This document shows positions 1-64,000 of a DNA stretch of 64,000 nt, one piece after another. Numbering within the stretch: the first letter of the stretch is position 1; each line of letters starts with the position of its first letter. The notes under the pieces were generated by a model. That model did not search any database. It was not told the DNA's origin and saw nothing but the letters and a program-made list of their open reading frames with translations. Location: contig CAJXYP010000003.1 in the NCBI GenBank assembly GCA_913063225.1, forward strand, positions 1-64,000. Direction: 5' to 3'. Origin of the DNA: an uncultured Cellvibrionales bacterium (GTDB taxonomy: Bacteria > Pseudomonadota > Gammaproteobacteria > Pseudomonadales > GM7GCV1). A program made the position numbers and the translations under genes.

Positions 1-77
1 GGACCGGTAGTTCAGCTGGTTAGAATGCCGGCCTGTCACGCCGGAGGTCGCGGGTTCGAGTCCCGTCCGGTCCGCCA
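1..77 (+). tRNA. tRNA-Asp (GTC)
   Basis: The sequence folds as a complete tRNA. The 7-bp acceptor stem GGACCGG pairs with CCGGTCC, there is a G discriminator base, and CCA is encoded at 75-77. The anticodon stem 28-32/40-44 encloses the loop CTGTCAC, with anticodon GTC at 35-37, which reads Asp codons. The T-arm contains GGGTTCGAGTCCCG. The last 23 bases recur at 1310-1332, so the gene has served as an integration site and was rebuilt intact. Confidence 0.97.
55..77 (+). repeat. Putative att site, copy 1 (3' end of tRNA-Asp)
   Basis: This 23-bp stretch from the T-loop to the CCA end is identical to 1310-1332. tRNA 3' ends of this size are classic attachment sites for tyrosine-recombinase elements, and integration leaves one copy completing the tRNA and one at the far boundary. 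Identity stops at both edges (G54 versus C1309, A78 versus T1333), so the repeat is sharply bounded. The att assignment is inference; the repeat is seen directly. Confidence 0.85.
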
Positions 78-111
78 ATAGAATCAACAACTTACGACTC
101 TTTTACCCCTC

Positions 112-133
112 CGTGTCCAGTGCGTGTCCAGTG
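112..133. repeat. Tandem 11-bp repeat, likely integrase/excisionase arm sites
   Basis: CGTGTCCAGTG occurs twice head to tail with no spacer (112-122 and 123-133), 35 bp inside the tRNA-proximal att copy and directly beyond the stop of the excisionase-like gene. Short direct repeats at this distance are typical of recombinase arm-type sites in tRNA-integrated elements. The repeat is visible; its role is inferred. Confidence 0.6.
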
Positions 134-135
134 GT

Positions 136-450
136 CTACAGCTTCTCTTGCTCAGAAATCCGAATTCTAGCGGGCGTACAAACCTGATCATATTTAGGTG
201 GTTTTTTCTCATTTATTTCCTCCTTAAAATACTTGGGTTTAGTTGTACTTTTATAAGTTCGAATCCACTCTTCGAGATTCCGAACATGCACCAAAGTTTG
301 ATGCCCAATAATTTGAAAATGAACTCCTCGTTTCAAATGCCTATGAGTCCATCCATTCCAAACACCTGCCGAAATTCCAGATCTTTTGAGGTATTCATCT
401 CTCAATATCCACTGCACAATTTTTGCTTTCTCGATCATATCCTTCTCCAA
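136..450 (-). CDS. Excisionase-like (Xis) DNA-binding protein
   Basis: A 104-residue basic protein. Residues about 10-64 look like a winged-helix excisionase domain: a helix-turn-helix (LRDEYLKRSGISAGVWNGW), a basic wing (THRHLKRGVHFQ) and a closing segment ending NLEEWI. This resembles small Xis proteins of prophages and islands, which bend DNA at the att arm and steer the integrase toward excision. The gene reads toward the tRNA and stops next to the tandem 11-bp repeat, as expected for an element end. The C-terminal 35 residues are Lys-rich and unassigned. A second in-frame ATG lies four codons in. Family assignment is by pattern only. Confidence 0.65.
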   Translation of the reverse strand: MEKDMIEKAKIVQWILRDEYLKRSGISAGVWNGWTHRHLKRGVHFQIIGHQTLVHVRNLEEWIRTYKSTTKPKYFKEEINEKKPPKYDQVCTPARIRISEQEKL

Positions 451-878
451 TACAGATTAGCGCAAAGCTTGCTAGAACGCTTTGCTGTTATACCACTGGC
501 ATTTTGGAACAGCTTGCGACAGAATTGACGAGTAGCGAATTCGCCAAGGAGCCAAGTATCGCAGACAAAGATGGAGTCCTTAGTCAAGAAGAAAGAGACG
601 CAATAATTGAATGGTTGAAGAACCATGATGCTGGAAGCCCCAAATGCCCAGGCTGCCAAAAACGAGACTGGCTAGTTGGCGCTCATTACGTCGCGACCCC
701 AATCCATACGAATGAACGCACAATATTGGGTGGTCCTACATACGCTTATTTCACGTTAATTTGTAAGAATTGCGCCAACACTCTATTTTTTAATGCGGTT
801 GCCTCAGGTCTACTGCCTCGTACTCCAAAAAGTAAACCAGATGAAAAGTCTTCTTCTGAAGGGCAGGGAGGCAACTGA
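423..878 (+). CDS. Small CxxC...CxxC (zinc-ribbon-like) cargo protein
   Basis: The first in-frame ATG gives 151 residues, but its first 35 or so codons lie in the divergent promoter region and overlap the start of the excisionase gene. A TTG at 525 gives about 117 residues and may be the true start. The core has CPGC about residue 75 and CKNC about residue 117, with a conserved-looking middle (W, G, GGP, Y) and an FFNA...GLLP tail after the second pair. I recall this layout from a widespread family of small uncharacterised proteins; it looks like a treble-clef or zinc-ribbon fold. It is followed after 1 nt by a membrane protein gene, so the two are probably one transcription unit. Function unknown. 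Confidence 0.7.
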   Translation: MLSRSYPSPIQISAKLARTLCCYTTGILEQLATELTSSEFAKEPSIADKDGVLSQEERDAIIEWLKNHDAGSPKCPGCQKRDWLVGAHYVATPIHTNERTILGGPTYAYFTLICKNCANTLFFNAVASGLLPRTPKSKPDEKSSSEGQGGN

Positions 879-879
879 A

Positions 880-1260
880 ATGTCTAATGATGAGCAGGCA
901 AACGAACGCTCTACAATCGACTCAGGTCAGACCGGCGCACAGATAAATCAAACCTATATAAAACGAACGCAAAAATGCATAGCCGTAAATAAATCAGACC
1001 TTGAAGAAAATTTAACTTTTGGCGCTTTGGAAAGCTGCTTAAAGGGCTTTGGGCTCTTCTTTCTATCAGGCGCTCTTTGGCTTGGAATAGAAGAAGTTTT
1101 TGAAATACTTGCGATTGAAGATTGGATATTCACCCCGACGATATTATTTTGCGCTCTTGCGGCAATTTTTGGAGCCGTGCTTCTTGGTTGTGGGGTGGTT
1201 GTAGGAAGCCTACGAAAGAAAAAAATAACCGCAATTTTTAACGAAACTGAGGTTGACTAA
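880..1260 (+). CDS. Two-helix membrane protein, element cargo
   Basis: A 126-residue protein from ATG 880, preceded by a strong ribosome site (GGGCAGGGAGG) inside the end of the upstream gene. The stop of that gene is 1 nt away, so translation is probably coupled. The first 45 residues are polar and Gln/Thr-rich. Two hydrophobic segments follow, about 50-75 and 85-113, with a short acidic loop between, then a basic KKKK-type stretch and an acidic tail. The likely topology is a hairpin with both ends in the cytoplasm. No family is recognised. Pairing with the CxxC protein inside a mobile element suggests a two-protein cargo function, which cannot be named from sequence. Confidence 0.7.
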   Translation: MSNDEQANERSTIDSGQTGAQINQTYIKRTQKCIAVNKSDLEENLTFGALESCLKGFGLFFLSGALWLGIEEVFEILAIEDWIFTPTILFCALAAIFGAVLLGCGVVVGSLRKKKITAIFNETEVD

Positions 1261-1309
1261 TCTACTAATGGAAATACTCAGAGACGCTCACAGAGAGTTA
1301 AACGAAGAC

Positions 1310-1332
1310 TTCGAGTCCCGTCCGGTCCGCCA
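1310..1332 (+). repeat. Putative att site, copy 2 (distal)
   Basis: Identical over 23 bp to the tRNA-Asp 3' end at 55-77 and in the same orientation, with no tRNA body upstream of it. It marks the distal boundary of the element. The cargo operon ends 49 nt before it. Confidence 0.85.
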
Positions 1333-1571
1333 TTATCTGTTCAAAATCAATATTTTATATTGATCTTCAGCCCACATACCATCTCATTTCTGAAATATCT
1401 CTGACATCTTTGGCTGGGCCTTTTCAGCGAAAGGTATTCAACCGTTCTCGATTCAAACCGATCATCTCAGATTCAAGATGGCTCTCATAAACGGACATAC
1501 AAAGACCCTGCGGCAATTATGTCTTTGGCTTTTAATTTGCTTTGCTAGAACTTTGAAAAGGTAGTTCCATA

Positions 1572-3521
1572 TTATGGAGACACATTCAGAGAAGGATTGT
1601 GGTCGAAGAAATTGAACGGCGCGAGTGTAAATCCGACCCAGTGCGCTGGCATCACGGGCCAGTCTTCACTTCGCGGAATATGATGGAAGCCCACCGTATA
1701 CCAGGACACGATATCAGTGTTGGCAATTAGTCTGTCTGCGCTCACCCAGTTGCCGAGCGTATCCGAGCCATCGCTTTGCACAGAGAACTCACCTCCCGCG
1801 TATCGCTCCCGTGCATCGTATGGTGTCACCCAATACTGGTTGTCGACATAGTCATTACGTTTCACAGGCATATCCTCAACATCAAGTAAAGAGTGCGCAA
1901 CGCTTCCACCAGGTATCAACACGTAACCCGGATTTTGCTTGAGGCCGTTCTTGATGTTTGGATTGAGGATCGCCAAATAAGCTGGTGTCTGTGTATGTAT
2001 TTTTGTAACTGCTGCTGTTTCGCTTTGCGGAAATTCTCGCTGGACCGTCCAGATTGATGTTCTCGGGACATCATCGATGACAGTAGTGGGCACCATCTTC
2101 GCCTTCATAAAAGAATTTTGTTCACCATCAATATCAAAGTCGATTCGAAAATTGAAGAAGTGAGAATGATTTGCCGCGACGATATTGGGGCGAATCAAAG
2201 TGCCAAAACGCGTATCTTCTGCTGCTGTTGGTGATTCCATATCGGTCGCCGCTACCGCTTTTACTGCATCGATACCTACTGCACCAACCATCGCTTTCAT
2301 TGAACCGTCTTGCTTAAAGACGTAGTCCATCAAGTAATCGTAATTGCCGACGGCAGCCGCGTAACGAACTACCAGATCGGTTGCGGCACGCCCATCGGCT
2401 CGTCTCCGCCAGATCGGATCACCAATCGTACGTTCGAATATGCAAATAGTAGCTTCACGCTCTTCGACAGTGCCGTCGAAATCTGGGCTTGGCGTGTTCA
2501 GATAAGTCGCATGTTCCGGGCAATCGACGCCAGGCGTCAACGTCGTCATGGCGTCACCGAAACCATACTCACCACTGTCCATATATGTGCGCCAATACCA
2601 TCCCTCGCTCGGATCTGAATAGGGTACGAACACCTCTGACAGGTACATTTCGTATAGCACCGAGCGCCAGGTATCGCCGTCGCGCACTTCGACGTTGTTG
2701 AGCATCACACCCGGCCGATCATCTACACTAAATCGAAACTTCCAGATATCCCAACTTACACCCGAACCGTCTATTTCATAACCAACGCCATCGGCCTGAG
2801 ACATCTGCGTCTGATGTGCTTCTTCACCACGCTCACCAAAACGCTCCAGAATCTCCTCTTCACTATGTCCCCATGGGTCTTGCGGAAGCGGCACAATACC
2901 GGTGTCAACGAAATCAATGACCGTTTCACTAAGTACGTCTACCGTTACAACCACACCCGCGACTTGCACGTAGGCGGATACTTCAGACTGCCTTATGCTG
3001 CAAGTAACTTTGAAGTTGCGTTGTGCCTGCTCTGCAACCGTACCGAAATTACCTGAAGCGAGGCCGGTGCATCGCAACATATCGAAGTCCGTAATACCCC
3101 TCTGGCCCATCGAGTCGACGAAACGTGGATCGGCCAGAGCAACTCTGTTGGCCGTGCCCATGTCTATACTGGTCAACATTCCTTGTCCCGCAGACTCATC
3201 CCAAGAAGTTACTGCGTTGCTCACAAGGTCTACTTCGGCACGGAAGAACTGCTTGTCAATCATTACCGTTGCAATCGCGACGCGTGGAAATGACTCCCCT
3301 GGCGACCATTGAGTAACAAAAGACTTTGTAGGTTGTTTCAACTCAACCGAGTTATAGATCGTGTTTTCGTCAACACTGCTAGCAGTCGCAAGAACCCTGA
3401 ACACATCAGCATATTCGTCAGCGGATAAGGAATCGAGTGGATGATCCTGCGCTACAGCGACGATGGAAAACAGACAAGAACAAGTGGCAATTACCACAAA
3501 ATGAGTTATAGAGAATGCCAT
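1572..3521 (-). CDS. Exported copper-containing primary-amine oxidase
   Basis: Copper/topaquinone amine oxidase: oxidises primary amines to aldehydes with release of ammonia and hydrogen peroxide, here probably in the periplasm. Numbered from an upstream ATG at 3584 (670 residues), the catalytic base is Asp336 in YMDSGEYGFG, the TPQ precursor is Tyr415 in GNYDY, and copper ligands are His473 and His475 in NHSHFFN plus a His in GFHHIP (634/635). I prefer the ATG at 3521 (649 residues): it has AAGGA 7 nt upstream and gives a clean signal peptide ending AVAQ. The 3584 start also has a ribosome site. No partner genes are adjacent; the gene stands alone next to the tRNA-Asp element. Confidence 0.92.
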   Translation of the reverse strand: MAFSITHFVVIATCSCLFSIVAVAQDHPLDSLSADEYADVFRVLATASSVDENTIYNSVELKQPTKSFVTQWSPGESFPRVAIATVMIDKQFFRAEVDLVSNAVTSWDESAGQGMLTSIDMGTANRVALADPRFVDSMGQRGITDFDMLRCTGLASGNFGTVAEQAQRNFKVTCSIRQSEVSAYVQVAGVVVTVDVLSETVIDFVDTGIVPLPQDPWGHSEEEILERFGERGEEAHQTQMSQADGVGYEIDGSGVSWDIWKFRFSVDDRPGVMLNNVEVRDGDTWRSVLYEMYLSEVFVPYSDPSEGWYWRTYMDSGEYGFGDAMTTLTPGVDCPEHATYLNTPSPDFDGTVEEREATICIFERTIGDPIWRRRADGRAATDLVVRYAAAVGNYDYLMDYVFKQDGSMKAMVGAVGIDAVKAVAATDMESPTAAEDTRFGTLIRPNIVAANHSHFFNFRIDFDIDGEQNSFMKAKMVPTTVIDDVPRTSIWTVQREFPQSETAAVTKIHTQTPAYLAILNPNIKNGLKQNPGYVLIPGGSVAHSLLDVEDMPVKRNDYVDNQYWVTPYDARERYAGGEFSVQSDGSDTLGNWVSADRLIANTDIVSWYTVGFHHIPRSEDWPVMPAHWVGFTLAPFNFFDHNPSLNVSP

Positions 3522-3988
3522 TGATAATCCTTGATATTTTGAATACCCATTTTGGATAAAAAGTGACTTTATTGGGAAATACATTGCTTTCCTAGGATCT
3601 GCTTACTGAACTTGCGCTAGCTTAACCGGCCATCTCATTTAACAGATAGCAAATGACAAAATGCGGAGCGCAAACGATCGACTGCAAATGCAGCTGAACG
3701 CGAAGCTATATATTAAAAGGCTAACTGATTTACTTTGGTCCAATAAGTACTATTTACTTATAGTTGTGTTTAATATTATCGATAGCTCTCAGGGTTAGTA
3801 AGTCACAACAAATTTGCCAAGCGGGTGTGTCGATTGCCGGCGGTCCCGTCACATGCAGTAACTAGAGTACTGCAGCTCACAAGACATCTATCCACAACCT
3901 AATATTTACAAATCTCTACCCCCCAGCGACTAAACGACTCCCGCAGAAACTGGTATGGTTCACATTCTAGAAATTAATTGACCTATTC
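3522..3988. other. Divergent intergenic region, amine oxidase / nadK
   Basis: About 470 bp with frequent stops in all frames and no gene visible. It must hold the divergent promoters. The only clear structure is the inverted repeat at 3743-3761. Confidence 0.6.
3743..3761. promoter_or_regulatory. Operator-like inverted repeat
   Basis: ATAAGTA, 5-nt spacer, TACTTAT: a perfect 7-bp inverted repeat of 19 bp overall. It lies in the non-coding gap between the divergent amine oxidase and nadK genes, about 220 bp from each start. The symmetry suggests a dimeric regulator site; which regulator and which gene are unknown. Confidence 0.35.
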
Positions 3989-4858
3989 ATGTTTAAAAGC
4001 ATTGGAATTATCGGCTTTGTCGACAATCTATTAGTTCGAGAAACTGTCAATCGACTGATCCAGTATCTCGAGGAATACGATTGCGAATACTTTGTTGAAG
4101 AAGATACGTGCAACCTCAGCAAATTACCGAAAGACAAGCACTCCTGCAGCCGCGCAGAAATGGGTGAGTCCTGCGACCTTATAGTGGTTGTGGGCGGCGA
4201 TGGCAGCATGCTGCACGCAGCTCGGGATATGGTCGACTATCAAGTTCCTCTATTAGGAGTTAACCGCGGCCGATTAGGGTTTTTGACTGATATTCCGCCA
4301 ACCGAGCTAGAGCAAGAAGTCGGCGAAGTACTCAAGGGCAACTTCGTCAGCAGCGACCGTTTTATGCTCGAATGCGAATTGGTGCGCGATGGAAAGGTTG
4401 TGGATAATGGCATTGCGCTAAATGACATCGTATTGCAGCCCAGAGATTCCATTCGGATGATCGAATTTAGTCTCGGTATCAACGAGCAATATGTCTATAC
4501 CCTTAGATCCGATGGTCTCATTGTTTCTACGCCCACTGGTTCCACGGCGTATGCTTTATCCGGTGGTGGACCCATTGTTCACCCGAGCATTAACGCAATC
4601 AATATCGTGCCTATTAATCCGCATACGCTGAGCAACAGGCCCATAATTGTTGACGGCAACAGTGAGCTGGAACTCGAGATTTCAGAGCACAATGAAGTCA
4701 AGGCTCAGGTAGTTTGTGACGGCCAAAACCACATACTCAGCCAATGGGGTGACAAGGTTCGTATTCGCAGGAAGCAAACCCAGATTAAGCTAATTCACCC
4801 CAGCGCCCACAGCTTTTACGAGACCTGTAGAAGCAAACTCCACTGGGCACAAGACTAA
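3989..4858 (+). CDS. nadK: NAD kinase
   Basis: Phosphorylates NAD to NADP, the only de novo route to NADP. At 289 residues it is of typical length. Signature motifs: GGDGSML at 69-75 (catalytic Asp) and GSTAYALSGGGP about 182-193 (glycine-rich substrate loop). The second motif reads ALNDIVL where most bacterial enzymes have ALNE; Asp replacing Glu is conservative. It is the first gene of an operon: its TAA is followed immediately by the ATG of the rhomboid gene, and yeaC overlaps that. Cytoplasmic. Confidence 0.96.
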   Translation: MFKSIGIIGFVDNLLVRETVNRLIQYLEEYDCEYFVEEDTCNLSKLPKDKHSCSRAEMGESCDLIVVVGGDGSMLHAARDMVDYQVPLLGVNRGRLGFLTDIPPTELEQEVGEVLKGNFVSSDRFMLECELVRDGKVVDNGIALNDIVLQPRDSIRMIEFSLGINEQYVYTLRSDGLIVSTPTGSTAYALSGGGPIVHPSINAINIVPINPHTLSNRPIIVDGNSELELEISEHNEVKAQVVCDGQNHILSQWGDKVRIRRKQTQIKLIHPSAHSFYETCRSKLHWAQD

Positions 4859-5764
4859 ATGCCCGAACAGGATTGGTTTCGGGTGGTTACTCTGCCCGGA
4901 AGAAGTGACTTTTCCAGCCTAAATCAGTGGCTCTCTGAGAATAACGTCACTCATCGGTTTACACTGGAGGGCGACGGACAGATACTCTGGGTAGCGAAAC
5001 AGGAACTGGTAGAACCCGCAAAAATAGCCGCTTCAAATTGGATGAAAGAGCGCCATGGCGTAGACGGAACCATTGGCGTTGCCCGACGCCTTAAACCCAG
5101 CATCGAATTTAATCAGCCCTTTGCTCCCGTAACTTTGACTCTGCTATTTTTTAGCTTTCTCGGCTTTGCGCTTGTTGGCCTGGGATATGAATACGCCTCG
5201 CTATTTTTCTATTACGACAAGGTTCCGGCATTCACGGAATTTACCAATGAGTGGTACAACCTGAGAGAGGGTCAGTATTGGCGGGCGATAACGCCTATCT
5301 TCTTACATTTCGGCGCTATCCATATCATTTTTAATGCCTTGTGGCTTTGGTTCTTGGGAACTCGTATCGAATCGGTTTTTGGGTCGGTAGCACTATTGGT
5401 ATTGGTACTCGTTACCGGGCTGGCGAGTAATACAGCTCAGGCCATTGTGAGCTTCCCAATCGGTTTTGGTGGCATGTCTGGAGTCGTTTACGCTTTATTC
5501 AGTTATGTCTGGTTAGTAGGCAAATTCACCAAACACCCAGCCTTTGAATTGCCACCGGCTCTATTTCCCATAATGGTTATATTTATGCTGGTTAGCTGGC
5601 TTGGCGCTTTTGATTGGCTGGCTGGTGGTGAGGTAGCTGATACCGCGCATACCGTTGGTTTTGCCTCCGGACTTATCTGCGCTGGTATTACGCTATTTGT
5701 AATCTCTCAATCCAATAATAAGCCTGAAGAAAAGTCGGAAGAGCAAAGTCAGGATCAGGAATGA
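4859..5764 (+). CDS. Rhomboid family intramembrane serine protease
   Basis: A 301-residue GlpG-like protein with an N-terminal soluble domain of about 80 residues, then six hydrophobic segments. Catalytic dyad: Ser about 207 in GFGGMSGVVYAL and His about 264 in ADTAHTVGFASG. The HxxxN oxyanion element is HIIFNALW. It cleaves transmembrane segments of substrate proteins in the inner membrane. The C-terminus is a charged Glu/Gln/Ser tail. Its start codon abuts the nadK stop with no gap, so it is translated by coupling. The substrate is not predictable. Confidence 0.93.
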   Translation: MPEQDWFRVVTLPGRSDFSSLNQWLSENNVTHRFTLEGDGQILWVAKQELVEPAKIAASNWMKERHGVDGTIGVARRLKPSIEFNQPFAPVTLTLLFFSFLGFALVGLGYEYASLFFYYDKVPAFTEFTNEWYNLREGQYWRAITPIFLHFGAIHIIFNALWLWFLGTRIESVFGSVALLVLVLVTGLASNTAQAIVSFPIGFGGMSGVVYALFSYVWLVGKFTKHPAFELPPALFPIMVIFMLVSWLGAFDWLAGGEVADTAHTVGFASGLICAGITLFVISQSNNKPEEKSEEQSQDQE

Positions 5765-6030
5765 GCATAGAAAAGCTTGTCGAATCCGTGACGCCAGAAC
5801 TATACAAAAACATGCAAAAGGCAATTGCTACTGGCAAGTGGCCTAACGGCGTTGAAGTTACTTCAGAACAACGAGAAAATTGCCTGCAAGTAGTTATCGC
5901 CTATGACGAGCTTCATAAAAACACCGAAGATCGTGTAGGTTACCTGCCGACAAAGCCTCAAAGATCGACGACAGCATCACTGAAAAATCAGGACTTGAAA
6001 GAACTACCTATCACCATTCTTAAAGATTAG
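5761..6030 (+). CDS. YeaC family (DUF1315) protein
   Basis: An 89-residue cytoplasmic protein matching the YeaC/DUF1315 pattern: MSIEKLVESVTPELYKNMQ, then KWPNGVEVTSEQRE and an ENCLQVVIAYDELHKN-type helix. Function unknown. The ATG overlaps the rhomboid stop (ATGA), completing a three-gene nadK operon. The C-terminal 25 residues are probably disordered. Confidence 0.85.
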   Translation: MSIEKLVESVTPELYKNMQKAIATGKWPNGVEVTSEQRENCLQVVIAYDELHKNTEDRVGYLPTKPQRSTTASLKNQDLKELPITILKD

Positions 6031-6113
6031 TAGCCTTAGGTCTTGAATTAATTCCCTTAGAAGCTGATCCTATATTCACCTACTTAATAATTTAATTTAC
6101 AGAGAATCTATAA

Positions 6114-8738
6114 ATGGCCCATCAGGCTGACGAACAGAATCCTACTATTTATCTGAAAGACTACCGAGCTCCAGACTTTCTTATTCAAAGCGCCGAGCTT
6201 GTGTTCACCTTGGGAGAAGAAGGCACACAAGTGCAGTCCACACTTCAGGTAGCACGCAACAGTCATACCGATGCAGACACTGCTCTAGTGTTAAATGCAG
6301 AGTCCATGGAAGTCACAGCCGTTGCTATTAATGGGCAAGCGCTAGCAAATACGGAATGGAAGCATAGTGACGACCAACTAGTTATTCAAACCTCAGAAAC
6401 TGCATTTTTGCTGTCTTGTACAAACCTTATTCACCCAGAAACCAATACCAGCCTGAACGGCCTATATCGGTCGCGAACTATGTTCTGCAGCCAATGTGAA
6501 CCGCACGGATTCCGTCGCATTACTCCCTATCTGGATCGCCCGGACGTGCTTAGTAAGTTTCAAGTAAAGGTAATTGCAAACAAAGATAAATATCCAGTTT
6601 TACTTTCAAACGGCAATCCAATGCAAAGAGGCGAATTGGACAACAATCGTCACTTTGTTGAATGGCAGGATCCCATTTTAAAACCGGCCTATCTATTTGC
6701 TCTAGTGGCTGGCGACTTGGAAGTGGTAGAAGATAACTTTACCACCATGTCAGGTCGCGAGGTGCTACTCCAAATCTTTGTCGAGGCTAAAGATTTGGAC
6801 AAAGTGGATCACGCCATGCTCTCCCTTAAGCAAGCTATGAAATGGGATGAAGATACCTACGGCCGTGAATACGATCTCGATATTTTTATGATCGTTGCCG
6901 TAGATGATTTCAATATGGGCGCTATGGAGAACAAGGGCCTTAATATCTTTAACACTTCTGCCGTACTAGCTAACCCTAAGATCACTACAGACGCACGTTT
7001 TCAGTGGATACAAGCTGTAGTAGGGCACGAATACTTCCATAACTGGTCTGGTAACAGAGTGACCTGTCGCGACTGGTTTCAACTGAGTTTAAAAGAAGGA
7101 TTTACCGTCTTTCGAGACAGCCACTTTTCTGCCGACCTAAACTCAGAAGCGGTTAAGCGCATCGAAGATGTTCGCACCCTGCGCGCTTATCAGTTTGCCG
7201 AAGACGCCGGACCATTGGCGCATCCGGTCCAGCCGCCTTCGTATCAAGAGATCAATAACTTTTACACCCTAACGGTTTACGAAAAAGGTGCAGAAATTGT
7301 TCGCATGCAAGCCAACCTGCTTGGTCCGGAGAAATTCCGACAGGCAACGGATTTATATTTTGATCGTTTTGATGGACAAGCCGTAGCCATCGAAGATTTT
7401 GTCGGCTGCATCAGTGAAGTGTCTGGTCTAAATATGGACCAGTTTATGAATTGGTATAAGCAGGCCGGAACACCAGTAGTTGAGGCTACTGATTCCTACA
7501 ACTCAGATACTCAGGAATATCGGCTTCAGCTGGGCCAGAGCTGCCCGCCAACTCCAGAATCTTCTATTAAAGAGCCCTTTGTAATTCCGGTGAAACTCGG
7601 ACTAATTGGCTCAGCCGGAGAGCTCGCATTTCAGCTTGAAGGGGACTCAAATCCGGTTGTTGAGAAAGTACTTAGCTTCAATAAAACCGAACAGGAATTT
7701 GTATTTAGCGGCGTATCTGAAAAACCAACGCCTTCACTTCTTCGTGGATTTTCAGCACCGGTAAAACTTAGATTCCATTACAGCGAGGAACAGCTAGTAC
7801 ATCTTATTCGAACCGATACTGACGGCTTTAACCGTTGGGATGCCAGCCAACAACTCGCAGAACTCGCCATTGACGGATCCGGCAGCAGTGACACCCTAGT
7901 GAGTAGCTACCGGGAGATACTTGGACAGTCGGGCCTGGATCCAGCCGTAGCTGCCATGATGGTCACACTGCCATCGATGGAAGCGCTATCTGACTCCAAA
8001 CAAAACCTAGACGTAGGCGCCCTTTATGATGCGCGCACAAGCGTGCGGGAAGAAGTGGCTGATCAACTTGAATCCTTGTTTAGGGCCGTTTACTTAGAGA
8101 ATCAATCTAATCAAGACTATCAACCAAGCGCTTCACAGATAGGCCGTAGAGCTCTTAAAAACGTCGCCTTGGCCTACTGGGTAACGGCGGGTTCTGCCGA
8201 GGCACTCGAAGCCTGCAAGCATCAATACGAAACCGCCGACAATATGACGGATTGCGCATCGGCGCTAAGCACTTTGGTAAACGCCAAATCTAATCAGGTG
8301 CAAGCTCTGGCAGAAAATTCACTACGAGATTTTTACCAACGCTGGAAGGATGAGGCCCTGGTGGTAAATCAATGGCTGTCTATACAAGCTACGTCTGGGG
8401 CCAAAGGTGGCCTCAATCGCGTTCTGGCTCTTATGGAGCATGAAGCCTTTGATATTAAGAATCCCAATAAGGTGCGGTCCTTGGTTGGCGGTTTCTGCGG
8501 TCTCAACCCAGAAAACTTCCATAATATTGATGGCAGCGGCTATAAATTCTTAGCGGATAAAATCATCCAGATAGATGCACTTAATCCGCAAACAGCTTCA
8601 AGGCTGGTAACGCCCTTAACCCGTTGGAAAAATTATGATTCTGAGCGACAGGCACTAATGCGAAATGAGCTAGAACGAATTGCGCAGGGCGAGCTATCCA
8701 GCGACGTACGAGAACTAGTAGGCAAATCTCTGCTATAG
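6114..8738 (+). CDS. pepN: Aminopeptidase N (M1 metallopeptidase)
   Basis: A zinc exopeptidase that removes N-terminal residues during cytoplasmic peptide turnover. 874 residues, close to the 870 of E. coli PepN. The GAMEN exopeptidase motif is at about 268-272 (GAMENKGLNIF). The zinc site is HEYFH at about 304-308, with the third ligand Glu 19 residues on in LKEGFTVFRD. The C-terminal 400 residues form the PepN-type helical domain. It appears monocistronic, with 83 bp after yeaC and no strong terminator between them. Confidence 0.97.
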   Translation: MAHQADEQNPTIYLKDYRAPDFLIQSAELVFTLGEEGTQVQSTLQVARNSHTDADTALVLNAESMEVTAVAINGQALANTEWKHSDDQLVIQTSETAFLLSCTNLIHPETNTSLNGLYRSRTMFCSQCEPHGFRRITPYLDRPDVLSKFQVKVIANKDKYPVLLSNGNPMQRGELDNNRHFVEWQDPILKPAYLFALVAGDLEVVEDNFTTMSGREVLLQIFVEAKDLDKVDHAMLSLKQAMKWDEDTYGREYDLDIFMIVAVDDFNMGAMENKGLNIFNTSAVLANPKITTDARFQWIQAVVGHEYFHNWSGNRVTCRDWFQLSLKEGFTVFRDSHFSADLNSEAVKRIEDVRTLRAYQFAEDAGPLAHPVQPPSYQEINNFYTLTVYEKGAEIVRMQANLLGPEKFRQATDLYFDRFDGQAVAIEDFVGCISEVSGLNMDQFMNWYKQAGTPVVEATDSYNSDTQEYRLQLGQSCPPTPESSIKEPFVIPVKLGLIGSAGELAFQLEGDSNPVVEKVLSFNKTEQEFVFSGVSEKPTPSLLRGFSAPVKLRFHYSEEQLVHLIRTDTDGFNRWDASQQLAELAIDGSGSSDTLVSSYREILGQSGLDPAVAAMMVTLPSMEALSDSKQNLDVGALYDARTSVREEVADQLESLFRAVYLENQSNQDYQPSASQIGRRALKNVALAYWVTAGSAEALEACKHQYETADNMTDCASALSTLVNAKSNQVQALAENSLRDFYQRWKDEALVVNQWLSIQATSGAKGGLNRVLALMEHEAFDIKNPNKVRSLVGGFCGLNPENFHNIDGSGYKFLADKIIQIDALNPQTASRLVTPLTRWKNYDSERQALMRNELERIAQGELSSDVRELVGKSLL

Positions 8739-8745
8739 AGCGGAC

Positions 8746-8761
8746 TATTTATTAATAAATA
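8746..8761. repeat. Perfect 16-bp AT-only palindrome
   Basis: TATTTATTAATAAATA, 7 bp after the pepN stop. As RNA it could form a weak hairpin, but it has no spacer loop or T-tract, so a protein-binding site or chance AT symmetry is as likely as a terminator. Confidence 0.3.
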
Positions 8762-8845
8762 ATAAGCCAAGGCACTTTTGGTGTAATTCCCTGCCAGACT
8801 AGGCGTCACAGGTGGTAAGTAAAGAAAACAATTTGAGAGCTATAT

Positions 8846-9799
8846 ATGTTGATTAAAACCAAAAAATCTTGGGAACTAAGTGAAAACGAAGTTACCAATG
8901 AAGATCTATTCAACAAAAGACGTCAGTTTATGAAGATGGGCGGTGTGGCGGCAATGAGCAGCTACTTACCGGCACTAAGCTGGGCTGCTGCCGATCACCT
9001 TGCGAATCAGATTGCCTTGGCGCCGACCACAAGAACTCTGGATGAAAAACTTAACTCCTTCGAAGAAATCACCAACTACAACAACTTCTACGAACTGGGC
9101 ACAGGTAAAGGCGACCCGGTTAAAAATGCCGATGAACTAAATACCGATGACTGGTCCATAGAGGTTACTGGCGAATGCGATAATCCTGGTACCTACGCTT
9201 TAGAAGATCTGATCAACTTTAACGATTTAGAAGAACGTATCTACCGTATGCGATGTGTTGAAGCTTGGTCCATGGTGATCCCTTGGACAGGAGTTTCCCT
9301 CTCGACTATTTTGGACAAAATGAACCCTAACAGCGACGCCAAGTATGTTGGCTTTGAGACCATCTACGATCGCAGTAATCCGTTATCAGGGCAGCGCTCT
9401 AGAGTTTTGGACTGGCCTTACAGAGAAGGCTTACGCCTTGACGAGGCGATGCATCCATTAACCATGATGGCGGTAGGCATTTATGGCAAACCAATGCCTA
9501 ACCAAAACGGTGCGCCACTAAGGCTGGTTGTTCCCTGGAAATACGGCTTCAAGAGTATTAAATCTATAACCAAAATAAATTTCAGTAAAACCCAACCACA
9601 AACCAGCTGGAATATGGCCGGCCCACGCGAATACGGGTTCTTTTCAAATGTAAATCCAGAGGTAAATCATCCACGTTGGAGTCAGGGGAGCGAGCGTCGT
9701 ATCGGCGAATTATTTAGGCGCGATACGCTTATGTTCAACGGCTACGGTGCAGAAGTTGCCTCCATGTATGACGGCATGGATATGAGTACAAACTACTAA
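8846..9799 (+). CDS. msrP: Protein-methionine-sulfoxide reductase catalytic subunit MsrP
   Basis: A molybdopterin enzyme (formerly YedY) that repairs oxidised methionines in periplasmic proteins. The Tat signal is KRRQFMKMGG at about 24-33 with a hydrophobic stretch to about 48, so it is exported folded with its cofactor. The Mo-ligating Cys is about residue 137 in YRMRCVEAW. C-terminal motifs include GAPLRLVVPWKYGFKSIK. It pairs with msrQ 19 nt downstream, the heme membrane protein that feeds it electrons. The two-gene order is standard. Confidence 0.97.
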   Translation: MLIKTKKSWELSENEVTNEDLFNKRRQFMKMGGVAAMSSYLPALSWAAADHLANQIALAPTTRTLDEKLNSFEEITNYNNFYELGTGKGDPVKNADELNTDDWSIEVTGECDNPGTYALEDLINFNDLEERIYRMRCVEAWSMVIPWTGVSLSTILDKMNPNSDAKYVGFETIYDRSNPLSGQRSRVLDWPYREGLRLDEAMHPLTMMAVGIYGKPMPNQNGAPLRLVVPWKYGFKSIKSITKINFSKTQPQTSWNMAGPREYGFFSNVNPEVNHPRWSQGSERRIGELFRRDTLMFNGYGAEVASMYDGMDMSTNY

Positions 9800-9818
9800 G
9801 CCCGAGAATTACTCAGCT

Positions 9819-10418
9819 ATGAAAATCCCCTCTCAATGGGCAACCTCCTTGCGGATACTGCTGCACCTACTTTGTGCCACTCCCGCATTGGTCTTGATCT
9901 ACAACACCTTTACAGGTGGGCTAGGGTTCAATCCTATTGAAACCATTACCCATCAAACCGGTATATGGGCACTGCGTATTTTGTTGGTTAGTTTGGCGAT
10001 CACGCCCCTACGTATATTGCTTAATTTAGTGCAGCTAGTTACCTACCGGCGCTTGCTCGGCGTTTGGGCTTTCTTCTATGCTTTTGTGCACTTCAGCATC
10101 TACCTTACTTTTGATCTGCAGTTCTCATTCCCCCTTGTCGTAGACGACATCATTCAAAGGCCCTTTATGACCGCTGGCTTCACCGCCTTACTGCTAATGA
10201 TCCCACTGGCTATAACCTCTACAAGAGGCTGGCAGCGGCGTTTAAAGAAAAACTGGGGCAAGCTACACAAAGTTGTATATGTGATTGGTATTGCTGCCGT
10301 ATTGCACTTTGTTTGGCTTACCAAGGGCAATCAACCAGAGCCATATATCTATGTAGGCCTTCTGATATTGTTCTATTCCGTGCGCCTCGTTAATAAGTTT
10401 CGTTCAAGAACCGCCTAG
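9819..10418 (+). CDS. msrQ: Heme-binding membrane subunit MsrQ
   Basis: A 199-residue inner-membrane b-type cytochrome (formerly YedZ) that passes electrons from the respiratory chain or flavin donors to MsrP. It has six hydrophobic segments of the ferric-reductase-like fold, with His residues positioned for heme: FVHFSIYL in the third helix, KLHKVVYV and VLHFVWL further on. The motif TYRRLLGVWAFFYAFVH is typical of the family. It follows msrP closely and is surely cotranscribed. Confidence 0.95.
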   Translation: MKIPSQWATSLRILLHLLCATPALVLIYNTFTGGLGFNPIETITHQTGIWALRILLVSLAITPLRILLNLVQLVTYRRLLGVWAFFYAFVHFSIYLTFDLQFSFPLVVDDIIQRPFMTAGFTALLLMIPLAITSTRGWQRRLKKNWGKLHKVVYVIGIAAVLHFVWLTKGNQPEPYIYVGLLILFYSVRLVNKFRSRTA

Positions 10419-10565
10419 CTCTAACTTATACAAATGGTCAATCGACTTTTCCGTGGCGAAAGTCACGAACAATATAAGCAATCAAATGCTGCACTCATAC
10501 CAAAAGATCAGGGCAGATAATCTTCAGAACTTGGGAAGGGCACTAGGGAGTAGTACTCTAGATAG

Positions 10566-11935
10566 ATGATCGATCCTAGCTGGACTTCAGTACTACCGCC
10601 TTTTTTAGCCATTGGCCTCGCCTTGGCAACGCGTCAGGTATATCTGGCGCTATTTTCAGGCATTTGGTTAGGTACTTTTCTATTGCTCGGCGGACAGCCC
10701 TTAGGATCCCTTGGCATAGCAATAGAACGCTCTATAGCGGTATTAGCTTCGCCGGGCGATGCGCGCGTAATAATCTTTACTTTAGTAATCGGTGCGTTTA
10801 TCTACACCCTAGAACGCAACGGTGCAGTAACCGGCTTTGTCGCATTTCTTGAACGTGCGAAGTGGGTAAATAGCGCTAAGCGCGCCCAGTGGATGGCCTT
10901 TCTGATCGGCGTCCTTATCTTCATTGAATCCAATATAACTCTCTTGGTAGCCGGCACAGTTTCACAGCCACTATTTGATCGCTTCAAAATCTCCCGCGAA
11001 AAACTGGCTTACATTATTGATTCGACTTCAGCGCCTATCTGCATCCTTATTCCGCTCAATGCCTGGGGAGCTTTTAATCTAGGCCTGCTAGAAGGCTTAG
11101 GTGTCGAACAACCACTAAAGGTTTTCCTTAGCAGTATTCCGATGAATCTATACGCCATAAGTGCGGTGGCTTTGACGGCCTTTAGTATTTCGCGTGATTA
11201 CAATCCGAGGACTATGGCACTTGCGGAAGCCAAAGCAAAAACCGCACCGTTAGCTACGACAATTGATTCAGGCCAAAGTCGCCAAGACAATCCTCAGGAC
11301 AGCCAGCAAGACAGCCCTCAACCCCGAGCGCTCAATATGGTGCTGCCGATAGCAGCACTAGTATTGGCAATGCCTTTGGGCCTGTATCTCACCGGCGATG
11401 GCAATATCCTTGCAGGGTCAGGCTCAAAGAGTGTTCTTTGGGCCAGTCTTATTGGACTGTCGTTTATATCTGCGCTGTCCTTGGCACAGCGCAATATGAA
11501 CCTAACTCAGCTTAGCCATGTTTGGATGCGCGGAGCAGGGCGCATGTTGCCAAAGAGCTGGGAACAGGCGTCTATATCGCTGGCCTAATCGGAGATTCAA
11601 TCGCCTCCTGGTTACTTCCCGTTGTCATCTTCCTTATATCGGGGCTAATAGCCTTCTCGGTTGGATCTAGCTGGGGAACCTTTTCCATAATGCTCCCAAT
11701 AGCCATTCCGGTCGCCACCGCCATGGGTGCCGATCCTGCGCTTTTTGTTGCAGCAGTGCTGTCCGGAGGAATCTTTGGAGACCATACATCACCCATATCG
11801 GACACAACCATTGTTGCTAGCTTAGCGTCGGGAACAGAGCATCTAGACCACGTAAAAACCCAGCTACCCTATACGCTGAGGGCAGGGGCTATTAGTGCGG
11901 TTGGATTTATTGTTTTAGGGCTTTTGCGTACCTAA
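10566..11935 (+). pseudogene. NhaC-family Na+/H+ antiporter, disrupted by deletion/frameshift
   Basis: The first reading frame (10566-11588, 340 codons) and a second overlapping frame (to 11935) both encode NhaC-type antiporter membrane segments. The first carries the N-terminal repeat, with FIESNITLLVAG and STSAPICILIPLNAWG. The second carries the C-terminal repeat, with GSSWGTFSIMLPIAIPVA and SGGIFGDHTSPISDTT. The switch lies near 11545-11560. The text jumps from GRMLP to AKELGTG, where the family usually has a hydrophobic helix, so about a dozen codons plus a frame-changing remainder appear lost. The total of 1370 nt is not a multiple of three. It is a pseudogene or an assembly error. A Gln/Asp-rich linker interrupts the middle of the first part. 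Confidence 0.8.
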
Positions 11936-11963
11936 AGGCTAGGCCGGCTGGCGCAGAAAGGCT

Positions 11964-12230
11964 TTATTCGACATCGGCGTCGGGATCTTCATCGGAATCT
12001 TGTTCGCTGGTACAGCAGTGTTTACAACACTCTAGGCACGCGTTAACTTTAGTTTGAACTGAAAACTTCTCTTTTGCCTTACTTAAAGCAGCGGCGCAGC
12101 CATTGTGTGCACCAAGGTCTATTCTAAGTTCGGGAGGCGGTAGATTTTTACAAACTCCAGGACTTATGTTGTGAATGATATGTTCAAAGCTGTCATCTTC
12201 GGGCAGCTTGCTCGCACAGTAATACGGCAT
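11964..12230 (-). CDS. Small Cys-rich protein of unknown function
   Basis: An 88-residue protein with eight cysteines, including a CLECCKHCCTSE cluster near the C-terminus. The order is an acidic start, a His/Cys segment, a Leu-Gly-x-His-Asn segment followed by a Cys, an Ala/Lys helix, then the Cys cluster. It resembles, from memory, a widespread family of roughly 80-residue hypothetical proteins ending in CxxCCxxCHTS. Metal binding is likely; function unknown. The last 10 residues are almost all Asp/Glu. It is convergent with the broken antiporter and stands alone. Confidence 0.7.
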   Translation of the reverse strand: MPYYCASKLPEDDSFEHIIHNISPGVCKNLPPPELRIDLGAHNGCAAALSKAKEKFSVQTKVNACLECCKHCCTSEQDSDEDPDADVE

Positions 12231-12732
12231 CGGCGTCTCTTAATGCACGGACACATTGAAGTGCGGATGCTAAATCGGATTTTAAACGAGCGTCCATTTG
12301 GACACTAAATAAAAGCAATATCAAGTTTTTGTACTTTTTGAAAACTTAGCAGCACTTTTATAAAATATAGGATCTAGACCTTTCCATTTCTACTGTAGTT
12401 CAAATCAACCTACAGATTCATGAAAGACCGTCAGATTTGGGTTCAGGAGTGGACAAATCTAAGCTTTGATCTGAACCGAACCCTCGCTAATTTGAATTGA
12501 AAAATTCTCTTCCTCCTTAGCCAAAGCAAAGGCGTGACCCAGTGTGCAAAACCAGACCTATCCTAAAAATCATTTAACGATGTATCGCGGTTATACAGCT
12601 AAAACCCGGCATGCTGTAGCGCATTTAATAGAACAGTAATCCATCCTCCATGACGACGTGCATGTATTTCCATATCGTGTGTCTCCGTTGCCGTTACCTA
12701 ATTTTTTGCATAACTTACTCAGGATTATAATA
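12231..12732. other. Non-coding gap with a short gene remnant
   Basis: About 500 bp with no intact gene. On the minus strand 12461-12560 is open for about 32 codons after a stop and reads VWFCTLGHAFALAKEEENF... then SEGSVQIKA-stop. Its end matches the last part of the roxA product (SEGSVQIK). The DNA basis of that match is the 22-bp repeat at 12469-12490. The rest, including the fasciclin promoter near 12700, shows nothing I can name. Confidence 0.5.
12469..12490. repeat. 22-bp direct repeat, copy A
   Basis: Matches 13437-13458 at 21 of 22 positions in the same orientation (C483 versus T451 is the mismatch). Copy B is the end of roxA; copy A lies in non-coding DNA. The pair brackets the fasciclin gene. 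Confidence 0.75.
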
Positions 12733-13206
12733 ATGAAAATCAAGAAATATATTGCTGTATCAGGCTTTGCTATTGTTATGGCTACAACCACTAAAGCCGC
12801 CGACATTGTCGACACGGCAGTAGCCGCTGGTTCGTTTAATACGCTGGTTGCCGCCGTTCAAGCGGCCGGATTAGTCGATACGCTAAAAAGCGAAGGGCCA
12901 TTCACTGTATTCGCTCCCACTGATACAGCATTCGCGGCACTCCCCGCCGGCACAGTAGAGAGTCTTCTAGAACCCGAAAACAAAGATACATTGATAGCGA
13001 TTCTTACCTATCACGTTGTTGCCGGCAAAGTGATATCGACCGATCTAACGGACAACATGATGACAGCCACCGTACAAGGTGAAATGGTCACAATCGATCT
13101 AGATAACGGCGCAATGGTAAATGACGCCAAAATCGTGACAGCGGATATAGTTACTGACAACGGTGTTATCCACGTCATCGATAAGGTCATTATGCCCAAG
13201 ATGTAA
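12733..13206 (+). CDS. Exported fasciclin (FAS1) domain protein
   Basis: 157 residues from the ATG at 12733, with AGGA 9 nt upstream. There is a signal peptide of about 22 residues ending TKAA, then a single FAS1 domain. Family hallmarks: [36 protein letters not shown] (the H1-like box), TYHVVAGKV and the closing [11 protein letters not shown]. Single-FAS1 proteins are periplasmic or surface adhesion proteins of mostly unknown ligand. It stands alone between an unrelated Cys-rich gene and roxA, and is bracketed by the 22-bp direct repeat. Confidence 0.93.
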
Positions 13207-13242
13207 GCACTTTTGATGTGGCACATAGCCTCGCAAATTTGA

Positions 13243-13293
13243 GCCAACAGTGGCGCTGCCGATCGAGCACCGCATCAGCATTGTTGGCTTTTT
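13243..13293 (+). terminator. Likely intrinsic terminator after the fasciclin gene
   Basis: GCCAACA at 13243-13249 pairs perfectly with TGTTGGC at 13282-13288, followed by TTTTT. The 32-nt loop contains further pairable GC-rich segments. It lies 37 nt after the fasciclin stop. Confidence 0.6.
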
Positions 13294-13414
13294 GGTATTT
13301 CGTTTTAATTTCCTCATAAAGCCCTCTAGCACGCTCTATCCTTATGGCATTAATGGCAGATGATCCAGCTATATTCGCCGCTGGTGCTGACAGTTAGTTA
13401 ACTGGTGCCGATAG

Positions 13415-14551
13415 CTAGGATTTGACCGAGTCCTTAATCTGAACCGAACCTTCGCTAAGCAAGGTCAGTACCACCCTTAACTCACCCACATTAAGTTCTC
13501 GTTCAATGAGGCCACTACACACCATTTTGGAAAACGGCTCTGATGCCTCAAATGCTTCGCCGTTAACAAAAAGATGGCTTTCGGTGAATGCGAAGCGTGC
13601 GCTGGTGTCGTGAATCAACTCACAGCGAGGATTATCTTCAAGCGACTGTGCCAACTTGTTTGCATCCCAATCTTGAATCTCTGCATCTGACACATATCGT
13701 TGCTCTGTGACTAACCGGCCAAAGGCTTGTTCCGTTAGTGATATATTTGTTTGTGCTTGTACCTCAAGAGCGGGCAGCGACTTTCCAATATGTTGATTTA
13801 TTTTAAAGGGGTGGGAATCAATCGACTCTGGACTATCTTTATATCGGTCAGAGTGTTCTTGTTTTGATAGTTGCTCGATAAGTAACTCTAAGGACTGAAT
13901 CAATATTTCATTGTGCGAAGGTGCACGAAACCCAACGGATAAAGTAATGCAGTCATCGGTCGTGGCAGCACCCCAATGCGCTAAGCCAGCCGGAATATAG
14001 AGCATGTCGCCTGCATGGATTTGATGGGTTTGCTGGCTGTCGAATTTTGCTAATAGTTTTACTTGATCGTTATCTTGTAACGCCGTGTTGTGATCGCATT
14101 GCTGTCCAAGCTGCCATTCCCTGGTTCCTGACGCTTGAATTAGAAATACATCGTAGTAGTCAAAGTGCGGGCCAACGCCACCACCAGGGGGCGCGTAGCT
14201 GGCCATAATATCTTCGAGTCGCCACTTAGGTAGAAAGTTAAACTGCTCTAGAACTGTTCTTACCTGGTCATCCCATTGATCAAGTCCTTGGACTAAGAGC
14301 GTCCAATTATTTTCAGCCAGCTTGGCAAAATCTTTGGCTGTAAATGGGCCCTGCTGGCATTGCCACTCGCCATTCAAATCGTGCCCAGAAATAATGCGTG
14401 ATTCAGCGTCACTCTCACAGGCGATTCCGGCAAGGTCGTTGCCGTCAATTAACCCTGCTATATCAGAAAAAGCCTGTTCAAAGACCAAGGGTTTCTTTTG
14501 CCATACTTCATTAATGAATTGTTGTTGGCTGATATTTTTGAATAGTGTCAT
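13415..14551 (-). CDS. roxA: Ribosomal protein uL16 3-hydroxylase (RoxA/YcfD)
   Basis: A cupin-fold 2-oxoglutarate/Fe(II) dioxygenase that hydroxylates an arginine of ribosomal protein L16. 378 residues from ATG 14551; a TTG three codons earlier is an alternative. The iron triad is His129 and Asp131 in GPHFDYYDVFL and the His in IPAGLAHWG about 65 residues later. After the JmjC-like core come the helical dimerisation segment and a winged-helix C-terminal domain (SHLFVNGEAFE). Monocistronic. Its last codons form one copy of the 22-bp direct repeat. Confidence 0.95.
   Translation of the reverse strand: MTLFKNISQQQFINEVWQKKPLVFEQAFSDIAGLIDGNDLAGIACESDAESRIISGHDLNGEWQCQQGPFTAKDFAKLAENNWTLLVQGLDQWDDQVRTVLEQFNFLPKWRLEDIMASYAPPGGGVGPHFDYYDVFLIQASGTREWQLGQQCDHNTALQDNDQVKLLAKFDSQQTHQIHAGDMLYIPAGLAHWGAATTDDCITLSVGFRAPSHNEILIQSLELLIEQLSKQEHSDRYKDSPESIDSHPFKINQHIGKSLPALEVQAQTNISLTEQAFGRLVTEQRYVSDAEIQDWDANKLAQSLEDNPRCELIHDTSARFAFTESHLFVNGEAFEASEPFSKMVCSGLIERELNVGELRVVLTLLSEGSVQIKDSVKS
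13437..13458. repeat. 22-bp direct repeat, copy B (within the roxA 3' end)
   Basis: It encodes the SEGSVQIK segment of RoxA on the minus strand and matches 12469-12490 at 21 of 22 positions. Because it is coding here, this copy is probably the source. Confidence 0.75.
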
Positions 14552-14647
14552 GGTGCTCAAATGCTCGGTCGTGGCAATTCGTCAGTGGGCATTTTATCCT
14601 GTAATTTCATAAATTATTGAATGCTGAGCTGCCTAAGCTTTGATATT

Positions 14648-14839
14648 TTAAACTTGAGCTTCAACGTTACATTCTAGCTTGAAGAAGTTCCCCGGAATAA
14701 ACGTGATCTGATCCCACTTATCACCCCAGTTGTCGACCCAAATTACCCTAAATGCACTCGCGGTTTGCGCTTCGTAGTGCTTAGCAAGGGCAACCAACTT
14801 AAACCATATCCTTGCAGGAATTATTACGATATTCTTAAC
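14648..14839 (-). pseudogene. Protein-like open remnant, unknown
   Basis: Between roxA and the MFS gene the minus strand is open for 63 codons with protein-like composition: ...ALAKHYEAQTASAFRVIWVD, then NWGDKWDQITFIPG and NFFKLECNVEAQV-stop. No ATG or GTG precedes it; TTG codons are the only possible starts. It may be the C-terminal relic of a lost gene or a very small gene with a TTG start. No family recognised. The surrounding gap (14552-14902) shows nothing else. Confidence 0.35.
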
Positions 14840-14902
14840 TCAAGGGGCAGGGCAGGTAAAAGGAAAAATCTCACCTTATTTAAATCTAGAGCTAACTAAT
14901 CA

Positions 14903-16192
14903 ATGCAAGAGTTGATCAATTCCGGCAAGTTTTCAGCCCGACAAATTGGCATTATTGTCATATGTCTTCTTCTAAACGTGTCCGACGGCTTCGATGTCTT
15001 GTCTTGGGCATACACCGCGGACCGCGTTGGTAATTTTCTCGACTTAACCGCTACACAACTCGGTATGGTTGGCAGTGCCGCGCTGCTGGGTATGACCATC
15101 GGCGCATTGTTTCTGGCTCCACTTTCCGATCTATACGGAAGGCGACCCCTAATTCTTACTAGCGTTACGGCTATATCTCTCGCCATGTTTGCTACTGCAT
15201 ACGTGAACGACTTTACGCTGTTGCTAGTGCTGCGCTTTATAGCTGGGGCGGGTGTAGGCGCTATTCTAGCCGGGCTAGCGGCCATTGCTTGCGAATACAC
15301 GCCTGACAAATATAAGTCTTTCGCAGTGGTGGTTATTACGCTCGGTTATCCTTTTGGCGCAAGCTTTGCGGGATACGTAGCGGCCGTTTTACTACCAAAT
15401 TACGACTGGCCTTCGATGTACTTTTTCGGTGGCAGCGTAAACGTAGTGTTGCTGGTAGGGGTATGGTTCCTGCTGCCCGAATCTTTGCATTATCTGGCGG
15501 TTAAACAACCTAAAAACGCTCTGCAGCGTGCTAATAAGATTTTGAGCAGCATGCAAAAACAGACTATTACCGAGCTGCCCGTTATTCCCGAAGGCCCCAA
15601 GGCAGGATATGTTGAAAACCTTCTTGCATTGCTGGCGCCGGTTCATCGCACCAAAACACTGCTTCTATGGTCGACGTTTTTCTTTGGTTTCATGTGTCTG
15701 TACTTCCTGCTTATCTGGATTCCTAAGATGCTCGTCGATGCCGGATTCACCGAGCAACAAGGCTTAATAGCTGGAGCCGCTTTCAATCTTGGCGCCGTCG
15801 TCGGAGTGCTTTTGATTGGCTTCCTGGCGATTAAGTACAGTCTCACCAAGATGATCTCGTTATTCATGCTGCTTTCGTCAGTAGGTATGGTTATCTACGC
15901 CTTAGCGCCTCAAGATATCCAGGTGCTTATTGCACTTATCTTTGTTATCGGGATTTTTCAACAGGGCGGATTTACCGGCCTATATGCAGCGGCAGCGAAA
16001 CTCTACCCAGCAGACATTCGCGCTACGGGAATCGGTTGGGCTATTGGCTTAGGCCGGTTCGGTGCAGTAGCGGCGCCAAGTGCGGCCGGCATGTTATTTC
16101 AGGCCGGAACTAGCATGCAGGTGGCTTTTTATATTTTCGCGGTTCCCGCAGCGCTGGCCGGTATATTCGCCTACTTGACCAAGGTTGACTAG
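14903..16192 (+). CDS. MFS transporter, AAHS (aromatic acid:H+ symporter)-like
   Basis: A 429-residue inner-membrane transporter with 12 predicted helices. The first helix contains the AAHS-type acidic motif (LNVSDGFDVLSW), and the loop between helices 2 and 3 carries the MFS signature (LSDLYGRRPLIL). A central cytoplasmic loop around residues 190-235 separates the halves. The substrate is probably an organic or aromatic acid, but it cannot be fixed. There is no catabolic operon next to it, only a decayed acyl-CoA-ligase end downstream, so it may be a leftover of a larger pathway. Confidence 0.9.
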   Translation: MQELINSGKFSARQIGIIVICLLLNVSDGFDVLSWAYTADRVGNFLDLTATQLGMVGSAALLGMTIGALFLAPLSDLYGRRPLILTSVTAISLAMFATAYVNDFTLLLVLRFIAGAGVGAILAGLAAIACEYTPDKYKSFAVVVITLGYPFGASFAGYVAAVLLPNYDWPSMYFFGGSVNVVLLVGVWFLLPESLHYLAVKQPKNALQRANKILSSMQKQTITELPVIPEGPKAGYVENLLALLAPVHRTKTLLLWSTFFFGFMCLYFLLIWIPKMLVDAGFTEQQGLIAGAAFNLGAVVGVLLIGFLAIKYSLTKMISLFMLLSSVGMVIYALAPQDIQVLIALIFVIGIFQQGGFTGLYAAAAKLYPADIRATGIGWAIGLGRFGAVAAPSAAGMLFQAGTSMQVAFYIFAVPAALAGIFAYLTKVD

Positions 16193-17154
16193 GCGCACTC
16201 CCGGCATCTAAGCCGCTCGAGCGGCCTTCGATCAGTTCCTCGACGAAAGCCGTATCAGTTAGGGTAGTGATGTCACACAAATTTTTGAATCCGTTCGCGT
16301 AAATTTGGCCCGAGCGGGTTTTCGGTATGCGGGCCAACCACTAGTCACTGCGGATATTGCCCCTGAGAGGCATAGATTATTAATCGGGGTCAGAGCAGAA
16401 CCGTCTTGAGCTTCGAGGAAGCTGACTTTGTTCTTTGGAATGTTTTTTTCAAAATATCTAACTATTTTAGTAATTCAGTTTCTGTTGGTTACTAGACCAT
16501 TAGGGATTTAGCTTACCCGCGGTTCAGTTAAATTTTTTGGTAATGCTGCCTCTCATCTTTAAAGTCTGGAACCGCGACAGAAGAGGGCACATGCGCCCTT
16601 TCAACAATTCACTGGTCTCATGCTTCGAGTTGCCCGATTTTGGGTGCACAAACTCAATACTACGCGCCTCAGCGGCACCTAAAGTGTAAAATGCGGCCTG
16701 AGGTCATGTTAGCCATATGTACGGCCCTAGTAATCAGTTAGAACCTCGTTATTCCCGGTCCAACCAGCCCAGATAGCTCTGGCACAAGCCTTTAGCCGCT
16801 CCACGGCAACTCTAGGAATTATCCCAATTGATTTTCAACGCTTTAATACGCTTGGTTTAGCTCGGCACAGCTCTGCATCTTCGGGGGTCGGTAGACGCGG
16901 TCGTATGCGTTTTAGAAGTTTTAATTAGAGGATTTACCCTGCTGACGCTTCAGAGCCCCTTAGTGGATGACCGTCGAATATAGTCAGCTGTCCAAAGAAC
17001 AGGGAGGATTCGCACAGTACAGAATGACTGTCTTTTACTTATTCACTTTATACTATTTAACATAATATACATTATGCGAACCTATCTATATGAGATCGAC
17101 AGCGAAGCTGGCATAGTACCTGCCACACACAAATGTCTTTTCGGGGGAAAAGTT
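16193..17154. other. Long non-coding stretch, probable gene graveyard
   Basis: About 960 bp with no intact gene, the largest gap in the window. It holds the ligase relic at its left end and a 14-bp palindrome GCCGCTCGAGCGGC at 16212-16225. Two short open stretches have protein-like composition. One is on the plus strand from ATG 16543 (about 47 codons). The other is on the minus strand, ending at a stop near 16730 and containing RVAVERLKACARAIWAGW. A weak hairpin AGGGC/GCCCT lies near 16604-16620. The last 100 bp must hold the promoter for the downstream exported genes. Confidence 0.5.
16196..16337 (-). pseudogene. C-terminal remnant of an acyl-CoA synthetase (AMP-binding family)
   Basis: The minus strand encodes ARIPKTRSGQIY followed by NGFKNLCDITTLTDTAFVEE. 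This matches the end of propionyl/acetyl-CoA synthetase-type ligases, where the catalytic Lys motif reads PKTRSGKI and is followed by a short TLxDPxxVEE-like tail. In-frame stops lie immediately upstream (16341-16343), and the body of about 550 residues is missing. The conserved catalytic Lys position has become Gln (SGQI). It is a decayed relic, convergent with the MFS gene. Confidence 0.6.
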
Positions 17155-17529
17155 TTGAAATTACACATAAGTAGAACTCTGTGCGCCCTTGCTTTTATAG
17201 CAGTGCCACTCACTAGCCTCGCGCACCACTCTCACGGCAATTACGATCTTCTTAATTACAAGCACTTAGACGGAACAGTTAACAAAGTTATCTGGCTAAA
17301 TCCACATGTCTGGGTGTATTTGAGCGTTGATGACGGCCAAGGCACTACCGAAACCTGGGCACTTGAAGGCGGTGGCATCAACGCCGTTATGTCGCGCGGT
17401 TGGACAAAAGAAAGCTTGCAGATAGGCGACCCTATCTCCGTAAGGTGTCATGCACTGCGCGATGGCGCTAACGGCTGCCTGTTGGGCTACGTAAAGACCG
17501 AAGATGGTGTAGAGCGTGAATATGACTAA
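17155..17529 (+). CDS. Exported DUF6152-like protein
   Basis: About 124 residues if started at the TTG at 17155, which has GGGGAAAAG just upstream and gives a clean signal peptide (LCALAFIAVPLTSLA-HHSH). An ATG at 17074 would add 27 residues in front of the signal peptide. The mature protein begins HHSHGNYD and continues with LDGTVNKVIWLNPHVWVYL, WALEGGGINAVMSRGWTK and GDPISVRCHALRDGANG, the DUF6152 pattern. Function is unknown; the HHS start and conserved NPH suggest metal or ligand binding. The downstream gene starts 25 nt after its stop. Confidence 0.8.
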   Translation: MKLHISRTLCALAFIAVPLTSLAHHSHGNYDLLNYKHLDGTVNKVIWLNPHVWVYLSVDDGQGTTETWALEGGGINAVMSRGWTKESLQIGDPISVRCHALRDGANGCLLGYVKTEDGVEREYD

Positions 17530-17554
17530 TACAGAGACTTATCGGGGACTAACC

Positions 17555-18187
17555 ATGCAGAAGCTAGGCTTATTAGCCATTTCGGCGTCATTGATACTGA
17601 TGCCGGCCACTTTAAGCGCGCAGGATTGGCAGCACTATGTTGACGAAGAGGAGCTATTCGCGATCAATATGCCCGGCGAGCCGGAAATCACCGAAACCCT
17701 CTACGCATCCGAGTATGGCGGCAACCTCCCCACCAAAATATACAGTCTAAATGTAGATGAAGCTGACTATAGGATTACCGTAGTTAATTACGGTACAGAC
17801 GAACAGGCCTACGTGCGCGTTGACGATCACACAGACGAAGACTTCCCTTGGTTATATGACGTGCGCGGCTCTATAGCCTACGCGGCACACAACATCCGCG
17901 AGCGCGGCGGCGACATTACCTTTGATGCATGGCACCACATAGAAATGGTTGAGGGCCATCAACTTCAGATAACCCACTTAGACAATTCACGCACTTACGC
18001 CGGCATCTATCTGTATGAGGACGAAGGTCGACTCTATATTGTCGAAGCTAAAGTCTCTGCTGGCGGGCTTCCGCAGGGATTATTTCAGCAATCTCTTAGC
18101 TTTTTGGACCAACAAGGAGAACGCGTTCGCTACATACTTTACCCCGACGGCTCTCAAGAAAAACGCACTAATCTAGAACCTTATTAA
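17555..18187 (+). CDS. Exported protein of unknown function
   Basis: 210 residues from ATG 17555 (CGGGGA about 7 nt upstream); an ATG at 17516 overlapping the previous gene would add 13 residues before the signal peptide. The signal peptide is about 22 residues, ending LSAQ. The mature protein is acidic and beta-rich, with FAINMPGEPEI near its start, a pattern I associate with periplasmic proteins that begin 'F.v.MPGeP'. No cysteine pair, metal motif or lipobox. It is sandwiched between a DUF6152-like gene and a Tat-exported oxidoreductase, so a shared envelope function is likely. Confidence 0.75.
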   Translation: MQKLGLLAISASLILMPATLSAQDWQHYVDEEELFAINMPGEPEITETLYASEYGGNLPTKIYSLNVDEADYRITVVNYGTDEQAYVRVDDHTDEDFPWLYDVRGSIAYAAHNIRERGGDITFDAWHHIEMVEGHQLQITHLDNSRTYAGIYLYEDEGRLYIVEAKVSAGGLPQGLFQQSLSFLDQQGERVRYILYPDGSQEKRTNLEPY

Positions 18188-18232
18188 CCACTTAGACTCC
18201 CTGTTAGACAACCTGGATTAGGAAAAACCTAG

Positions 18233-19153
18233 ATGAATCTAAATCGACGAGACTTTATTAAAGGCAGCCTCGCCACTAGCGCTATGGCGCTAGGAGGAAT
18301 CGCCCACGCCCAAGCAGCGCCTGAAGTCATACTTCAAAAAACTATTCCATCTACAGGCGAACTACTACCGGTAATTGGCTTTGGGACCAACCAGTACGGC
18401 ACTGGCACTGACTTAAGCATACGAAACACCCTCAAACAAACGCTTAAAATATTTGCCGAGAACGGCGGAACCCTGCTGGACACCTCATCGCACTACCGCG
18501 GCTCAGAAGGCGTGCTGGGCGGCATACTTACCGAGCTGCAGCTAACGGAAAAGGCCTTTATAGCCACTAAAGCCGGACAGTTTGATGAACTGCCCCTTGA
18601 GACCAAGCTGAATAACTCCCTCGCTCACTTTGGCGTTGATCAGCTCGACTTGTATCAAATCCACAACGTCGCCTTTCAGGATTGGCGAAATATGTTACCG
18701 CCACTGCAGGAATGGAAGCAGGAAGGAAAGATCCGTTACATAGGTATCACCGGCTCTGAAGACGTCGAACATCCAGAAATCGCCGAAGCAATGCGCACTG
18801 GGGGCGTCGATTTTGTGCAGTTGAACTATAACGTTGGCGATAGAAACATTGAAAACGAGCTACTACCCATTGCGCGCGAGCGCGGCATAGCCGTTGTAGG
18901 CAACGTACCCTTTGGCCAAGGCAGCTTGTTCTCAGCAGTATCTGACGTTGAATTACCCGAATTCGCCAGGGAATTCAGCCAAAGCTGGGGTAACTTTTTC
19001 CTTAAATACAATGTATCCCACCCCGATGTGACCGCAAGCATCCCCGGGACAAGTAAGCCGCACCATGCCCTGGATAATGTGCAGGCAGGCATGGGGCGAC
19101 TACCGACTTCGGCAGAGCGAAAGATGCAAGAAGACTTTATGGCCTCCCTTTAG
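18233..19153 (+). CDS. Tat-exported aldo/keto reductase
   Basis: 306 residues with a Tat signal (NRRDFIKGSLA at 4-14, Ala-rich stretch to about 28). An aldo/keto-reductase barrel follows: VIGFGTNQYG, LLDTSSHYRGSEGVLG (catalytic Asp and Tyr), IATKAGQ (Lys), LYQIHNV (His) and SIPGTSKPHHALDN near the end for the cofactor phosphate. AKRs use NAD(P)H, so Tat export implies a cofactor-loaded periplasmic enzyme. The substrate is unknown. It is the third gene of the 17155-19153 set. Confidence 0.88.
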   Translation: MNLNRRDFIKGSLATSAMALGGIAHAQAAPEVILQKTIPSTGELLPVIGFGTNQYGTGTDLSIRNTLKQTLKIFAENGGTLLDTSSHYRGSEGVLGGILTELQLTEKAFIATKAGQFDELPLETKLNNSLAHFGVDQLDLYQIHNVAFQDWRNMLPPLQEWKQEGKIRYIGITGSEDVEHPEIAEAMRTGGVDFVQLNYNVGDRNIENELLPIARERGIAVVGNVPFGQGSLFSAVSDVELPEFAREFSQSWGNFFLKYNVSHPDVTASIPGTSKPHHALDNVQAGMGRLPTSAERKMQEDFMASL

Positions 19154-19459
19154 ACAGTAATATAATAAACAATAACCACTAGAATAAACCTCTATAACCA
19201 GCTCATTTAGACACTACTCAGTAGGAAAACACCGTGCGGCTATCTAAACCTGATACCTATTCATGGCACCTGGACACCAATATTTGGGCTCCACGAAATA
19301 TATACTTTACTAACAAATCCCCATAAACACTTAATATAAAGACATATTATTTCTATTTATGTAACTTATGCAGCCATACTGTCCAAGACAGTTAGAATTA
19401 ATACTTGTGTATTTAGACTGTCTAATTATACTACTTCACATTAAACAGAGGCTGTGTAA
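19154..19459. other. Upstream region of the MerR-cyclase gene
   Basis: About 300 AT-rich bp with no gene. The distal 200 bp show nothing I can name. The proximal part carries the promoter and dyad described at 19405-19432, plus an isolated related half-site (AGACAG) about 25 bp upstream of the dyad. Confidence 0.6.
19405..19432 (+). promoter_or_regulatory. Promoter with MerR-type operator in the spacer
   Basis: TTGTGT (19405-19410) and TATACT (19427-19432) form a -35/-10 pair with a 16-bp spacer. Nearly the whole spacer is the perfect palindrome TTAGAC-T-GTCTAA (19413-19425). MerR-family proteins characteristically bind a dyad between -35 and -10, and the gene 28 nt downstream starts with a MerR-type HTH, so autoregulation is a natural reading. 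MerR promoters usually have a longer, 19-20-bp spacer, so the exact hexamers may be shifted. Confidence 0.5.
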
Positions 19460-20989
19460 ATGATTAGTAGCAAAGAGCTTATGGAGCAAACCGGAATTTC
19501 GCGGGCAACTCTAAACAATTACATAAGCATGGGAATACTACAAAGACCCAATGTGCTATCAGCAGTAGAAGGTGAACCTGGCGTTCCTCGCTTAGGCTTC
19601 TTTCCCGATAACGCTTTTGAAACACTCTTGCAAGTTAAGCAACTAAAATCTGAAGGCATGAGCATGTCGAAAATTGCTGAAAAGCTGTCTGACGGGAATA
19701 CCTCTTCCAAAAAGGCCACTACTTCAGATAATTCGAATGTTAGCTCGTTGGACAAAAAAGGATTCGAAACTAAAAGCCCAACTAACCTGTCGGTAGACAT
19801 CTCTGTAGATAACATTCCCGGCCCGGCCTTTATGGTTAACAATAATTTCGAGCTGACCTGGTGGAACGATAAAGCAGCAGATACCTTCTTCGAATTAGAT
19901 GACGTGGTAGATAGAGATATTGCTGCGCGAAACATTTTCCACTTACTACTTAATAGAGACCAGGCCCACAGCCTAGTAAACTTCCCTCAGTTGCTTGGCA
20001 TAACCATGAGTGCCGCAAAGAAACGCATGAGCCTAAAGGCAGTTTTTCGCGTTTACCCTATGCTCGAATCGGAAGATGTTCAGTTGATGAGCAAGCTCTA
20101 CGACGCTGTCGATGCGATTGGTGACGAAGATATCCTTCATCACACCTTTGATATCAACAATATGGACGGCAAAGAGAAGACTTACACTCTTTACGTCTGC
20201 TTCTTTGGTGAAGGTGTATTTTTTAGTTTCTTGCCAGCGGATGAAGATTCAACTACCCTTCTCCACCTATTATCTCAGCGTAATGAGGTAGTAAATTCAA
20301 TTTTGAAGAAGCGACGCCCATTCCTTACTAATTTGGTAACTATGGTTGCCGACCTGCAAAGCTCAATGAATATCTGTTCTGAGCTTCCAGCTGAGGAGTA
20401 TTTCGAGCTAATAAATGGCATTTGGCAAGGTGCCGAGCCGATCTTTAAACGCTACAAAGCGACTCACGGCAAGCACGTTGGCGACGGCATAGTTTACTAC
20501 TTCCTGCCTCAACCAGACAGTGACTACATTGTTAACTCGTTGTGCTGCGCCTATGAACTAAAAGCCCTAATGTCAAAAATGACTACAGAATGGCAGGCTC
20601 GCAAGAACTGGGGCCATGAACTTAAGCTAAATATCGGCTTAAACGAAGGTCAGGAATGGTTTGGTACCTACCACGCCGGAACCAACATTGAATTTACTGT
20701 TTTAGGCGACACTATTAACCATGCAGCCAGGCTGAGTGATTTTGCTCGTGAAGGTGCTATTTGGGCAACCAAGGGCATGCTTAGCAAGCTTAAGCGTGAA
20801 GCGCGTCAAACCGTGCGTTACGGTATATATATGCCGAGTGTGGTCAATAAAGGGATTTTTTCACCTGACTTGTTTGCGCGGGTTTCAAGCCTAATAGACC
20901 TAGAAGAAGGCAAGCATTACAAGTTTAAGGATATAGCCGGCCTACCAGTAGCTGAAGTTGTTGATGTAATAATTCCCAACAACATATAA
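19460..20989 (+). CDS. MerR-type HTH / PAS / class III nucleotidyl cyclase fusion
   Basis: 509 residues in three parts. Residues 1-75 form a MerR-like HTH (ISSKELMEQTGISRATLNNY, then a second helix pair ending MSMSKIAEKL). A Ser/Thr-rich linker follows to about 110. Residues 115-255 resemble a PAS domain (NIPGPAFMVNNNFELTWWN). Residues about 290-495 form a class III cyclase: metal Asp298 (VADLQ) and Asp342 (KHVGDG), Lys338, and FTVLGDTINHAARL with Asn420 and Arg424. Key residues are present, so it is probably catalytic, making cAMP or cGMP. A DNA-binding sensor fused to a cyclase is unusual. The start has AGAGG 8 nt upstream. Convergent with bfr. Confidence 0.85.
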   Translation: MISSKELMEQTGISRATLNNYISMGILQRPNVLSAVEGEPGVPRLGFFPDNAFETLLQVKQLKSEGMSMSKIAEKLSDGNTSSKKATTSDNSNVSSLDKKGFETKSPTNLSVDISVDNIPGPAFMVNNNFELTWWNDKAADTFFELDDVVDRDIAARNIFHLLLNRDQAHSLVNFPQLLGITMSAAKKRMSLKAVFRVYPMLESEDVQLMSKLYDAVDAIGDEDILHHTFDINNMDGKEKTYTLYVCFFGEGVFFSFLPADEDSTTLLHLLSQRNEVVNSILKKRRPFLTNLVTMVADLQSSMNICSELPAEEYFELINGIWQGAEPIFKRYKATHGKHVGDGIVYYFLPQPDSDYIVNSLCCAYELKALMSKMTTEWQARKNWGHELKLNIGLNEGQEWFGTYHAGTNIEFTVLGDTINHAARLSDFAREGAIWATKGMLSKLKREARQTVRYGIYMPSVVNKGIFSPDLFARVSSLIDLEEGKHYKFKDIAGLPVAEVVDVIIPNNI

Positions 20990-21023
20990 GGGAGCCTATA
21001 TAGGAATGGCGGTACTCCTTTGT

Positions 21024-21506
21024 TTAACCACCCTCTCCTGCCTCAATTTGTGACTGCATGTAATTGGCCAAGCCAACTTTATCAATCAATCCCAGTTGAG
21101 TTTCTAGCCAATCAACATGTTGCTCTTCCGCCTCAAGAATTGACTGAAATAAATCTCTTGAAACGTAATCTTTAACCGTCTCACAATATGCGACAGCCTC
21201 TTTCAAATCTGGCAATGCTATCAATTCGAGTTTCAAGTCACACTCGAGCATCTCTTGGGTATTCTCACCGATCATCAACTTGCCGAGGTCTTGTAAATTA
21301 GGCAGCCCCTCCAAAAAGAGGATTCGCTCAATCAATTCATCCGCATGCTTCATTTCGTCAATCGATTCTTCAAGCTCTTTTTTACCAAGCTCAGCCAAAC
21401 CCCAATCTTTGTACATTTTTGCGTGCAAAAAATATTGATTGATAGCGACTAGCTCGTTGCCGAGAGCCTTATTTAGATGCGCAATAACCTTAGTATCACC
21501 TTTCAT
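21024..21506 (-). CDS. bfr: Bacterioferritin
   Basis: A heme-containing iron-storage cage protein, 160 residues from ATG 21506 (MKGDTKVI). This start puts every ligand at its canonical position: Glu18, Glu51, His54, Glu94, Glu127 and His130 for the ferroxidase site, and Met52 for heme. In-frame codons upstream (to 21563) are therefore not part of the protein. It lies 68 nt downstream of bfd on the same strand and is probably cotranscribed; the spacer contains a run of seven G followed by four C (21524-21534). Confidence 0.97.
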
Positions 21507-21574
21507 TACATATTCCAAAGCAAGGGGGGGCCCCATTTTGGATCTGGCAGAAAACACTGTCAAGCAGGAACGGT

Positions 21575-21769
21575 TTACGCCACTTGGTAATAGAGGCCTG
21601 GATCAGCCTCAAACGCTCCAAAAAGCACTTCCATAGCTGCGGATTCGCAGGTGCCGCACTGACTGGAGACACCCAACATGCTGCGTAAATCACGCAAAGA
21701 GGTGGCTCCATTCGAGGCCGCTTCTTCTATATCTTTTTCAGTTACGCGATTACACAAACAAATGTACAT
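21575..21769 (-). CDS. bfd: Bacterioferritin-associated ferredoxin
   Basis: A 64-residue [2Fe-2S] protein that reduces the heme of bacterioferritin to release stored iron. The cluster cysteines are seen in YICLCNRV at the N-terminus and SQCGTCES about residues 37-44. The middle [12 protein letters not shown] is typical of the BFD fold. It precedes bfr on the same strand. A good Fur box lies 53 nt upstream of the start, so expression should rise under iron limitation. Confidence 0.96.
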
Positions 21770-21821
21770 GGGCGAGACTCAAAACTTCAATTGTTAATAT
21801 ATGGTAGATTCTAAATGTTAA

Positions 21822-21836
21822 TGAGAATTATTGTCA
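21822..21836 (-). promoter_or_regulatory. Fur box upstream of bfd-bfr
   Basis: Read on the minus strand, TGACAATAATTCTCA matches the 7-1-7 Fur consensus TGATAATnATTATCA at 12 of 14 informative positions. It lies 53 nt upstream of the bfd start. Iron control of bfd is established in other gammaproteobacteria. Confidence 0.7.
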
Positions 21837-21902
21837 ACAAAAATCAGCATTAAGCCTTAGTGAAACTAGACTATCGAGAATAGCCAAGTTCTTTCGAGCG
21901 CT

Positions 21903-23297
21903 CTAGCTTGACCTCCGCCAACTGGTTCCCTCACGAGAGTCGTCCAGTTGCACGCCCTTCTCCATAAGATCTTTCCGAATCTTATCGGCCTTGGCATAAT
22001 CCCTATTCAGCTTAGCCTGAGCTCGATCGGCTATTAACTGCTCGACTATCTCTTCGCTTAGATCTTCCGCCGAGCCTGCCTGGAGAAACTTATCGGCGTC
22101 CTCTTGCAATACACCTAGAATCTCTCCAAATCCTCGCAACTCTGCTACTAGAAGACCTGCTCGCGCCATATCCCCCACTACCTTGGCTGTATTAATCTGA
22201 TTAACCAGCTCATACATTGCCGCGATAGCTTCGCGGGAATTAAAATCGTCAGACATCGCAGCTATAAACGCGTCATAAGCACTGGATTGGTTTAAATCTT
22301 GCAGCTCAACTGCCTTAACATCACGTATTGCGTGATAAAACCGCTCTAAACCGTTTTGCGCTTCTCGCAAATTATCTTCTGAATAGTTAATAGGGCTACG
22401 GTAATGGCTTGATATCAGGAAAAACCTAACCACTTCAGACTGATATTTGGCCAAGACATCCTGAATGGTGAAGAAGTTGTTTAGCGACTTGGACATCTTG
22501 TCACCGTCGATACGCAGCGGTCCCGCGTGGACCCAGTATTTGGCGAAATCACAGCCATTGGCAGCTTCAGATTGGGCTATTTCGTTTTCATGGTGAGGGA
22601 ACTGCAGGTCCTCGCCTCCACCATGAATATCAAAGGTTTCGCCTACGCTGTCCTTGGACATTGCGGAACACTCGATATGCCAACCCGGGCGGCCGTAACC
22701 GAGATCAGTAGGCCAGCCTACTTGATCCACAGCTGCTGCCTTCCAAAGCACAAAGTCTCTGGGATCTTCTTTTAGTTTTTCTACTTCAATACGGGCGCCG
22801 GCTAATAGCTCATCGGGGTTTTTACCAGAAAGCTTGCCGTACTCGGCGAAGTGGCTAACCCGGTAGTACACATCGCCATTTTCAGCCTTATAGGCATAGT
22901 CTTTCTCGATAAGTTGCTCAATCATTGTGACAATATGAGCTATATGTTCTGTCGCTTTTGGCTCCATATCCGGGCTGAGCATGCCCAAACTGGCAAAGTC
23001 TTCTTGCATTGCCGCTATATATCGCTCGGTAAGCACTTCACAACTTTCGTTTCGTTCTGCTGCCCGGGCAATAATCTTGTCATCCACATCAGTAATATTG
23101 CGCACATAAGTAACCTTCCAGCCCATATATCGCAAGAATCGCGTGATCAGATCAAAGCTTACGAAACACCTGCCGTGTCCAATATGGCAAAGGTCGTAAA
23201 CCGTCATGCCACAGACATACATTTTTATCTCGCCCGGCGTTAAGGGAACAAACTCTTCTTTGCTCCGGGAAAGCGTATTGTATACATATAATTTCAT
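21903..23297 (-). CDS. cysS: Cysteinyl-tRNA synthetase
   Basis: 464 residues, class I aaRS that charges tRNA-Cys. The HIGH motif is in CHIGHGRCF at about 36-44, where HIGHART is the more usual text. KMSKS is in GDKMSKSLNN. Zinc ligands: the Cys in YVCGMTVYD, the Cys in WHIECSAMS and the His/Glu of FPHHENE. The C-terminal helical bundle ends in a short Arg/Ser tail. It lies 40 nt downstream of glnS on the same strand and is probably cotranscribed with it. Confidence 0.97.
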   Translation of the reverse strand: MKLYVYNTLSRSKEEFVPLTPGEIKMYVCGMTVYDLCHIGHGRCFVSFDLITRFLRYMGWKVTYVRNITDVDDKIIARAAERNESCEVLTERYIAAMQEDFASLGMLSPDMEPKATEHIAHIVTMIEQLIEKDYAYKAENGDVYYRVSHFAEYGKLSGKNPDELLAGARIEVEKLKEDPRDFVLWKAAAVDQVGWPTDLGYGRPGWHIECSAMSKDSVGETFDIHGGGEDLQFPHHENEIAQSEAANGCDFAKYWVHAGPLRIDGDKMSKSLNNFFTIQDVLAKYQSEVVRFFLISSHYRSPINYSEDNLREAQNGLERFYHAIRDVKAVELQDLNQSSAYDAFIAAMSDDFNSREAIAAMYELVNQINTAKVVGDMARAGLLVAELRGFGEILGVLQEDADKFLQAGSAEDLSEEIVEQLIADRAQAKLNRDYAKADKIRKDLMEKGVQLDDSREGTSWRRSS

Positions 23298-23337
23298 TTA
23301 TTAATCAGCTATTTATACGTTAAATATAAAGTATTTT

Positions 23338-24999
23338 CTATGAATTAAACTTGCCTTGGCTATCGCGTAATCCGATGGTTTGATTGAAAACCAAGTCCTC
23401 CGATCGACTGTCACGAGTGAAGTAGCCCTGCCGCTCAAACTGGAAACCTTTTCCAATTTCGGCTTTGGCAAGTGAAGCCTCTGAATAGCAGCCCTTTAGC
23501 TCAACCAAAGAATCAGGATTCAGCTGTTCCATAAAGTCTTCGTCTCCGCTTCCTGGCGATTCGTGCGTGAACAGGCGATCAAAGAGGTTTATTGCGCAAG
23601 AAACCGCAGACGGTGCATCGACCCAGTGAATCACACCTTTAGCCCGTATGCCGTCTTCAGGGTCATTGCCTACGGTGTTTTCAATAATACGTGCGTGCAC
23701 CTCAGTAATATTACCGGCAGCGTCCTTGACGGCTGCATCTGCTTCAATGATATAGGCGTTACGCAGGCGAACACGCTTACCAATCACCAGTCGCTTGAAC
23801 TTTTTATTGGCTTCTTCGCGGAAATCTTCCTGTTCTATCCATAGCTCCCGCGAGAATGGCATCTCGCGGAACCCCATATCATCGCGTTGTGGATGGTATG
23901 GACCAGTCATAACCTCAGTCTTGTCTTCCGGATAGTTAGTCAAAACCAATTTTAAGGGCCGCAGAACACACATAGATCGCGGAGCGTTCTTATCCAACTC
24001 ATCGCGGATGGCAAACTCCAGCATGCCTAGATCCACCACTGAATCCGATCGGGTTACCCCAGCCATATCACACAGACGTCGAATAGCCTTAGCGGTGTAT
24101 CCACGGCGCCGTAAACCAGCAATGGTAGGCATGCGCGGGTCGTCCCAACCATCTACAACGCCACTATCGACCAGAGCCTTAAGTTTGCGCTTGGATGTAA
24201 TAGTGTAATTCAGGTTGAGTCGCGCGAATTCGTATTGCCGCGGCTGACTTGGTACCGGCATGCTTTCCAATAACCATTCATAGAGCGGTTTATGGTCCTG
24301 AAACTCCAAGGTACAAATCGAATGAGTCACGCCTTCTATGGAATCTTCCTGACCGTGAGCAAAGTCGTATGTGGGATAGATCTTCCAGGTATCGCCTGTA
24401 TTGTGATGACTCACATGGCGGATACGATATAGGACCGGGTCGCGCAAATTCATATTGCCCGAGGACATATCAATTTTGGCCCGCAATGAAGCAGAACCTT
24501 CTGCCAACTCGCCATCTTTCATTTTATCCAGTAGATCCAAACTTTCTTCAGCTGGCCTGTCACGGTAGGGGCTATTTTTACCCGGGCGCGTAAAGTCACC
24601 TCGGTATTCGCGGGATTCCTCGGCGGAAAGCTCACATACATAGGCTTTGCCCTCGCGCACCAAATGCTGAGCCCATTCAAACAGCTGGCCAAAATAGTTG
24701 GAGGCAAACTTAGCTTCACCATTCCACTCAAACCCTAACCAGGCTATATCTTTCTGGATGGCATCAACGTATTCCTGAGATTCTTTTTCCGGGTTGGTAT
24801 CGTCAAAGCGCAGATTGCATGTACCGCCAAACTCTTGTGCCAAACCAAAGTTCAGACAAATAGATTTAGCGTGGCCAATATGCAGATAACCGTTTGGCTC
24901 CGGCGGAAAACGAGTAACTAACTGCTTCGTTTTACCGCTCTGCACATCTTCAGAAATAATATTTTGCAGGAAATTGGTGGGTTTATCCGTTGAGGACAT
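23338..24999 (-). CDS. glnS: Glutaminyl-tRNA synthetase
   Basis: 553 residues from ATG 24999 (a TTG one codon earlier is less likely). Class I aaRS with PPEPNGYLHIGHAKSI (HIGH) near residue 40 and TSKRKLKALV as the KMSKS-equivalent. The anticodon-binding beta-barrels fill the last third, ending in NQTIGLRDSQGKF. Presence of GlnRS indicates direct Gln charging. First gene of a glnS-cysS unit, with about 330 bp of upstream non-coding DNA shared with ppiB. Confidence 0.97.
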   Translation of the reverse strand: MSSTDKPTNFLQNIISEDVQSGKTKQLVTRFPPEPNGYLHIGHAKSICLNFGLAQEFGGTCNLRFDDTNPEKESQEYVDAIQKDIAWLGFEWNGEAKFASNYFGQLFEWAQHLVREGKAYVCELSAEESREYRGDFTRPGKNSPYRDRPAEESLDLLDKMKDGELAEGSASLRAKIDMSSGNMNLRDPVLYRIRHVSHHNTGDTWKIYPTYDFAHGQEDSIEGVTHSICTLEFQDHKPLYEWLLESMPVPSQPRQYEFARLNLNYTITSKRKLKALVDSGVVDGWDDPRMPTIAGLRRRGYTAKAIRRLCDMAGVTRSDSVVDLGMLEFAIRDELDKNAPRSMCVLRPLKLVLTNYPEDKTEVMTGPYHPQRDDMGFREMPFSRELWIEQEDFREEANKKFKRLVIGKRVRLRNAYIIEADAAVKDAAGNITEVHARIIENTVGNDPEDGIRAKGVIHWVDAPSAVSCAINLFDRLFTHESPGSGDEDFMEQLNPDSLVELKGCYSEASLAKAEIGKGFQFERQGYFTRDSRSEDLVFNQTIGLRDSQGKFNS

Positions 25000-25333
25000 C
25001 AATAACTCGTTTGGAGGTCTGTAAAAGCCGCGTATTATACGTGCCTTTAGACTATAACGAACCTTGGTCCGGATAATTCATGAAGGCGGACAGTACATGA
25101 ATAGTTTTATACAAATGCGATCACCTATGTGGTCGTTACTTATTAAAACTGTTCCTTACGCTTACTCCTATTTGGTTCTATGAAAAATTTGGCGTTGCCA
25201 TTTTGAACCATCCCCCTTGAGCCATAGCAAGACTTTGGCCCTACGGGCGATAATCCAAACTGCTTAGCCAAATTTCCCATACAATCCAAACCCCTCATGA
25301 ATTACCTAGACCGTATCTCAACAGGATTTATCT
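25000..25333. other. Divergent intergenic region, glnS / ppiB
   Basis: About 330 bp without a gene; frequent stops in all frames. It must contain the divergent promoters, but I see no clear operator, hairpin or repeat. Confidence 0.5.
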
Positions 25334-25825
25334 ATGATTTTAATGACTACATCTCTTGGCCCCATTCAGATCGAACTGGATCACGAAAACGCACCGATTT
25401 CCGCAGCAAACTTTGAAGCCCTCGTAGGCGATGGCTTTTACGACGGGCTTATTTTTCACCGGGTTATAGATAACTTTATGGTCCAAGGCGGCGGCATGAA
25501 CACTGAAATGGAAGAAAAGCGCGAAGGCAGCCAAATTCAGAACGAAGCGGATAACGGACTAAAGAATGTTCGTGGAAGTCTGGCTATGGCCCGCACTTCA
25601 GATCCACACTCAGCTAGCGCCCAATTCTTTATTAACCTGTCCGATAATGCCTTTCTAGATCATACCTCCAAAGACATGCAGGGCTGGGGTTACGCGGTAT
25701 TTGGTCAGGTTGCGGAAGGCATGGATGTAGTTGATAAAATACGCGCGGTAGCAACGGGTAACAAGGGCGGACATCAGGATGTGCCTTTAGAACCTATCAC
25801 TATCGAATCCGCTACTGTCATTTAA
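25334..25825 (+). CDS. ppiB: Cytoplasmic peptidyl-prolyl isomerase (cyclophilin)
   Basis: 163 residues, the length of cytosolic PpiB, with no signal peptide. The active site is in [14 protein letters not shown] (catalytic Arg) and [18 protein letters not shown], then DKIRAV near the end. It catalyses cis-trans isomerisation of prolyl bonds. AGGA lies 9 nt upstream of the ATG. lpxH begins 4 nt after its stop, a common gammaproteobacterial pair. Confidence 0.96.
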
Positions 25826-25829
25826 ACCT

Positions 25830-26558
25830 ATGACAGATATCTTTATCTCTGACCTGCACCTCTCTGATGAGCGCCCGGAGATTTATAGAGCTTTTTGTCG
25901 TTTCCTGTACGAGCTGGGAGAGGATGTTCAGCATCTATACATTCTGGGCGATCTGTTTGAGGCTTGGGTAGGAGATGACGACAAAAGCGAGCTAGCGCTC
26001 AAGGTAGTTGCACAATTGCGCTTACTTGCGCAAAGGCGCGTTCGGGTTTTTTTTCAAGCTGGCAACCGCGACTTTATGCTCGGCAAAAAATTTGCTAAGG
26101 CGGCTGATATTGAGCTACTACCCGATTATCACCTTTACGAACACGGAGATCGCCGTATCTTACTAATGCACGGCGATCTACTCTGTACGGATGACGTTGC
26201 CTACCAAAGGTATAGAAAACGCATTCAGAACCCGCTGGTGAAAGGCCTAGCCAAAGCCCTACCCTTATCCACGCGGAATAAGATTGCTGGTGATTTGCGC
26301 GATCAAAGTAAAGACAAGAAAAACAAAAAGAGCATGGAGATTATGGACGTAACACAGTCCAGCGTAGCCAGTACTATGGAACGCTTCCAGGTAACCACCA
26401 TGATTCACGGCCATACCCACCGACCAGATGTGCACTCATTCGAGCATGCAGGCAAAGAACATAAGCGCTATGTTCTAGGAGATTGGCACGACAGCCTGTG
26501 GTGGATAGCCATTGATACAAATGGCCTAACACTTAATTCCGCGCCAATAACTAACTAG
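25830..26558 (+). CDS. lpxH: UDP-2,3-diacylglucosamine diphosphatase
   Basis: 242 residues. A calcineurin-like Mn-dependent pyrophosphatase of lipid A synthesis that yields lipid X on the cytoplasmic face of the inner membrane. Metal motifs in order: ISDLHLS (Asp/His), LGDLFEAWVGDD, GNRDFM, LMHGDLL and IHGHTHRPD. Length and motifs match E. coli LpxH. The organism therefore makes a Gram-negative outer membrane. Cotranscribed with ppiB. Confidence 0.96.
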   Translation: MTDIFISDLHLSDERPEIYRAFCRFLYELGEDVQHLYILGDLFEAWVGDDDKSELALKVVAQLRLLAQRRVRVFFQAGNRDFMLGKKFAKAADIELLPDYHLYEHGDRRILLMHGDLLCTDDVAYQRYRKRIQNPLVKGLAKALPLSTRNKIAGDLRDQSKDKKNKKSMEIMDVTQSSVASTMERFQVTTMIHGHTHRPDVHSFEHAGKEHKRYVLGDWHDSLWWIAIDTNGLTLNSAPITN

Positions 26559-26633
26559 AAAGCTAAAGAGGGTTTCTGAGCGGAGATTAAATAAACTAGC
26601 ATTGCCTCTGTTACCTATTTTTTGGGGAGAAAA

Positions 26634-27629
26634 ATGAAACTTTATAAAACTGCTCAGATGATTTCTATCCTCATCTTCGCTCTGCTTAGTGTTCAACCGT
26701 CTCAAGCCCACCACGGCAAGGGTATATTCGATCTAGACTCAATTATTACGGTGCAAGGCACTGTCAGCCGCTACGTCTGGCGAAACCCTCATGTATACGT
26801 CTATATGGAAGCACCTGATGCATCCGGCCAAAACGTGGAGTGGCAGCTCGAAGGCGATCCCACGCCGATTATGTCCAGAAGCGGATGGACAGAAACTATC
26901 CTGAAGCCGGGCGACCAAGTTAGCGTGGGCATGTATCACGACAAAAACCCCGGCAAACCACATGGACTGATCGTCTCTCTCACCACACCCGATGGCCTAA
27001 CTTTATATCCCAGATCCGGTGGCCGTGTATCTCAGGTGGCTGCCACCAGTATCGAAGGAGTCTGGGATGCGCTCCTCGACTACGCAACACGACGATTTAT
27101 TTATGGAGAACTAACGGAAAAAGGCGCTGCCGCTCAGGCAGATTTTGAAGGATCAGACGACCCGGTTTCTGACTGCATTCCCTACCCCATACCCTTGATA
27201 GCCGGCGCGCCGTACCTTTATAAAGTTGAGATTCTCGAAGATCGGGTTCTGGTCAGAAGCGAGGTATTCAATGTTGTGCGGACTTTTTATACGGATGGAC
27301 GTGGGCACCCCGAGAATGGCGAATACAGTAACCAAGGGCATTCTATTGCCTGGTGGGAAGATGATGTATTAGTGGTTGATACGGTTCTTTTCGAAGCAAA
27401 CCGTTTGGGTAACCAGTTCGGTATTCCGGGAAGCACGCAGAAACATTCGGTGGAGAGGTATGAATTAAGTGAGGACGGTACCCAGCTTAAGGTCGATTGG
27501 CATATCGAGGACCCCGAGTACTTAGCAGAGCCATTGACGGGAGGCGTTGTTTGGGACTATGCAAGTACCAGAGAATTTATGCCCTTCGATTGTAATATCG
27601 AGAATGCGCAGCTTTATGAGGCTGACTAG
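26634..27629 (+). CDS. Exported DUF6152-containing protein, extended form
   Basis: 331 residues from ATG 26634, behind a strong GGGGAG; a TTG four codons earlier is not needed. Signal peptide of about 25 residues ending SQAHHG. Residues about 25-130 repeat the DUF6152 pattern (HHGKGIFD, QGTVSRYVWRNPHVYVYM, MSRSGWTETILKPGDQVSV). A second part to the C-terminus holds CIPYPIPLIAGAPYLYKVEI, VVRTFYTDGRGHP, EDDVLVVDT and EFMPFDCN, a domain often fused to or encoded beside such proteins. Function unknown; predicted periplasmic. Convergent with the TonB-dependent receptor and separated from it by a shared terminator. Confidence 0.82.
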   Translation: MKLYKTAQMISILIFALLSVQPSQAHHGKGIFDLDSIITVQGTVSRYVWRNPHVYVYMEAPDASGQNVEWQLEGDPTPIMSRSGWTETILKPGDQVSVGMYHDKNPGKPHGLIVSLTTPDGLTLYPRSGGRVSQVAATSIEGVWDALLDYATRRFIYGELTEKGAAAQADFEGSDDPVSDCIPYPIPLIAGAPYLYKVEILEDRVLVRSEVFNVVRTFYTDGRGHPENGEYSNQGHSIAWWEDDVLVVDTVLFEANRLGNQFGIPGSTQKHSVERYELSEDGTQLKVDWHIEDPEYLAEPLTGGVVWDYASTREFMPFDCNIENAQLYEAD

Positions 27630-27648
27630 TTTCGGTAGATTTAGAGGC

Positions 27649-27677
27649 AAAAAAACCCGGGCATGTAGCCCGGGCTT
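27649..27677 (-). terminator. Strong intrinsic terminator between convergent genes
   Basis: CCCGGGC (27656-27662) and GCCCGGG (27668-27674) form a perfect 7-bp GC stem with a 5-nt loop. On the minus strand it is followed by seven T, ending the receptor transcript; on the plus strand the tail is weaker (CTTCT), so it may work both ways. Confidence 0.88.
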
Positions 27678-27704
27678 CTAAAACTTACTAGTTAAAACTT
27701 AATA

Positions 27705-30470
27705 CTAGAAGCTATACGTCAGCTGCGCACCAAACTCACGAGGTCGACGAGGAATAACTCTCCATGATGCTGCGGCCGTTGCCGCTGCTGTAGAGTAATC
27801 CGCCGAATCGGTATAATAGTTGGTACCAGAAGATAGGTTTGTAGTTGTATCTTCATCCGTCAGGTTGTTAACGAACAATCGAACTCTCCAATCTTCGTTA
27901 TTCATATTCACTGAGAAATTTGCCGTAGTAATAGCTGGCATTTTGATCAGATTCATATCGTCATCGAAATTAGATCCTTCATGTTGAATGTCTAACCTTG
28001 CAGACGTTCTAAATCCAAAAAGCTCATTCGGTGCGGTCAGGTTAAGGTTCAAGTTGCCTGTCAGTTCAGACTGGCGGGGAATAGTATTTCCATCAACGAC
28101 GCTGCAGTTATCGATTACGCCATCTGCATCAGGTGTAAGAACAGGGAGAACCGTTCCGCTGCCGTCTACATAGGAATAACCATCTGCATCAATAGAACAG
28201 CTGTCAGCGAACTCGGCCCGTGAAACCGTTAGGTAACCACCAACGGTTAGGTAATCGTTGACTAAATAATCAACAGTTGCCTCAACACCATAGTAGTCAG
28301 CGTCGCCGGCATTTACCCAGCTGCGATAGCTAGTGTCATTGTTCCAGTCACCTTCGTTCCAGCCACCGTATATAGGGTTCAGTGGATCAGTAACCAGATC
28401 TGCCTGAGTAGTATCATCCCAGTTAAGGTTGATCGCGCTTATCATGTCTTTCCATTCCATGTAATAAACCGCAGCAGCATAGCTACCTCGACCATCGGCG
28501 AAACTACCCTTAGCTCCTATTTCGAAGTTGTATAAAGTCTCTTCGTCGAAAAACAGGAAGTTCTCTGGAGTAATGCTGTTGTTAGCAATGTAATTGGGGT
28601 CTGTACCGTCATAGGTAATGCCACCGTTAAGGATGGGGACACCGTTATCATCAACTAGAGGAATCGGATCGAGACCAGCAGCGTAACGAATTGATTGCTG
28701 AACAGATGGATCAGCGTAACCAACATTTACACCGGCTGGGTTATTGCCAACTGAAAACTGCGCGTATACATTGTGGTTCTCGGTAACCTGAGTAGTTATA
28801 GCAACCCGTGGCAGAACTGCATCTGTAGTTAGACAAAACTCTTCACCTGTTGAGGGCAAATTACCGCAGTTTTCGTCTTGCTGAATACTGCTTTCCAATG
28901 AAAGTGTTGTTTTATCGGTAACATCGTACTGCACGCTAAATGCAACGCCCATATTGGTAGCAATTTCAGAATTAGTGATTCCCGAATTGGGATCAATAAT
29001 ATCTTCTAAGCCGTAATACAGCGCTCCACCATTGTTGTATACCAATCCCAGCAAATCATAGTTGTAATAGGTTGCACTGGCTGTCCAACGTAATCTTTGA
29101 TCGTCTGAAGATATCCAACGAGCCTCTAGGTATTTTTCAGTAATTTTAGATTCAACCATCATGCTCATTAGGTTCGCACTCAATGTGATGCTAGTAATAC
29201 CTGCATTAGGTCCGCCCATTGGAGTAACACTAAGAATGCTAGCCTGTGAATCGGAGTAGTTGTTGCCACTCCATGAAAAGGAGCTTTCATCGCTGTACAT
29301 GCCCAGCACTTGCAGAAGACTGTCACCAATTTCAAAAGATACTTCCCCTTGAACGCGATCACGTAATGCATCTGCACCCGGATTAGGAATACTATTTACG
29401 AGAAGAGTATCCCCGTAAGTACCGCCACCTGGATAAGACTGATCCAGCCATTCTTGAAGTTGCAATATTCCGTCAAGATCAGTGTCACCTACAACTGCAC
29501 CCATATTAGTGGCAGCAGCAGTAAAGGCTACTTCATCATAGTCAGAACTAAACTGACCTAGCACGTCTGATCTATAAGGAATGCCGCCGACTGGAGGACT
29601 AACATCACAATCAAATTCATCATTGAATAGCACGTTGGTAGCCATCATAGAAGTAACTTGAATTGGGCTACCACCTACACAGCTAGCCGGATCCAAAGCA
29701 AACGCAGCTGTCTGAGTGTCAAAGGTATCAAGGCGGGTATACATAATTTCGCCATAAATACTGTCAGATACCTCAAAATTAAACTTCGCTGTGAACTGCT
29801 CAGTTTCTTCAGCACCAAGACGAGTGCCATCCGAACCGACCCAATCATCGATACCCTGCTTGTCTCCAGTCAGGTAAGAAACACGATAACCCAGCCAATC
29901 CGTAAGAGGGCCAGTAACGGCTATACCAACTTCATTGTCGCCAAAGACTGAAGTACCCACTCGGATATCTCCGCCAAATTCGTCTTCCGCATCCGCAGTT
30001 TGATAGTTAATCGCGCCAACAAAGGTAGAACGACCAAAGGCCGCACTTTGAGGACCACGATAGACTTCAACAGAATCGATACCAGAAAACTGCAATGTAC
30101 CGGCATTACCGGCCATTGGAATACCATCAATAAAGCTATTCACACGCTGCTGGTTAGAAGCGATTAGCTCAGACTGAACTCCGCGAACACCGGGATTTGC
30201 TCCACTACGGCCTGCGTTATTCACATCATATGTGAGGCTTGGTATTGCATCGAAAAGCGCCTGTTGAGAAAGGATGCCTCGCTCTGCTAGATCATTTGCA
30301 CTCAAAGTTGAAATTGCGACTGGAATGTCGATCAGGCTCTCCTCGCGTTTTCGACCCGTTACAAGAATTTCCTCTAGCGAAGTAACACCGTCTTGAGCCG
30401 TTGCCATTGGTAAGGCAAAAGGCAAAAGCGCAACACCAGCTGCTAGAGCAGTGGATTTAAATATTTTCAT
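27705..30470 (-). CDS. TonB-dependent outer-membrane receptor
   Basis: 921 residues. Signal peptide of about 25 residues ending ATAQ; a TonB-box-like EEILVTG then the plug domain from about 40 (DIPVAISTLSANDLAERG, GVRGVQSELIA, VEVYRGPQSAAFGRS). The rest is a 22-strand barrel with alternating aromatic strands, ending REFGAQLTYSF with a C-terminal Phe as required for assembly. Substrate unknown; the plug resembles those of receptors for carbohydrates or other organic ligands rather than classic siderophore receptors, and no Fur box is seen upstream. Two periplasmic TonB-C-like genes lie upstream on the same strand. Confidence 0.93.
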   Translation of the reverse strand: MKIFKSTALAAGVALLPFALPMATAQDGVTSLEEILVTGRKREESLIDIPVAISTLSANDLAERGILSQQALFDAIPSLTYDVNNAGRSGANPGVRGVQSELIASNQQRVNSFIDGIPMAGNAGTLQFSGIDSVEVYRGPQSAAFGRSTFVGAINYQTADAEDEFGGDIRVGTSVFGDNEVGIAVTGPLTDWLGYRVSYLTGDKQGIDDWVGSDGTRLGAEETEQFTAKFNFEVSDSIYGEIMYTRLDTFDTQTAAFALDPASCVGGSPIQVTSMMATNVLFNDEFDCDVSPPVGGIPYRSDVLGQFSSDYDEVAFTAAATNMGAVVGDTDLDGILQLQEWLDQSYPGGGTYGDTLLVNSIPNPGADALRDRVQGEVSFEIGDSLLQVLGMYSDESSFSWSGNNYSDSQASILSVTPMGGPNAGITSITLSANLMSMMVESKITEKYLEARWISSDDQRLRWTASATYYNYDLLGLVYNNGGALYYGLEDIIDPNSGITNSEIATNMGVAFSVQYDVTDKTTLSLESSIQQDENCGNLPSTGEEFCLTTDAVLPRVAITTQVTENHNVYAQFSVGNNPAGVNVGYADPSVQQSIRYAAGLDPIPLVDDNGVPILNGGITYDGTDPNYIANNSITPENFLFFDEETLYNFEIGAKGSFADGRGSYAAAVYYMEWKDMISAINLNWDDTTQADLVTDPLNPIYGGWNEGDWNNDTSYRSWVNAGDADYYGVEATVDYLVNDYLTVGGYLTVSRAEFADSCSIDADGYSYVDGSGTVLPVLTPDADGVIDNCSVVDGNTIPRQSELTGNLNLNLTAPNELFGFRTSARLDIQHEGSNFDDDMNLIKMPAITTANFSVNMNNEDWRVRLFVNNLTDEDTTTNLSSGTNYYTDSADYSTAAATAAASWRVIPRRPREFGAQLTYSF

Positions 30471-30641
30471 AATTTCCCCTAAAAATATAATTAAAAATGA
30501 ATCCTTTCTTCTATAAACATCCGTTTAATCGGTGTTATGCGAATCGAAATACCGGTCACATATAAAATGGATACAACCAAAAAATCTATTTATACAAATA
30601 TATTTATGTCACTAAAATTTGTACTTTTATATAAATACATT

Positions 30642-31712
30642 TCAGAAATTCATCTCAACTCTTTGAGATTCCAATATCCCGCTTTCACTAAATTGCGGGC
30701 GGAATAGAGAATTTTCGATCAAGTTTGTTACGCTCTCACTAAGCTCTCTATTATTTGCACTATTGCCACCAACCACTTCCATATCATTGGCCCTACCCTC
30801 TGCACTGATATTGAAAGCGAGCACCATATTTGGATCGGAAATTAATGTAGAAAAAGCCCCAGGGAAGGAGCGAGAAAGTGCTGGAACTATCGTTGGAGTG
30901 CCAAAAAGACCCTGCATAGATTCTTGCTCCGCCGGGTTGTCTAACAAAAGCGCATAAGCAGCCTTATAAAAGGCGATGGCCTCTTCTCTTTCAGAGCGAG
31001 AAAAGTGGTAGTCACCCAGATGGGCAAGCGCTTCTGCCTGATCGGATGTGTATGAATTTGCTTCGCTAATATCGTGGATAATATGGAGTAAAGATCCGAT
31101 ATTCTCCCAATGCGAAAAACTTTCTTGGCTCTTGGTAAAACGCTGGCTTTGGATATAGTCCTGATTGGGAATCTCAATATAATCACATCCTTCCTCACCG
31201 CTTTCGGGCCCAGCTATGCTTACGCATTGCCGCTCCATTACTGTCTCTGGGCCAATCCCCACATAGGCTGAAACCGGTTTTGCGGCAGCAACCTGAAACA
31301 GGTGGTACTCAACCATTGCTTGGCCATATAAAGGATCTATTAGATGGGATGAATCTTCCCCGTATCTATTCGTCACTCTCTCAATTAAATTGGAATAGAA
31401 GTCAGAAGCATTGGTTATCGTTACTTGACCACTTTCAGATAATCGCCCATCTCGATGGGCCTGAATTTTCCACTGACCCAATACTTTTGCCATCGCTAAT
31501 GCCTGATCACTTTCAGGGCCGTAGGCATCTTGATAAGCCAGATACAGGCGCTCGTAATCACTATCTAGAGCGTCCCAGTTCTGGGTAGAAATATTTGTAC
31601 TGACTGAGGCAGTGATATCACTAATATCTGCTGCATTTGAGTATGAGATTGCCGTACAAAAAAACAGTGTGAAAATTAAAAGGGAGCTACGAAATTTCCA
31701 TTTTTGGATCAT
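30642..31712 (-). CDS. Periplasmic helical-repeat protein with TonB-C-like end, paralogue 1
   Basis: 356 residues with a cleavable-looking signal peptide (to about 27, SNAAD). The middle is helical and TPR-like, clearest at 223-258 (AEALAHLGDYHFSRSEREEA). Cys163 and Cys176 are conserved in the paralogue. Residues about 272-356 (VPALSRSFPG, LAFNISAEGRANDMEVVGG, LFRPQFSESG) resemble the C-terminal domain of TonB-like energy transducers, which contacts receptors. No membrane anchor remains after cleavage. It lies 171 nt upstream of the TonB-dependent receptor on the same strand. Function inferred: accessory to that receptor. Confidence 0.75.
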   Translation of the reverse strand: MIQKWKFRSSLLIFTLFFCTAISYSNAADISDITASVSTNISTQNWDALDSDYERLYLAYQDAYGPESDQALAMAKVLGQWKIQAHRDGRLSESGQVTITNASDFYSNLIERVTNRYGEDSSHLIDPLYGQAMVEYHLFQVAAAKPVSAYVGIGPETVMERQCVSIAGPESGEEGCDYIEIPNQDYIQSQRFTKSQESFSHWENIGSLLHIIHDISEANSYTSDQAEALAHLGDYHFSRSEREEAIAFYKAAYALLLDNPAEQESMQGLFGTPTIVPALSRSFPGAFSTLISDPNMVLAFNISAEGRANDMEVVGGNSANNRELSESVTNLIENSLFRPQFSESGILESQRVEMNF

Positions 31713-31744
31713 TTATGATCGATTCCGTAAGAATATTTAGATAT

Positions 31745-31771
31745 AAAAAGATCGGGCACAAATGTCCCAAT
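31745..31771 (-). terminator. Terminator-like hairpin in the leader of paralogue 1
   Basis: On the minus strand ATTGGGACA and TGTGCCCGAT pair with one G-U and one bulge, followed by CTTTTT. It ends 33 nt before the ATG at 31712. The preceding gene already has its own terminator at 32326-32369, so this one is not needed to end it and may act as an attenuator. Confidence 0.5.
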
Positions 31772-32325
31772 CCATTAAAAGCTTCGTGGAATGATTCTAT
31801 TTAATGGCGCTTGCTATTCGATTATTTATACGGAGAAGTAATAGTAAATTCACATTTGCTGCACATAGGTTTTTTAATCTACACATTTCTTACACATACT
31901 TTTGTTTTGTGCATTTTTTATGTGACATTTGGAATATAGTATTAAAAATACTATATGTTATTTCAGAATTCACCTCGGATAATCAACCAAAAAACCGGTG
32001 CAACTTCCCCTAAAGTTAAATTTGACCTGTTAATTGTGATGATAAGGATTTTATTGAGGTACTGCGTCCAAAAACCTTTGGTGTGATTGTGAGTATTAGC
32101 TTGATCGGGTTTTACTAAGTTGCTTAGCGCAGGTTATTGGTACCACTAAGATTTATGCAGCCATAGGACTCATAGGCAATATCTGAGCGCAGAAATACAT
32201 GACTATTACTGTACGGGCTTTGAAAGTATAAAGTATCTTCCACTAGGTGCTCCCAGAGAAAACTTGATCCATCGGCATCAAAGGTGAATTGCTCAACCAT
32301 GTGCATTTGAATTACTAGATTATAG

Positions 32326-32369
32326 AAAAATAATTGGCCCGCATCGCATCTACGACGAACCAATTATTT
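32326..32369 (-). terminator. Intrinsic terminator after paralogue 2
   Basis: AAATAATTGG and CCAATTATTT (10-bp perfect stem, 22-nt loop) followed by TTTTTC on the minus strand, starting 11 nt after the stop of paralogue 2. Confidence 0.65.
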
Positions 32370-32380
32370 ACATTTCTAAT

Positions 32381-33451
32381 CTAGATTTCTACAGCCGCCG
32401 AATCTACCACTCCGTTGTCGTCGAACTGAGGCCTAAACATTGCGCCAGATATTATTCTAGTGGTGCTTTGTTGCTCATCTCTATTGCTTCGGCTGTCACC
32501 GCTAATAACTTCTACATCTTCGGCAGTGCCATCTGAATTGATGTTAAAGCTAAATGTCATGCCGTGAGTGGTTATAGGCGTTGGCGCAGCGCCAGGAAAT
32601 GATGTTGATAAAGAAGGCACAACCGTAGGTGCTGCAAATAATCGCTGCATCCAAGCAGCTGCATCTGGGTCAGCGTTACTCTTCAGCAACTGATAAGCAC
32701 TGCTGTATGACGCAATTGCTTCGGACTGCTCCTCACGATAGAGATGATAATCACCTAGGTGTGCCAAGGCCTCTGCTTCATCTAATAGATATTGATTTTG
32801 TTTGCAGATGGCTACAATACGCTGCAAAGAACTAGCCACTGCATCCCAGTAGACTGCTGTTGCGTCGGATTTTGCGTCCAACTGACTCTGTATGTAGTCA
32901 CGACTAGGCACTTCGACATAATCGCACTGAACTATACCGCCTCGATCCTCTGTATCAACACAGGTCTCTTCTTCTGTAATTTCAGGGCCGGTGCCTCGAT
33001 AGGAATTAATTGGTTTTTTTGTCTCAATTTGAAGAAGGTGGTATTCCACCTGGGCTTGGCCGTAAAGCGGATCTATTAGATCAGCAGCATCGGTGCCTTG
33101 CTGCTGTTCAATCTCAGAAATAAGTAAGGAATAAAATTCTGAAGCATTGCCGATGGCTTGTACTGGAGACTTGCTCAGCAGTTCGCTTCTGTAGGACTGA
33201 ATCTTCCATTGCCCCAATACCTTTGCCATAGCCAATGCTTGACGGCTCCCTACTCCATAATCGCTTTGATAGACCGAATAGAGCTCCTCATAACCTGCAT
33301 CAACCGCATCCCAGCTTTGACCGGCAACGTTCTGGCCAATGGAATCAGAGATTCGAGCAATGCTTTCAGCATCTGAGTATGTGTTTGAAGCCAAGAAAAT
33401 TGTTAGTGCAAAACCTACAACCAGAGTAATTTTTTTCCGTACGACCATCAT
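32381..33451 (-). CDS. Periplasmic helical-repeat protein with TonB-C-like end, paralogue 2
   Basis: Also 356 residues and alignable with paralogue 1 along its whole length: ALAMAKVLGQWKIQ, LIDPLYGQAQVEYHL, QCDYVEVPSRDYIQSQ, AEALAHLGDYHLYRE, VVPSLSTSFPGA and MFRPQFDDNG recur with changes. Signal peptide to about 26. Conserved Cys pair as in the partner. Tandem duplication with divergence is the simple explanation. The last residues (VEI) are two shorter than in paralogue 1. It begins 25 nt after a strong terminator hairpin. Two ATG codons in a row open the gene. Confidence 0.75.
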   Translation of the reverse strand: MMVVRKKITLVVGFALTIFLASNTYSDAESIARISDSIGQNVAGQSWDAVDAGYEELYSVYQSDYGVGSRQALAMAKVLGQWKIQSYRSELLSKSPVQAIGNASEFYSLLISEIEQQQGTDAADLIDPLYGQAQVEYHLLQIETKKPINSYRGTGPEITEEETCVDTEDRGGIVQCDYVEVPSRDYIQSQLDAKSDATAVYWDAVASSLQRIVAICKQNQYLLDEAEALAHLGDYHLYREEQSEAIASYSSAYQLLKSNADPDAAAWMQRLFAAPTVVPSLSTSFPGAAPTPITTHGMTFSFNINSDGTAEDVEVISGDSRSNRDEQQSTTRIISGAMFRPQFDDNGVVDSAAVEI

Positions 33452-33476
33452 GAAACAAGACCCCCATCCGCTATGT

Positions 33477-33508
33477 AAAAAAAGACCGCGCTATAACGAC
33501 AACGGTCT
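33477..33508 (-). terminator. Strong terminator hairpin just before paralogue 2
   Basis: AGACCG / CGGTCT with a 14-nt loop, followed by seven T on the minus strand. It lies 104 nt after the upstream DUF6152 gene, so it may end that transcript. Only 25 nt separate the T-tract from the ATG of paralogue 2, with the GGGGG ribosome site inside that space, so the promoter of paralogue 2 must overlap or precede the hairpin. Confidence 0.75.
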
Positions 33509-33513
33509 CCACT

Positions 33514-33525
33514 ATGACTAGTCAT
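33514..33525. promoter_or_regulatory. 12-bp palindrome beside the terminator
   Basis: ATGACTAGTCAT, a perfect palindrome 6 bp upstream (in transcript sense) of the terminator stem. It could be an operator for a promoter overlapping the hairpin. No regulator can be named. Confidence 0.3.
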
Positions 33526-33611
33526 TATTGTTTAAAGTGCCTCATCAGAGCCAAATACGTACAGAAAGGTAATCAAAAATTCATACTTTCTGCACAAAGA
33601 AGCCCGGCTAT

Positions 33612-34664
33612 TTATTCAGGATCTAGAGAAAATCTCTCCGCGCTATCTAGCTCGCATTCGAATTCAAACATGGGTTCATCATCGGCTACACGCTTCAAGC
33701 TAACTACGTGCTCATAGGGCGCTGAAAGGTACACCGGGTCTTCAATGCTAAATGCCATATTTAGCGTATTTCCACCATCGGCGATGCTGTAGGACTCTAC
33801 TATGCTTTTTTGCGCACTGGATGGAACATCTGCGCCGACCTGAGCAGCTAGAGCGAGCCCCCATTTGGACGCCGGGTAGCCGCTACTCTCAATGACAAGC
33901 GCATTGTCCTCAATACGTCCACTGGCCTGTCCAAATACACCCTGAGGGTCTGATGCAATGGGCTCGTCCTGCAAAGTAACAGTTCGCACAAGCGCGTAGT
34001 GTTCAAACTGAAAAACAACTTCATCTTGCGTCATTTGAATATCTGCTAGAAATGGCGCATATAAAATGCCGGGGATGCTACTGGTTTCGCAGGTATTTGC
34101 TGGGGAAAGCTGAGGATCGTAGTTGTCCCAAGCAGTCTGCCCTTGGTTAGATAAAGTCATAGGCGGCTCTGCCAGCCTTTGTGGGTAAGGTATTTGCCAG
34201 CGCCCCACTATTGAGTTGATACCAGTGGCTTCAGAATCAGATACGGCGGCAGTATCCAGAGTAAGATCCGGCGGACTTCCATAGGCTTCGCCGTTCGTGG
34301 CTACAAACCCGATACCAAACACCAAAGGATTGCCGGGCTTCCGATTCGGCCAAGCTACAACCTTAATAGTATCTCCGACACCAAAGGTGTCACGTCGAAT
34401 ACCCATTCGCTGCAGGTGAGCTGAGGCAGCTGCCTCGATCGACCATTGAGTTACTTGCCCATCCTCACCTAACACGTCTAACAACATTTCTGAGTGAGGA
34501 CTTCTCAAAGAAAACTCAACAACACTTCCTTCTAGCTCCATGGACTGGGATGGAATGTAATGTGTGGCAAATGAATGGTGAGCATATATATGTGGCGAGA
34601 TACTAACCGTTAGTAAAGCTGCCGAAAGAAGCGCAGTCAGTTTGTTTGGTGAAATGACGCCCAT
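33612..34664 (-). CDS. Exported DUF6152-containing protein, extended form (second)
   Basis: 350 residues. Signal peptide of about 28 residues ending IYAHHSFATHY. DUF6152 region to about 130 (LEGSVVEFSLRSPHSEMLLDV, QRMGIRRDTFGVGDTIKV). Its second domain parallels that of the protein at 26634: ETSSIPGILYAPFLADIQMT, ALVRTVTLQDEP, IEDNALVIESSG and FEFECELDSAERF. Same architecture but low identity. The strand and position put it upstream of the paralogue pair and receptor. Function unknown. Confidence 0.8.
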   Translation of the reverse strand: MGVISPNKLTALLSAALLTVSISPHIYAHHSFATHYIPSQSMELEGSVVEFSLRSPHSEMLLDVLGEDGQVTQWSIEAAASAHLQRMGIRRDTFGVGDTIKVVAWPNRKPGNPLVFGIGFVATNGEAYGSPPDLTLDTAAVSDSEATGINSIVGRWQIPYPQRLAEPPMTLSNQGQTAWDNYDPQLSPANTCETSSIPGILYAPFLADIQMTQDEVVFQFEHYALVRTVTLQDEPIASDPQGVFGQASGRIEDNALVIESSGYPASKWGLALAAQVGADVPSSAQKSIVESYSIADGGNTLNMAFSIEDPVYLSAPYEHVVSLKRVADDEPMFEFECELDSAERFSLDPE

Positions 34665-34696
34665 TTAAACCCCCAGAAATATAGTTTTTATCTTAG

Positions 34697-34719
34697 AAAA
34701 ACGAATTAAATCTTAATTC
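34697..34719 (-). terminator. AT-rich terminator-like hairpin between miaE and DUF6152 gene
   Basis: GAATTAA-GAT-TTAATTC followed by GTTTTT on the minus strand. It lies 33 nt after the miaE stop, so it may terminate miaE; it is also 33 nt before the ATG of the DUF6152 gene. The stem is AT-rich and weak. Confidence 0.45.
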
Positions 34720-34751
34720 CCGGCCAATTGATATGTTTGCCCTTCGCCAGT

Positions 34752-35375
34752 TCAGACGGTTATCCCGCTGTGAAATCTAAACTCCAGGCTTGTCCCCAAT
34801 ATCACTTTTTCATCTAGGGCTAGAAAGGTTTCAACTCGGTCATCTATAGGCGCTCCCGCCGCAGTTTTCGCAAGGGCTAGGTAATCAGCATAGTGCCGTG
34901 CTTCCGATTTCAGTAAACCTGTATAAAAGTCCGCCAATTCGGTATCAAGATGTGGCACTAAAGCTTGAAACCGCTCGCAGGAACGTGCCTCGATAATTGC
35001 ACCCACTATCAGGGTATCTATCAATTTCTCCGGTTCAGATTTACGCACCTGCTTCATCAAAGTTGCCGCATAATCCGAGGCGGTAACAAAGACGTAGTCG
35101 ATCTGGCGTTTTTTGAGGATAGCTACCACCTGCTCAAAGTGCCTTAACTCTTCACGCGCAAGCCTCGACATTTTATTCAGTAGTTGGTAGTCCTCGGTGT
35201 AGCGATACATCAAGTTAAGCGCCGTAGAGGCAGCCTTCTTCTCGCAGTTGGCGTGATCAATGAGAAGAGTGGGGATATTGGCTAATGCAAGTTTAATCCA
35301 TGCAGTGGGTGTCCTGCAGGGAAGAAAATCCAGGACCGGGTGCATCAATTTATCTATATCGGAAGGCATTGGCAT
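34752..35375 (-). CDS. miaE: tRNA-(ms2io6A37) hydroxylase
   Basis: 207 residues, a ferritin-like non-heme di-iron monooxygenase that hydroxylates ms2i6A at tRNA position 37. Iron-ligand motifs: the Glu of NCEKKA, then EELRHFEQV, IEARSCERF and SEARHYADYL. The closing LEFRFHSG is typical of the family. MiaE needs a MiaA/MiaB product, so those genes should exist elsewhere. It sits downstream of acnB, separated by a strong terminator. Confidence 0.93.
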   Translation of the reverse strand: MPMPSDIDKLMHPVLDFLPCRTPTAWIKLALANIPTLLIDHANCEKKAASTALNLMYRYTEDYQLLNKMSRLAREELRHFEQVVAILKKRQIDYVFVTASDYAATLMKQVRKSEPEKLIDTLIVGAIIEARSCERFQALVPHLDTELADFYTGLLKSEARHYADYLALAKTAAGAPIDDRVETFLALDEKVILGTSLEFRFHSGITV

Positions 35376-35431
35376 TTAAGATTGATTCAACCAGATCTAT
35401 ACTGAAAATTCGAATAACCAATAATGTATAA

Positions 35432-35459
35432 AGCCCTGCCAGTAGATACTGGCAGGGCT
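35432..35459 (-). terminator. Strong intrinsic terminator after acnB
   Basis: AGCCCTGCCAGTA and TACTGGCAGGGCT form a 13-bp perfect stem around a 2-nt centre, so a practical loop is 4-6 nt. On the minus strand TTTATA follows. It starts 27 nt after the acnB stop. Confidence 0.85.
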
Positions 35460-35486
35460 CTAAAAACAATGTACGCTAACAAAGTC

Positions 35487-38285
35487 TTAGCCAACAAATC
35501 TCAGAGGCTGCACTTCAACACTAAGCTCTTCGGTTGGTGGTGCAAAGTCAGTAAGGTTGATGCCTTTTACCGCATCCTTGTACTCACTAATCGTTGGTAT
35601 CCGACCGAGAATACTTGAGAGCACTACTACCGGTGTTGATGCCAACAAAGACTCACCTTTTTTCTCGTTGGAATCTTCAACAACTCGGCCCTGGAACAGG
35701 CGAGTTGACGTAGCTAACACGGTGTCACCCTTCTCGGCTTTCTCTTGGTTACCCATACAGAGGTTACAACCCGGGCGCTCCAAATACATGATATTTTCAT
35801 ATTTGGTGCGAGCCGCTTCTTTGGGGTCGTCATCGTTAAACTCAAAACCCGAGTATTTGCTGAGAACCTCCCAATCTCCCTCTGCCTTTAGTTCATCAAC
35901 GATGTTGTACGTCGGAGGTGCTATCACCAGAGGGGCCTTGAATTCCAGACTCCCGTTTTGATCTTCGAGATTTTTGAGCATCTGGGAAATAATTTTCATA
36001 TCTCCTTTGTGAATCATGCATGATCCAACAAAAGCGAGGTCAACTGCTTTATCGCCGCCGTAGTAGGACACAGGGCGGATGGTATCGTGCGTATATCGCT
36101 TGGAAACATCTTCATTATTAACATCTGGGTCAGCAATCATAGGCTCATTAATCTCATCAAGATCAACGACCACTTCCGCGTAGTAACTAGCAGTATTGTC
36201 TGGTTTAAGTGCTGTACTTTCGCCAGATTTGATTTCATTAATCCGCTTATCTGCGAGGTTAATCAAGCCCTGAAGCATTTTGACATCGTTATCCATGCCT
36301 TTGTCTATCATGATCTGGATACGGTTTTTCGCGATTTCCAATGATCCAATCAAGGTTTCGTCATTAGAAATGCAGATAGAGGCTTTTGCCTTCATCTCAG
36401 CGGTCCAGTCAGTGAAGGTGAAGGCCTGATCAGCAAGCAATGTACCGATGTGCACCTCAATAATACGACCCTGAAAAACATTATCGCCAAACTCTTTGAG
36501 CATTTGTGCCTGAGTTGCATGTACAACGTCGCGGAAGTCCATGTAGCTTTTCATTTCGCCTTTGAAGGTTACTTTGACAGACTCAGGAATGGGCATGGCG
36601 CACTCACCAGTAGCCAATGCTATTGCAACAGTCCCGGAGTCCGCACCGAAAGCGACGCCTTTTGACATTCTGGTGTGAGAGTCTCCACCAATAATGATGG
36701 CCCAGTCATCAATAGCGAGATCGTTTAGCATCTTATGGATCACATCGGTAAGCGGGGGGTAGACGCCTCTGGGATCACGCGCCGTGATCAGGCCAAAGTC
36801 GTTCATAAACTTCATCAAGCGAGGAATGTTCGCTTTTGATCTGTCATCCCATACAGAAGCCGTGTGACAACCGGATTGATATGCACCATCAATACTCGGT
36901 GAGATCACCGTTGCGGCCATGGCCTCTAGTTCCTGAGATGTCATCAAACCAGTGGTGTCTTGTGAACCAACAAGATTCACTTTCACGCGAACATCTGAGC
37001 CAGCGTGAAGTGCTGTTTTCGAATTCACGCCTAACGCATTTCGATTAAAGATCTTTTCAACGGCAGTCAAACCCTGGCCTTCATGAGAAATTTCTTTCGA
37101 AGGGGCAAAAACCAATGGAGCCTCTATACCGAGAGTTTCAGCGGCTAAGGTCTGCAGTTTTTTACCAAAGACAACCGCATAGGAACCACCGGCCTTCATA
37201 AACTCGACTTTTTGCGGAGTAAAGGCGGAGGAGATATCGACAAGTTCCTGAGCACCGTTATAGAGTTTTTTCTCTTTTGTGTTGATGGTCAGCACAGTGC
37301 CTGTCTCAACGGAATAGGCTTGCTCAAGAATCGTACCACCATCTTCGTCGAGCACAGAGTTACCTGCACTATCAAGTTTCTTCACCCAGTTTTTCAGGTC
37401 TAGGCCAATACCTCCGGTTACATCCACAGTGGTCAAGAAGATCGGCGAAATACCATTGGTGCCCGCGACTACCGGTGCGAAGTTTACAAAGGGCACATAA
37501 GGGCTAGCTGGAACACCCGCCCAAAGAGCGACATTGTTCACACCAGACATACGAGATGAACCCACACCCATAGTGCCCTTTTCGGCAATTAGCATGACTT
37601 TCTTGCCTGGGTGCTTGGCTTGCAAATTCTGAATCTCTTGTTGAGCCTCAGGCGAAATTAGACACTTGCCATGTAACTCACGGTCTGAGCGAGAGTGCGC
37701 CTGGTTACCTGGAGAGAGTAAATCGGTAGAAATATCACCGACCCCCGCAATGTAAGTAACAACATCAATTTTTTCGTTGATCTCCGGAAGCTTGGTGAAG
37801 AACTCCGCATTGGCATAGCTTTCAAGAATATCTTTGGCAATTGCGTTGCCGGCTTTGTAGGCAGCTTCCAGTCGATCAGTGTCTGCTTCGTAAAGGAACA
37901 CCTGAGTTTTGAGGATTTCAGAAGCGGGTTCAGCTACTGCTGTATCGTCGCCCAGAGCCAGATCCAGAAGTACCTCAACAGATGGGCCACCCTTCATGTG
38001 GGAAAGCAGCTCGTAAGCAAAGGTTGGTGTAATCTCTTCTAAGACTGACTCGCCGAGAATGATTTCTTTTAGGTACTTGGCTTTTACGCTAGCCGCGCTG
38101 GTAGTTCCGGGAAGCGTGTTATAGATAAAAAACTTCAGGGAGTCTTCTCGGTGCTCATTATCGTGATCTTTAATCTGCTCGATAATTTCTGATAGCAGTC
38201 CTGCGTTATCAATCGGCTTCGGATTAAGACCCAAATCGTTCTTGCGGGTCTCTATTTCCTTTGTATATCCCAAGTAAAGGCTCAT
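35487..38285 (-). CDS. acnB: Bifunctional aconitate hydratase 2 / 2-methylisocitrate dehydratase, long form
   Basis: TCA-cycle enzyme with a [4Fe-4S] cluster, also acting in propionate breakdown. 932 residues from ATG 38285 (GAGGAA just upstream; a TTG one codon earlier is unlikely). The N-terminal HEAT-like domain and swivel precede the catalytic domains; cluster cysteines include GSCMIHKGDM and PGCNLCMGNQ. It is about 65 residues longer than the E. coli-type AcnB (865). The extra text around EDGGTILEQAYSVETGTVLT and NTKEKKLYNGAQELVDISS resembles, from memory, the long AcnB of Bacteroidota. Monocistronic by its flanking gaps and terminator. Confidence 0.95.
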   Translation of the reverse strand: MSLYLGYTKEIETRKNDLGLNPKPIDNAGLLSEIIEQIKDHDNEHREDSLKFFIYNTLPGTTSAASVKAKYLKEIILGESVLEEITPTFAYELLSHMKGGPSVEVLLDLALGDDTAVAEPASEILKTQVFLYEADTDRLEAAYKAGNAIAKDILESYANAEFFTKLPEINEKIDVVTYIAGVGDISTDLLSPGNQAHSRSDRELHGKCLISPEAQQEIQNLQAKHPGKKVMLIAEKGTMGVGSSRMSGVNNVALWAGVPASPYVPFVNFAPVVAGTNGISPIFLTTVDVTGGIGLDLKNWVKKLDSAGNSVLDEDGGTILEQAYSVETGTVLTINTKEKKLYNGAQELVDISSAFTPQKVEFMKAGGSYAVVFGKKLQTLAAETLGIEAPLVFAPSKEISHEGQGLTAVEKIFNRNALGVNSKTALHAGSDVRVKVNLVGSQDTTGLMTSQELEAMAATVISPSIDGAYQSGCHTASVWDDRSKANIPRLMKFMNDFGLITARDPRGVYPPLTDVIHKMLNDLAIDDWAIIIGGDSHTRMSKGVAFGADSGTVAIALATGECAMPIPESVKVTFKGEMKSYMDFRDVVHATQAQMLKEFGDNVFQGRIIEVHIGTLLADQAFTFTDWTAEMKAKASICISNDETLIGSLEIAKNRIQIMIDKGMDNDVKMLQGLINLADKRINEIKSGESTALKPDNTASYYAEVVVDLDEINEPMIADPDVNNEDVSKRYTHDTIRPVSYYGGDKAVDLAFVGSCMIHKGDMKIISQMLKNLEDQNGSLEFKAPLVIAPPTYNIVDELKAEGDWEVLSKYSGFEFNDDDPKEAARTKYENIMYLERPGCNLCMGNQEKAEKGDTVLATSTRLFQGRVVEDSNEKKGESLLASTPVVVLSSILGRIPTISEYKDAVKGINLTDFAPPTEELSVEVQPLRFVG

Positions 38286-38501
38286 CAATTCCTCGTATTA
38301 AAAAGTGACTAAAATAGACTGCAAATTATAGCAGCTAAGCATCTCCGCTAGTTAGTCAGAAATGCTAAGTATTTATCGGATGAATGACTGTTCTTGCCCT
38401 CAATAAAGTGAACAAATCTTGGAGGAAGTGTGCGGAATTGACTGTTATTCAGTGCAGTTTTATTGCTCCAAATTTGTACTCCTAAGAGCAAATACGTTCA
38501 G

Positions 38502-39683
38502 CTATAGCTGATCTAGACCAATCGAAAGGTCAGCCTTAATATCATCCATATGCTCTAGCCCAACAGCAATACGAATCAGATTTTCCGTAATGCCTGCCGC
38601 AGCACGTTCCTCATCGGTAATACGCCCATGAGTAGTGGTGGCTGGATGCACTATGGTGGTTTTTGCGTCACCCAAGTTTGCGGTATGACTAAGCAGCTCT
38701 GTGGAATCAATAACCTTCCAAGCCTCTTTACGTCCGCCCTTAACTCGAAAGGACAATACGCCACCGTAAGCTGACATCTGTTCACTGGCGAGACTATGGC
38801 CTCGATGATTAGATAGTCCTGCATAAAATACATGTTCAACCGCCGGATGATCTTGAAGCCAGACAGCGAGATTTTCCGCGTTTTCACAATGAGCGCGCAT
38901 ACGTACAGAAAGCGTCTCTAACCCTTTGAGAAATACCCAGGCATTGAATGGGCTCATACAGGGTCCCGCAGAACGCAGAAAACCCACGACTTCGTCCATA
39001 TCTTCTTGGCGGCCCAAAACTGCGCCACCTAGACATCTACCCTGCCCGTCTATGTATTTTGTGGCGGAGTGAATAACAATATCCGCGCCTAACAGCAAAG
39101 GCTTCTGCAGTATTGGAGTTGCAAAGCAGTTGTCTACAACCAGGTACGCACCTATGGATTTGGACAGTTTAGAAAGAGCAGCAATATCCGCCACTTCACA
39201 AATAGGGTTTGAGGGAGACTCCAAGAAAAATAGTTTTGTATTGTCCCTGCAAGCTGCCTTCCAGCCATCGATATCTGTTAATCCAACATAGGTGGTTTCT
39301 ACACCCATTTTGGCTAGGTACTTATTCAACAGCACGGTGGTGCTACCAAAAACATCTCTGGAACAGACAATATGATCGCCGGCCTGCAGGAGCGCTATGC
39401 AGGTGCTCATAATTGCGGCCATGCCGGAAGAGGTGGCGACACAGGCATCTGCCCCCTCCATAAGGGCTAAACGCTCCTCAAAGGCCTTTACGGTCGGGTT
39501 GGTATAGCGGCTATAGACATTGCCGTCCTCTTCACCAGAAAAACGCGAAGCAGCCTGCTCAGCGTTATCAAATAGATAGCTGGAGGTTAAATACATAAGC
39601 TCAGAGTGTTCTCCTTGGTCTGAGCGGTCGATACCGCCTCTAATTGCCCAGGTTTGCGTCTGATATTTAGTTTTATCCGTCAT
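38502..39683 (-). CDS. metZ: O-succinylhomoserine sulfhydrylase
   Basis: 393 residues, PLP enzyme of the Cys/Met metabolism family that makes homocysteine directly from O-succinylhomoserine and sulfide. The PLP Lys is in HSATKYIDGQGR. YSRYTNPTVKAFEERLALMEGA and the C-terminal SLGDAKTTIVHPATTTH-like text (here ANLGDAKTTIVHPATTTHG) match the family. Its location next to purF is the usual one in pseudomonads and favours metZ over metB or metC. About 120 bp separate it from purF. Confidence 0.93.
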   Translation of the reverse strand: MTDKTKYQTQTWAIRGGIDRSDQGEHSELMYLTSSYLFDNAEQAASRFSGEEDGNVYSRYTNPTVKAFEERLALMEGADACVATSSGMAAIMSTCIALLQAGDHIVCSRDVFGSTTVLLNKYLAKMGVETTYVGLTDIDGWKAACRDNTKLFFLESPSNPICEVADIAALSKLSKSIGAYLVVDNCFATPILQKPLLLGADIVIHSATKYIDGQGRCLGGAVLGRQEDMDEVVGFLRSAGPCMSPFNAWVFLKGLETLSVRMRAHCENAENLAVWLQDHPAVEHVFYAGLSNHRGHSLASEQMSAYGGVLSFRVKGGRKEAWKVIDSTELLSHTANLGDAKTTIVHPATTTHGRITDEERAAAGITENLIRIAVGLEHMDDIKADLSIGLDQL

Positions 39684-39802
39684 CTGTTGCTCAACTCTTA
39701 AGTTCTTCTTCCTGCTGTCAGGTTCCTTCAGCCCTTAATAGCTGTTGACAGCTAAATGCTCAGGGCTCCTTATAGCTCTAGGCGGTCAATTGCTCTCGGC
39801 TC

Positions 39803-41332
39803 TCAGTTGCTCTCGGCGGTATCATTATAAAGGCCTACCGCAGCGGTTTCTTCGCCTAAACTACCGCCTTCAATACGCACCGCGTCTTTGCGTTTTGCTT
39901 CAATAGCGCCCAAGTACTCTGCATCTATATCGCCGGTAACGTATTCACCGGTGAATACCGAACATTCAAATTCTGTTATTTCTGAATTACCTTCACTAGA
40001 AGCATCAATAAGGTCTTCCAAATCCTGATAGACCAACCAATCCACACCAATGAGCTCAGAAATCTCTTCCTCTGTGCGCCCATGGGCTATTAACTCTTCT
40101 GGAGACGGCATATCAATGCCGTAAACATTGGGGTATCTAACAGGAGGCGCCGCAGACGCAAAGTAAACCTTATTCGCCCCGGCCTCCCGCGCCATCTGAA
40201 TGATTTGTGTACAAGTAGTACCACGAACAATAGAGTCATCTACCAAGAGTACATTACGACCTTTAAACTCCGACTCGATGGCGTTTAGCTTTTGCCGCAC
40301 TGACTTCTTGCGCACAGCCTGCCCCGGCATAATGAAGGTCCTGCCGATATAGCGATTTTTCATTAAGCCTTCACGCAGCTTGATACCTAGTTTTTCTGCT
40401 AGGGCCTGCGCTGCAACCCGGCTGGTATCCGGAATAGGTATAACCACATCGATATCGTGATCGGGTCGAATTCTCTCAATTTTCTCTGCCAACTTTAGTC
40501 CCTGACGAAGACGGGTTTTATACATATGGATTCCATCGATTGTGGAATCTGGCCGCGCCAAATAAACATGCTCGAATATACAGGGAACACTCCGAGCTTT
40601 TTCTGCGCAGAGCTGACGATGCATCTGAAAATCACTATCAATGTATATAGCTTCGCCTGGAGCAACATCTCCTAACAGATCAAATCCGAGCACCGCCAAC
40701 GCGGAGGATTCAGATGCAAGCATATATTCGATCACGCCTTTGCGCTTTCTAGAACCGAACACCAAAGGCCGAATCCCCATGGGATCCCTAAAACCAAGTA
40801 GCCCGTGACCGGCAATAAGGGCAACACAGGCATACGCGCCTGAGCAACGTTTATGTAATGCAGTAACCGCCGAGAACATATCCCCTGCTGTTGGACTTAA
40901 ATTATCCGATTTATCCAATTCGTGAGCTAATACATTAAGAATAACTTCTGAATCGGAGTCGGTATTCAGGTGCCTCTTATCCGTTTTATAGAGCAGCGAA
41001 CTCAGCTTTGCAGAATTAACCAGGTTGCCGTTGTGAGCTAGGCTAATGCCATAAGGCGAGTTTACGTAGAAAGGCTGCGCAAGGGCCGGGCCCGAGCTTC
41101 CTGCTGTCGGATACCGAACATGGCCAATGCCATAGTTTCCGGCAAGGTTTTCCATATCCCGTGAACGGAAGACACTACGGACTAGACCAACTCCCTTTTT
41201 CTGAAAAAGATGTCCGTCTTGGCAAGTAACAATGCCGGCAGCGTCTTGCCCGCGGTGTTGGAGTACGGTTAAGGCGTCGTAAAGGTCAGTATTAACGTTC
41301 TGTTGGCTGTAAAGCCCAACGATTCCGCACAT
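39803..41332 (-). CDS. purF: Amidophosphoribosyltransferase
   Basis: First committed step of purine synthesis: PRPP plus glutamine to phosphoribosylamine. 509 residues. The catalytic N-terminal Cys follows the initiator Met (MCGIVGLYSQQ), so Met removal is required. Glutaminase motifs: LQHRGQDAAGI and GIGHVRYPTAG. PRPP loop: VLLVDDSIVRGTT. No long propeptide, as in other gammaproteobacteria. It starts 2 nt after the cvpA stop, forming the usual cvpA-purF unit. The 120-bp gap after it repeats TTGCTCTCGG twice. Confidence 0.97.
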   Translation of the reverse strand: MCGIVGLYSQQNVNTDLYDALTVLQHRGQDAAGIVTCQDGHLFQKKGVGLVRSVFRSRDMENLAGNYGIGHVRYPTAGSSGPALAQPFYVNSPYGISLAHNGNLVNSAKLSSLLYKTDKRHLNTDSDSEVILNVLAHELDKSDNLSPTAGDMFSAVTALHKRCSGAYACVALIAGHGLLGFRDPMGIRPLVFGSRKRKGVIEYMLASESSALAVLGFDLLGDVAPGEAIYIDSDFQMHRQLCAEKARSVPCIFEHVYLARPDSTIDGIHMYKTRLRQGLKLAEKIERIRPDHDIDVVIPIPDTSRVAAQALAEKLGIKLREGLMKNRYIGRTFIMPGQAVRKKSVRQKLNAIESEFKGRNVLLVDDSIVRGTTCTQIIQMAREAGANKVYFASAAPPVRYPNVYGIDMPSPEELIAHGRTEEEISELIGVDWLVYQDLEDLIDASSEGNSEITEFECSVFTGEYVTGDIDAEYLGAIEAKRKDAVRIEGGSLGEETAAVGLYNDTAESN

Positions 41333-41334
41333 TT

Positions 41335-41844
41335 TTATTCAATCTCGGTAAAGAAGCCAACTATCCATGAAGAGAGTGAGCTAAGCAGTTCCATTGCCCA
41401 GCTTTCAAAAGCCAAAAATTCCGGAATCAAAAAAGAGCTTGCCCACCAGTTCACCTCTTCTACCGGTGCCATCGCTGGCAAAAATATTAATATTGCGAGC
41501 ACAATAACCAAGCCTCGCGCTAACCCAAATACTGAACCCAAAGTTCGATCAGTGCCACTTAAACCTGTTGCCTCAGCCAACTTACTTAGCAGATGTGAAA
41601 CTAGACCACCGCAGACCAATACAAGTATGAATATGCAGGCTCCGCCAGCCAAATCAAGAACGATAGAACCCAACTCTGGATCAAGAGGTAGCAGCTGACC
41701 TACCTGGGATCTAAAAAGAAAGGACAGTAGCAGCGCAGCGCCCCAAGTTGCTAGGGAGAATACCTCTTTAATAAAGCCGCGAAAGAGTCCAACCGAAGCT
41801 GATATGGCTAGGACGAGCAAAATTGCGATATCTGCTCCGCTCAT
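41335..41844 (-). CDS. cvpA: CvpA family membrane protein
   Basis: 169 residues with four hydrophobic segments. The start GADIAILLVLAISASVGLFRGFIKEV is the family hallmark (Asp in helix 1 and RGFxKE). In E. coli CvpA is needed for colicin V production and for envelope stress tolerance; its biochemical role is unsettled. Position directly before purF is conserved. Confidence 0.94.
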   Translation of the reverse strand: MSGADIAILLVLAISASVGLFRGFIKEVFSLATWGAALLLSFLFRSQVGQLLPLDPELGSIVLDLAGGACIFILVLVCGGLVSHLLSKLAEATGLSGTDRTLGSVFGLARGLVIVLAILIFLPAMAPVEEVNWWASSFLIPEFLAFESWAMELLSSLSSWIVGFFTEIE

Positions 41845-41907
41845 AGGGGCTCTGTAGACAATTCCGGCTGTGATTGAGGCTGAAGGTATTGTAACAAAGG
41901 CAATTGC

Positions 41908-42441
41908 TTAGGGCTCGAATCTGAGCAGTATGGCTTCATTGCCCGTAAGGTCGCTTAATTGGTTGAGGGTGCGCCGCGCCTCGCTCGGATCGACTACCGG
42001 GCCAGCGTAGACCTTGTAAAGATCTGGAGCCTCGCTGAAGGACGGTGTTAGGCGCACATAGGCGTCATACCCCTCAGCAAGTAGTTCGTCTTTTAAAGTT
42101 TCAGCGTTATCAATCAGTGCAAAGCTACCGACTTGAACAACCCAGGCCTGAGGCAACCCGGATTCATTCAAAATCCCTTCAGGAATGTTATCGATGCTTA
42201 ATTGATCCGTATTTTCGTCCGGGTTAAACAACTCATGCAGCACAATTTCTTGTACTTCATAAGGAGCTGAGGGATTGATAATATCTAAGGGCGCCACCTG
42301 AACTCGCTGCAGGGGAATGAGCGAATCTCTACTAATTTCAAATTCACTCTCGGAATTAAACAGAAGTGGATAGAAAATCAAACCTAGGCAGAGAATTACC
42401 AAGGTACCAATAAGGCGTTCTTTTAGGGGTGGTGTGGCCAA
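41908..42441 (-). CDS. SPOR-domain protein (DedD-like)
   Basis: 177 residues, apparently from a TTG (AGGA 8 nt upstream). One N-terminal transmembrane helix (LIGTLVILCLGLIFYPLLF), a linker, then a C-terminal SPOR domain from about 95 (AWVQVGSFALIDNAETLKDEL ends near residue 117). SPOR domains bind denuded septal peptidoglycan, so a role in cell division is likely. Order folC-dedD-cvpA is conserved in the group. Confidence 0.88.
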   Translation of the reverse strand: MATPPLKERLIGTLVILCLGLIFYPLLFNSESEFEISRDSLIPLQRVQVAPLDIINPSAPYEVQEIVLHELFNPDENTDQLSIDNIPEGILNESGLPQAWVVQVGSFALIDNAETLKDELLAEGYDAYVRLTPSFSEAPDLYKVYAGPVVDPSEARRTLNQLSDLTGNEAILLRFEP

Positions 42442-42462
42442 GAATATGTCCTATATTAGAAG

Positions 42463-43764
42463 CTAATTTGAAGCGCTATTTGAAGCGATAGCCGCTTTAA
42501 CTTCCGGTTGTTCGAGAATAGCCGCTACCGTATAAAAAGAACCGGTAACCAGCAAGGGACTTTGCTCTCTTTTAGCGAGAAAAACATCTTTCCAATACAG
42601 ATTATTTTGAATATCCAATATCCCAATATCTTCGACACCCTGCTCAGCCAATAACTCAGCCACCCTAGATGTCGGCAGGGCTCGTGAATTGTTGAGCTCT
42701 AACAGTTGCCAACGTTTCACCAGGGGAGCCAATATTTCGATTGCCTGCGAGCAATCCTTATCCGACATTATGGCAAAAATCAGCTCTACTTCTTCGATGC
42801 CATCCTGCTTGATTTGCTCTACCAAATAAGCCAATGCCATTGGATTGTGGGCAACATCCAGGATTAACTGTGTACTACCTATATTGAGCTTTTGATATCG
42901 CCCGGGCATCTTCGCTGAGCTTATTGATTCCAAAATATCTGGCAATTTCTCAGGCCAAAGGAACTTGGCAACCATTAGCGCACCGCCAACACTATGAGCG
43001 TGTAATAAGAGCTGACCGAGCTGGAATTCTTGATCGTCAATTCTTAGGCAATAGCTTTCGCCTTGCGTTTTTTCGAGCTCAAACTCTATCCCCCAGCTAT
43101 ACAGGACAACAGATTTTTCCTCTGCGATTCTAGTGACTGTCGCGGGCATATCCGGAGCGGCTAATACCAATGGTCTGCCCCTTCTAATCACACCACATTT
43201 CTCATAGGCAATGGATTCGATGTCATTTCCCAACCAATCCATATGGTCCATGCCTATTGCCGTCAATACGACAATATCTGCATCAATCAGATTTACCGAA
43301 TCAAGACGACCGCCCAGCCCCACCTCCAAAATCAAGAGGTCCGGCTGTTGTTTTGCGGCAATACAAAGTGCCGCCAAGGTAGCAAATTCGAAATAGGTTA
43401 AAAATGTATTGTTTTGGACATCGGCTATTTCTACAAAAGCATCTACTAAATAGTTATCCGTAGCGGGTGTGCCCTGTACTTGTATTCGTTCGTTGTAGTG
43501 CAGTAAATGCGGTGAGCTATAGGAAACGACCGATTTACCAGCGGCAAGTGCAGCGGTTTGCAACGCCGCAAGACACGAACCTTTACCGTTTGTACCGGCA
43601 ATAGTTACTACCTTGGTGGATGCATTCATGGCGGGCAACCGCGAATAGACTTCGCGAATACGATCGAGGCCTAGTTCAATTCTTGAGGGATCTAGTGTTT
43701 CTAACCAGGCCAGCCAGTCGGCCAAATTATTCGATTCGGGTCTATTGAAGGCAGTCCTAATCAA
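42463..43764 (-). CDS. folC: Folylpolyglutamate / dihydrofolate synthase
   Basis: 433 residues. Adds glycine-like amide-linked glutamates to dihydropteroate and folates. P-loop: TIAGTNGKGSCLAAL at about 54-68. Ligase motifs: SYSSPHLLHYNERIQV, EVGLGGRLDSVN and LDVAHNPMALAYL. It starts with TTG inside the end of trpA (8-nt overlap), so it is translated by coupling. In pseudomonads accD normally lies between trpA and folC; here it does not. Confidence 0.95.
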   Translation of the reverse strand: MIRTAFNRPESNNLADWLAWLETLDPSRIELGLDRIREVYSRLPAMNASTKVVTIAGTNGKGSCLAALQTAALAAGKSVVSYSSPHLLHYNERIQVQGTPATDNYLVDAFVEIADVQNNTFLTYFEFATLAALCIAAKQQPDLLILEVGLGGRLDSVNLIDADIVVLTAIGMDHMDWLGNDIESIAYEKCGVIRRGRPLVLAAPDMPATVTRIAEEKSVVLYSWGIEFELEKTQGESYCLRIDDQEFQLGQLLLHAHSVGGALMVAKFLWPEKLPDILESISSAKMPGRYQKLNIGSTQLILDVAHNPMALAYLVEQIKQDGIEEVELIFAIMSDKDCSQAIEILAPLVKRWQLLELNNSRALPTSRVAELLAEQGVEDIGILDIQNNLYWKDVFLAKREQSPLLVTGSFYTVAAILEQPEVKAAIASNSASN

Positions 43765-44569
43765 TGGCTTGGCGTAACTCAGTTAGATAGGGCTTAAGCC
43801 GGCTTTCCACCTGCGCAACGGACTCGCACTGACCAAGAATATCTACGATAGCGCTACCGATCACCACGCCATCGGCAAAATTCGATATGGCGCAAGCCGT
43901 TTCAGCCGTCTTAATTCCAAAGCCCACACAGACCGGAAGACTAGAACAACCGCGAATACTTCCAACACGACCTCTAACTTCCTCAACATCAAGCTTGGCA
44001 GACCCGGTAACACCCTTTAGTGATACGTAATATAGAAATCCGCTAGCCATATCAGCAATGGACTGCATACGCGCATCAGAGGTGGTTGGCGCAATCAAGA
44101 ATATATTTACCAAACCCTGCTTGTGGAATATAGGCGCATAGTTTCCGGCTTCTTCCGGCGGCAAATCAACGGTTAGGGCACCATCCACGCCTGCTTTAGC
44201 AGCCTGCTCAGCAAAGTTTTCTATACCCATCCATTCGATAGGGTTGGTATATCCCATAAGCAGAATGGGCGTTTCTGAATCAGTTTTTCTGAACGCTGAT
44301 ATCAGCTCAAAAATACTACCCAGACCGACATGATTTGCCAAAGCACGTTCATGGCCTCGTTGAATCGAGGGACCCTCAGCAGAGGGATCAGAAAAAGGTA
44401 CGCCCAGCTCAATAATATCCACCCCGGATTCAACCATGCAGTTCATAGCTACCAGCGTAGATTCCATATTTGGATCGCCCGCGACCAAATAGGCAATCAG
44501 GGCCTTTTTGTTTTCTGAAGCTAGCGCCGCAAGACGACTTTCTATTCTATTAATGTTTAGTTCACTCAT
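43757..44569 (-). CDS. trpA: Tryptophan synthase alpha chain
   Basis: 270 residues, TIM barrel that cleaves indole-glycerol phosphate. Catalytic Glu is in [10 protein letters not shown]. The second catalytic position, Asp60 of the E. coli enzyme (ADGP), is Glu here (SAEGPSIQ), a conservative change. Loop 6 region SLKGVTGS and VGFGIKTAE are intact. The ATG overlaps the trpB stop (ATGA), so trpBA are coupled. Confidence 0.95.
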
Positions 44570-45795
44570 GAGTCGATATCAATTTTTTCAATAGCGGCGA
44601 TAGTTTGGATATCTTTGTCGCCACGTCCCGATAAATTCACCACTATTATCTTGTCTTTATCCATGGTCGCAGCAAGTTTAAGCGCATAGGCAACTGCATG
44701 GCTGGATTCAAGTGCAGGAATGATGCCTTCTTTGCGAGTGGTTAAATGGAAGGCTTCCAGCGCTTCATCGTCATTAATCGATACGTATTCGACGCGACCG
44801 ATATCTTTTAACCAGGAGTGTTCTGGACCAACACCTGGGTAATCGAGTCCGGCGGACACTGAATGAGTTTCAATAATTTGGCCGTCATCATCAGCCATAA
44901 TGTAGGTCTTATTGCCGTGAAGTACGCCCGGTTTACCAGCGGATAATGGCGCCGCATGGCGACCAGTTTCGACACCGTCACCACCAGCTTCGACGCCGTA
45001 CATAGCGACACTTTTATCTTCCAAGAATGGATGGAATAGACCAATAGCGTTGGAACCACCGCCAACACAGGCTACTAAGGCATCCGGCAGCCGGTTTTCC
45101 ATTTCCAGACACTGAACTCTGGCCTCTCGACCGATTACTGCCTGAAAGTCTCGCACCAGCATAGGGTATGGATGAGGGCCGGCAACTGTGCCGATAATGT
45201 AAAAAGTATCATCAACATTGGTTACCCAATCTCTTAGGGCCTCGTTCAATGCGTCTTTTAAGGTTCTGGAACCCGAGGTAACGGGAACTACTTTAGCTCC
45301 CAGCAATTTCATACGAAAAACATTCGGGGCCTGACGAGCAATATCGTCAGCTCCCATATACACCACGCATTCCAGGCCAAGACGAGCAGCAATAGTAGCG
45401 CTGGCAACCCCGTGCTGCCCGGCTCCTGTTTCGGCAATTATTCGTTTCTTACCCGTATGTTTGGCCAACAATGCCTGGCCGATTGTATTGTTTATCTTGT
45501 GCGCGCCGGTGTGATTCAGGTCTTCACGCTTTAGATATATTTTGGCGCCACCTGCGTACTCAGTTAATCGCTCTGCCAGATAAAGTGGCGAGGGTCGGCC
45601 CACGTAATGGGTCAGATCACTGTCCATCTCTGCGATGAAATCAGGATCGTCTTTCAACTCGGAATAAATTCGAGCTAGCTCATCGAGAGCGTGTATAAGG
45701 GTTTCGGCGACATAGCGGCCGCCGTAAATACCAAATCGTCCATCTTCGTCGGGGAACTGACGAAATTGAGAATTACCTATGTTATCGGAAGACAT
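44566..45795 (-). CDS. trpB: Tryptophan synthase beta chain
   Basis: 409 residues, PLP enzyme that joins indole and serine. The PLP Lys lies in [13 protein letters not shown]. Other motifs: [36 protein letters not shown] and LSGRGDKD. It forms the alpha2beta2 complex with TrpA, encoded directly after it. A tandem 11-bp repeat lies just upstream. Confidence 0.98.
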
Positions 45796-45820
45796 GAGAA
45801 CCTATAAACCTGATTAAACT

Positions 45821-45853
45821 ATCAGTTAGATATCAGTTAGATATCAACTAGAA
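45821..45853. repeat. Tandem 11-bp repeat between trpF and trpB
   Basis: ATCAGTTAGAT at 821-831 and 832-842, then a degenerate third unit ATCAACTAGAA at 843-853. It lies in the 74-bp trpF-trpB spacer. Role unknown; replication slippage can produce such repeats. Confidence 0.6.
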
Positions 45854-45869
45854 ATCCACTAAAGTGGCA

Positions 45870-46517
45870 TTAGCCATTACGAACTTGAGCGGCATTAACT
45901 TGGGCTACAAAGGCGCACATTCTATCAGGATCTTTGACCGCCGGGGATGATTCCACACCACTACTAACATCAACAGCATACGGCCCAAGGGCCTGAATAC
46001 TTTCGGCGACATTATCAGGGGTTAGCCCGCCCGCGAGGATCAGGGGCTTACTGATTTCCGGGACTAAGGTCCAATCGAAAGTTTCACCTGTACCGCCCAT
46101 AGCCTTTGAGCTGTAGCTATCAAGTAATAACGCGCTAGCGTTTTTATGAACAGCGTCAGTTAAGACCACATCGTCGGCAGTCTGCACCCGAACAGCCTTT
46201 AGGTAGGGCAAACCAAAGCTTTCGCAAAATACGGCTTCTTCATTACCGTGAAATTGCAAAATATCAATATTCACCTCAGCTAATACTTCACAGACCTGAT
46301 CCGCTGTGGGGTTTACAAACAGCGCTACGTTCTGGGTCAATGGACCAGTGGCATCAGCAATTTTAGTAGCAGCTGCTAAGGATACGAATCTTGGAGTCCC
46401 GGGCACAAAAACCATACCAATTGCATCCACACCAAGATCTTCAGCCAAGGAGGCATACTCCGGATTACAGATTCCACAGATTTTAATTCGAGTACGCATG
46501 CTTCTATCAGTGTTCAT
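45870..46517 (-). CDS. trpF: Phosphoribosylanthranilate isomerase
   Basis: 215 residues, TIM barrel. The catalytic Cys is in RIKICGI and the catalytic Asp in PYAVDVSSGVE near the end. It supplies CdRP for TrpC. The start is uncertain: ATG 46517 gives six residues before MRTRIKICG, and neither ATG has a strong ribosome site. Its position upstream of trpBA, apart from the other trp genes, is the pseudomonad arrangement. Confidence 0.95.
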   Translation of the reverse strand: MNTDRSMRTRIKICGICNPEYASLAEDLGVDAIGMVFVPGTPRFVSLAAATKIADATGPLTQNVALFVNPTADQVCEVLAEVNIDILQFHGNEEAVFCESFGLPYLKAVRVQTADDVVLTDAVHKNASALLLDSYSSKAMGGTGETFDWTLVPEISKPLILAGGLTPDNVAESIQALGPYAVDVSSGVESSPAVKDPDRMCAFVAQVNAAQVRNG

Positions 46518-46543
46518 AGCTATATTGAAAGTTCTATCGCCTG

Positions 46544-47395
46544 TTATACCAAAGGTTTAAACCAAAGATTATTTTCAGGTTGTGGCAGGTTAAATTCTAA
46601 CGGGTATTCTACCTCAGACAAGTACAAACCATTTGGCGCAGCGGCAGCTGGTGCCAATTTTCTGTCCAGGCTGTGAAATATCTTTTCGAAGTCAGCGAGG
46701 CTAAGCTCACCTTTGCCTATAGGTACTAAAGCACCTACAAGGTTTCTCACCATATGCAACAGAAAGGCATTAGCTCTTATTTCAAACTGAATCAATTGAC
46801 CGATCTGTTCGATATTTACCATTTCAACCTGACGAACAGGACTTTTTGCTTGGCAATTTGCGCCTCGAAAAGCTGAGAAGTCGTGTTTGCCAACCAACAA
46901 ATTCATAGCCTTTTGCATTTCTACGATATCCAGATCTTGAACCTTTACCAGGGTAATCGCTTGCGGACTAATAGCGGTGCGCTGCTTGTTACATAAAACC
47001 AGATACCGGTATGTTCGAGAGACCGCAGAAAACCTTGCATGGAAGCCCTCTGGTGCCGGCTTTGCCCACTTAATACAGACATCCCTAGGTAAGTAGGAGT
47101 TCGCTCCACTCACCCAATTGAATTCAGTGCGAGAGCTTACTGACTCAAAGTGAATTATTTGTCCCGTCGCGTGCACACCCGTGTCAGTTCGACCGGCGCA
47201 AATGACTTTTATCTCGTGGTTAGCAACCTTTGCTAAAGCTTTTTCAACTTGTTCTTGAACCGAAGGGCTGTGACTCTGACGCTGCCACCCACAATAATTT
47301 CCGCCGTCATATTCGACGCAGGCAGCATACCTTTGCAGTGGTTGTTCCTCGAGCTTGTCTTTGTGTGTGCTGGTCTTTTCCAAGAGCTTTATCAA
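46544..47395 (-). CDS. truA: tRNA pseudouridine(38-40) synthase
   Basis: 283 residues. The catalytic Asp is in AGRTDTGVHATGQ. Other motifs: CVEYDGGNYCGWQRQ, FHARFSAVSRTYRY and FLLHMVRNLVGAL. It modifies the anticodon arm of several tRNAs. It seems to start at a TTG (47395); the N-terminal 20 residues are polar and may not all be translated. Confidence 0.94.
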   Translation of the reverse strand: MIKLLEKTSTHKDKLEEQPLQRYAACVEYDGGNYCGWQRQSHSPSVQEQVEKALAKVANHEIKVICAGRTDTGVHATGQIIHFESVSSRTEFNWVSGANSYLPRDVCIKWAKPAPEGFHARFSAVSRTYRYLVLCNKQRTAISPQAITLVKVQDLDIVEMQKAMNLLVGKHDFSAFRGANCQAKSPVRQVEMVNIEQIGQLIQFEIRANAFLLHMVRNLVGALVPIGKGELSLADFEKIFHSLDRKLAPAAAAPNGLYLSEVEYPLEFNLPQPENNLWFKPLV

Positions 47396-47408
47396 TTCCT
47401 AAATTGAT

Positions 47409-47437
47409 AAAGGCCCAGATTTACGTCTGAGCCCTTA
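47409..47437 (-). terminator. Possible terminator after fimV
   Basis: An imperfect hairpin (AAGGGCTCAGA / TCTGGGCCTT with a bulge and one mismatch) followed by TTATC on the minus strand. It starts about 37 nt after the fimV stop and 14 nt before the truA start. Confidence 0.4.
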
Positions 47438-47473
47438 CCTGATCAAAATACCTTATTGAATTTGACTAAAGCG

Positions 47474-50059
47474 CTAGCTCATGCCGTCCAAAATTTCTTT
47501 TGCTCGAGTTTGGAAAAAATCATCGCCCTCGCGAACTACCTCATCCAGTAACTCTTTTGCACCGCTGTTATCACCCATTTCGATATAGGCGGCGGCAAGT
47601 TCAAGCTTGGTTTCGCACTCTTCGGCTACATCTCCACCATCGGCCACTTCGGAAAGATCCAGATCATCGTCACCGAAATCACCAAGCAAGTCGTCAGTGT
47701 CATCTGAATCGCCAGCAACGGATTCCTCCGAATCAGATGTTAGCTTTTCATCTGCTGAGTCTTCTGAGGACTCTTCATTGGCTGAAGGCTCCTGATCCGC
47801 TGAAGGCTCTTCTTCGTCCAATAGCGCTGACAAATCATCTAGATCTGCACCGAGATCAAGGTCGAGGTCAATTGAATCTTCAAGGCTATCAAGCGATCCG
47901 TCATCAGCGCTGCTTGAATCTTCATCGAGCCCATCTAACAAAGCGTCTAGATCATCTTCGAGATCGTCGGTGTCCGCTTCTACTTCAGAATCATTGTCTA
48001 ATCCAAAATCACTCAGGTCAATTTCGTCGCTATCAGAATCATCTGCCAGCTCTTCCGCTTGCCCCTCTGACTGCTGTTCTGACTCCTCGTCAGTATCTTC
48101 GGTTAAGTCTGTATCGGAAACATCGAAGGTCAGCATATTCTCGTCTTCTTCTGGCTCTGCATCAGCCGCTTCCGGTTCGTCTGCAGTCTCATCAGGCTCT
48201 GAATCATCTCCACCTAGATCGAAATCTAGCGAAAACTTATCGTCCTCGCCCTGATCAAGGTTAGCTTCAGGTTTGGAATCTTCAGTCGTCAGATCTCCCT
48301 CGTCTAGAGAAAAGTCTAATAGTTGCTCGTCGTCGCCAGCATCTGCTGCCTCAGTGTCCGCTTCAGGTGCTTGTTCGTCTTGTGACTCACCGGTACCTAC
48401 TCCAGCAAGCATTGATGCATCAAATATCTGGGTCTTCTCAGATTCGTTTTCTTCCTCCTCAGGGGATTCTCCAGTTTCAGCTGCAGCAGGAGCTACATCA
48501 TCGAAAAAGGCGTCGAGATCATCAAAATCTGAAGACCAATCTTCTTCGGCGGGTTCTAGATCTTCTTCCTCAGAAGAATCTTCAGCATAGATAGGCTTAT
48601 CTTCATCATATTCTTCGTCAAGCTCTGCAATATCACCTACATGATCGCCAGATTTACGTCGGCGGATAACGAGGTAAGCTCCTACCAAAAGTCCGATAAC
48701 CACCAATCCAACTATCGGTAAGAGTCCAAGTAACTTACTTACTAAACCCTCTTCTTGCACTTCAGCGGTAGTAATAGTGTTAACCACTGGAGTAGTTGAA
48801 GTAACAGCCTGTTGCACTGCTCGAATCTCATTGTTTTCTACCTCAATGAGCGCCTCCATTACTGATATCTGCTCTTCGAGGTTTTGCAAACGCTCCGAAA
48901 GATCGCGATTCTCTATAGAAGCGGCTTGCAGCTCTTCTTCTAGTGCAGAATTTATATCGGAAAGAAGTTGGTTTTCTTCGACTACCTGATCTACGCCACT
49001 CCCCGTTATAGCTGCATTAACCTGTTCTGCGGAGGTTAATCTGAACTGAGCATCGCCAGATTGATCGGAACCTGCGTCATTTCTAAAATCGGTCGCACGC
49101 GACTGAAGCGGTGTCGCGTCCGCTATTTGCCCAGACGAAGACATTGCCTGGGCAAATTCTGAAGCCGCCTGAGTAGCAGTTCGTGATAGCGCCGCATTGC
49201 GCGTAGGTACACGAACAACAGAACCAGAACGCAGCATATTCAGATTGCCTTGGGTAAAGGCCTCTGGATTGGCTTCTCGTATGGCTAACATCGCCTGCTG
49301 GCGGGAAACACCTAGATCTTGGGCAACTCTGCCACCCACACTCCATAAGGTATCGCCGTTTTGTATTCTATAGTCACCTTCACCTAAGGGCTCAGCCCTT
49401 GTAATAGCGGCTGCCGCGGCGCCCGAAACCACTCGAGGGACTGGGCTTGCTTGGGCAGCAGCAGGGGCTGACCTAGGGGCTACAGGCCTTTGAACGACAA
49501 CAGGTACGGCAGCTGGCGCGGGTAAAATCGCAACAGATTCCGGAGTTGAAGCTCTAGCCACGGGGGCAGAAGATACGGAAGGAGAAGAATCTTGTTCTCC
49601 GGTAAATACCGGAAAATCCAACAATATGGTGTACTCTCGCAGCAACCGCCCTGCGGGCCATCGTGCTTGAACGAGTAAATTCAGGTAGGGCTCACGAATA
49701 GCACGACTAGAACTAACATTGACCATAAGATCGCCATTAGCTGAGTAACCAACATCAAACTGCAACTCTGAATGAGAAAAATCCCAAGTAACACCAGCTA
49801 TCTGGTAATCCGTTGCGCTGCCAAGATCAACTATTAGCTCGGCTTGTTCCAAACCGTCGGCATTTAAAACAGGAATACTGGCCGAAAGGGGTTCGTTGAT
49901 TACCGAATTGACTTCAATATCACCTAATACCAATGCAAAAGCATTTTGAGATATGCAAGCAAAGACAAGCGCTGTAGCCAAAGACAGTCGACTAAATCGA
50001 GAACTTGATACTGCAGCTACTTTTGTCATTCTTTCCTTAGGGGCCGGCATAACGCTCAT
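47474..50059 (-). CDS. fimV: FimV-like peptidoglycan-binding polar hub protein
   Basis: 861 residues from ATG 50059; an ATG at 50029 with AAGGA upstream is an alternative. Signal peptide to about 42 (ISQNAFA). The FimV N-terminal domain is at about 43-153 (LGDIEVNSVINEPLSASIPV). A Pro/Ala linker follows, then LysM at 228-286 (YRIQNGDTLWSVGGRVAQDL), a coiled coil at about 355-410 and one transmembrane helix near 440-465. The cytoplasmic stretch to about 800 is extremely acidic, and a TPR-like FimV cap closes it (KLELAAAYIEMGDNSGAKEL). FimV organises polar pilus and twitching machinery. The fimV-truA order is conserved. Confidence 0.93.
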   Translation of the reverse strand: MSVMPAPKERMTKVAAVSSSRFSRLSLATALVFACISQNAFALVLGDIEVNSVINEPLSASIPVLNADGLEQAELIVDLGSATDYQIAGVTWDFSHSELQFDVGYSANGDLMVNVSSSRAIREPYLNLLVQARWPAGRLLREYTILLDFPVFTGEQDSSPSVSSAPVARASTPESVAILPAPAAVPVVVQRPVAPRSAPAAAQASPVPRVVSGAAAAAITRAEPLGEGDYRIQNGDTLWSVGGRVAQDLGVSRQQAMLAIREANPEAFTQGNLNMLRSGSVVRVPTRNAALSRTATQAASEFAQAMSSSGQIADATPLQSRATDFRNDAGSDQSGDAQFRLTSAEQVNAAITGSGVDQVVEENQLLSDINSALEEELQAASIENRDLSERLQNLEEQISVMEALIEVENNEIRAVQQAVTSTTPVVNTITTAEVQEEGLVSKLLGLLPIVGLVVIGLLVGAYLVIRRRKSGDHVGDIAELDEEYDEDKPIYAEDSSEEEDLEPAEEDWSSDFDDLDAFFDDVAPAAAETGESPEEEENESEKTQIFDASMLAGVGTGESQDEQAPEADTEAADAGDDEQLLDFSLDEGDLTTEDSKPEANLDQGEDDKFSLDFDLGGDDSEPDETADEPEAADAEPEEDENMLTFDVSDTDLTEDTDEESEQQSEGQAEELADDSDSDEIDLSDFGLDNDSEVEADTDDLEDDLDALLDGLDEDSSSADDGSLDSLEDSIDLDLDLGADLDDLSALLDEEEPSADQEPSANEESSEDSADEKLTSDSEESVAGDSDDTDDLLGDFGDDDLDLSEVADGGDVAEECETKLELAAAYIEMGDNSGAKELLDEVVREGDDFFQTRAKEILDGMS

Positions 50060-50167
50060 CCCGCCTTCCTGTTTTTAAGTGCGTAGCTGCAATTATTGCA
50101 GCATTAACCCCAATTGAGAACTTTTCTGAGCAACTTACTTCACAAAATTGCGCTAAGCACTTGTTTT

Positions 50168-51283
50168 TTATGCCTCAAGAAGAATTCTAAGCATGCGCCG
50201 TAACGGTTCTGCTGCACCCCAGAGTAATTGATCACCGACGGTAAATGCCGATAAATACTCAGGCCCCATGCGCATCTTGTGCATTCTGCCAACAGGGATG
50301 CCTAAAGTACCAGTAACTGCAGAGGGGGTAAGACTCGAGAGAGACTGCTCAGGCTTATTGGGAATAAACTGCACCCACTCATTGGCTCGCGCCACCATGT
50401 TCTCGATATCAGACATGGGAATATCTTTATTGAGTTTTATAGTGAGAGCCTGCGCATGGCAGCGCATAGCGCCTATACGAACGCATAATCCATCGATCGC
50501 GATTTCGTTTTCGCCCCTGTTCAAGATCTTGTTGGTTTCAACATGACCTTTCCACTCTTCTTTACTTTGACCATTCTCAACCGCAACGTCGATCCAAGGC
50601 AGCAAACTGCCGGCAAGTGGATGACCAAAAGCAGAAGTCGGGAACGCTTCTCCATGCATGCGCTCGGCAATTAGGCGATCAATTTCAAGAATGGCAGAAC
50701 CTGGCTGATCCAGCAGTTCCTTGACGGAACTTTCCAAATCACCCATCTGAGATATCAGTTCGCGCATATTTTGCGCACCAGCACCGGAAGCAGCCTGGTA
50801 GGTCATAGAGGTTGCCCATTCAACGACACCCGCCTTGAATAAACCGCCCAATCCCATCAGCATAAGACTTACCGTGCAGTTACCGCCGATATAATCTTTG
50901 ATACCAGATTCTAAGCCGGCCTGAATGGTTTCCATATTTACCGGATCCAGTACTATTACCGAATCAGATTGCATGCGCAGAGCAGAAGCCGCATCGATCC
51001 AGTATCCATTCCAGCCGGATTTTCTCAATTGCGGATACACAGATTTTGTATAGTCGCCCCCCTGACAGCTGATTATTACGTCCATTTGTTGCAAGACCGC
51101 CGAATCGGTTGCATCTAACAGTACGCCTCTACCCTGACCTACATCAGGTGCAGCTTGTCCGGCTTGAGAAGTGGTGAAAAATACTGGTTCAATACGCTCA
51201 AAATCATTTTCCTGACGCATTCTATCCATCAACACAGAACCAACCATGCCGCGCCACCCAACAAAACCAACAACTTTTTTCAT
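50168..51283 (-). CDS. asd: Aspartate-semialdehyde dehydrogenase
   Basis: 371 residues from ATG 51283 (MKKVVGFVGWRGMVGS). It reduces aspartyl phosphate to the semialdehyde, the branch point to Lys, Met, Thr and peptidoglycan DAP. The catalytic Cys is in GGNCTVSLMLMG. NADP motif at the N-terminus (GWRGMVGS); His acid/base region RIGAMRCHAQ. This is the long Gram-negative type. A TTG four codons earlier is a less likely start. It lies between leuB and fimV as in pseudomonads. Confidence 0.97.
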   Translation of the reverse strand: MKKVVGFVGWRGMVGSVLMDRMRQENDFERIEPVFFTTSQAGQAAPDVGQGRGVLLDATDSAVLQQMDVIISCQGGDYTKSVYPQLRKSGWNGYWIDAASALRMQSDSVIVLDPVNMETIQAGLESGIKDYIGGNCTVSLMLMGLGGLFKAGVVEWATSMTYQAASGAGAQNMRELISQMGDLESSVKELLDQPGSAILEIDRLIAERMHGEAFPTSAFGHPLAGSLLPWIDVAVENGQSKEEWKGHVETNKILNRGENEIAIDGLCVRIGAMRCHAQALTIKLNKDIPMSDIENMVARANEWVQFIPNKPEQSLSSLTPSAVTGTLGIPVGRMHKMRMGPEYLSAFTVGDQLLWGAAEPLRRMLRILLEA

Positions 51284-51373
51284 ACTCGTGTCCAAATTTT
51301 AGAAACCAAATCAATGAGGCCGACTATTTCCGGCCCAAATCAATATTCTTATTAGCGTCAAATCCCTCTGGTT

Positions 51374-52447
51374 TTAGAGTTCTTTAAGCACCGCTTCGCC
51401 CATTTCAGAGGTAGAAGCCTTGGTAGTTCCAGGAGTGAAAATATCCTGTGTTCTCAATCCCGTATCCAACACTCTACCCACAGCCGCATCAATTGAATCC
51501 GCAGCCTTTTGCTCACCTAAGGAATAACGCAACATCATCGACAGGGACAAGATTGTCGCTAATGGATTAGCTATACCCTGCCCGGTAATGTCCGGCGCCG
51601 AGCCATGACAGGGCTCGTACATACCGCGCCGCTCCTTATTCAGCGACGCAGAAGGCAGCATACCTATGGAACCAGTCAACATGGCGGCCTCATCTGACAA
51701 AATATCGCCGAACAAGTTTCCCGTTAAAATGACGTCAAATTGCTTGGGCCTAGCCACTAGCTGCATCGCGGCGTTATCTACATAAAGGTGCGAAAGCTCT
51801 ACATCCGGGTAATTCGTGGACACCTCAGTGACAACCTCGCGCCAAAGCAGGGTTACTTCCAATACATTAGCCTTATCTACGCTGCATATTCTACCCCCAC
51901 GCTTACGCGCAAGCTCAAATCCGATTTCGGCTATTCGACGAATCTCGGATTCTGTATAGACATCAGTGTTGTATCCCTGTCTTTGCCCGTCTTCGAGAAT
52001 ACGTATTCCTCGAGGCTCGCCAAAGTAAATACCACCGGTTAGCTCTCTAACGATCAGAATATCCAATCCAGCTACCAGTTCTGGCTTAAGGGAAGACGCA
52101 TCTGCTAATTGCGGATAGAGAATAGCCGGCCGCAGGTTGGCAAAAAGCTGAAGGTCCGAACGTATATCCAGCAAGCCCTGCTCTGGCCTTAAATGCCTTT
52201 CAACAGCATCCCATTTTGGACCACCAACAGCGCCAAGCAGGATCGCATCCGCCTGTCTCGCTTTGTCTCGGGTGGCTTCGGGATATGGCGCACCATATTC
52301 ATCATAAGCTTGCCCGCCAAGCTTTGCCTCAGACATAACCAAACCCAAACTGAACCGGCTATTTACCTGATCAAGCACCTTACTTGCTTCTGCAACGATC
52401 TCTGGACCGATGCCATCACCGGTCATAAGTAGAATATTTCTGCTCAA
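51374..52447 (-). CDS. leuB: 3-isopropylmalate dehydrogenase
   Basis: 357 residues, NAD-dependent oxidative decarboxylase of leucine synthesis. Motifs: [12 protein letters not shown] at the N-terminus, [14 protein letters not shown], and [12 protein letters not shown] with [11 protein letters not shown] for Mg2+ and substrate. The start is a TTG embedded in the leuD stop (TTGA), so it is coupled to leuD. Third gene of leuCDB. Confidence 0.97.
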
Positions 52448-53106
52448 CTGATTTTCTCCGGTGAAATTACATCAAACAACCAAGGTGATTGTTGGCGCCT
52501 GTTAGCCTCGTAGGCACGAATTATCGGTTCGGACTCTAAAGTTAAACCAATATCGTCTAACCCCTTTATCAGGCATTCCTTGCGGAAGGCATCAATTTCA
52601 AAAGCAAAAGATTCATCATTTGGCAGGATCACCTGCTCCGCCTCCAAATCGACTTCAATCTTGTAGCCCGGATTCGCTGCAACCTCGTCGAAAAGACGAT
52701 CTACAATTCCCTCAGGCAAAACCACTGGTAATAAACCATTCTTAAAACAGTTATTGTAAAAAATATCGGCAAAACTCGGAGCAATAACCACTCTAAAACC
52801 ATAGTCATCAAGTGCCCAAGGGGCGTGTTCCCGGCTCGAACCGCAACCAAAATTTACTCTCGCCAACAATACTGACGCACCTTCGTAGCGTTCTTGATTC
52901 AATACAAACTCTGAGTTCAGCTCTCGTTCTTCCAGAGGTTTTCCCGGCCAACCCTCATCGACATATCTGAGCTGATCGAAAAGGTTGATACCAAAACCCG
53001 TGCGTTTAATGCTCTTCAGGTATTGCTTAGGAATAATAATATCCGTGTCGACATTAGGGCGGTCTAAGGGTGCCACCAATCCGGCCTGCTGTTTAAAAGC
53101 TCTCAT
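52444..53106 (-). CDS. leuD: 3-isopropylmalate dehydratase small subunit
   Basis: 220 residues from ATG 53106, which overlaps the leuC stop (ATGA) and has GGGAG upstream; a TTG five codons earlier is not needed. Swivel domain motifs: [32 protein letters not shown] and [16 protein letters not shown]. It forms the isomerase with LeuC. Confidence 0.97.
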
Positions 53107-54530
53107 GCTTTCATCTCCCAATCTCGAACATCCACAAAGTGGCCAGTAATACCAGCGGCAGCGGCCATTGCTGGACTTACTAAATGCGTACGACCGCCAA
53201 AACCCTGACGACTCTCAAAGTTTCGATTAGAGGTGCTGGCGCAATGCTCGCCGGGGCCCAACTTATCCGCATTCATCGCTAGGCACATTGAACAACCAGG
53301 CTCACGCCACTCAAAACCAGCCGCAACAAATATCTTGTCTAACCCTTCCTGCTCGGCCTGATGCTTAACCTGTCCAGAGCCAGGAACAATCATCGCCTGC
53401 TTAACGCTGCCAGCCTTTTGATAGCCCTTAACAACTGCTGCTGCAGCTCGTATATCTTCAATACGAGAATTTGTGCAGGAACCTATAAACACTCGGTCCA
53501 AGCGAATATCTTTTATAGGAGTGCCCGATGACAAACCCATATAGTCGAGAGCTCGAGCTACCCCTTCTTGCTTCACCTTGGAATCGAAATCGTCAGGTGA
53601 TGGGACGTTCTCGCCCACAGCTGAAACCATCTCCGGTGAAGTGCCCCAGGAAACCTGCGGTTCAATCAAGGAAGCATCTAGCTCAACAAGGGCATCAAAA
53701 ATCGCTCCTTCATCAGAGTGCAGAGTATTCCAGTGTGTAATAGCCGCATCCCAGGCAGAACCCCTAGGAGAAAAAGCACGTCCGCGAACGTAGTCGATTG
53801 TTTTATCATCCACAGCAACCATTCCTACGCGAGCACCCGCTTCAATCGCCATATTGCAAACAGACATGCGTCCTTCTATGGAGAGTGCTTCGATCGCTGC
53901 GCCGGCAAACTCTATAGCGTGCCCAGTACCACCTGCGGTACCAATTTTGGCGATTACCGCCAACACTATATCTTTAGCGGTAACCCCAGGCAGAAGTTCA
54001 CCATCTACCCGAATCAGCATATTTTTCTGTTTTTTAGTAACCAAGCATTGAGTAGCCAATACATGCTCAACTTCAGAAGTGCCTATACCCTGAGCAATAA
54101 CCCCAAGTGCACCGTGAGTAGAGGTATGGGAATCCCCACACACCACGGTCATACCTGGCAGCACAGCACCGGTTTCCGGCCCGACCACGTGCACAATGCC
54201 CTGGCGCCTGTCATTTAATAAAAATTCGGCAATTCCAAACTGACTGCAGTTGTCGTCCAAGGTTTGTAACTGGATACGAGAGGTTTCGTCTTTAACGGCT
54301 GCATAGCCACCCTGGCGCTCAACCGGGTCAGTAGATACATTGTGGTCCGGAGTGGCGATATTGGCACCAATACGCCAAGGCTGACGTCCAGCCAGACGCA
54401 GGCCCTCAAAAGCTTGCGGAGAGGTCACTTCGTGAATTAAATGACGATCAATATAGATCAGTGCAGAACCATCTGCTCGCTCATCCACCAAGTGATCTGC
54501 CCAAAGCTTGTCGTAAAGTGTTTGCGCCAT
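53103..54530 (-). CDS. leuC: 3-isopropylmalate dehydratase large subunit
   Basis: 475 residues, aconitase-family subunit carrying a [4Fe-4S] cluster. Cluster cysteines: [12 protein letters not shown] and [10 protein letters not shown]. Substrate motifs: [14 protein letters not shown] and [12 protein letters not shown]. First gene of leuCDB, divergent from the LysR-type gene at 54705 with about 174 bp between them. Confidence 0.98.
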
Positions 54531-54666
54531 TTCTTCTTCTACCTGTTTATGCCTTTATACGCCAATTTGCATGCTTACTTGTATGTTTAAAAGCGCAGTC
54601 CATTTTTCAAGCAGCTATTGTAGTTCTACTTTATAATAACAACAATTCATGTTTTTTATATTTTCT

Positions 54667-54681
54667 ATTCCAATCTGGAAT
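54667..54681. promoter_or_regulatory. LysR-type (T-N11-A) operator in the leuC / lysR gap
   Basis: ATTCCA-ATC-TGGAAT is a perfect 15-bp dyad containing the T-N11-A core of LysR-type regulator sites. It lies 23 nt upstream of the LysR gene and about 136 nt from leuC. A smaller palindrome AACATGTT follows at 54692-54699. Confidence 0.55.
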
Positions 54682-54704
54682 GAAAGTCTTTAACATGTTG
54701 TTTT

Positions 54705-55589
54705 ATGGATACAAAATACCTAAAAACCTTTCTAGCGGTCGCTCAGTCAAAAAGCTTTTCTCGGGCCGCAGAGCATGTTCACCTGACTCAACCTGCTGTG
54801 AGCAAGCGGATCATACAACTCGAAGAGGAGTTGGGAGTGCAATTATTCGATCGAATAGGTCGCCAAGTGTCATTGACGGAAGCTGGCATTATATTTCAGA
54901 CTCGAGCTCGTCAATTGATCAATGAGTTGGAACAGAGCCTTTCGGAGATGCGATCTCTCGACGGTGAGCCCGGGGGCACCCTTTCCATTGGAATCAGTCA
55001 CCACCTTGGGTTACACCGTTTACCCTCTGTGCTGCGCGAATTTAGTAGACTGCACCCTAAGGTAAATCTGGATATTCAATTTATGGATTCTGAGAAGGCT
55101 CATGAAGATGTGTCACGCGGAGATATCGAACTTGCCGCTATAACTTTTTCATCCGAACCTACTGACAAAATCAGTTCGATACTCCTATGGCGGGATCGCC
55201 TTTGCTTTGTTGTCTGCAAAGACCATGCCCTCGCTTCTGAATCAGGCATAACCCTAAAGCGATTGGCAAAACTGCCTTGCTTACTGCCATCGATGGCGAC
55301 CTATACGGGGCGAATTATCCGAAACTGTTTTGAACAGGAAAAATTAAGCCTTAGCCCCGTATTAAATACCAATTACATGGAAACCTTAGCGTGCATGACA
55401 GAGGTTGGTTTGGGCTGGAGCGTTGTACCCGAGACCTTGGCAGATCACCCTCAGCTAGCGCGCCTTAAAGTGCCAGTGGATCTAAGCAGAGACCTTGGAA
55501 TTATCTACAACAATCAACGCACTCAAACCAGGGCGGCGAAGGCTTTCTTGGCATGCATAAAAAAATCCATTACTAAGGCTACCCCTTAA
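54705..55589 (+). CDS. LysR-family transcriptional regulator
   Basis: 294 residues. The HTH is at about 1-60 (MDTKYLKTFLAVAQSKSFSR, LTQPAVSKRI). The substrate-binding domain spans about 88-290 (GTLSIGISHHLGLHRLPSVL). It is divergent from leuCDB, as a LysR gene is in Pseudomonas, so regulation of leucine synthesis is a fair guess. The inducer is unknown. A T-N11-A dyad lies just upstream. Confidence 0.9.
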   Translation: MDTKYLKTFLAVAQSKSFSRAAEHVHLTQPAVSKRIIQLEEELGVQLFDRIGRQVSLTEAGIIFQTRARQLINELEQSLSEMRSLDGEPGGTLSIGISHHLGLHRLPSVLREFSRLHPKVNLDIQFMDSEKAHEDVSRGDIELAAITFSSEPTDKISSILLWRDRLCFVVCKDHALASESGITLKRLAKLPCLLPSMATYTGRIIRNCFEQEKLSLSPVLNTNYMETLACMTEVGLGWSVVPETLADHPQLARLKVPVDLSRDLGIIYNNQRTQTRAAKAFLACIKKSITKATP

Positions 55590-55601
55590 TACCAATTGGC
55601 C

Positions 55602-58600
55602 TTATTTGGCATTACTTGCGCTCGCATTCACCAAATCTTTCAGATCTGATATCGCTACGGTTAGCATAGAAAGGTCGCGACTCTCAGTATTGCGCAATTC
55701 ATTGATCATCGACTGGAAGCGGCCTATTAATATGCCCTGCTCGTTTTGCCACTGCTCAATGCTTTGCGCGATTGATACCTTCTTATCGCCGCTGCTGCTA
55801 AGTTTTGTTGCAAGCACACGCATCAAAGTTTCAAGGTCAAAGAAATACGCTTCTTTCGCCAGGTCTTGCCATTGATTTTCAGGACTAAGGTCGACCAGAT
55901 AATCCATTAACCAATCTACGCCAAGAAAATCAGCCACCGCAAATTGTGTTTCCAAATGCAGCTCAAGGTTTGATTTTTCCGATACTGACAAAACTATGCC
56001 GGGCAATAGGAAGCAACTCTCCACATTCGCAATCGATTGAGCCAATTCAGCCGGCACGCCAAGAGATTGTAATCTCTCTGTCTCAGTCAGCCATTGCGCT
56101 TTGCGTGTGGCGGATTGGTACTTTTGAAGTTCCGGAATAAGGCCGACAACATCCTGCAGCAGCACTGCTAGCTCAGAGACTGTTTTGCCGCGAATATTGC
56201 GTAAAACCCATCGAGTAGATCTACGTGCAAGCCTCATAAGCTTATGAAACATTTGATGCTGCACTTCTGTATCAACCGCGTAATCCAAAGCTTCAATTTC
56301 CGCCCACCATCGGTCGAAGTCAAAGACCTTAAGAACTAACGAATATGCTCGAGCGATATCAGCGATAGATGCCCCGATGGATTCCGACAATCGGAAACAG
56401 AAGGTGAACCCCATGCGATTTACCAGATCATTGGCTATCTGGGTTGAGACAATTTCTCTGCGCAGCCGATGATCGTTAATTTCAGTTAGATATTGATCTT
56501 TGAGTTGCTGAGGAAATGGCCGCAAAACATAGTCCCGTAATACGGGATCATCCGCAATTTCTGGTAACAGAAGTTGGGTTTTAAGGTCCACTTTCGCGTA
56601 GGAAACCAAGACCGAAAGTTCTGGCCGAGTCCAGCAAAGCCCCTGCCGATAAAGCTCTTTGATACTTTCATCGTTTGGCAAAAATTCCAGCTCTCGATTG
56701 AGGCCCGCGTGCTCTTCTAAATAACTCATAAACCGCAGGTAGTCGAAGTGGTAAGCCTTGCGCTCAGACTGGGCCAAAGATATTGCGAGGGTCTGACGGT
56801 AATTATTATGTAATACCAGATCAGAAACTGCATCGGTCATTTCTACTAAAAGGGCATTTCTTTGGCCATAACTAATCTGCTTGATTGCCACCTTTTCGTT
56901 CAGCAGAATTTTTATATTTACCTCATGATCCGAGCAATCCACGCCAGCGGCGTTGTCGATAAAGTCGGTATTACATATACCGCCGTTCTGGCAGAACTCT
57001 ATGCGTCCCAGCTGCGTCATACCAAGATTGCCGCCCTCGCCAAACACTTTAGCTCTGAGCTGGCTACCATTTAATCGAACCGACTCGGAACCTCGATCAC
57101 CAACATCTGCATGGGATTCATCGGAAGATTTTACGTAGGTGCCAATACCACCGTTCCAAATCAAATCGATATCAGCGCCAAGAATGGCTCTAATCAATTC
57201 GTCTGGCTGCAGCTCGGATTCACTGATATCCAAGCGTTTAGCCATTTCTTTGCTAATCGGAATACGTTTGGCAGACCTAAGGAAAACGCCTCCACCCTTA
57301 GAAAGAAGCTCGGCTGAATAGTCTCCCCATGAAGACCTAGGCAGATCAAATAGCCTTTTACGCTCCTTCCAGCTAGCTTCGGCATCTGGTTCGGGATCGA
57401 TAAAGATATGCATATGGTTGAAAGCGGCTAGAAGCTGAGTCTTTTTTGATAGCAACATGCCATTGCCAAATACATCGCCCGCCATATCTCCTACGGCAAC
57501 AACAGAGAACAGCTCTTTTTGAATATCTTTTCCTAACTCTCGAAAATGCCGCTGCACTGCAACCCAGGCACCGCGGGCAGTAATACCCATTTTTTTATGG
57601 TCATAACCCTGACTTCCACCGGATGCAAAAGCATCGCCAAGCCAGTGCCCGTAGTTCTCTGATATTGCGTTCGCCTCATCCGAATAAGTAGCTGTACCCT
57701 TGTCTGCTGCTACTACTAGATAAGGGTCATCACCATCTCGAATTCGTACCAACTTCGGCCGGGTCACTTCGCCTTCTATCCGATTATCAGTTATATCCAA
57801 TAGAGAGCTAATAAAGAGCTTGTAGCAAGTCAAGCCCTCTTGTAGGAAGCTTTCTCTATCCGGCATATTTACTGAGCGTCTGGCGACAAATCCGCCCTTA
57901 GCCCCAGCAGGCACAATGACCGCATTTTTCACCTGCTGAGCTTTCACCAAACCTAGCACTTCAGTTCGATAGTCTTCAAATCGGTCAGACCATCGAATAC
58001 CACCTCGAGCCACTTTACCTCCGCGCAGGTGAAGCCCTTCAACTCTTGTGGAATAGACAAATATTTCGAACTCAGGTCTAGGCTCCGGTGCCGATGGAAT
58101 TTTCCGAGTTGCCAACTTGAGACTCAAACAAGGAGAGTGGTTTCCTGCCTCGTCACGGCAAAAATAATTCGTCCTTAGAGTAGCCTGTATGAGCTGTAAA
58201 TAATTTCGGAATACCTTATCTTCGTTAATGCTCTCGACGCTCTCTAGCGAAGCCTCTATGGCGGCAAGTCGCTCTTGATAATCTTCATCTGAGTATTCAT
58301 CTTCCATTGCACCCGGTTCAAACTGATAGAGGAACAACTCCACTACTTGCTTGGTTATATCGGTATAGCGAAGCATGGTTTCTGCGATAAAATTGACAGA
58401 AAATGTTGAACCCAGCTGCTTCAGGTAGTTCGCATAGGCTCGGAGTAAATTTACTTGTCGCCAATCTAAGCCTGCAGCGATAACTAAACGGTTTAGGCTG
58501 TCGTTATCCGCCTCACCTTTCCAAATGGCGTGAAATGCGCGTTCAAAGGACTGTCGAATAGCCGCAATATCAGGCAGCTTGCGCTCGCCGCGCTGGTAGC

Positions 58601-60428
58601 TGAGGGCGAAGTCCTGCATCCATATTGGATGTTCCTGCTTGGGCGTTATCTTGTATGGATGTTCCACTAGAACGCGGAACCCGAGATTTTCCAGCATGGG
58701 GATCATGTCAGAGAGCTCGATACCCGCATCTCTCCTAAACATCTTCAAACCAATAATATGAGCCTGGGTAGATTGGGCTGGATAGAAACTCATAGCCACC
58801 TGAGAGTCATCAGATAGAAGATGGAACAGCTCTAGGTCTTGAACTGCAGCAGATGGGGACATCTCGTCCCGGTAAGCAGCGGGAAAAGCCTTCTGATACT
58901 CCCGAGCTAAACTGGTGCCCTTCCCTTCACCCCAACGACTTAGCGTAATTTCTACAAAACGATCATTCCAGTCATGAACTATTTCGACTATGGAATCTTC
59001 AAGCCTCGTAACATCGGCACTTAGGTAATTATCGTTGCTAACACGGAACACGTAGTGAATTCGCGCGAGTACAGATTCCGCCAGAAACTGGGTGGTATAT
59101 TCACTGGATTCCGCATCCAGGTTCTTAGAAAGAAGCTGTTCAATCTTCTCTCTGGTTTCAGTGCGCAACGATTCCCGTGGTAGGTAGACAATGCAGGATA
59201 CAAATTTCTGGAAAGCGCCAAACCGCATAAATAATTTGACTGTGCGTCTTTCGTATATTTTCCAGATACTTAGCGTGGTTTCCAACAGATCTGGCAGGCG
59301 AGCCTGGATCAGTTCATCTCGGGGATGACCTTCCAAAATTGAAATATAGGCTTTGCCATTGTGGCCTGTAGGATCGAAGCGTGATTGCTCGATAAGCCAC
59401 TGAGCTTTTTTACGGACTAGAGGTATTTGCTCGATGCTCAAATGGTATAGGCGAGCGGTGTACAGGCCGAGGAAGCGGGTTTCTCCGATTACTTTGCCCT
59501 TTTTATATCGTTTTACCACAATGTAGTCTGGATAGGTATCTCGATGTACTGTCGATCGAAGAGATGATTTCGCAAAAGCCAGATCTTCATCTCTTTTGTA
59601 GAACTCTGCGAAACCAGGGTTAAGCGCACTAATTTTTGCCGGAGGTAATTCACCCCTGTGCTTCATCAACCCCAATCGGGAACCGTTCAATTCGTGCATG
59701 GAAGGATCTTTTGATTGATCTTCGAAACGAAATTCTGCGACACCCAAAAAAGTAAAATTTCCGTCTCTTAGCCACTCCAAAAAGAGCAAGTTCTCTATGC
59801 TCTCTTCGTCTTTTTTCTTTGCGTACTCTGAAATTACTTCGCCGATACCGCTCAGCATCGACTCGAAGTCTTCGACTATAGTAGAAACTTGGTGAATGGT
59901 TTTTAGAACTTCGTCCTGAATACTTTTATGTTCTTTTTTGTCCGTAAGAGAATCAACGACAATAAAACCATGGTCTTCACTACTCGCTTTCAGATTTTCC
60001 GTTTCACATACTTTGGTTAGCTTTCCCTTTTTATCACGCAGTACACTGAGCGGGTTGCTCTCAAACAAGTGTATATTGAGATCCAAACGATTTAGCGCCA
60101 TGCGTAAGGAATCAACCAAAAAAGGAATATCCGTATGGCAAAAATAGATAACGGTATGGTGGTTTTGCCACCCGTCGATTTCGACCTGCGGATTGAATGC
60201 CTTAACCAAGGCTTCAGTAGGTTGTCGATTTATCACTTCGCTAAAAAGGCCAAAATGAATCCCAAATAGCTCTTCATCGCTCCAATCTAAAAATGATTCG
60301 TCAGTATGAATGTGAACCAGTTGATCTACATAGTCTTCAAACAAGGCTATGTCAGACGCATCTAGGTTGCGACGAGCTATAGCCTGAATTCTTGAAACTA
60401 GGCGTTCACGAATTGGTGCGTCCGACAT
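55602..60428 (-). CDS. NAD-specific glutamate dehydrogenase (large L-180 class)
   Basis: 1608 residues, the GdhB class of Pseudomonas that deaminates glutamate to 2-oxoglutarate with NAD. The N-terminal 700 residues hold ACT-like regulatory segments. The catalytic core is at about 770-1240: GGKVARGGIRWSDRFEDYRT, VPAGAKGGFV with the catalytic Lys, VGDMAGDVFGNGML and WNGGIGTYVK. The C-terminus is helical. Arginine and the T-state are known allosteric controls in relatives. Monocistronic; 300 bp of non-coding DNA lie upstream. Confidence 0.96.
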   Translation of the reverse strand: MSDAPIRERLVSRIQAIARRNLDASDIALFEDYVDQLVHIHTDESFLDWSDEELFGIHFGLFSEVINRQPTEALVKAFNPQVEIDGWQNHHTVIYFCHTDIPFLVDSLRMALNRLDLNIHLFESNPLSVLRDKKGKLTKVCETENLKASSEDHGFIVVDSLTDKKEHKSIQDEVLKTIHQVSTIVEDFESMLSGIGEVISEYAKKKDEESIENLLFLEWLRDGNFTFLGVAEFRFEDQSKDPSMHELNGSRLGLMKHRGELPPAKISALNPGFAEFYKRDEDLAFAKSSLRSTVHRDTYPDYIVVKRYKKGKVIGETRFLGLYTARLYHLSIEQIPLVRKKAQWLIEQSRFDPTGHNGKAYISILEGHPRDELIQARLPDLLETTLSIWKIYERRTVKLFMRFGAFQKFVSCIVYLPRESLRTETREKIEQLLSKNLDAESSEYTTQFLAESVLARIHYVFRVSNDNYLSADVTRLEDSIVEIVHDWNDRFVEITLSRWGEGKGTSLAREYQKAFPAAYRDEMSPSAAVQDLELFHLLSDDSQVAMSFYPAQSTQAHIIGLKMFRRDAGIELSDMIPMLENLGFRVLVEHPYKITPKQEHPIWMQDFALSYQRGERKLPDIAAIRQSFERAFHAIWKGEADNDSLNRLVIAAGLDWRQVNLLRAYANYLKQLGSTFSVNFIAETMLRYTDITKQVVELFLYQFEPGAMEDEYSDEDYQERLAAIEASLESVESINEDKVFRNYLQLIQATLRTNYFCRDEAGNHSPCLSLKLATRKIPSAPEPRPEFEIFVYSTRVEGLHLRGGKVARGGIRWSDRFEDYRTEVLGLVKAQQVKNAVIVPAGAKGGFVARRSVNMPDRESFLQEGLTCYKLFISSLLDITDNRIEGEVTRPKLVRIRDGDDPYLVVAADKGTATYSDEANAISENYGHWLGDAFASGGSQGYDHKKMGITARGAWVAVQRHFRELGKDIQKELFSVVAVGDMAGDVFGNGMLLSKKTQLLAAFNHMHIFIDPEPDAEASWKERKRLFDLPRSSWGDYSAELLSKGGGVFLRSAKRIPISKEMAKRLDISESELQPDELIRAILGADIDLIWNGGIGTYVKSSDESHADVGDRGSESVRLNGSQLRAKVFGEGGNLGMTQLGRIEFCQNGGICNTDFIDNAAGVDCSDHEVNIKILLNEKVAIKQISYGQRNALLVEMTDAVSDLVLHNNYRQTLAISLAQSERKAYHFDYLRFMSYLEEHAGLNRELEFLPNDESIKELYRQGLCWTRPELSVLVSYAKVDLKTQLLLPEIADDPVLRDYVLRPFPQQLKDQYLTEINDHRLRREIVSTQIANDLVNRMGFTFCFRLSESIGASIADIARAYSLVLKVFDFDRWWAEIEALDYAVDTEVQHQMFHKLMRLARRSTRWVLRNIRGKTVSELAVLLQDVVGLIPELQKYQSATRKAQWLTETERLQSLGVPAELAQSIANVESCFLLPGIVLSVSEKSNLELHLETQFAVADFLGVDWLMDYLVDLSPENQWQDLAKEAYFFDLETLMRVLATKLSSSGDKKVSIAQSIEQWQNEQGILIGRFQSMINELRNTESRDLSMLTVAISDLKDLVNASASNAK

Positions 60429-60728
60429 AATCTTCCCCTGCGCTTCCAGCGCAAATTCTTCAATTGAGCTAGCCGGCTCCTTACATTGGGAATGGACAGC
60501 AGCTTGATTTTGTAACGTGATCGGAAGTGTAGACCTATACAGCTCGCAGAGAAACCGTATCGACGCACTAAGCTCGAAGCTTTAGCTATGGGGTAGGATT
60601 CTAAAAGATAATTCGATTTATCAGAGTAAAACCAAAGGAATATTGGCTTCCATTATTTACGCAGTAAATAGCCTGAAGCTAATCAACTTTGAGCTGGGTA
60701 TAAAACTACCGTTTTCTTCAAGCCGTCC
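60429..60728. other. Upstream region of the glutamate dehydrogenase gene
   Basis: 300 bp, no gene. A short inverted repeat ATTTAC-GCA-GTAAAT lies near 60654-60670. The hairpin CCGTC/GACGG at 60723-60740 overlaps the aroC stop and lacks a T-tract. Presumably holds the dehydrogenase promoter. Confidence 0.45.
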
Positions 60729-61826
60729 CTAAAGAGACGGAGGAATTACTGGGGTTTCACTCTGAACATCCGCGCATTGACCACGGAATCGTAAAAAGTG
60801 ATCCGCCAAGGTGAGCGCCAGCATAGCTTCAGCAATGGGGACCGCACGAATGCCAACACAGGGATCATGCCGGCCGTTGGTCACTACTTCGGTTTCATTG
60901 CCCGATTTATCTATGGTCTGCCCCGGAACTCTAATGCTAGACGTCGGTTTAAGAGCCAAATTTGCAACAATTTCCTGACCACTACTAATGCCACCTAAAA
61001 CTCCACCGGCGTGATTGGAAGTAAAACCAGCTAACCTAAGCTCATCTCGCTGAGTGCTGCCATTGGCGCCAGCGACAGACATTCCTGCACCTATCTCTAC
61101 GCCTTTAACTGCGTTGATGGACATCAGCGCCTTGGCTATGTCCGCATCTAGACGATCGAAAACCGGTTCACCCCAACCTGGAGGAACTCCCGTTGCAACC
61201 ACGGTAACCAGCGCGCCACAGGAGTCGCCCGCACGGCGCAGATCGTCAATTTCTTTGTCTAAAATAGACACGAGATCCGCATCGGGACAAAAGAAGTCAT
61301 TTGTCTCTATAACATCTCTATCAAAGCTGCCTATTTTATGTGGGCCCATTTGACTCAGGTAAGCGTATATTTCTACGCCAGCGAGGGCACTTAGTATCTT
61401 CTTGGCTATGCCGCCACCTGCAACCCGAACTGCTGTTTCTCGCGCTGAAGAGCGGCCGCCACCACGATAGTCGCGAACGCCATATTTGTGCTCATAGGCG
61501 TAATCCGCATGGGCGGGTCGGAATTTATCTTTAATCTCGGAATAATCTTTAGACTTTTGATCTGAATTTTCGATCAACATGCCAATAGAGGTGCCCGTAG
61601 TTTCACCTTCAAACACGCCAGAAAGTATTTTCACCAAATCGGCTTCACGGCGCTGAGTAGTGTTTTTATTTCTGCCAGGACGTCGGCGGTCGAGATCAGG
61701 CTGTAAGTCAGCTTCTGAGAGTTTAATACCGGGAGGACAGCCGTCTAATATGCCGCCAATAGCTGGCCCGTGGCTTTCGCCAAAAGTGGTGAGAGTAAGG
61801 AGTTTGCCGATGCTATTGCCTGACAT
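60729..61826 (-). CDS. aroC: Chorismate synthase
   Basis: 365 residues, FMN-dependent last step of the shikimate pathway. Signatures: [51 protein letters not shown] and [17 protein letters not shown]. It supplies tryptophan synthesis encoded elsewhere in the window. prmB ends about 100 bp upstream on the same strand, as in E. coli. Confidence 0.98.
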
Positions 61827-61930
61827 AGAAGTTCTTTATTCAGTTAAATCTAAAGTTCGGCATTATACGCTGGTGCACTATCTTATCGAAAGCAACTATT
61901 AATTATGTCCTGGTTAGGGATAGGCTAACC

Positions 61931-62836
61931 TTAAGCAAGAGCCCTTTCTTGGAATACATTCTGAAATTCAAGCAATTGCTCTTTGCTCAAAATAAATACG
62001 CCATCACCACCATATTCAAACTCAATCCAAGTAAACGGCACCTCGGCATAAACTTCTTCTAGTGCTACCCAGGAGTTACCCACCTCAACAACAAGGTGTC
62101 CTCCTTCATTGAGATACTCAGCAGCCTGCATCAGCATAGGTCTTAGTATATCTAATCCGTCTCTACCCGCGGCTAGGCCAATAGCGGGCTCTTTGTGGTA
62201 CTCGGCTGGCATCTCGTCTAAATCTGTTTGGTCTACATAGGGTGGATTGCTCAGGATAAGGTCAAAACTCAATCCCGCTAAGTTTGCAAAAATATCACTT
62301 TCTATGAGCTGGCAGCGATCCTTAAGCTGGTGCCTCTGGATATTTTCTTCGGCTACTGCCAGCGCGTCTACTGAAAGGTCGGTTAGGATCGCCCTCGAAT
62401 CAGGAAAAGCCAATGCACTGGCTATACCAATGCAACCAGAGCCTGTGCAGAGATCGAGAATATGGCCCGGATCCTGGCTAATCCAGGGTCGAAATTTCCT
62501 AAAAATAAGCTCTGCAATAGGCGATCTTGGTACCAAAACACGCTCATCAACCTTAAAACGCAAACCGGCAAATTCGGCTTCACCAATAAGATAGGCCGCT
62601 GGAACCCGGCTTTCTATTCGCTGCTCAATCAATTGTTCAAATGCCGCTTTGATTTCAGGCTCAATCAGCTCATTCAAAATAGATTCATCGGCACTCTCTA
62701 ACCCTCGGCAATGTAGAAACAGCAAACACGCCTCATCCCAGGTGTTATCTGTCCCGTGACCGCAATAGACCTTGTTTGCTTCGAGCTTTTGAGCTGCCTC
62801 TACAAGAGTTTGTTCGACAGTACCGATGTGCGACAT
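61931..62836 (-). CDS. prmB: Ribosomal protein uL3 N5-glutamine methyltransferase
   Basis: 301 residues. SAM-dependent Rossmann methyltransferase: LDLCTGSGCIGIASA (motif I), AILTDLSVDAL and the catalytic LILSNPPYVDQ. The segment EMPAEYHKEPAIGLAAGRDG separates PrmB from PrmC, which has a different post-NPPY text. PrmB next to aroC is the conserved order and supports this over prmC. It methylates Gln150 of L3 in E. coli. Confidence 0.93.
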   Translation of the reverse strand: MSHIGTVEQTLVEAAQKLEANKVYCGHGTDNTWDEACLLFLHCRGLESADESILNELIEPEIKAAFEQLIEQRIESRVPAAYLIGEAEFAGLRFKVDERVLVPRSPIAELIFRKFRPWISQDPGHILDLCTGSGCIGIASALAFPDSRAILTDLSVDALAVAEENIQRHQLKDRCQLIESDIFANLAGLSFDLILSNPPYVDQTDLDEMPAEYHKEPAIGLAAGRDGLDILRPMLMQAAEYLNEGGHLVVEVGNSWVALEEVYAEVPFTWIEFEYGGDGVFILSKEQLLEFQNVFQERALA

Positions 62837-63020
62837 ACAGAAATTCCAGAATCCTACTTAGTTAGTTGGTTAATACTTTGCGCATAATAAGATAATCAGG
62901 CTAGAAACCGGCTCGATTGGCCGCAAGTATAGGCTAGATCAATAAGCGCTGTAGCAAGACTTCATTTCCAAGCTTTGAAGCAAATGGCTAAGATAGGGCT
63001 ATCAGAAATAGAGAATATCA

Positions 63021-63569
63021 ATGAAAGAACAATTTGAAGCCATTATTCGCAATATCGGCGAAGATTTAACCCGACCAGGACTAGTGGATACCCCGGAACG
63101 CGCTTCCAAGGCTATGAAATACATGACCCGCGGTTATGATCAGGATTTAGACACCGTAGTAAACGGTGCCATTTTCCCTTCGGACAATCGAAATATCGTA
63201 GTGGTCAAAGATATTGAGCTTTATTCTCTATGCGAGCACCACATGCTGCCCTTTATCGGCAAGTGCCACGTGGGCTATATACCCAACGGCAATGTTATTG
63301 GTCTTTCCAAGATTGCTCGAATAGTAGACATGTACGCCAGAAGGCTACAGATTCAAGAGACCCTAACGGCGGAAATTGCAGACTCCATTGCTAAGGTAAC
63401 TGGCACAAACTGCGTGGCTGTGGTGGTTGAGGCAAAACATCTGTGCATGATGATGCGCGGAGTAGAGAAACAAAATTCAGTAATGCTCACTTCAACCATG
63501 CTCGGGTCTTTTAGAAAAAACCAAGCCACTAGAGAAGAGTTTCTTAGCCTTATCAGGCATTTAAACTAG
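63021..63569 (+). CDS. folE: GTP cyclohydrolase I
   Basis: 182 residues. Makes dihydroneopterin triphosphate, the first folate precursor. Zinc ligands: Cys and His in [13 protein letters not shown] and a Cys in [11 protein letters not shown]. Other motifs: [17 protein letters not shown] and [10 protein letters not shown]. Divergent from prmB with about 185 bp between. Together with folC the window covers both ends of folate synthesis. Confidence 0.97.
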
Positions 63570-63586
63570 ATAATTAATTTAGAAAA

Positions 63587-64000
63587 TTAACTCTGGACGA
63601 AGGATAGATTGCAGCATCCACGGGCCAGAAAATCCACTTCTAGGCAAACCAATTTACCAGTCTTTATGTGTAGATCTTCTCCACACAAAAAACTGACAAG
63701 ATCCTCAACAAAGGGATTATGAGTAACCAACAATGCGGTGCAAAGAGCTTCGCTTTCTAGATACTCCGGAAAACTCTCCGGATCTCCCCAAGGCGAGATG
63801 CCTTCCATTAATTTCGGCCGAAGCTGTGGCGCCAATATCTTCACTGCGATATCTGCTGTCTGCGCTGCCCGGGTTAACCCACTATGGAATATGGCTTCCA
63901 ATTCAGGCAGCTGAGCTTGAGCTTTGGTTAGGCTTTGTGTGACTTCATCACGCCCTGCCTGCGTCAACTCTCGCAGGTGATCTGGTAAACTGTGGACAGC
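63587..64000 (-). CDS. sixA: Phosphohistidine phosphatase SixA (partial, start beyond window)
   Basis: The reading frame is open to the window edge and runs ...AVHSLPDHLRELTQAGRDEV..., so the N-terminus with the RHG active site is missing from this window. The visible part has HSGLTRAAQTADI and the second catalytic His in LLVTHNPFVEDLVSFL. SixA removes phosphate from histidine in phosphorelay or PTS proteins. Length is consistent with about 150-160 residues in full. Convergent with folE. Confidence 0.85.
   Translation of the reverse strand, partial: AVHSLPDHLRELTQAGRDEVTQSLTKAQAQLPELEAIFHSGLTRAAQTADIAVKILAPQLRPKLMEGISPWGDPESFPEYLESEALCTALLVTHNPFVEDLVSFLCGEDLHIKTGKLVCLEVDFLARGCCNLSFVQS

Follow-up and report, generated by a model that had tools for sequence, protein, structure and literature searches.

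The first 1,332 positions of the window (the whole stretch of 64,000 nucleotides analysed here) hold a 1.25-kb unit that is a site-specific insertion at a tRNA-Asp gene, bounded by attL and attR, and that we read, with a probability of roughly 0.6, as what a deletion has left of an island or prophage that had integrated at tRNA-Asp. The att-bounded unit measures 1255 bp and contains three likely genes only, and it shows no sign of genes for replication, packaging, or transfer. Between the att cores lie a tandem 11-bp repeat (112-133), a minus-strand ORF (136-450), and two plus-strand ORFs, one ending at 878 and the other running from 880 to 1260. The features of the unit and its right-hand surroundings are as follows.

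1..77, plus strand: tRNA-Asp (GTC), the attachment gene, identified with ARAGORN and Rfam RF00005 (70.3 bits) and letter-identical to the tRNA-Asp of the genus-mate G002.
55..77, plus strand: attL core, the 23-bp tRNA 3' end from T-loop to CCA; exact repeat, 2 copies genome-wide.
112..133, plus strand: putative tandem arm-type site, two copies of CGTGTCCAGTG, 35 nt past the tRNA; the motif is also in the viral contigs L065, L066, L067, and L079.
136..450, minus strand: an ORF of 104 aa, or of 100 aa if it begins, as is likely, at ATG438, that points towards the tRNA; it resembles an excisionase in position and to the eye only.
504..878, plus strand: cargo gene 1, a double-CxxC, zinc-ribbon-like protein, as indicated by PHROG phrog_4293, a plasmid homologue, and alignments.
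880..1260, plus strand: cargo gene 2, encoding a membrane protein of 126 aa for which two helices are predicted (hydropathy peaks of 2.59 and 1.55), its position and topology being as in the plasmid and phage units described below.
1310..1332, plus strand: attR core, the displaced 23-bp tRNA 3' fragment; exact repeat, continuing as CCATTATC.
1572..3584, minus strand: copper amine oxidase (Pfam PF01179, 1.4e-122), outside the att-bounded unit and absent between tRNA-Asp and NAD kinase in the relatives G002 and G125.
3989..4858, plus strand: NAD kinase (Pfam PF20143/PF01513; synteny), the conserved right-hand neighbour.

The first-pass annotation of this DNA had described the last 23 bp of the tRNA as being repeated exactly at the far edge of the unit, and this held up at the scale of the genome. 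The sequence TTCGAGTCCCGTCCGGTCCGCCA at 55-77 is found again without a mismatch at 1310-1332, and these are the only 2 copies in the whole 2.26-Mb, 97% complete genome (96.8%) when up to 3 mismatches are allowed. By our own arithmetic (4^-23 times the number of positions), the chance of a 23-bp match inside 1.3 kb is about 1e-11. The same genome scan, again with up to 3 mismatches, returned no third att copy beyond the copper amine oxidase. Position 1 of the window is the end of its 136-kb contig (C3) as well as the first base of tRNA-Asp, and because the window starts there, the left flank of the unit lies on another contig (C14, ending in tRNA-Val). The end of C14 reads queD, tRNA-Val, and then 66 bases of Illumina Nextera adapter, and the contig break just before the window therefore probably is technical. 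This adapter, with its index sequence, was left in the assembly after tRNA-Val at positions 81122-81187 of C14 (L064:2123-2188).

The corresponding loci of relatives were found by searching for the right-hand neighbour, NAD kinase, and empty sites, which the first-pass annotation had named as a check on the insertion, were recovered at both the genus and the family level. Only 138 bp separate tRNA-Asp from NAD kinase in G002 (same genus) and 168 bp in G125 (same family), with the gene order queD - tRNA-Val - tRNA-Asp - NAD kinase in both. After the core, the empty site of G002 reads CCATTTTC, which agrees with the continuation of the right-hand copy in the window (CCATTATC) and not with that of the left-hand copy (CCAATAGA), as is expected of an attR adjoining the old chromosome. 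Beyond the att-bounded unit, the window has a further 2.6 kb with the copper amine oxidase, which has no att repeat of its own. A third relative, G066, carries 3.1 kb of different genes between tRNA-Asp and the kinase (contig C12; L057:5492-8616), which by reading are enoyl-CoA hydratase-, aldo/keto reductase-, and dehydrogenase-like. Judging from these loci, the gap between tRNA-Asp and NAD kinase (window 1333-3988) is a variable insertion hotspot in the family.

The tandem repeat at 112-133 looks like a genuine integrase arm site. When the motif GTGTCCAGT-NN-GTGTCCAGT was searched in 2.9 million viral contigs, 3 of the 5 matches adjoined a tyrosine integrase and a tRNA 3' end. For a shorter motif, an integrase and a tRNA T-loop lay within about 130-250 bp of the match in 4 of 22 cases, as against 0 of 17 for a reversed-motif control, a difference that by itself is not significant; the weight that we give to the arm-site reading comes from the rarity with which random positions fall so close to both an integrase and a tRNA end. 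With this, the earlier description of the repeat as arm-site-like gains support. Similar to the window, the viral contig L066 (IMGVR_UViG_3300010362_000062) has a tRNA 3' end as its core followed, about 33 nt on (35 nt in the window) and in the same orientation, by the pair GTGTCCAGT-NN-GTGTCCAGT, there reading GTGTCCAGTTTGTGTCCAGT. Unlike the window, L066 uses another tRNA and carries an integrase and a second arm pair across the core from the first pair. L065, L067, and L079 differ in having their integrase on the tRNA-3' side. The region of the arm repeat had no match in plasmids and only weak Acinetobacter matches (E=6) in phages. Across L065, L066, L067, and L079, GTGTCCAGT repeats flank tRNA-type attP cores beside the integrases of seemingly unrelated phages, and it is possible, from sequence comparison, that the repeat is a widespread arm-site motif. 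Separately, GTGTCCAGT-like repeat arrays were seen upstream of phage terminase-like genes with no integrase near (L068:900-1000 and L069:8061-8370).

The unit had been described as lacking an integrase, and a Phage_integrase profile search extended this to the entire 136-kb contig. Elsewhere in the genome, the profile matches six loci, namely XerC, XerD, a fragment, and three others, these being a 343-aa integrase on C5, a 373-aa recombinase on C9, and a tRNA-Leu island integrase on C11. The first-pass annotation had also raised the prospect of an integrase with matching arm repeats elsewhere in the same genome, and on this point the search went against it, with a clustered GTGTCCA arm repeat at 0 of the 6 loci of this 96.8%-complete genome. 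A resident helper integrase was thus rejected, all six candidate loci being without such arms, though a helper may also arrive from outside the genome. The 343-aa integrase on C5 belongs to a possible small island near a tRNA-Arg (C5:63000-75000; L027), together with a replication-initiator-like protein (phrog_3584, 1.3e-8); the right end of this possible island was not found. Near attR, no arm-like sequence was detected at up to 2 mismatches, save one match inside the core itself.

The two alternatives offered at first were a satellite-like element mobilised in trans and a deleted island, and of these the deleted island fits better, the satellite being less supported. The attR of the unit has no arms, whereas L066 keeps its integrase and second arm pair on that side, which favours a deletion remnant over a live satellite. 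With an ancestor laid out as in L066, the one viral contig on which this comparison is based, a single attR-proximal deletion would explain both missing features; in L065, L067, and L079, however, the integrase is on the tRNA-3' side, and the deletion path is therefore inferred. Acting through GTGTCCAGT arm sites, a tyrosine integrase would once have inserted the island at the tRNA-Asp 3' end. A later deletion would have taken the integrase gene and the arms on the attR side, so that what survives is the two att cores, the arm pair by attL, one small gene placed like an excisionase, and the two-gene cargo. The ancestor could as well have been a prophage as an ICE or IME; no intact relative was found in the genome and viral collections. 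Counting against a remnant, each of the three ORFs is intact, their packing is tight, and not even a fragment of an integrase is left. Some integrases, moreover, may not need arms on both sides.

The same intactness is what would be expected of a live minimal satellite, which would make use of a helper's integrase in trans while retaining only its att and arm sites and a directionality factor of its own. The Xis-like ORF stands uninterrupted beside intact arm sites and reads towards the tRNA as does the small gene of L065, the genes of the unit are compactly packed, and relatives have empty sites. We nevertheless consider such a satellite unlikely, as attR has no arm sites, the same genome holds no resident integrase locus with matching arms, and the Xis-like protein shows no excisionase similarity. 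Neither was a second copy of the unit found; the Xis-like protein occurs in 0 of the 145 other genomes of the order, and the genome and viral collections yielded no close relative. The positive support for a live satellite consists of the intact ORFs and one arm pair.

The identification of the minus-strand gene as an excisionase, made in the first-pass annotation, did not find confirmation in any profile, sequence, or usable fold match. The ORF at 136-450 is open, its 104 aa being counted from a TTG; the ATG at 438, after GGAGAAGGAT, is the better start, and the Shine-Dalgarno-like GGAGAAGG ahead of it makes a good ribosome-binding site. Read by eye, the protein has an Xis-like pattern, with a short helical start and then GVHF...LEEWI, and it points towards the tRNA, as does a small gene that lies upstream of the L065 integrase. 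However, the 104-aa protein had 0 matches in Pfam, PHROGs, NCBIfam, PADLOC, and PDB sequences (trimmed query, E up to 10 in some). A search for DUF1233 (PF06806) in 229 genomes of the class gave no match and is uninformative, its controls being likewise silent. AlphaFold2 run without an alignment gave a pLDDT of 55 for the full length and 71 for the trimmed protein, and in the latter single-sequence model (residues 1-74) a helix is followed by three strands and another helix. Foldseek and VIA-align returned only unrelated weak matches, with no significant fold match. Pattern scans and tblastn with the Xis-like and the membrane proteins found no relatives in the collections tried, bar a weak phage match (E=0.7).

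These results bear on a further explanation, in which the ORF at 136-450 is an unrelated small gene or a chance ORF and the unit a plain two-gene cargo island. This is compatible with the other histories, and we hold it to be a serious prospect at somewhat less than even odds. In line with it, there is no profile, sequence, or fold match, and the codon score of the ORF (-0.03) falls between those of genes (0.15) and antisense frames (-0.08). On the other hand, the ORF has its ribosome-binding site and outscores the longer ORF that overlaps it antisense (-0.03 vs -0.13). PHROGs also misses the xis presumed, from its position, beside the integrase of L065, and the negative result for the 104-aa ORF is therefore weak evidence. 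We treat the protein as an unproven candidate excisionase.

The proposed cargo, a CxxC/CxxC protein coupled to a two-helix membrane protein, proved correctly described. The start of cargo gene 1 is uncertain (TTG at 504 or TTG at 525), with the conserved part beginning at about 579, and cargo gene 2 begins 1 nt past its end. The match to phrog_4293 has an E-value of 6.9e-5 for the window protein, 9.1e-6 for a plasmid homologue, and 1.6e-6 for an integron homologue. The plasmid homologue, from E. coli, is 34% identical over 81 aa (E=9e-5) and is carried by mobilizable, ColE1-like plasmids of 2.7 kb, found in E. coli and Salmonella, that also encode Rop and MobA; there, the end of the CxxC gene is overlapped by 4 bp by the gene for a 134-aa protein with two predicted membrane helices (pair at positions 228-901 of pDETEC71; L021:228-901). 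The integron pair, in genome G165, consists of a 102-aa homologue and then a membrane protein of 91 aa that shows a single clear hydropathy peak (L061:270-853). It lies within a cassette array next to genes that, by reading, are recG and an integrase of the integron type. Read by eye, an attC-like site precedes this pair and a more degenerate one follows it; an automatic attC scan returned no site. The neighbours of the pair in this array (L061:1000-1964) read like a type VI amidase effector and its immunity protein. In the Arthrobacter phage Shoya, gp27 and gp28 overlap by 4 bp, with two hydropathy peaks in gp28 (L104:2366-3195), and sit between an esterase gene and an HTH/integrase region; the annotation of gp27 looks too short. 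A fifth CxxC homologue, in G315, has no adjoining membrane-protein gene.

Pairwise comparison links the CxxC proteins, with E-values as low as 1e-12. The membrane proteins hardly resemble each other (window vs plasmid, E=0.04), and their kinship therefore rests on place and topology. Weak CxxC-protein matches in three genomes of the class (G217, G244, and G466) were rejected as chance, those in G217 and G466 being ordinary housekeeping regions and that in G244 lying inside an 843-aa open frame. A profile of three CxxC proteins searched against 391 genomes of the order found the window only, plus weak matches, two of which are broken by stops. PADLOC gave no match for the window and plasmid cargo proteins, the libraries searched assigned the pair no function, and the cargo accessions were mentioned in none of the papers searched. 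That a coupled pair turns up in four mobile vehicles so different from each other suggests a portable function, and its range, which extends from Gammaproteobacteria to a phage of Arthrobacter, points to selection acting on the two genes together. A soluble sensor with a small membrane effector is the layout of many phage-defence systems. We infer that the cargo is most likely a small unit of this kind, serving phage defence or exclusion and repeatedly picked up by mobile DNA.

In a further rival history, a small element of another kind, plasmid-like or phage-derived, would have been integrase-less on arrival, been integrated once by a co-infecting element, and been immobile since. The occurrence of the pair on such tiny vehicles as the 2.7-kb plasmids and one integron cassette is in keeping with this, as is the lack of replication, packaging, and transfer genes in the unit. 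We find it improbable, however, and more so than the live satellite, as the attP arm sites beside the core suggest an ancestor with its own integrase and one arm set would still be missing. More doubtful again is the fullest form of the satellite, in which a live 1.25-kb element would retain only att sites, a single arm pair, and a directionality factor belonging to a new family. Whichever incoming integrase recognises GTGTCCAGT arms at tRNA-Asp would mobilise this element, and its cargo would be an undescribed two-gene membrane defence unit found also on plasmids, integrons, and phages.

The preferred reading, a deletion remnant, places the unit close to cis-mobilizable elements (CIMEs), which have kept their att sites and lost their recombination and transfer genes (PMC5704250; PMC7563491). 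Like these, the unit is att-bounded, has no integrase and no transfer genes, and keeps cargo. Its cores show the retained attL and attR (a 23-bp exact repeat, with empty sites in relatives), the arms on the attR side being missing, and none of its three likely genes matches integrase, conjugation, or mobilization families. The classical CIMEs of Streptococcus salivarius span 1.2-13 kb (PMC7563491), which puts 1.25 kb at the lower edge of known sizes. Unlike a CIME, the unit has no ICE, IME, or other tRNA-Asp element in tandem, keeps a possible directionality factor, and has lost one arm set. As descent from an ICE or IME is not demonstrated, we say that the unit works like a CIME rather than that it is one; it would be immobile alone, and its movement would depend on a tRNA-Asp-specific element inserting next to it and on joint excision of the two.

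The ssrA islands of Dehalococcoides, 15 of which lack the integrase module (PMC3146451), likewise have an RNA gene at one edge and a repeat of its 3' end at the other, with no integrase module and with variable cargo. In contrast to the unit in the window, they form many tandem islands and have sister islands with a serine integrase. The unit also shares with Islander islands a tRNA gene, a displaced 3' fragment in the same orientation, and the island between them. However, Islander applies an integrase filter and a 2-kb minimum length to tRNA-targeted tyrosine-integrase islands (PMC4383910), and the unit, at 1255 bp and with no integrase on board, would be discarded.

As an integration event, the unit is a clean but ordinary small integrase-less island. 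In several viral contigs that seem unrelated to each other, the GTGTCCAGT-NN-GTGTCCA motif appears to mark integrase arms at tRNA att sites, and it could help to find the integrase-less islands that Islander-type filters discard. The cargo pair is the part of the unit worth following, and it can be tested directly as a defence or exclusion unit.
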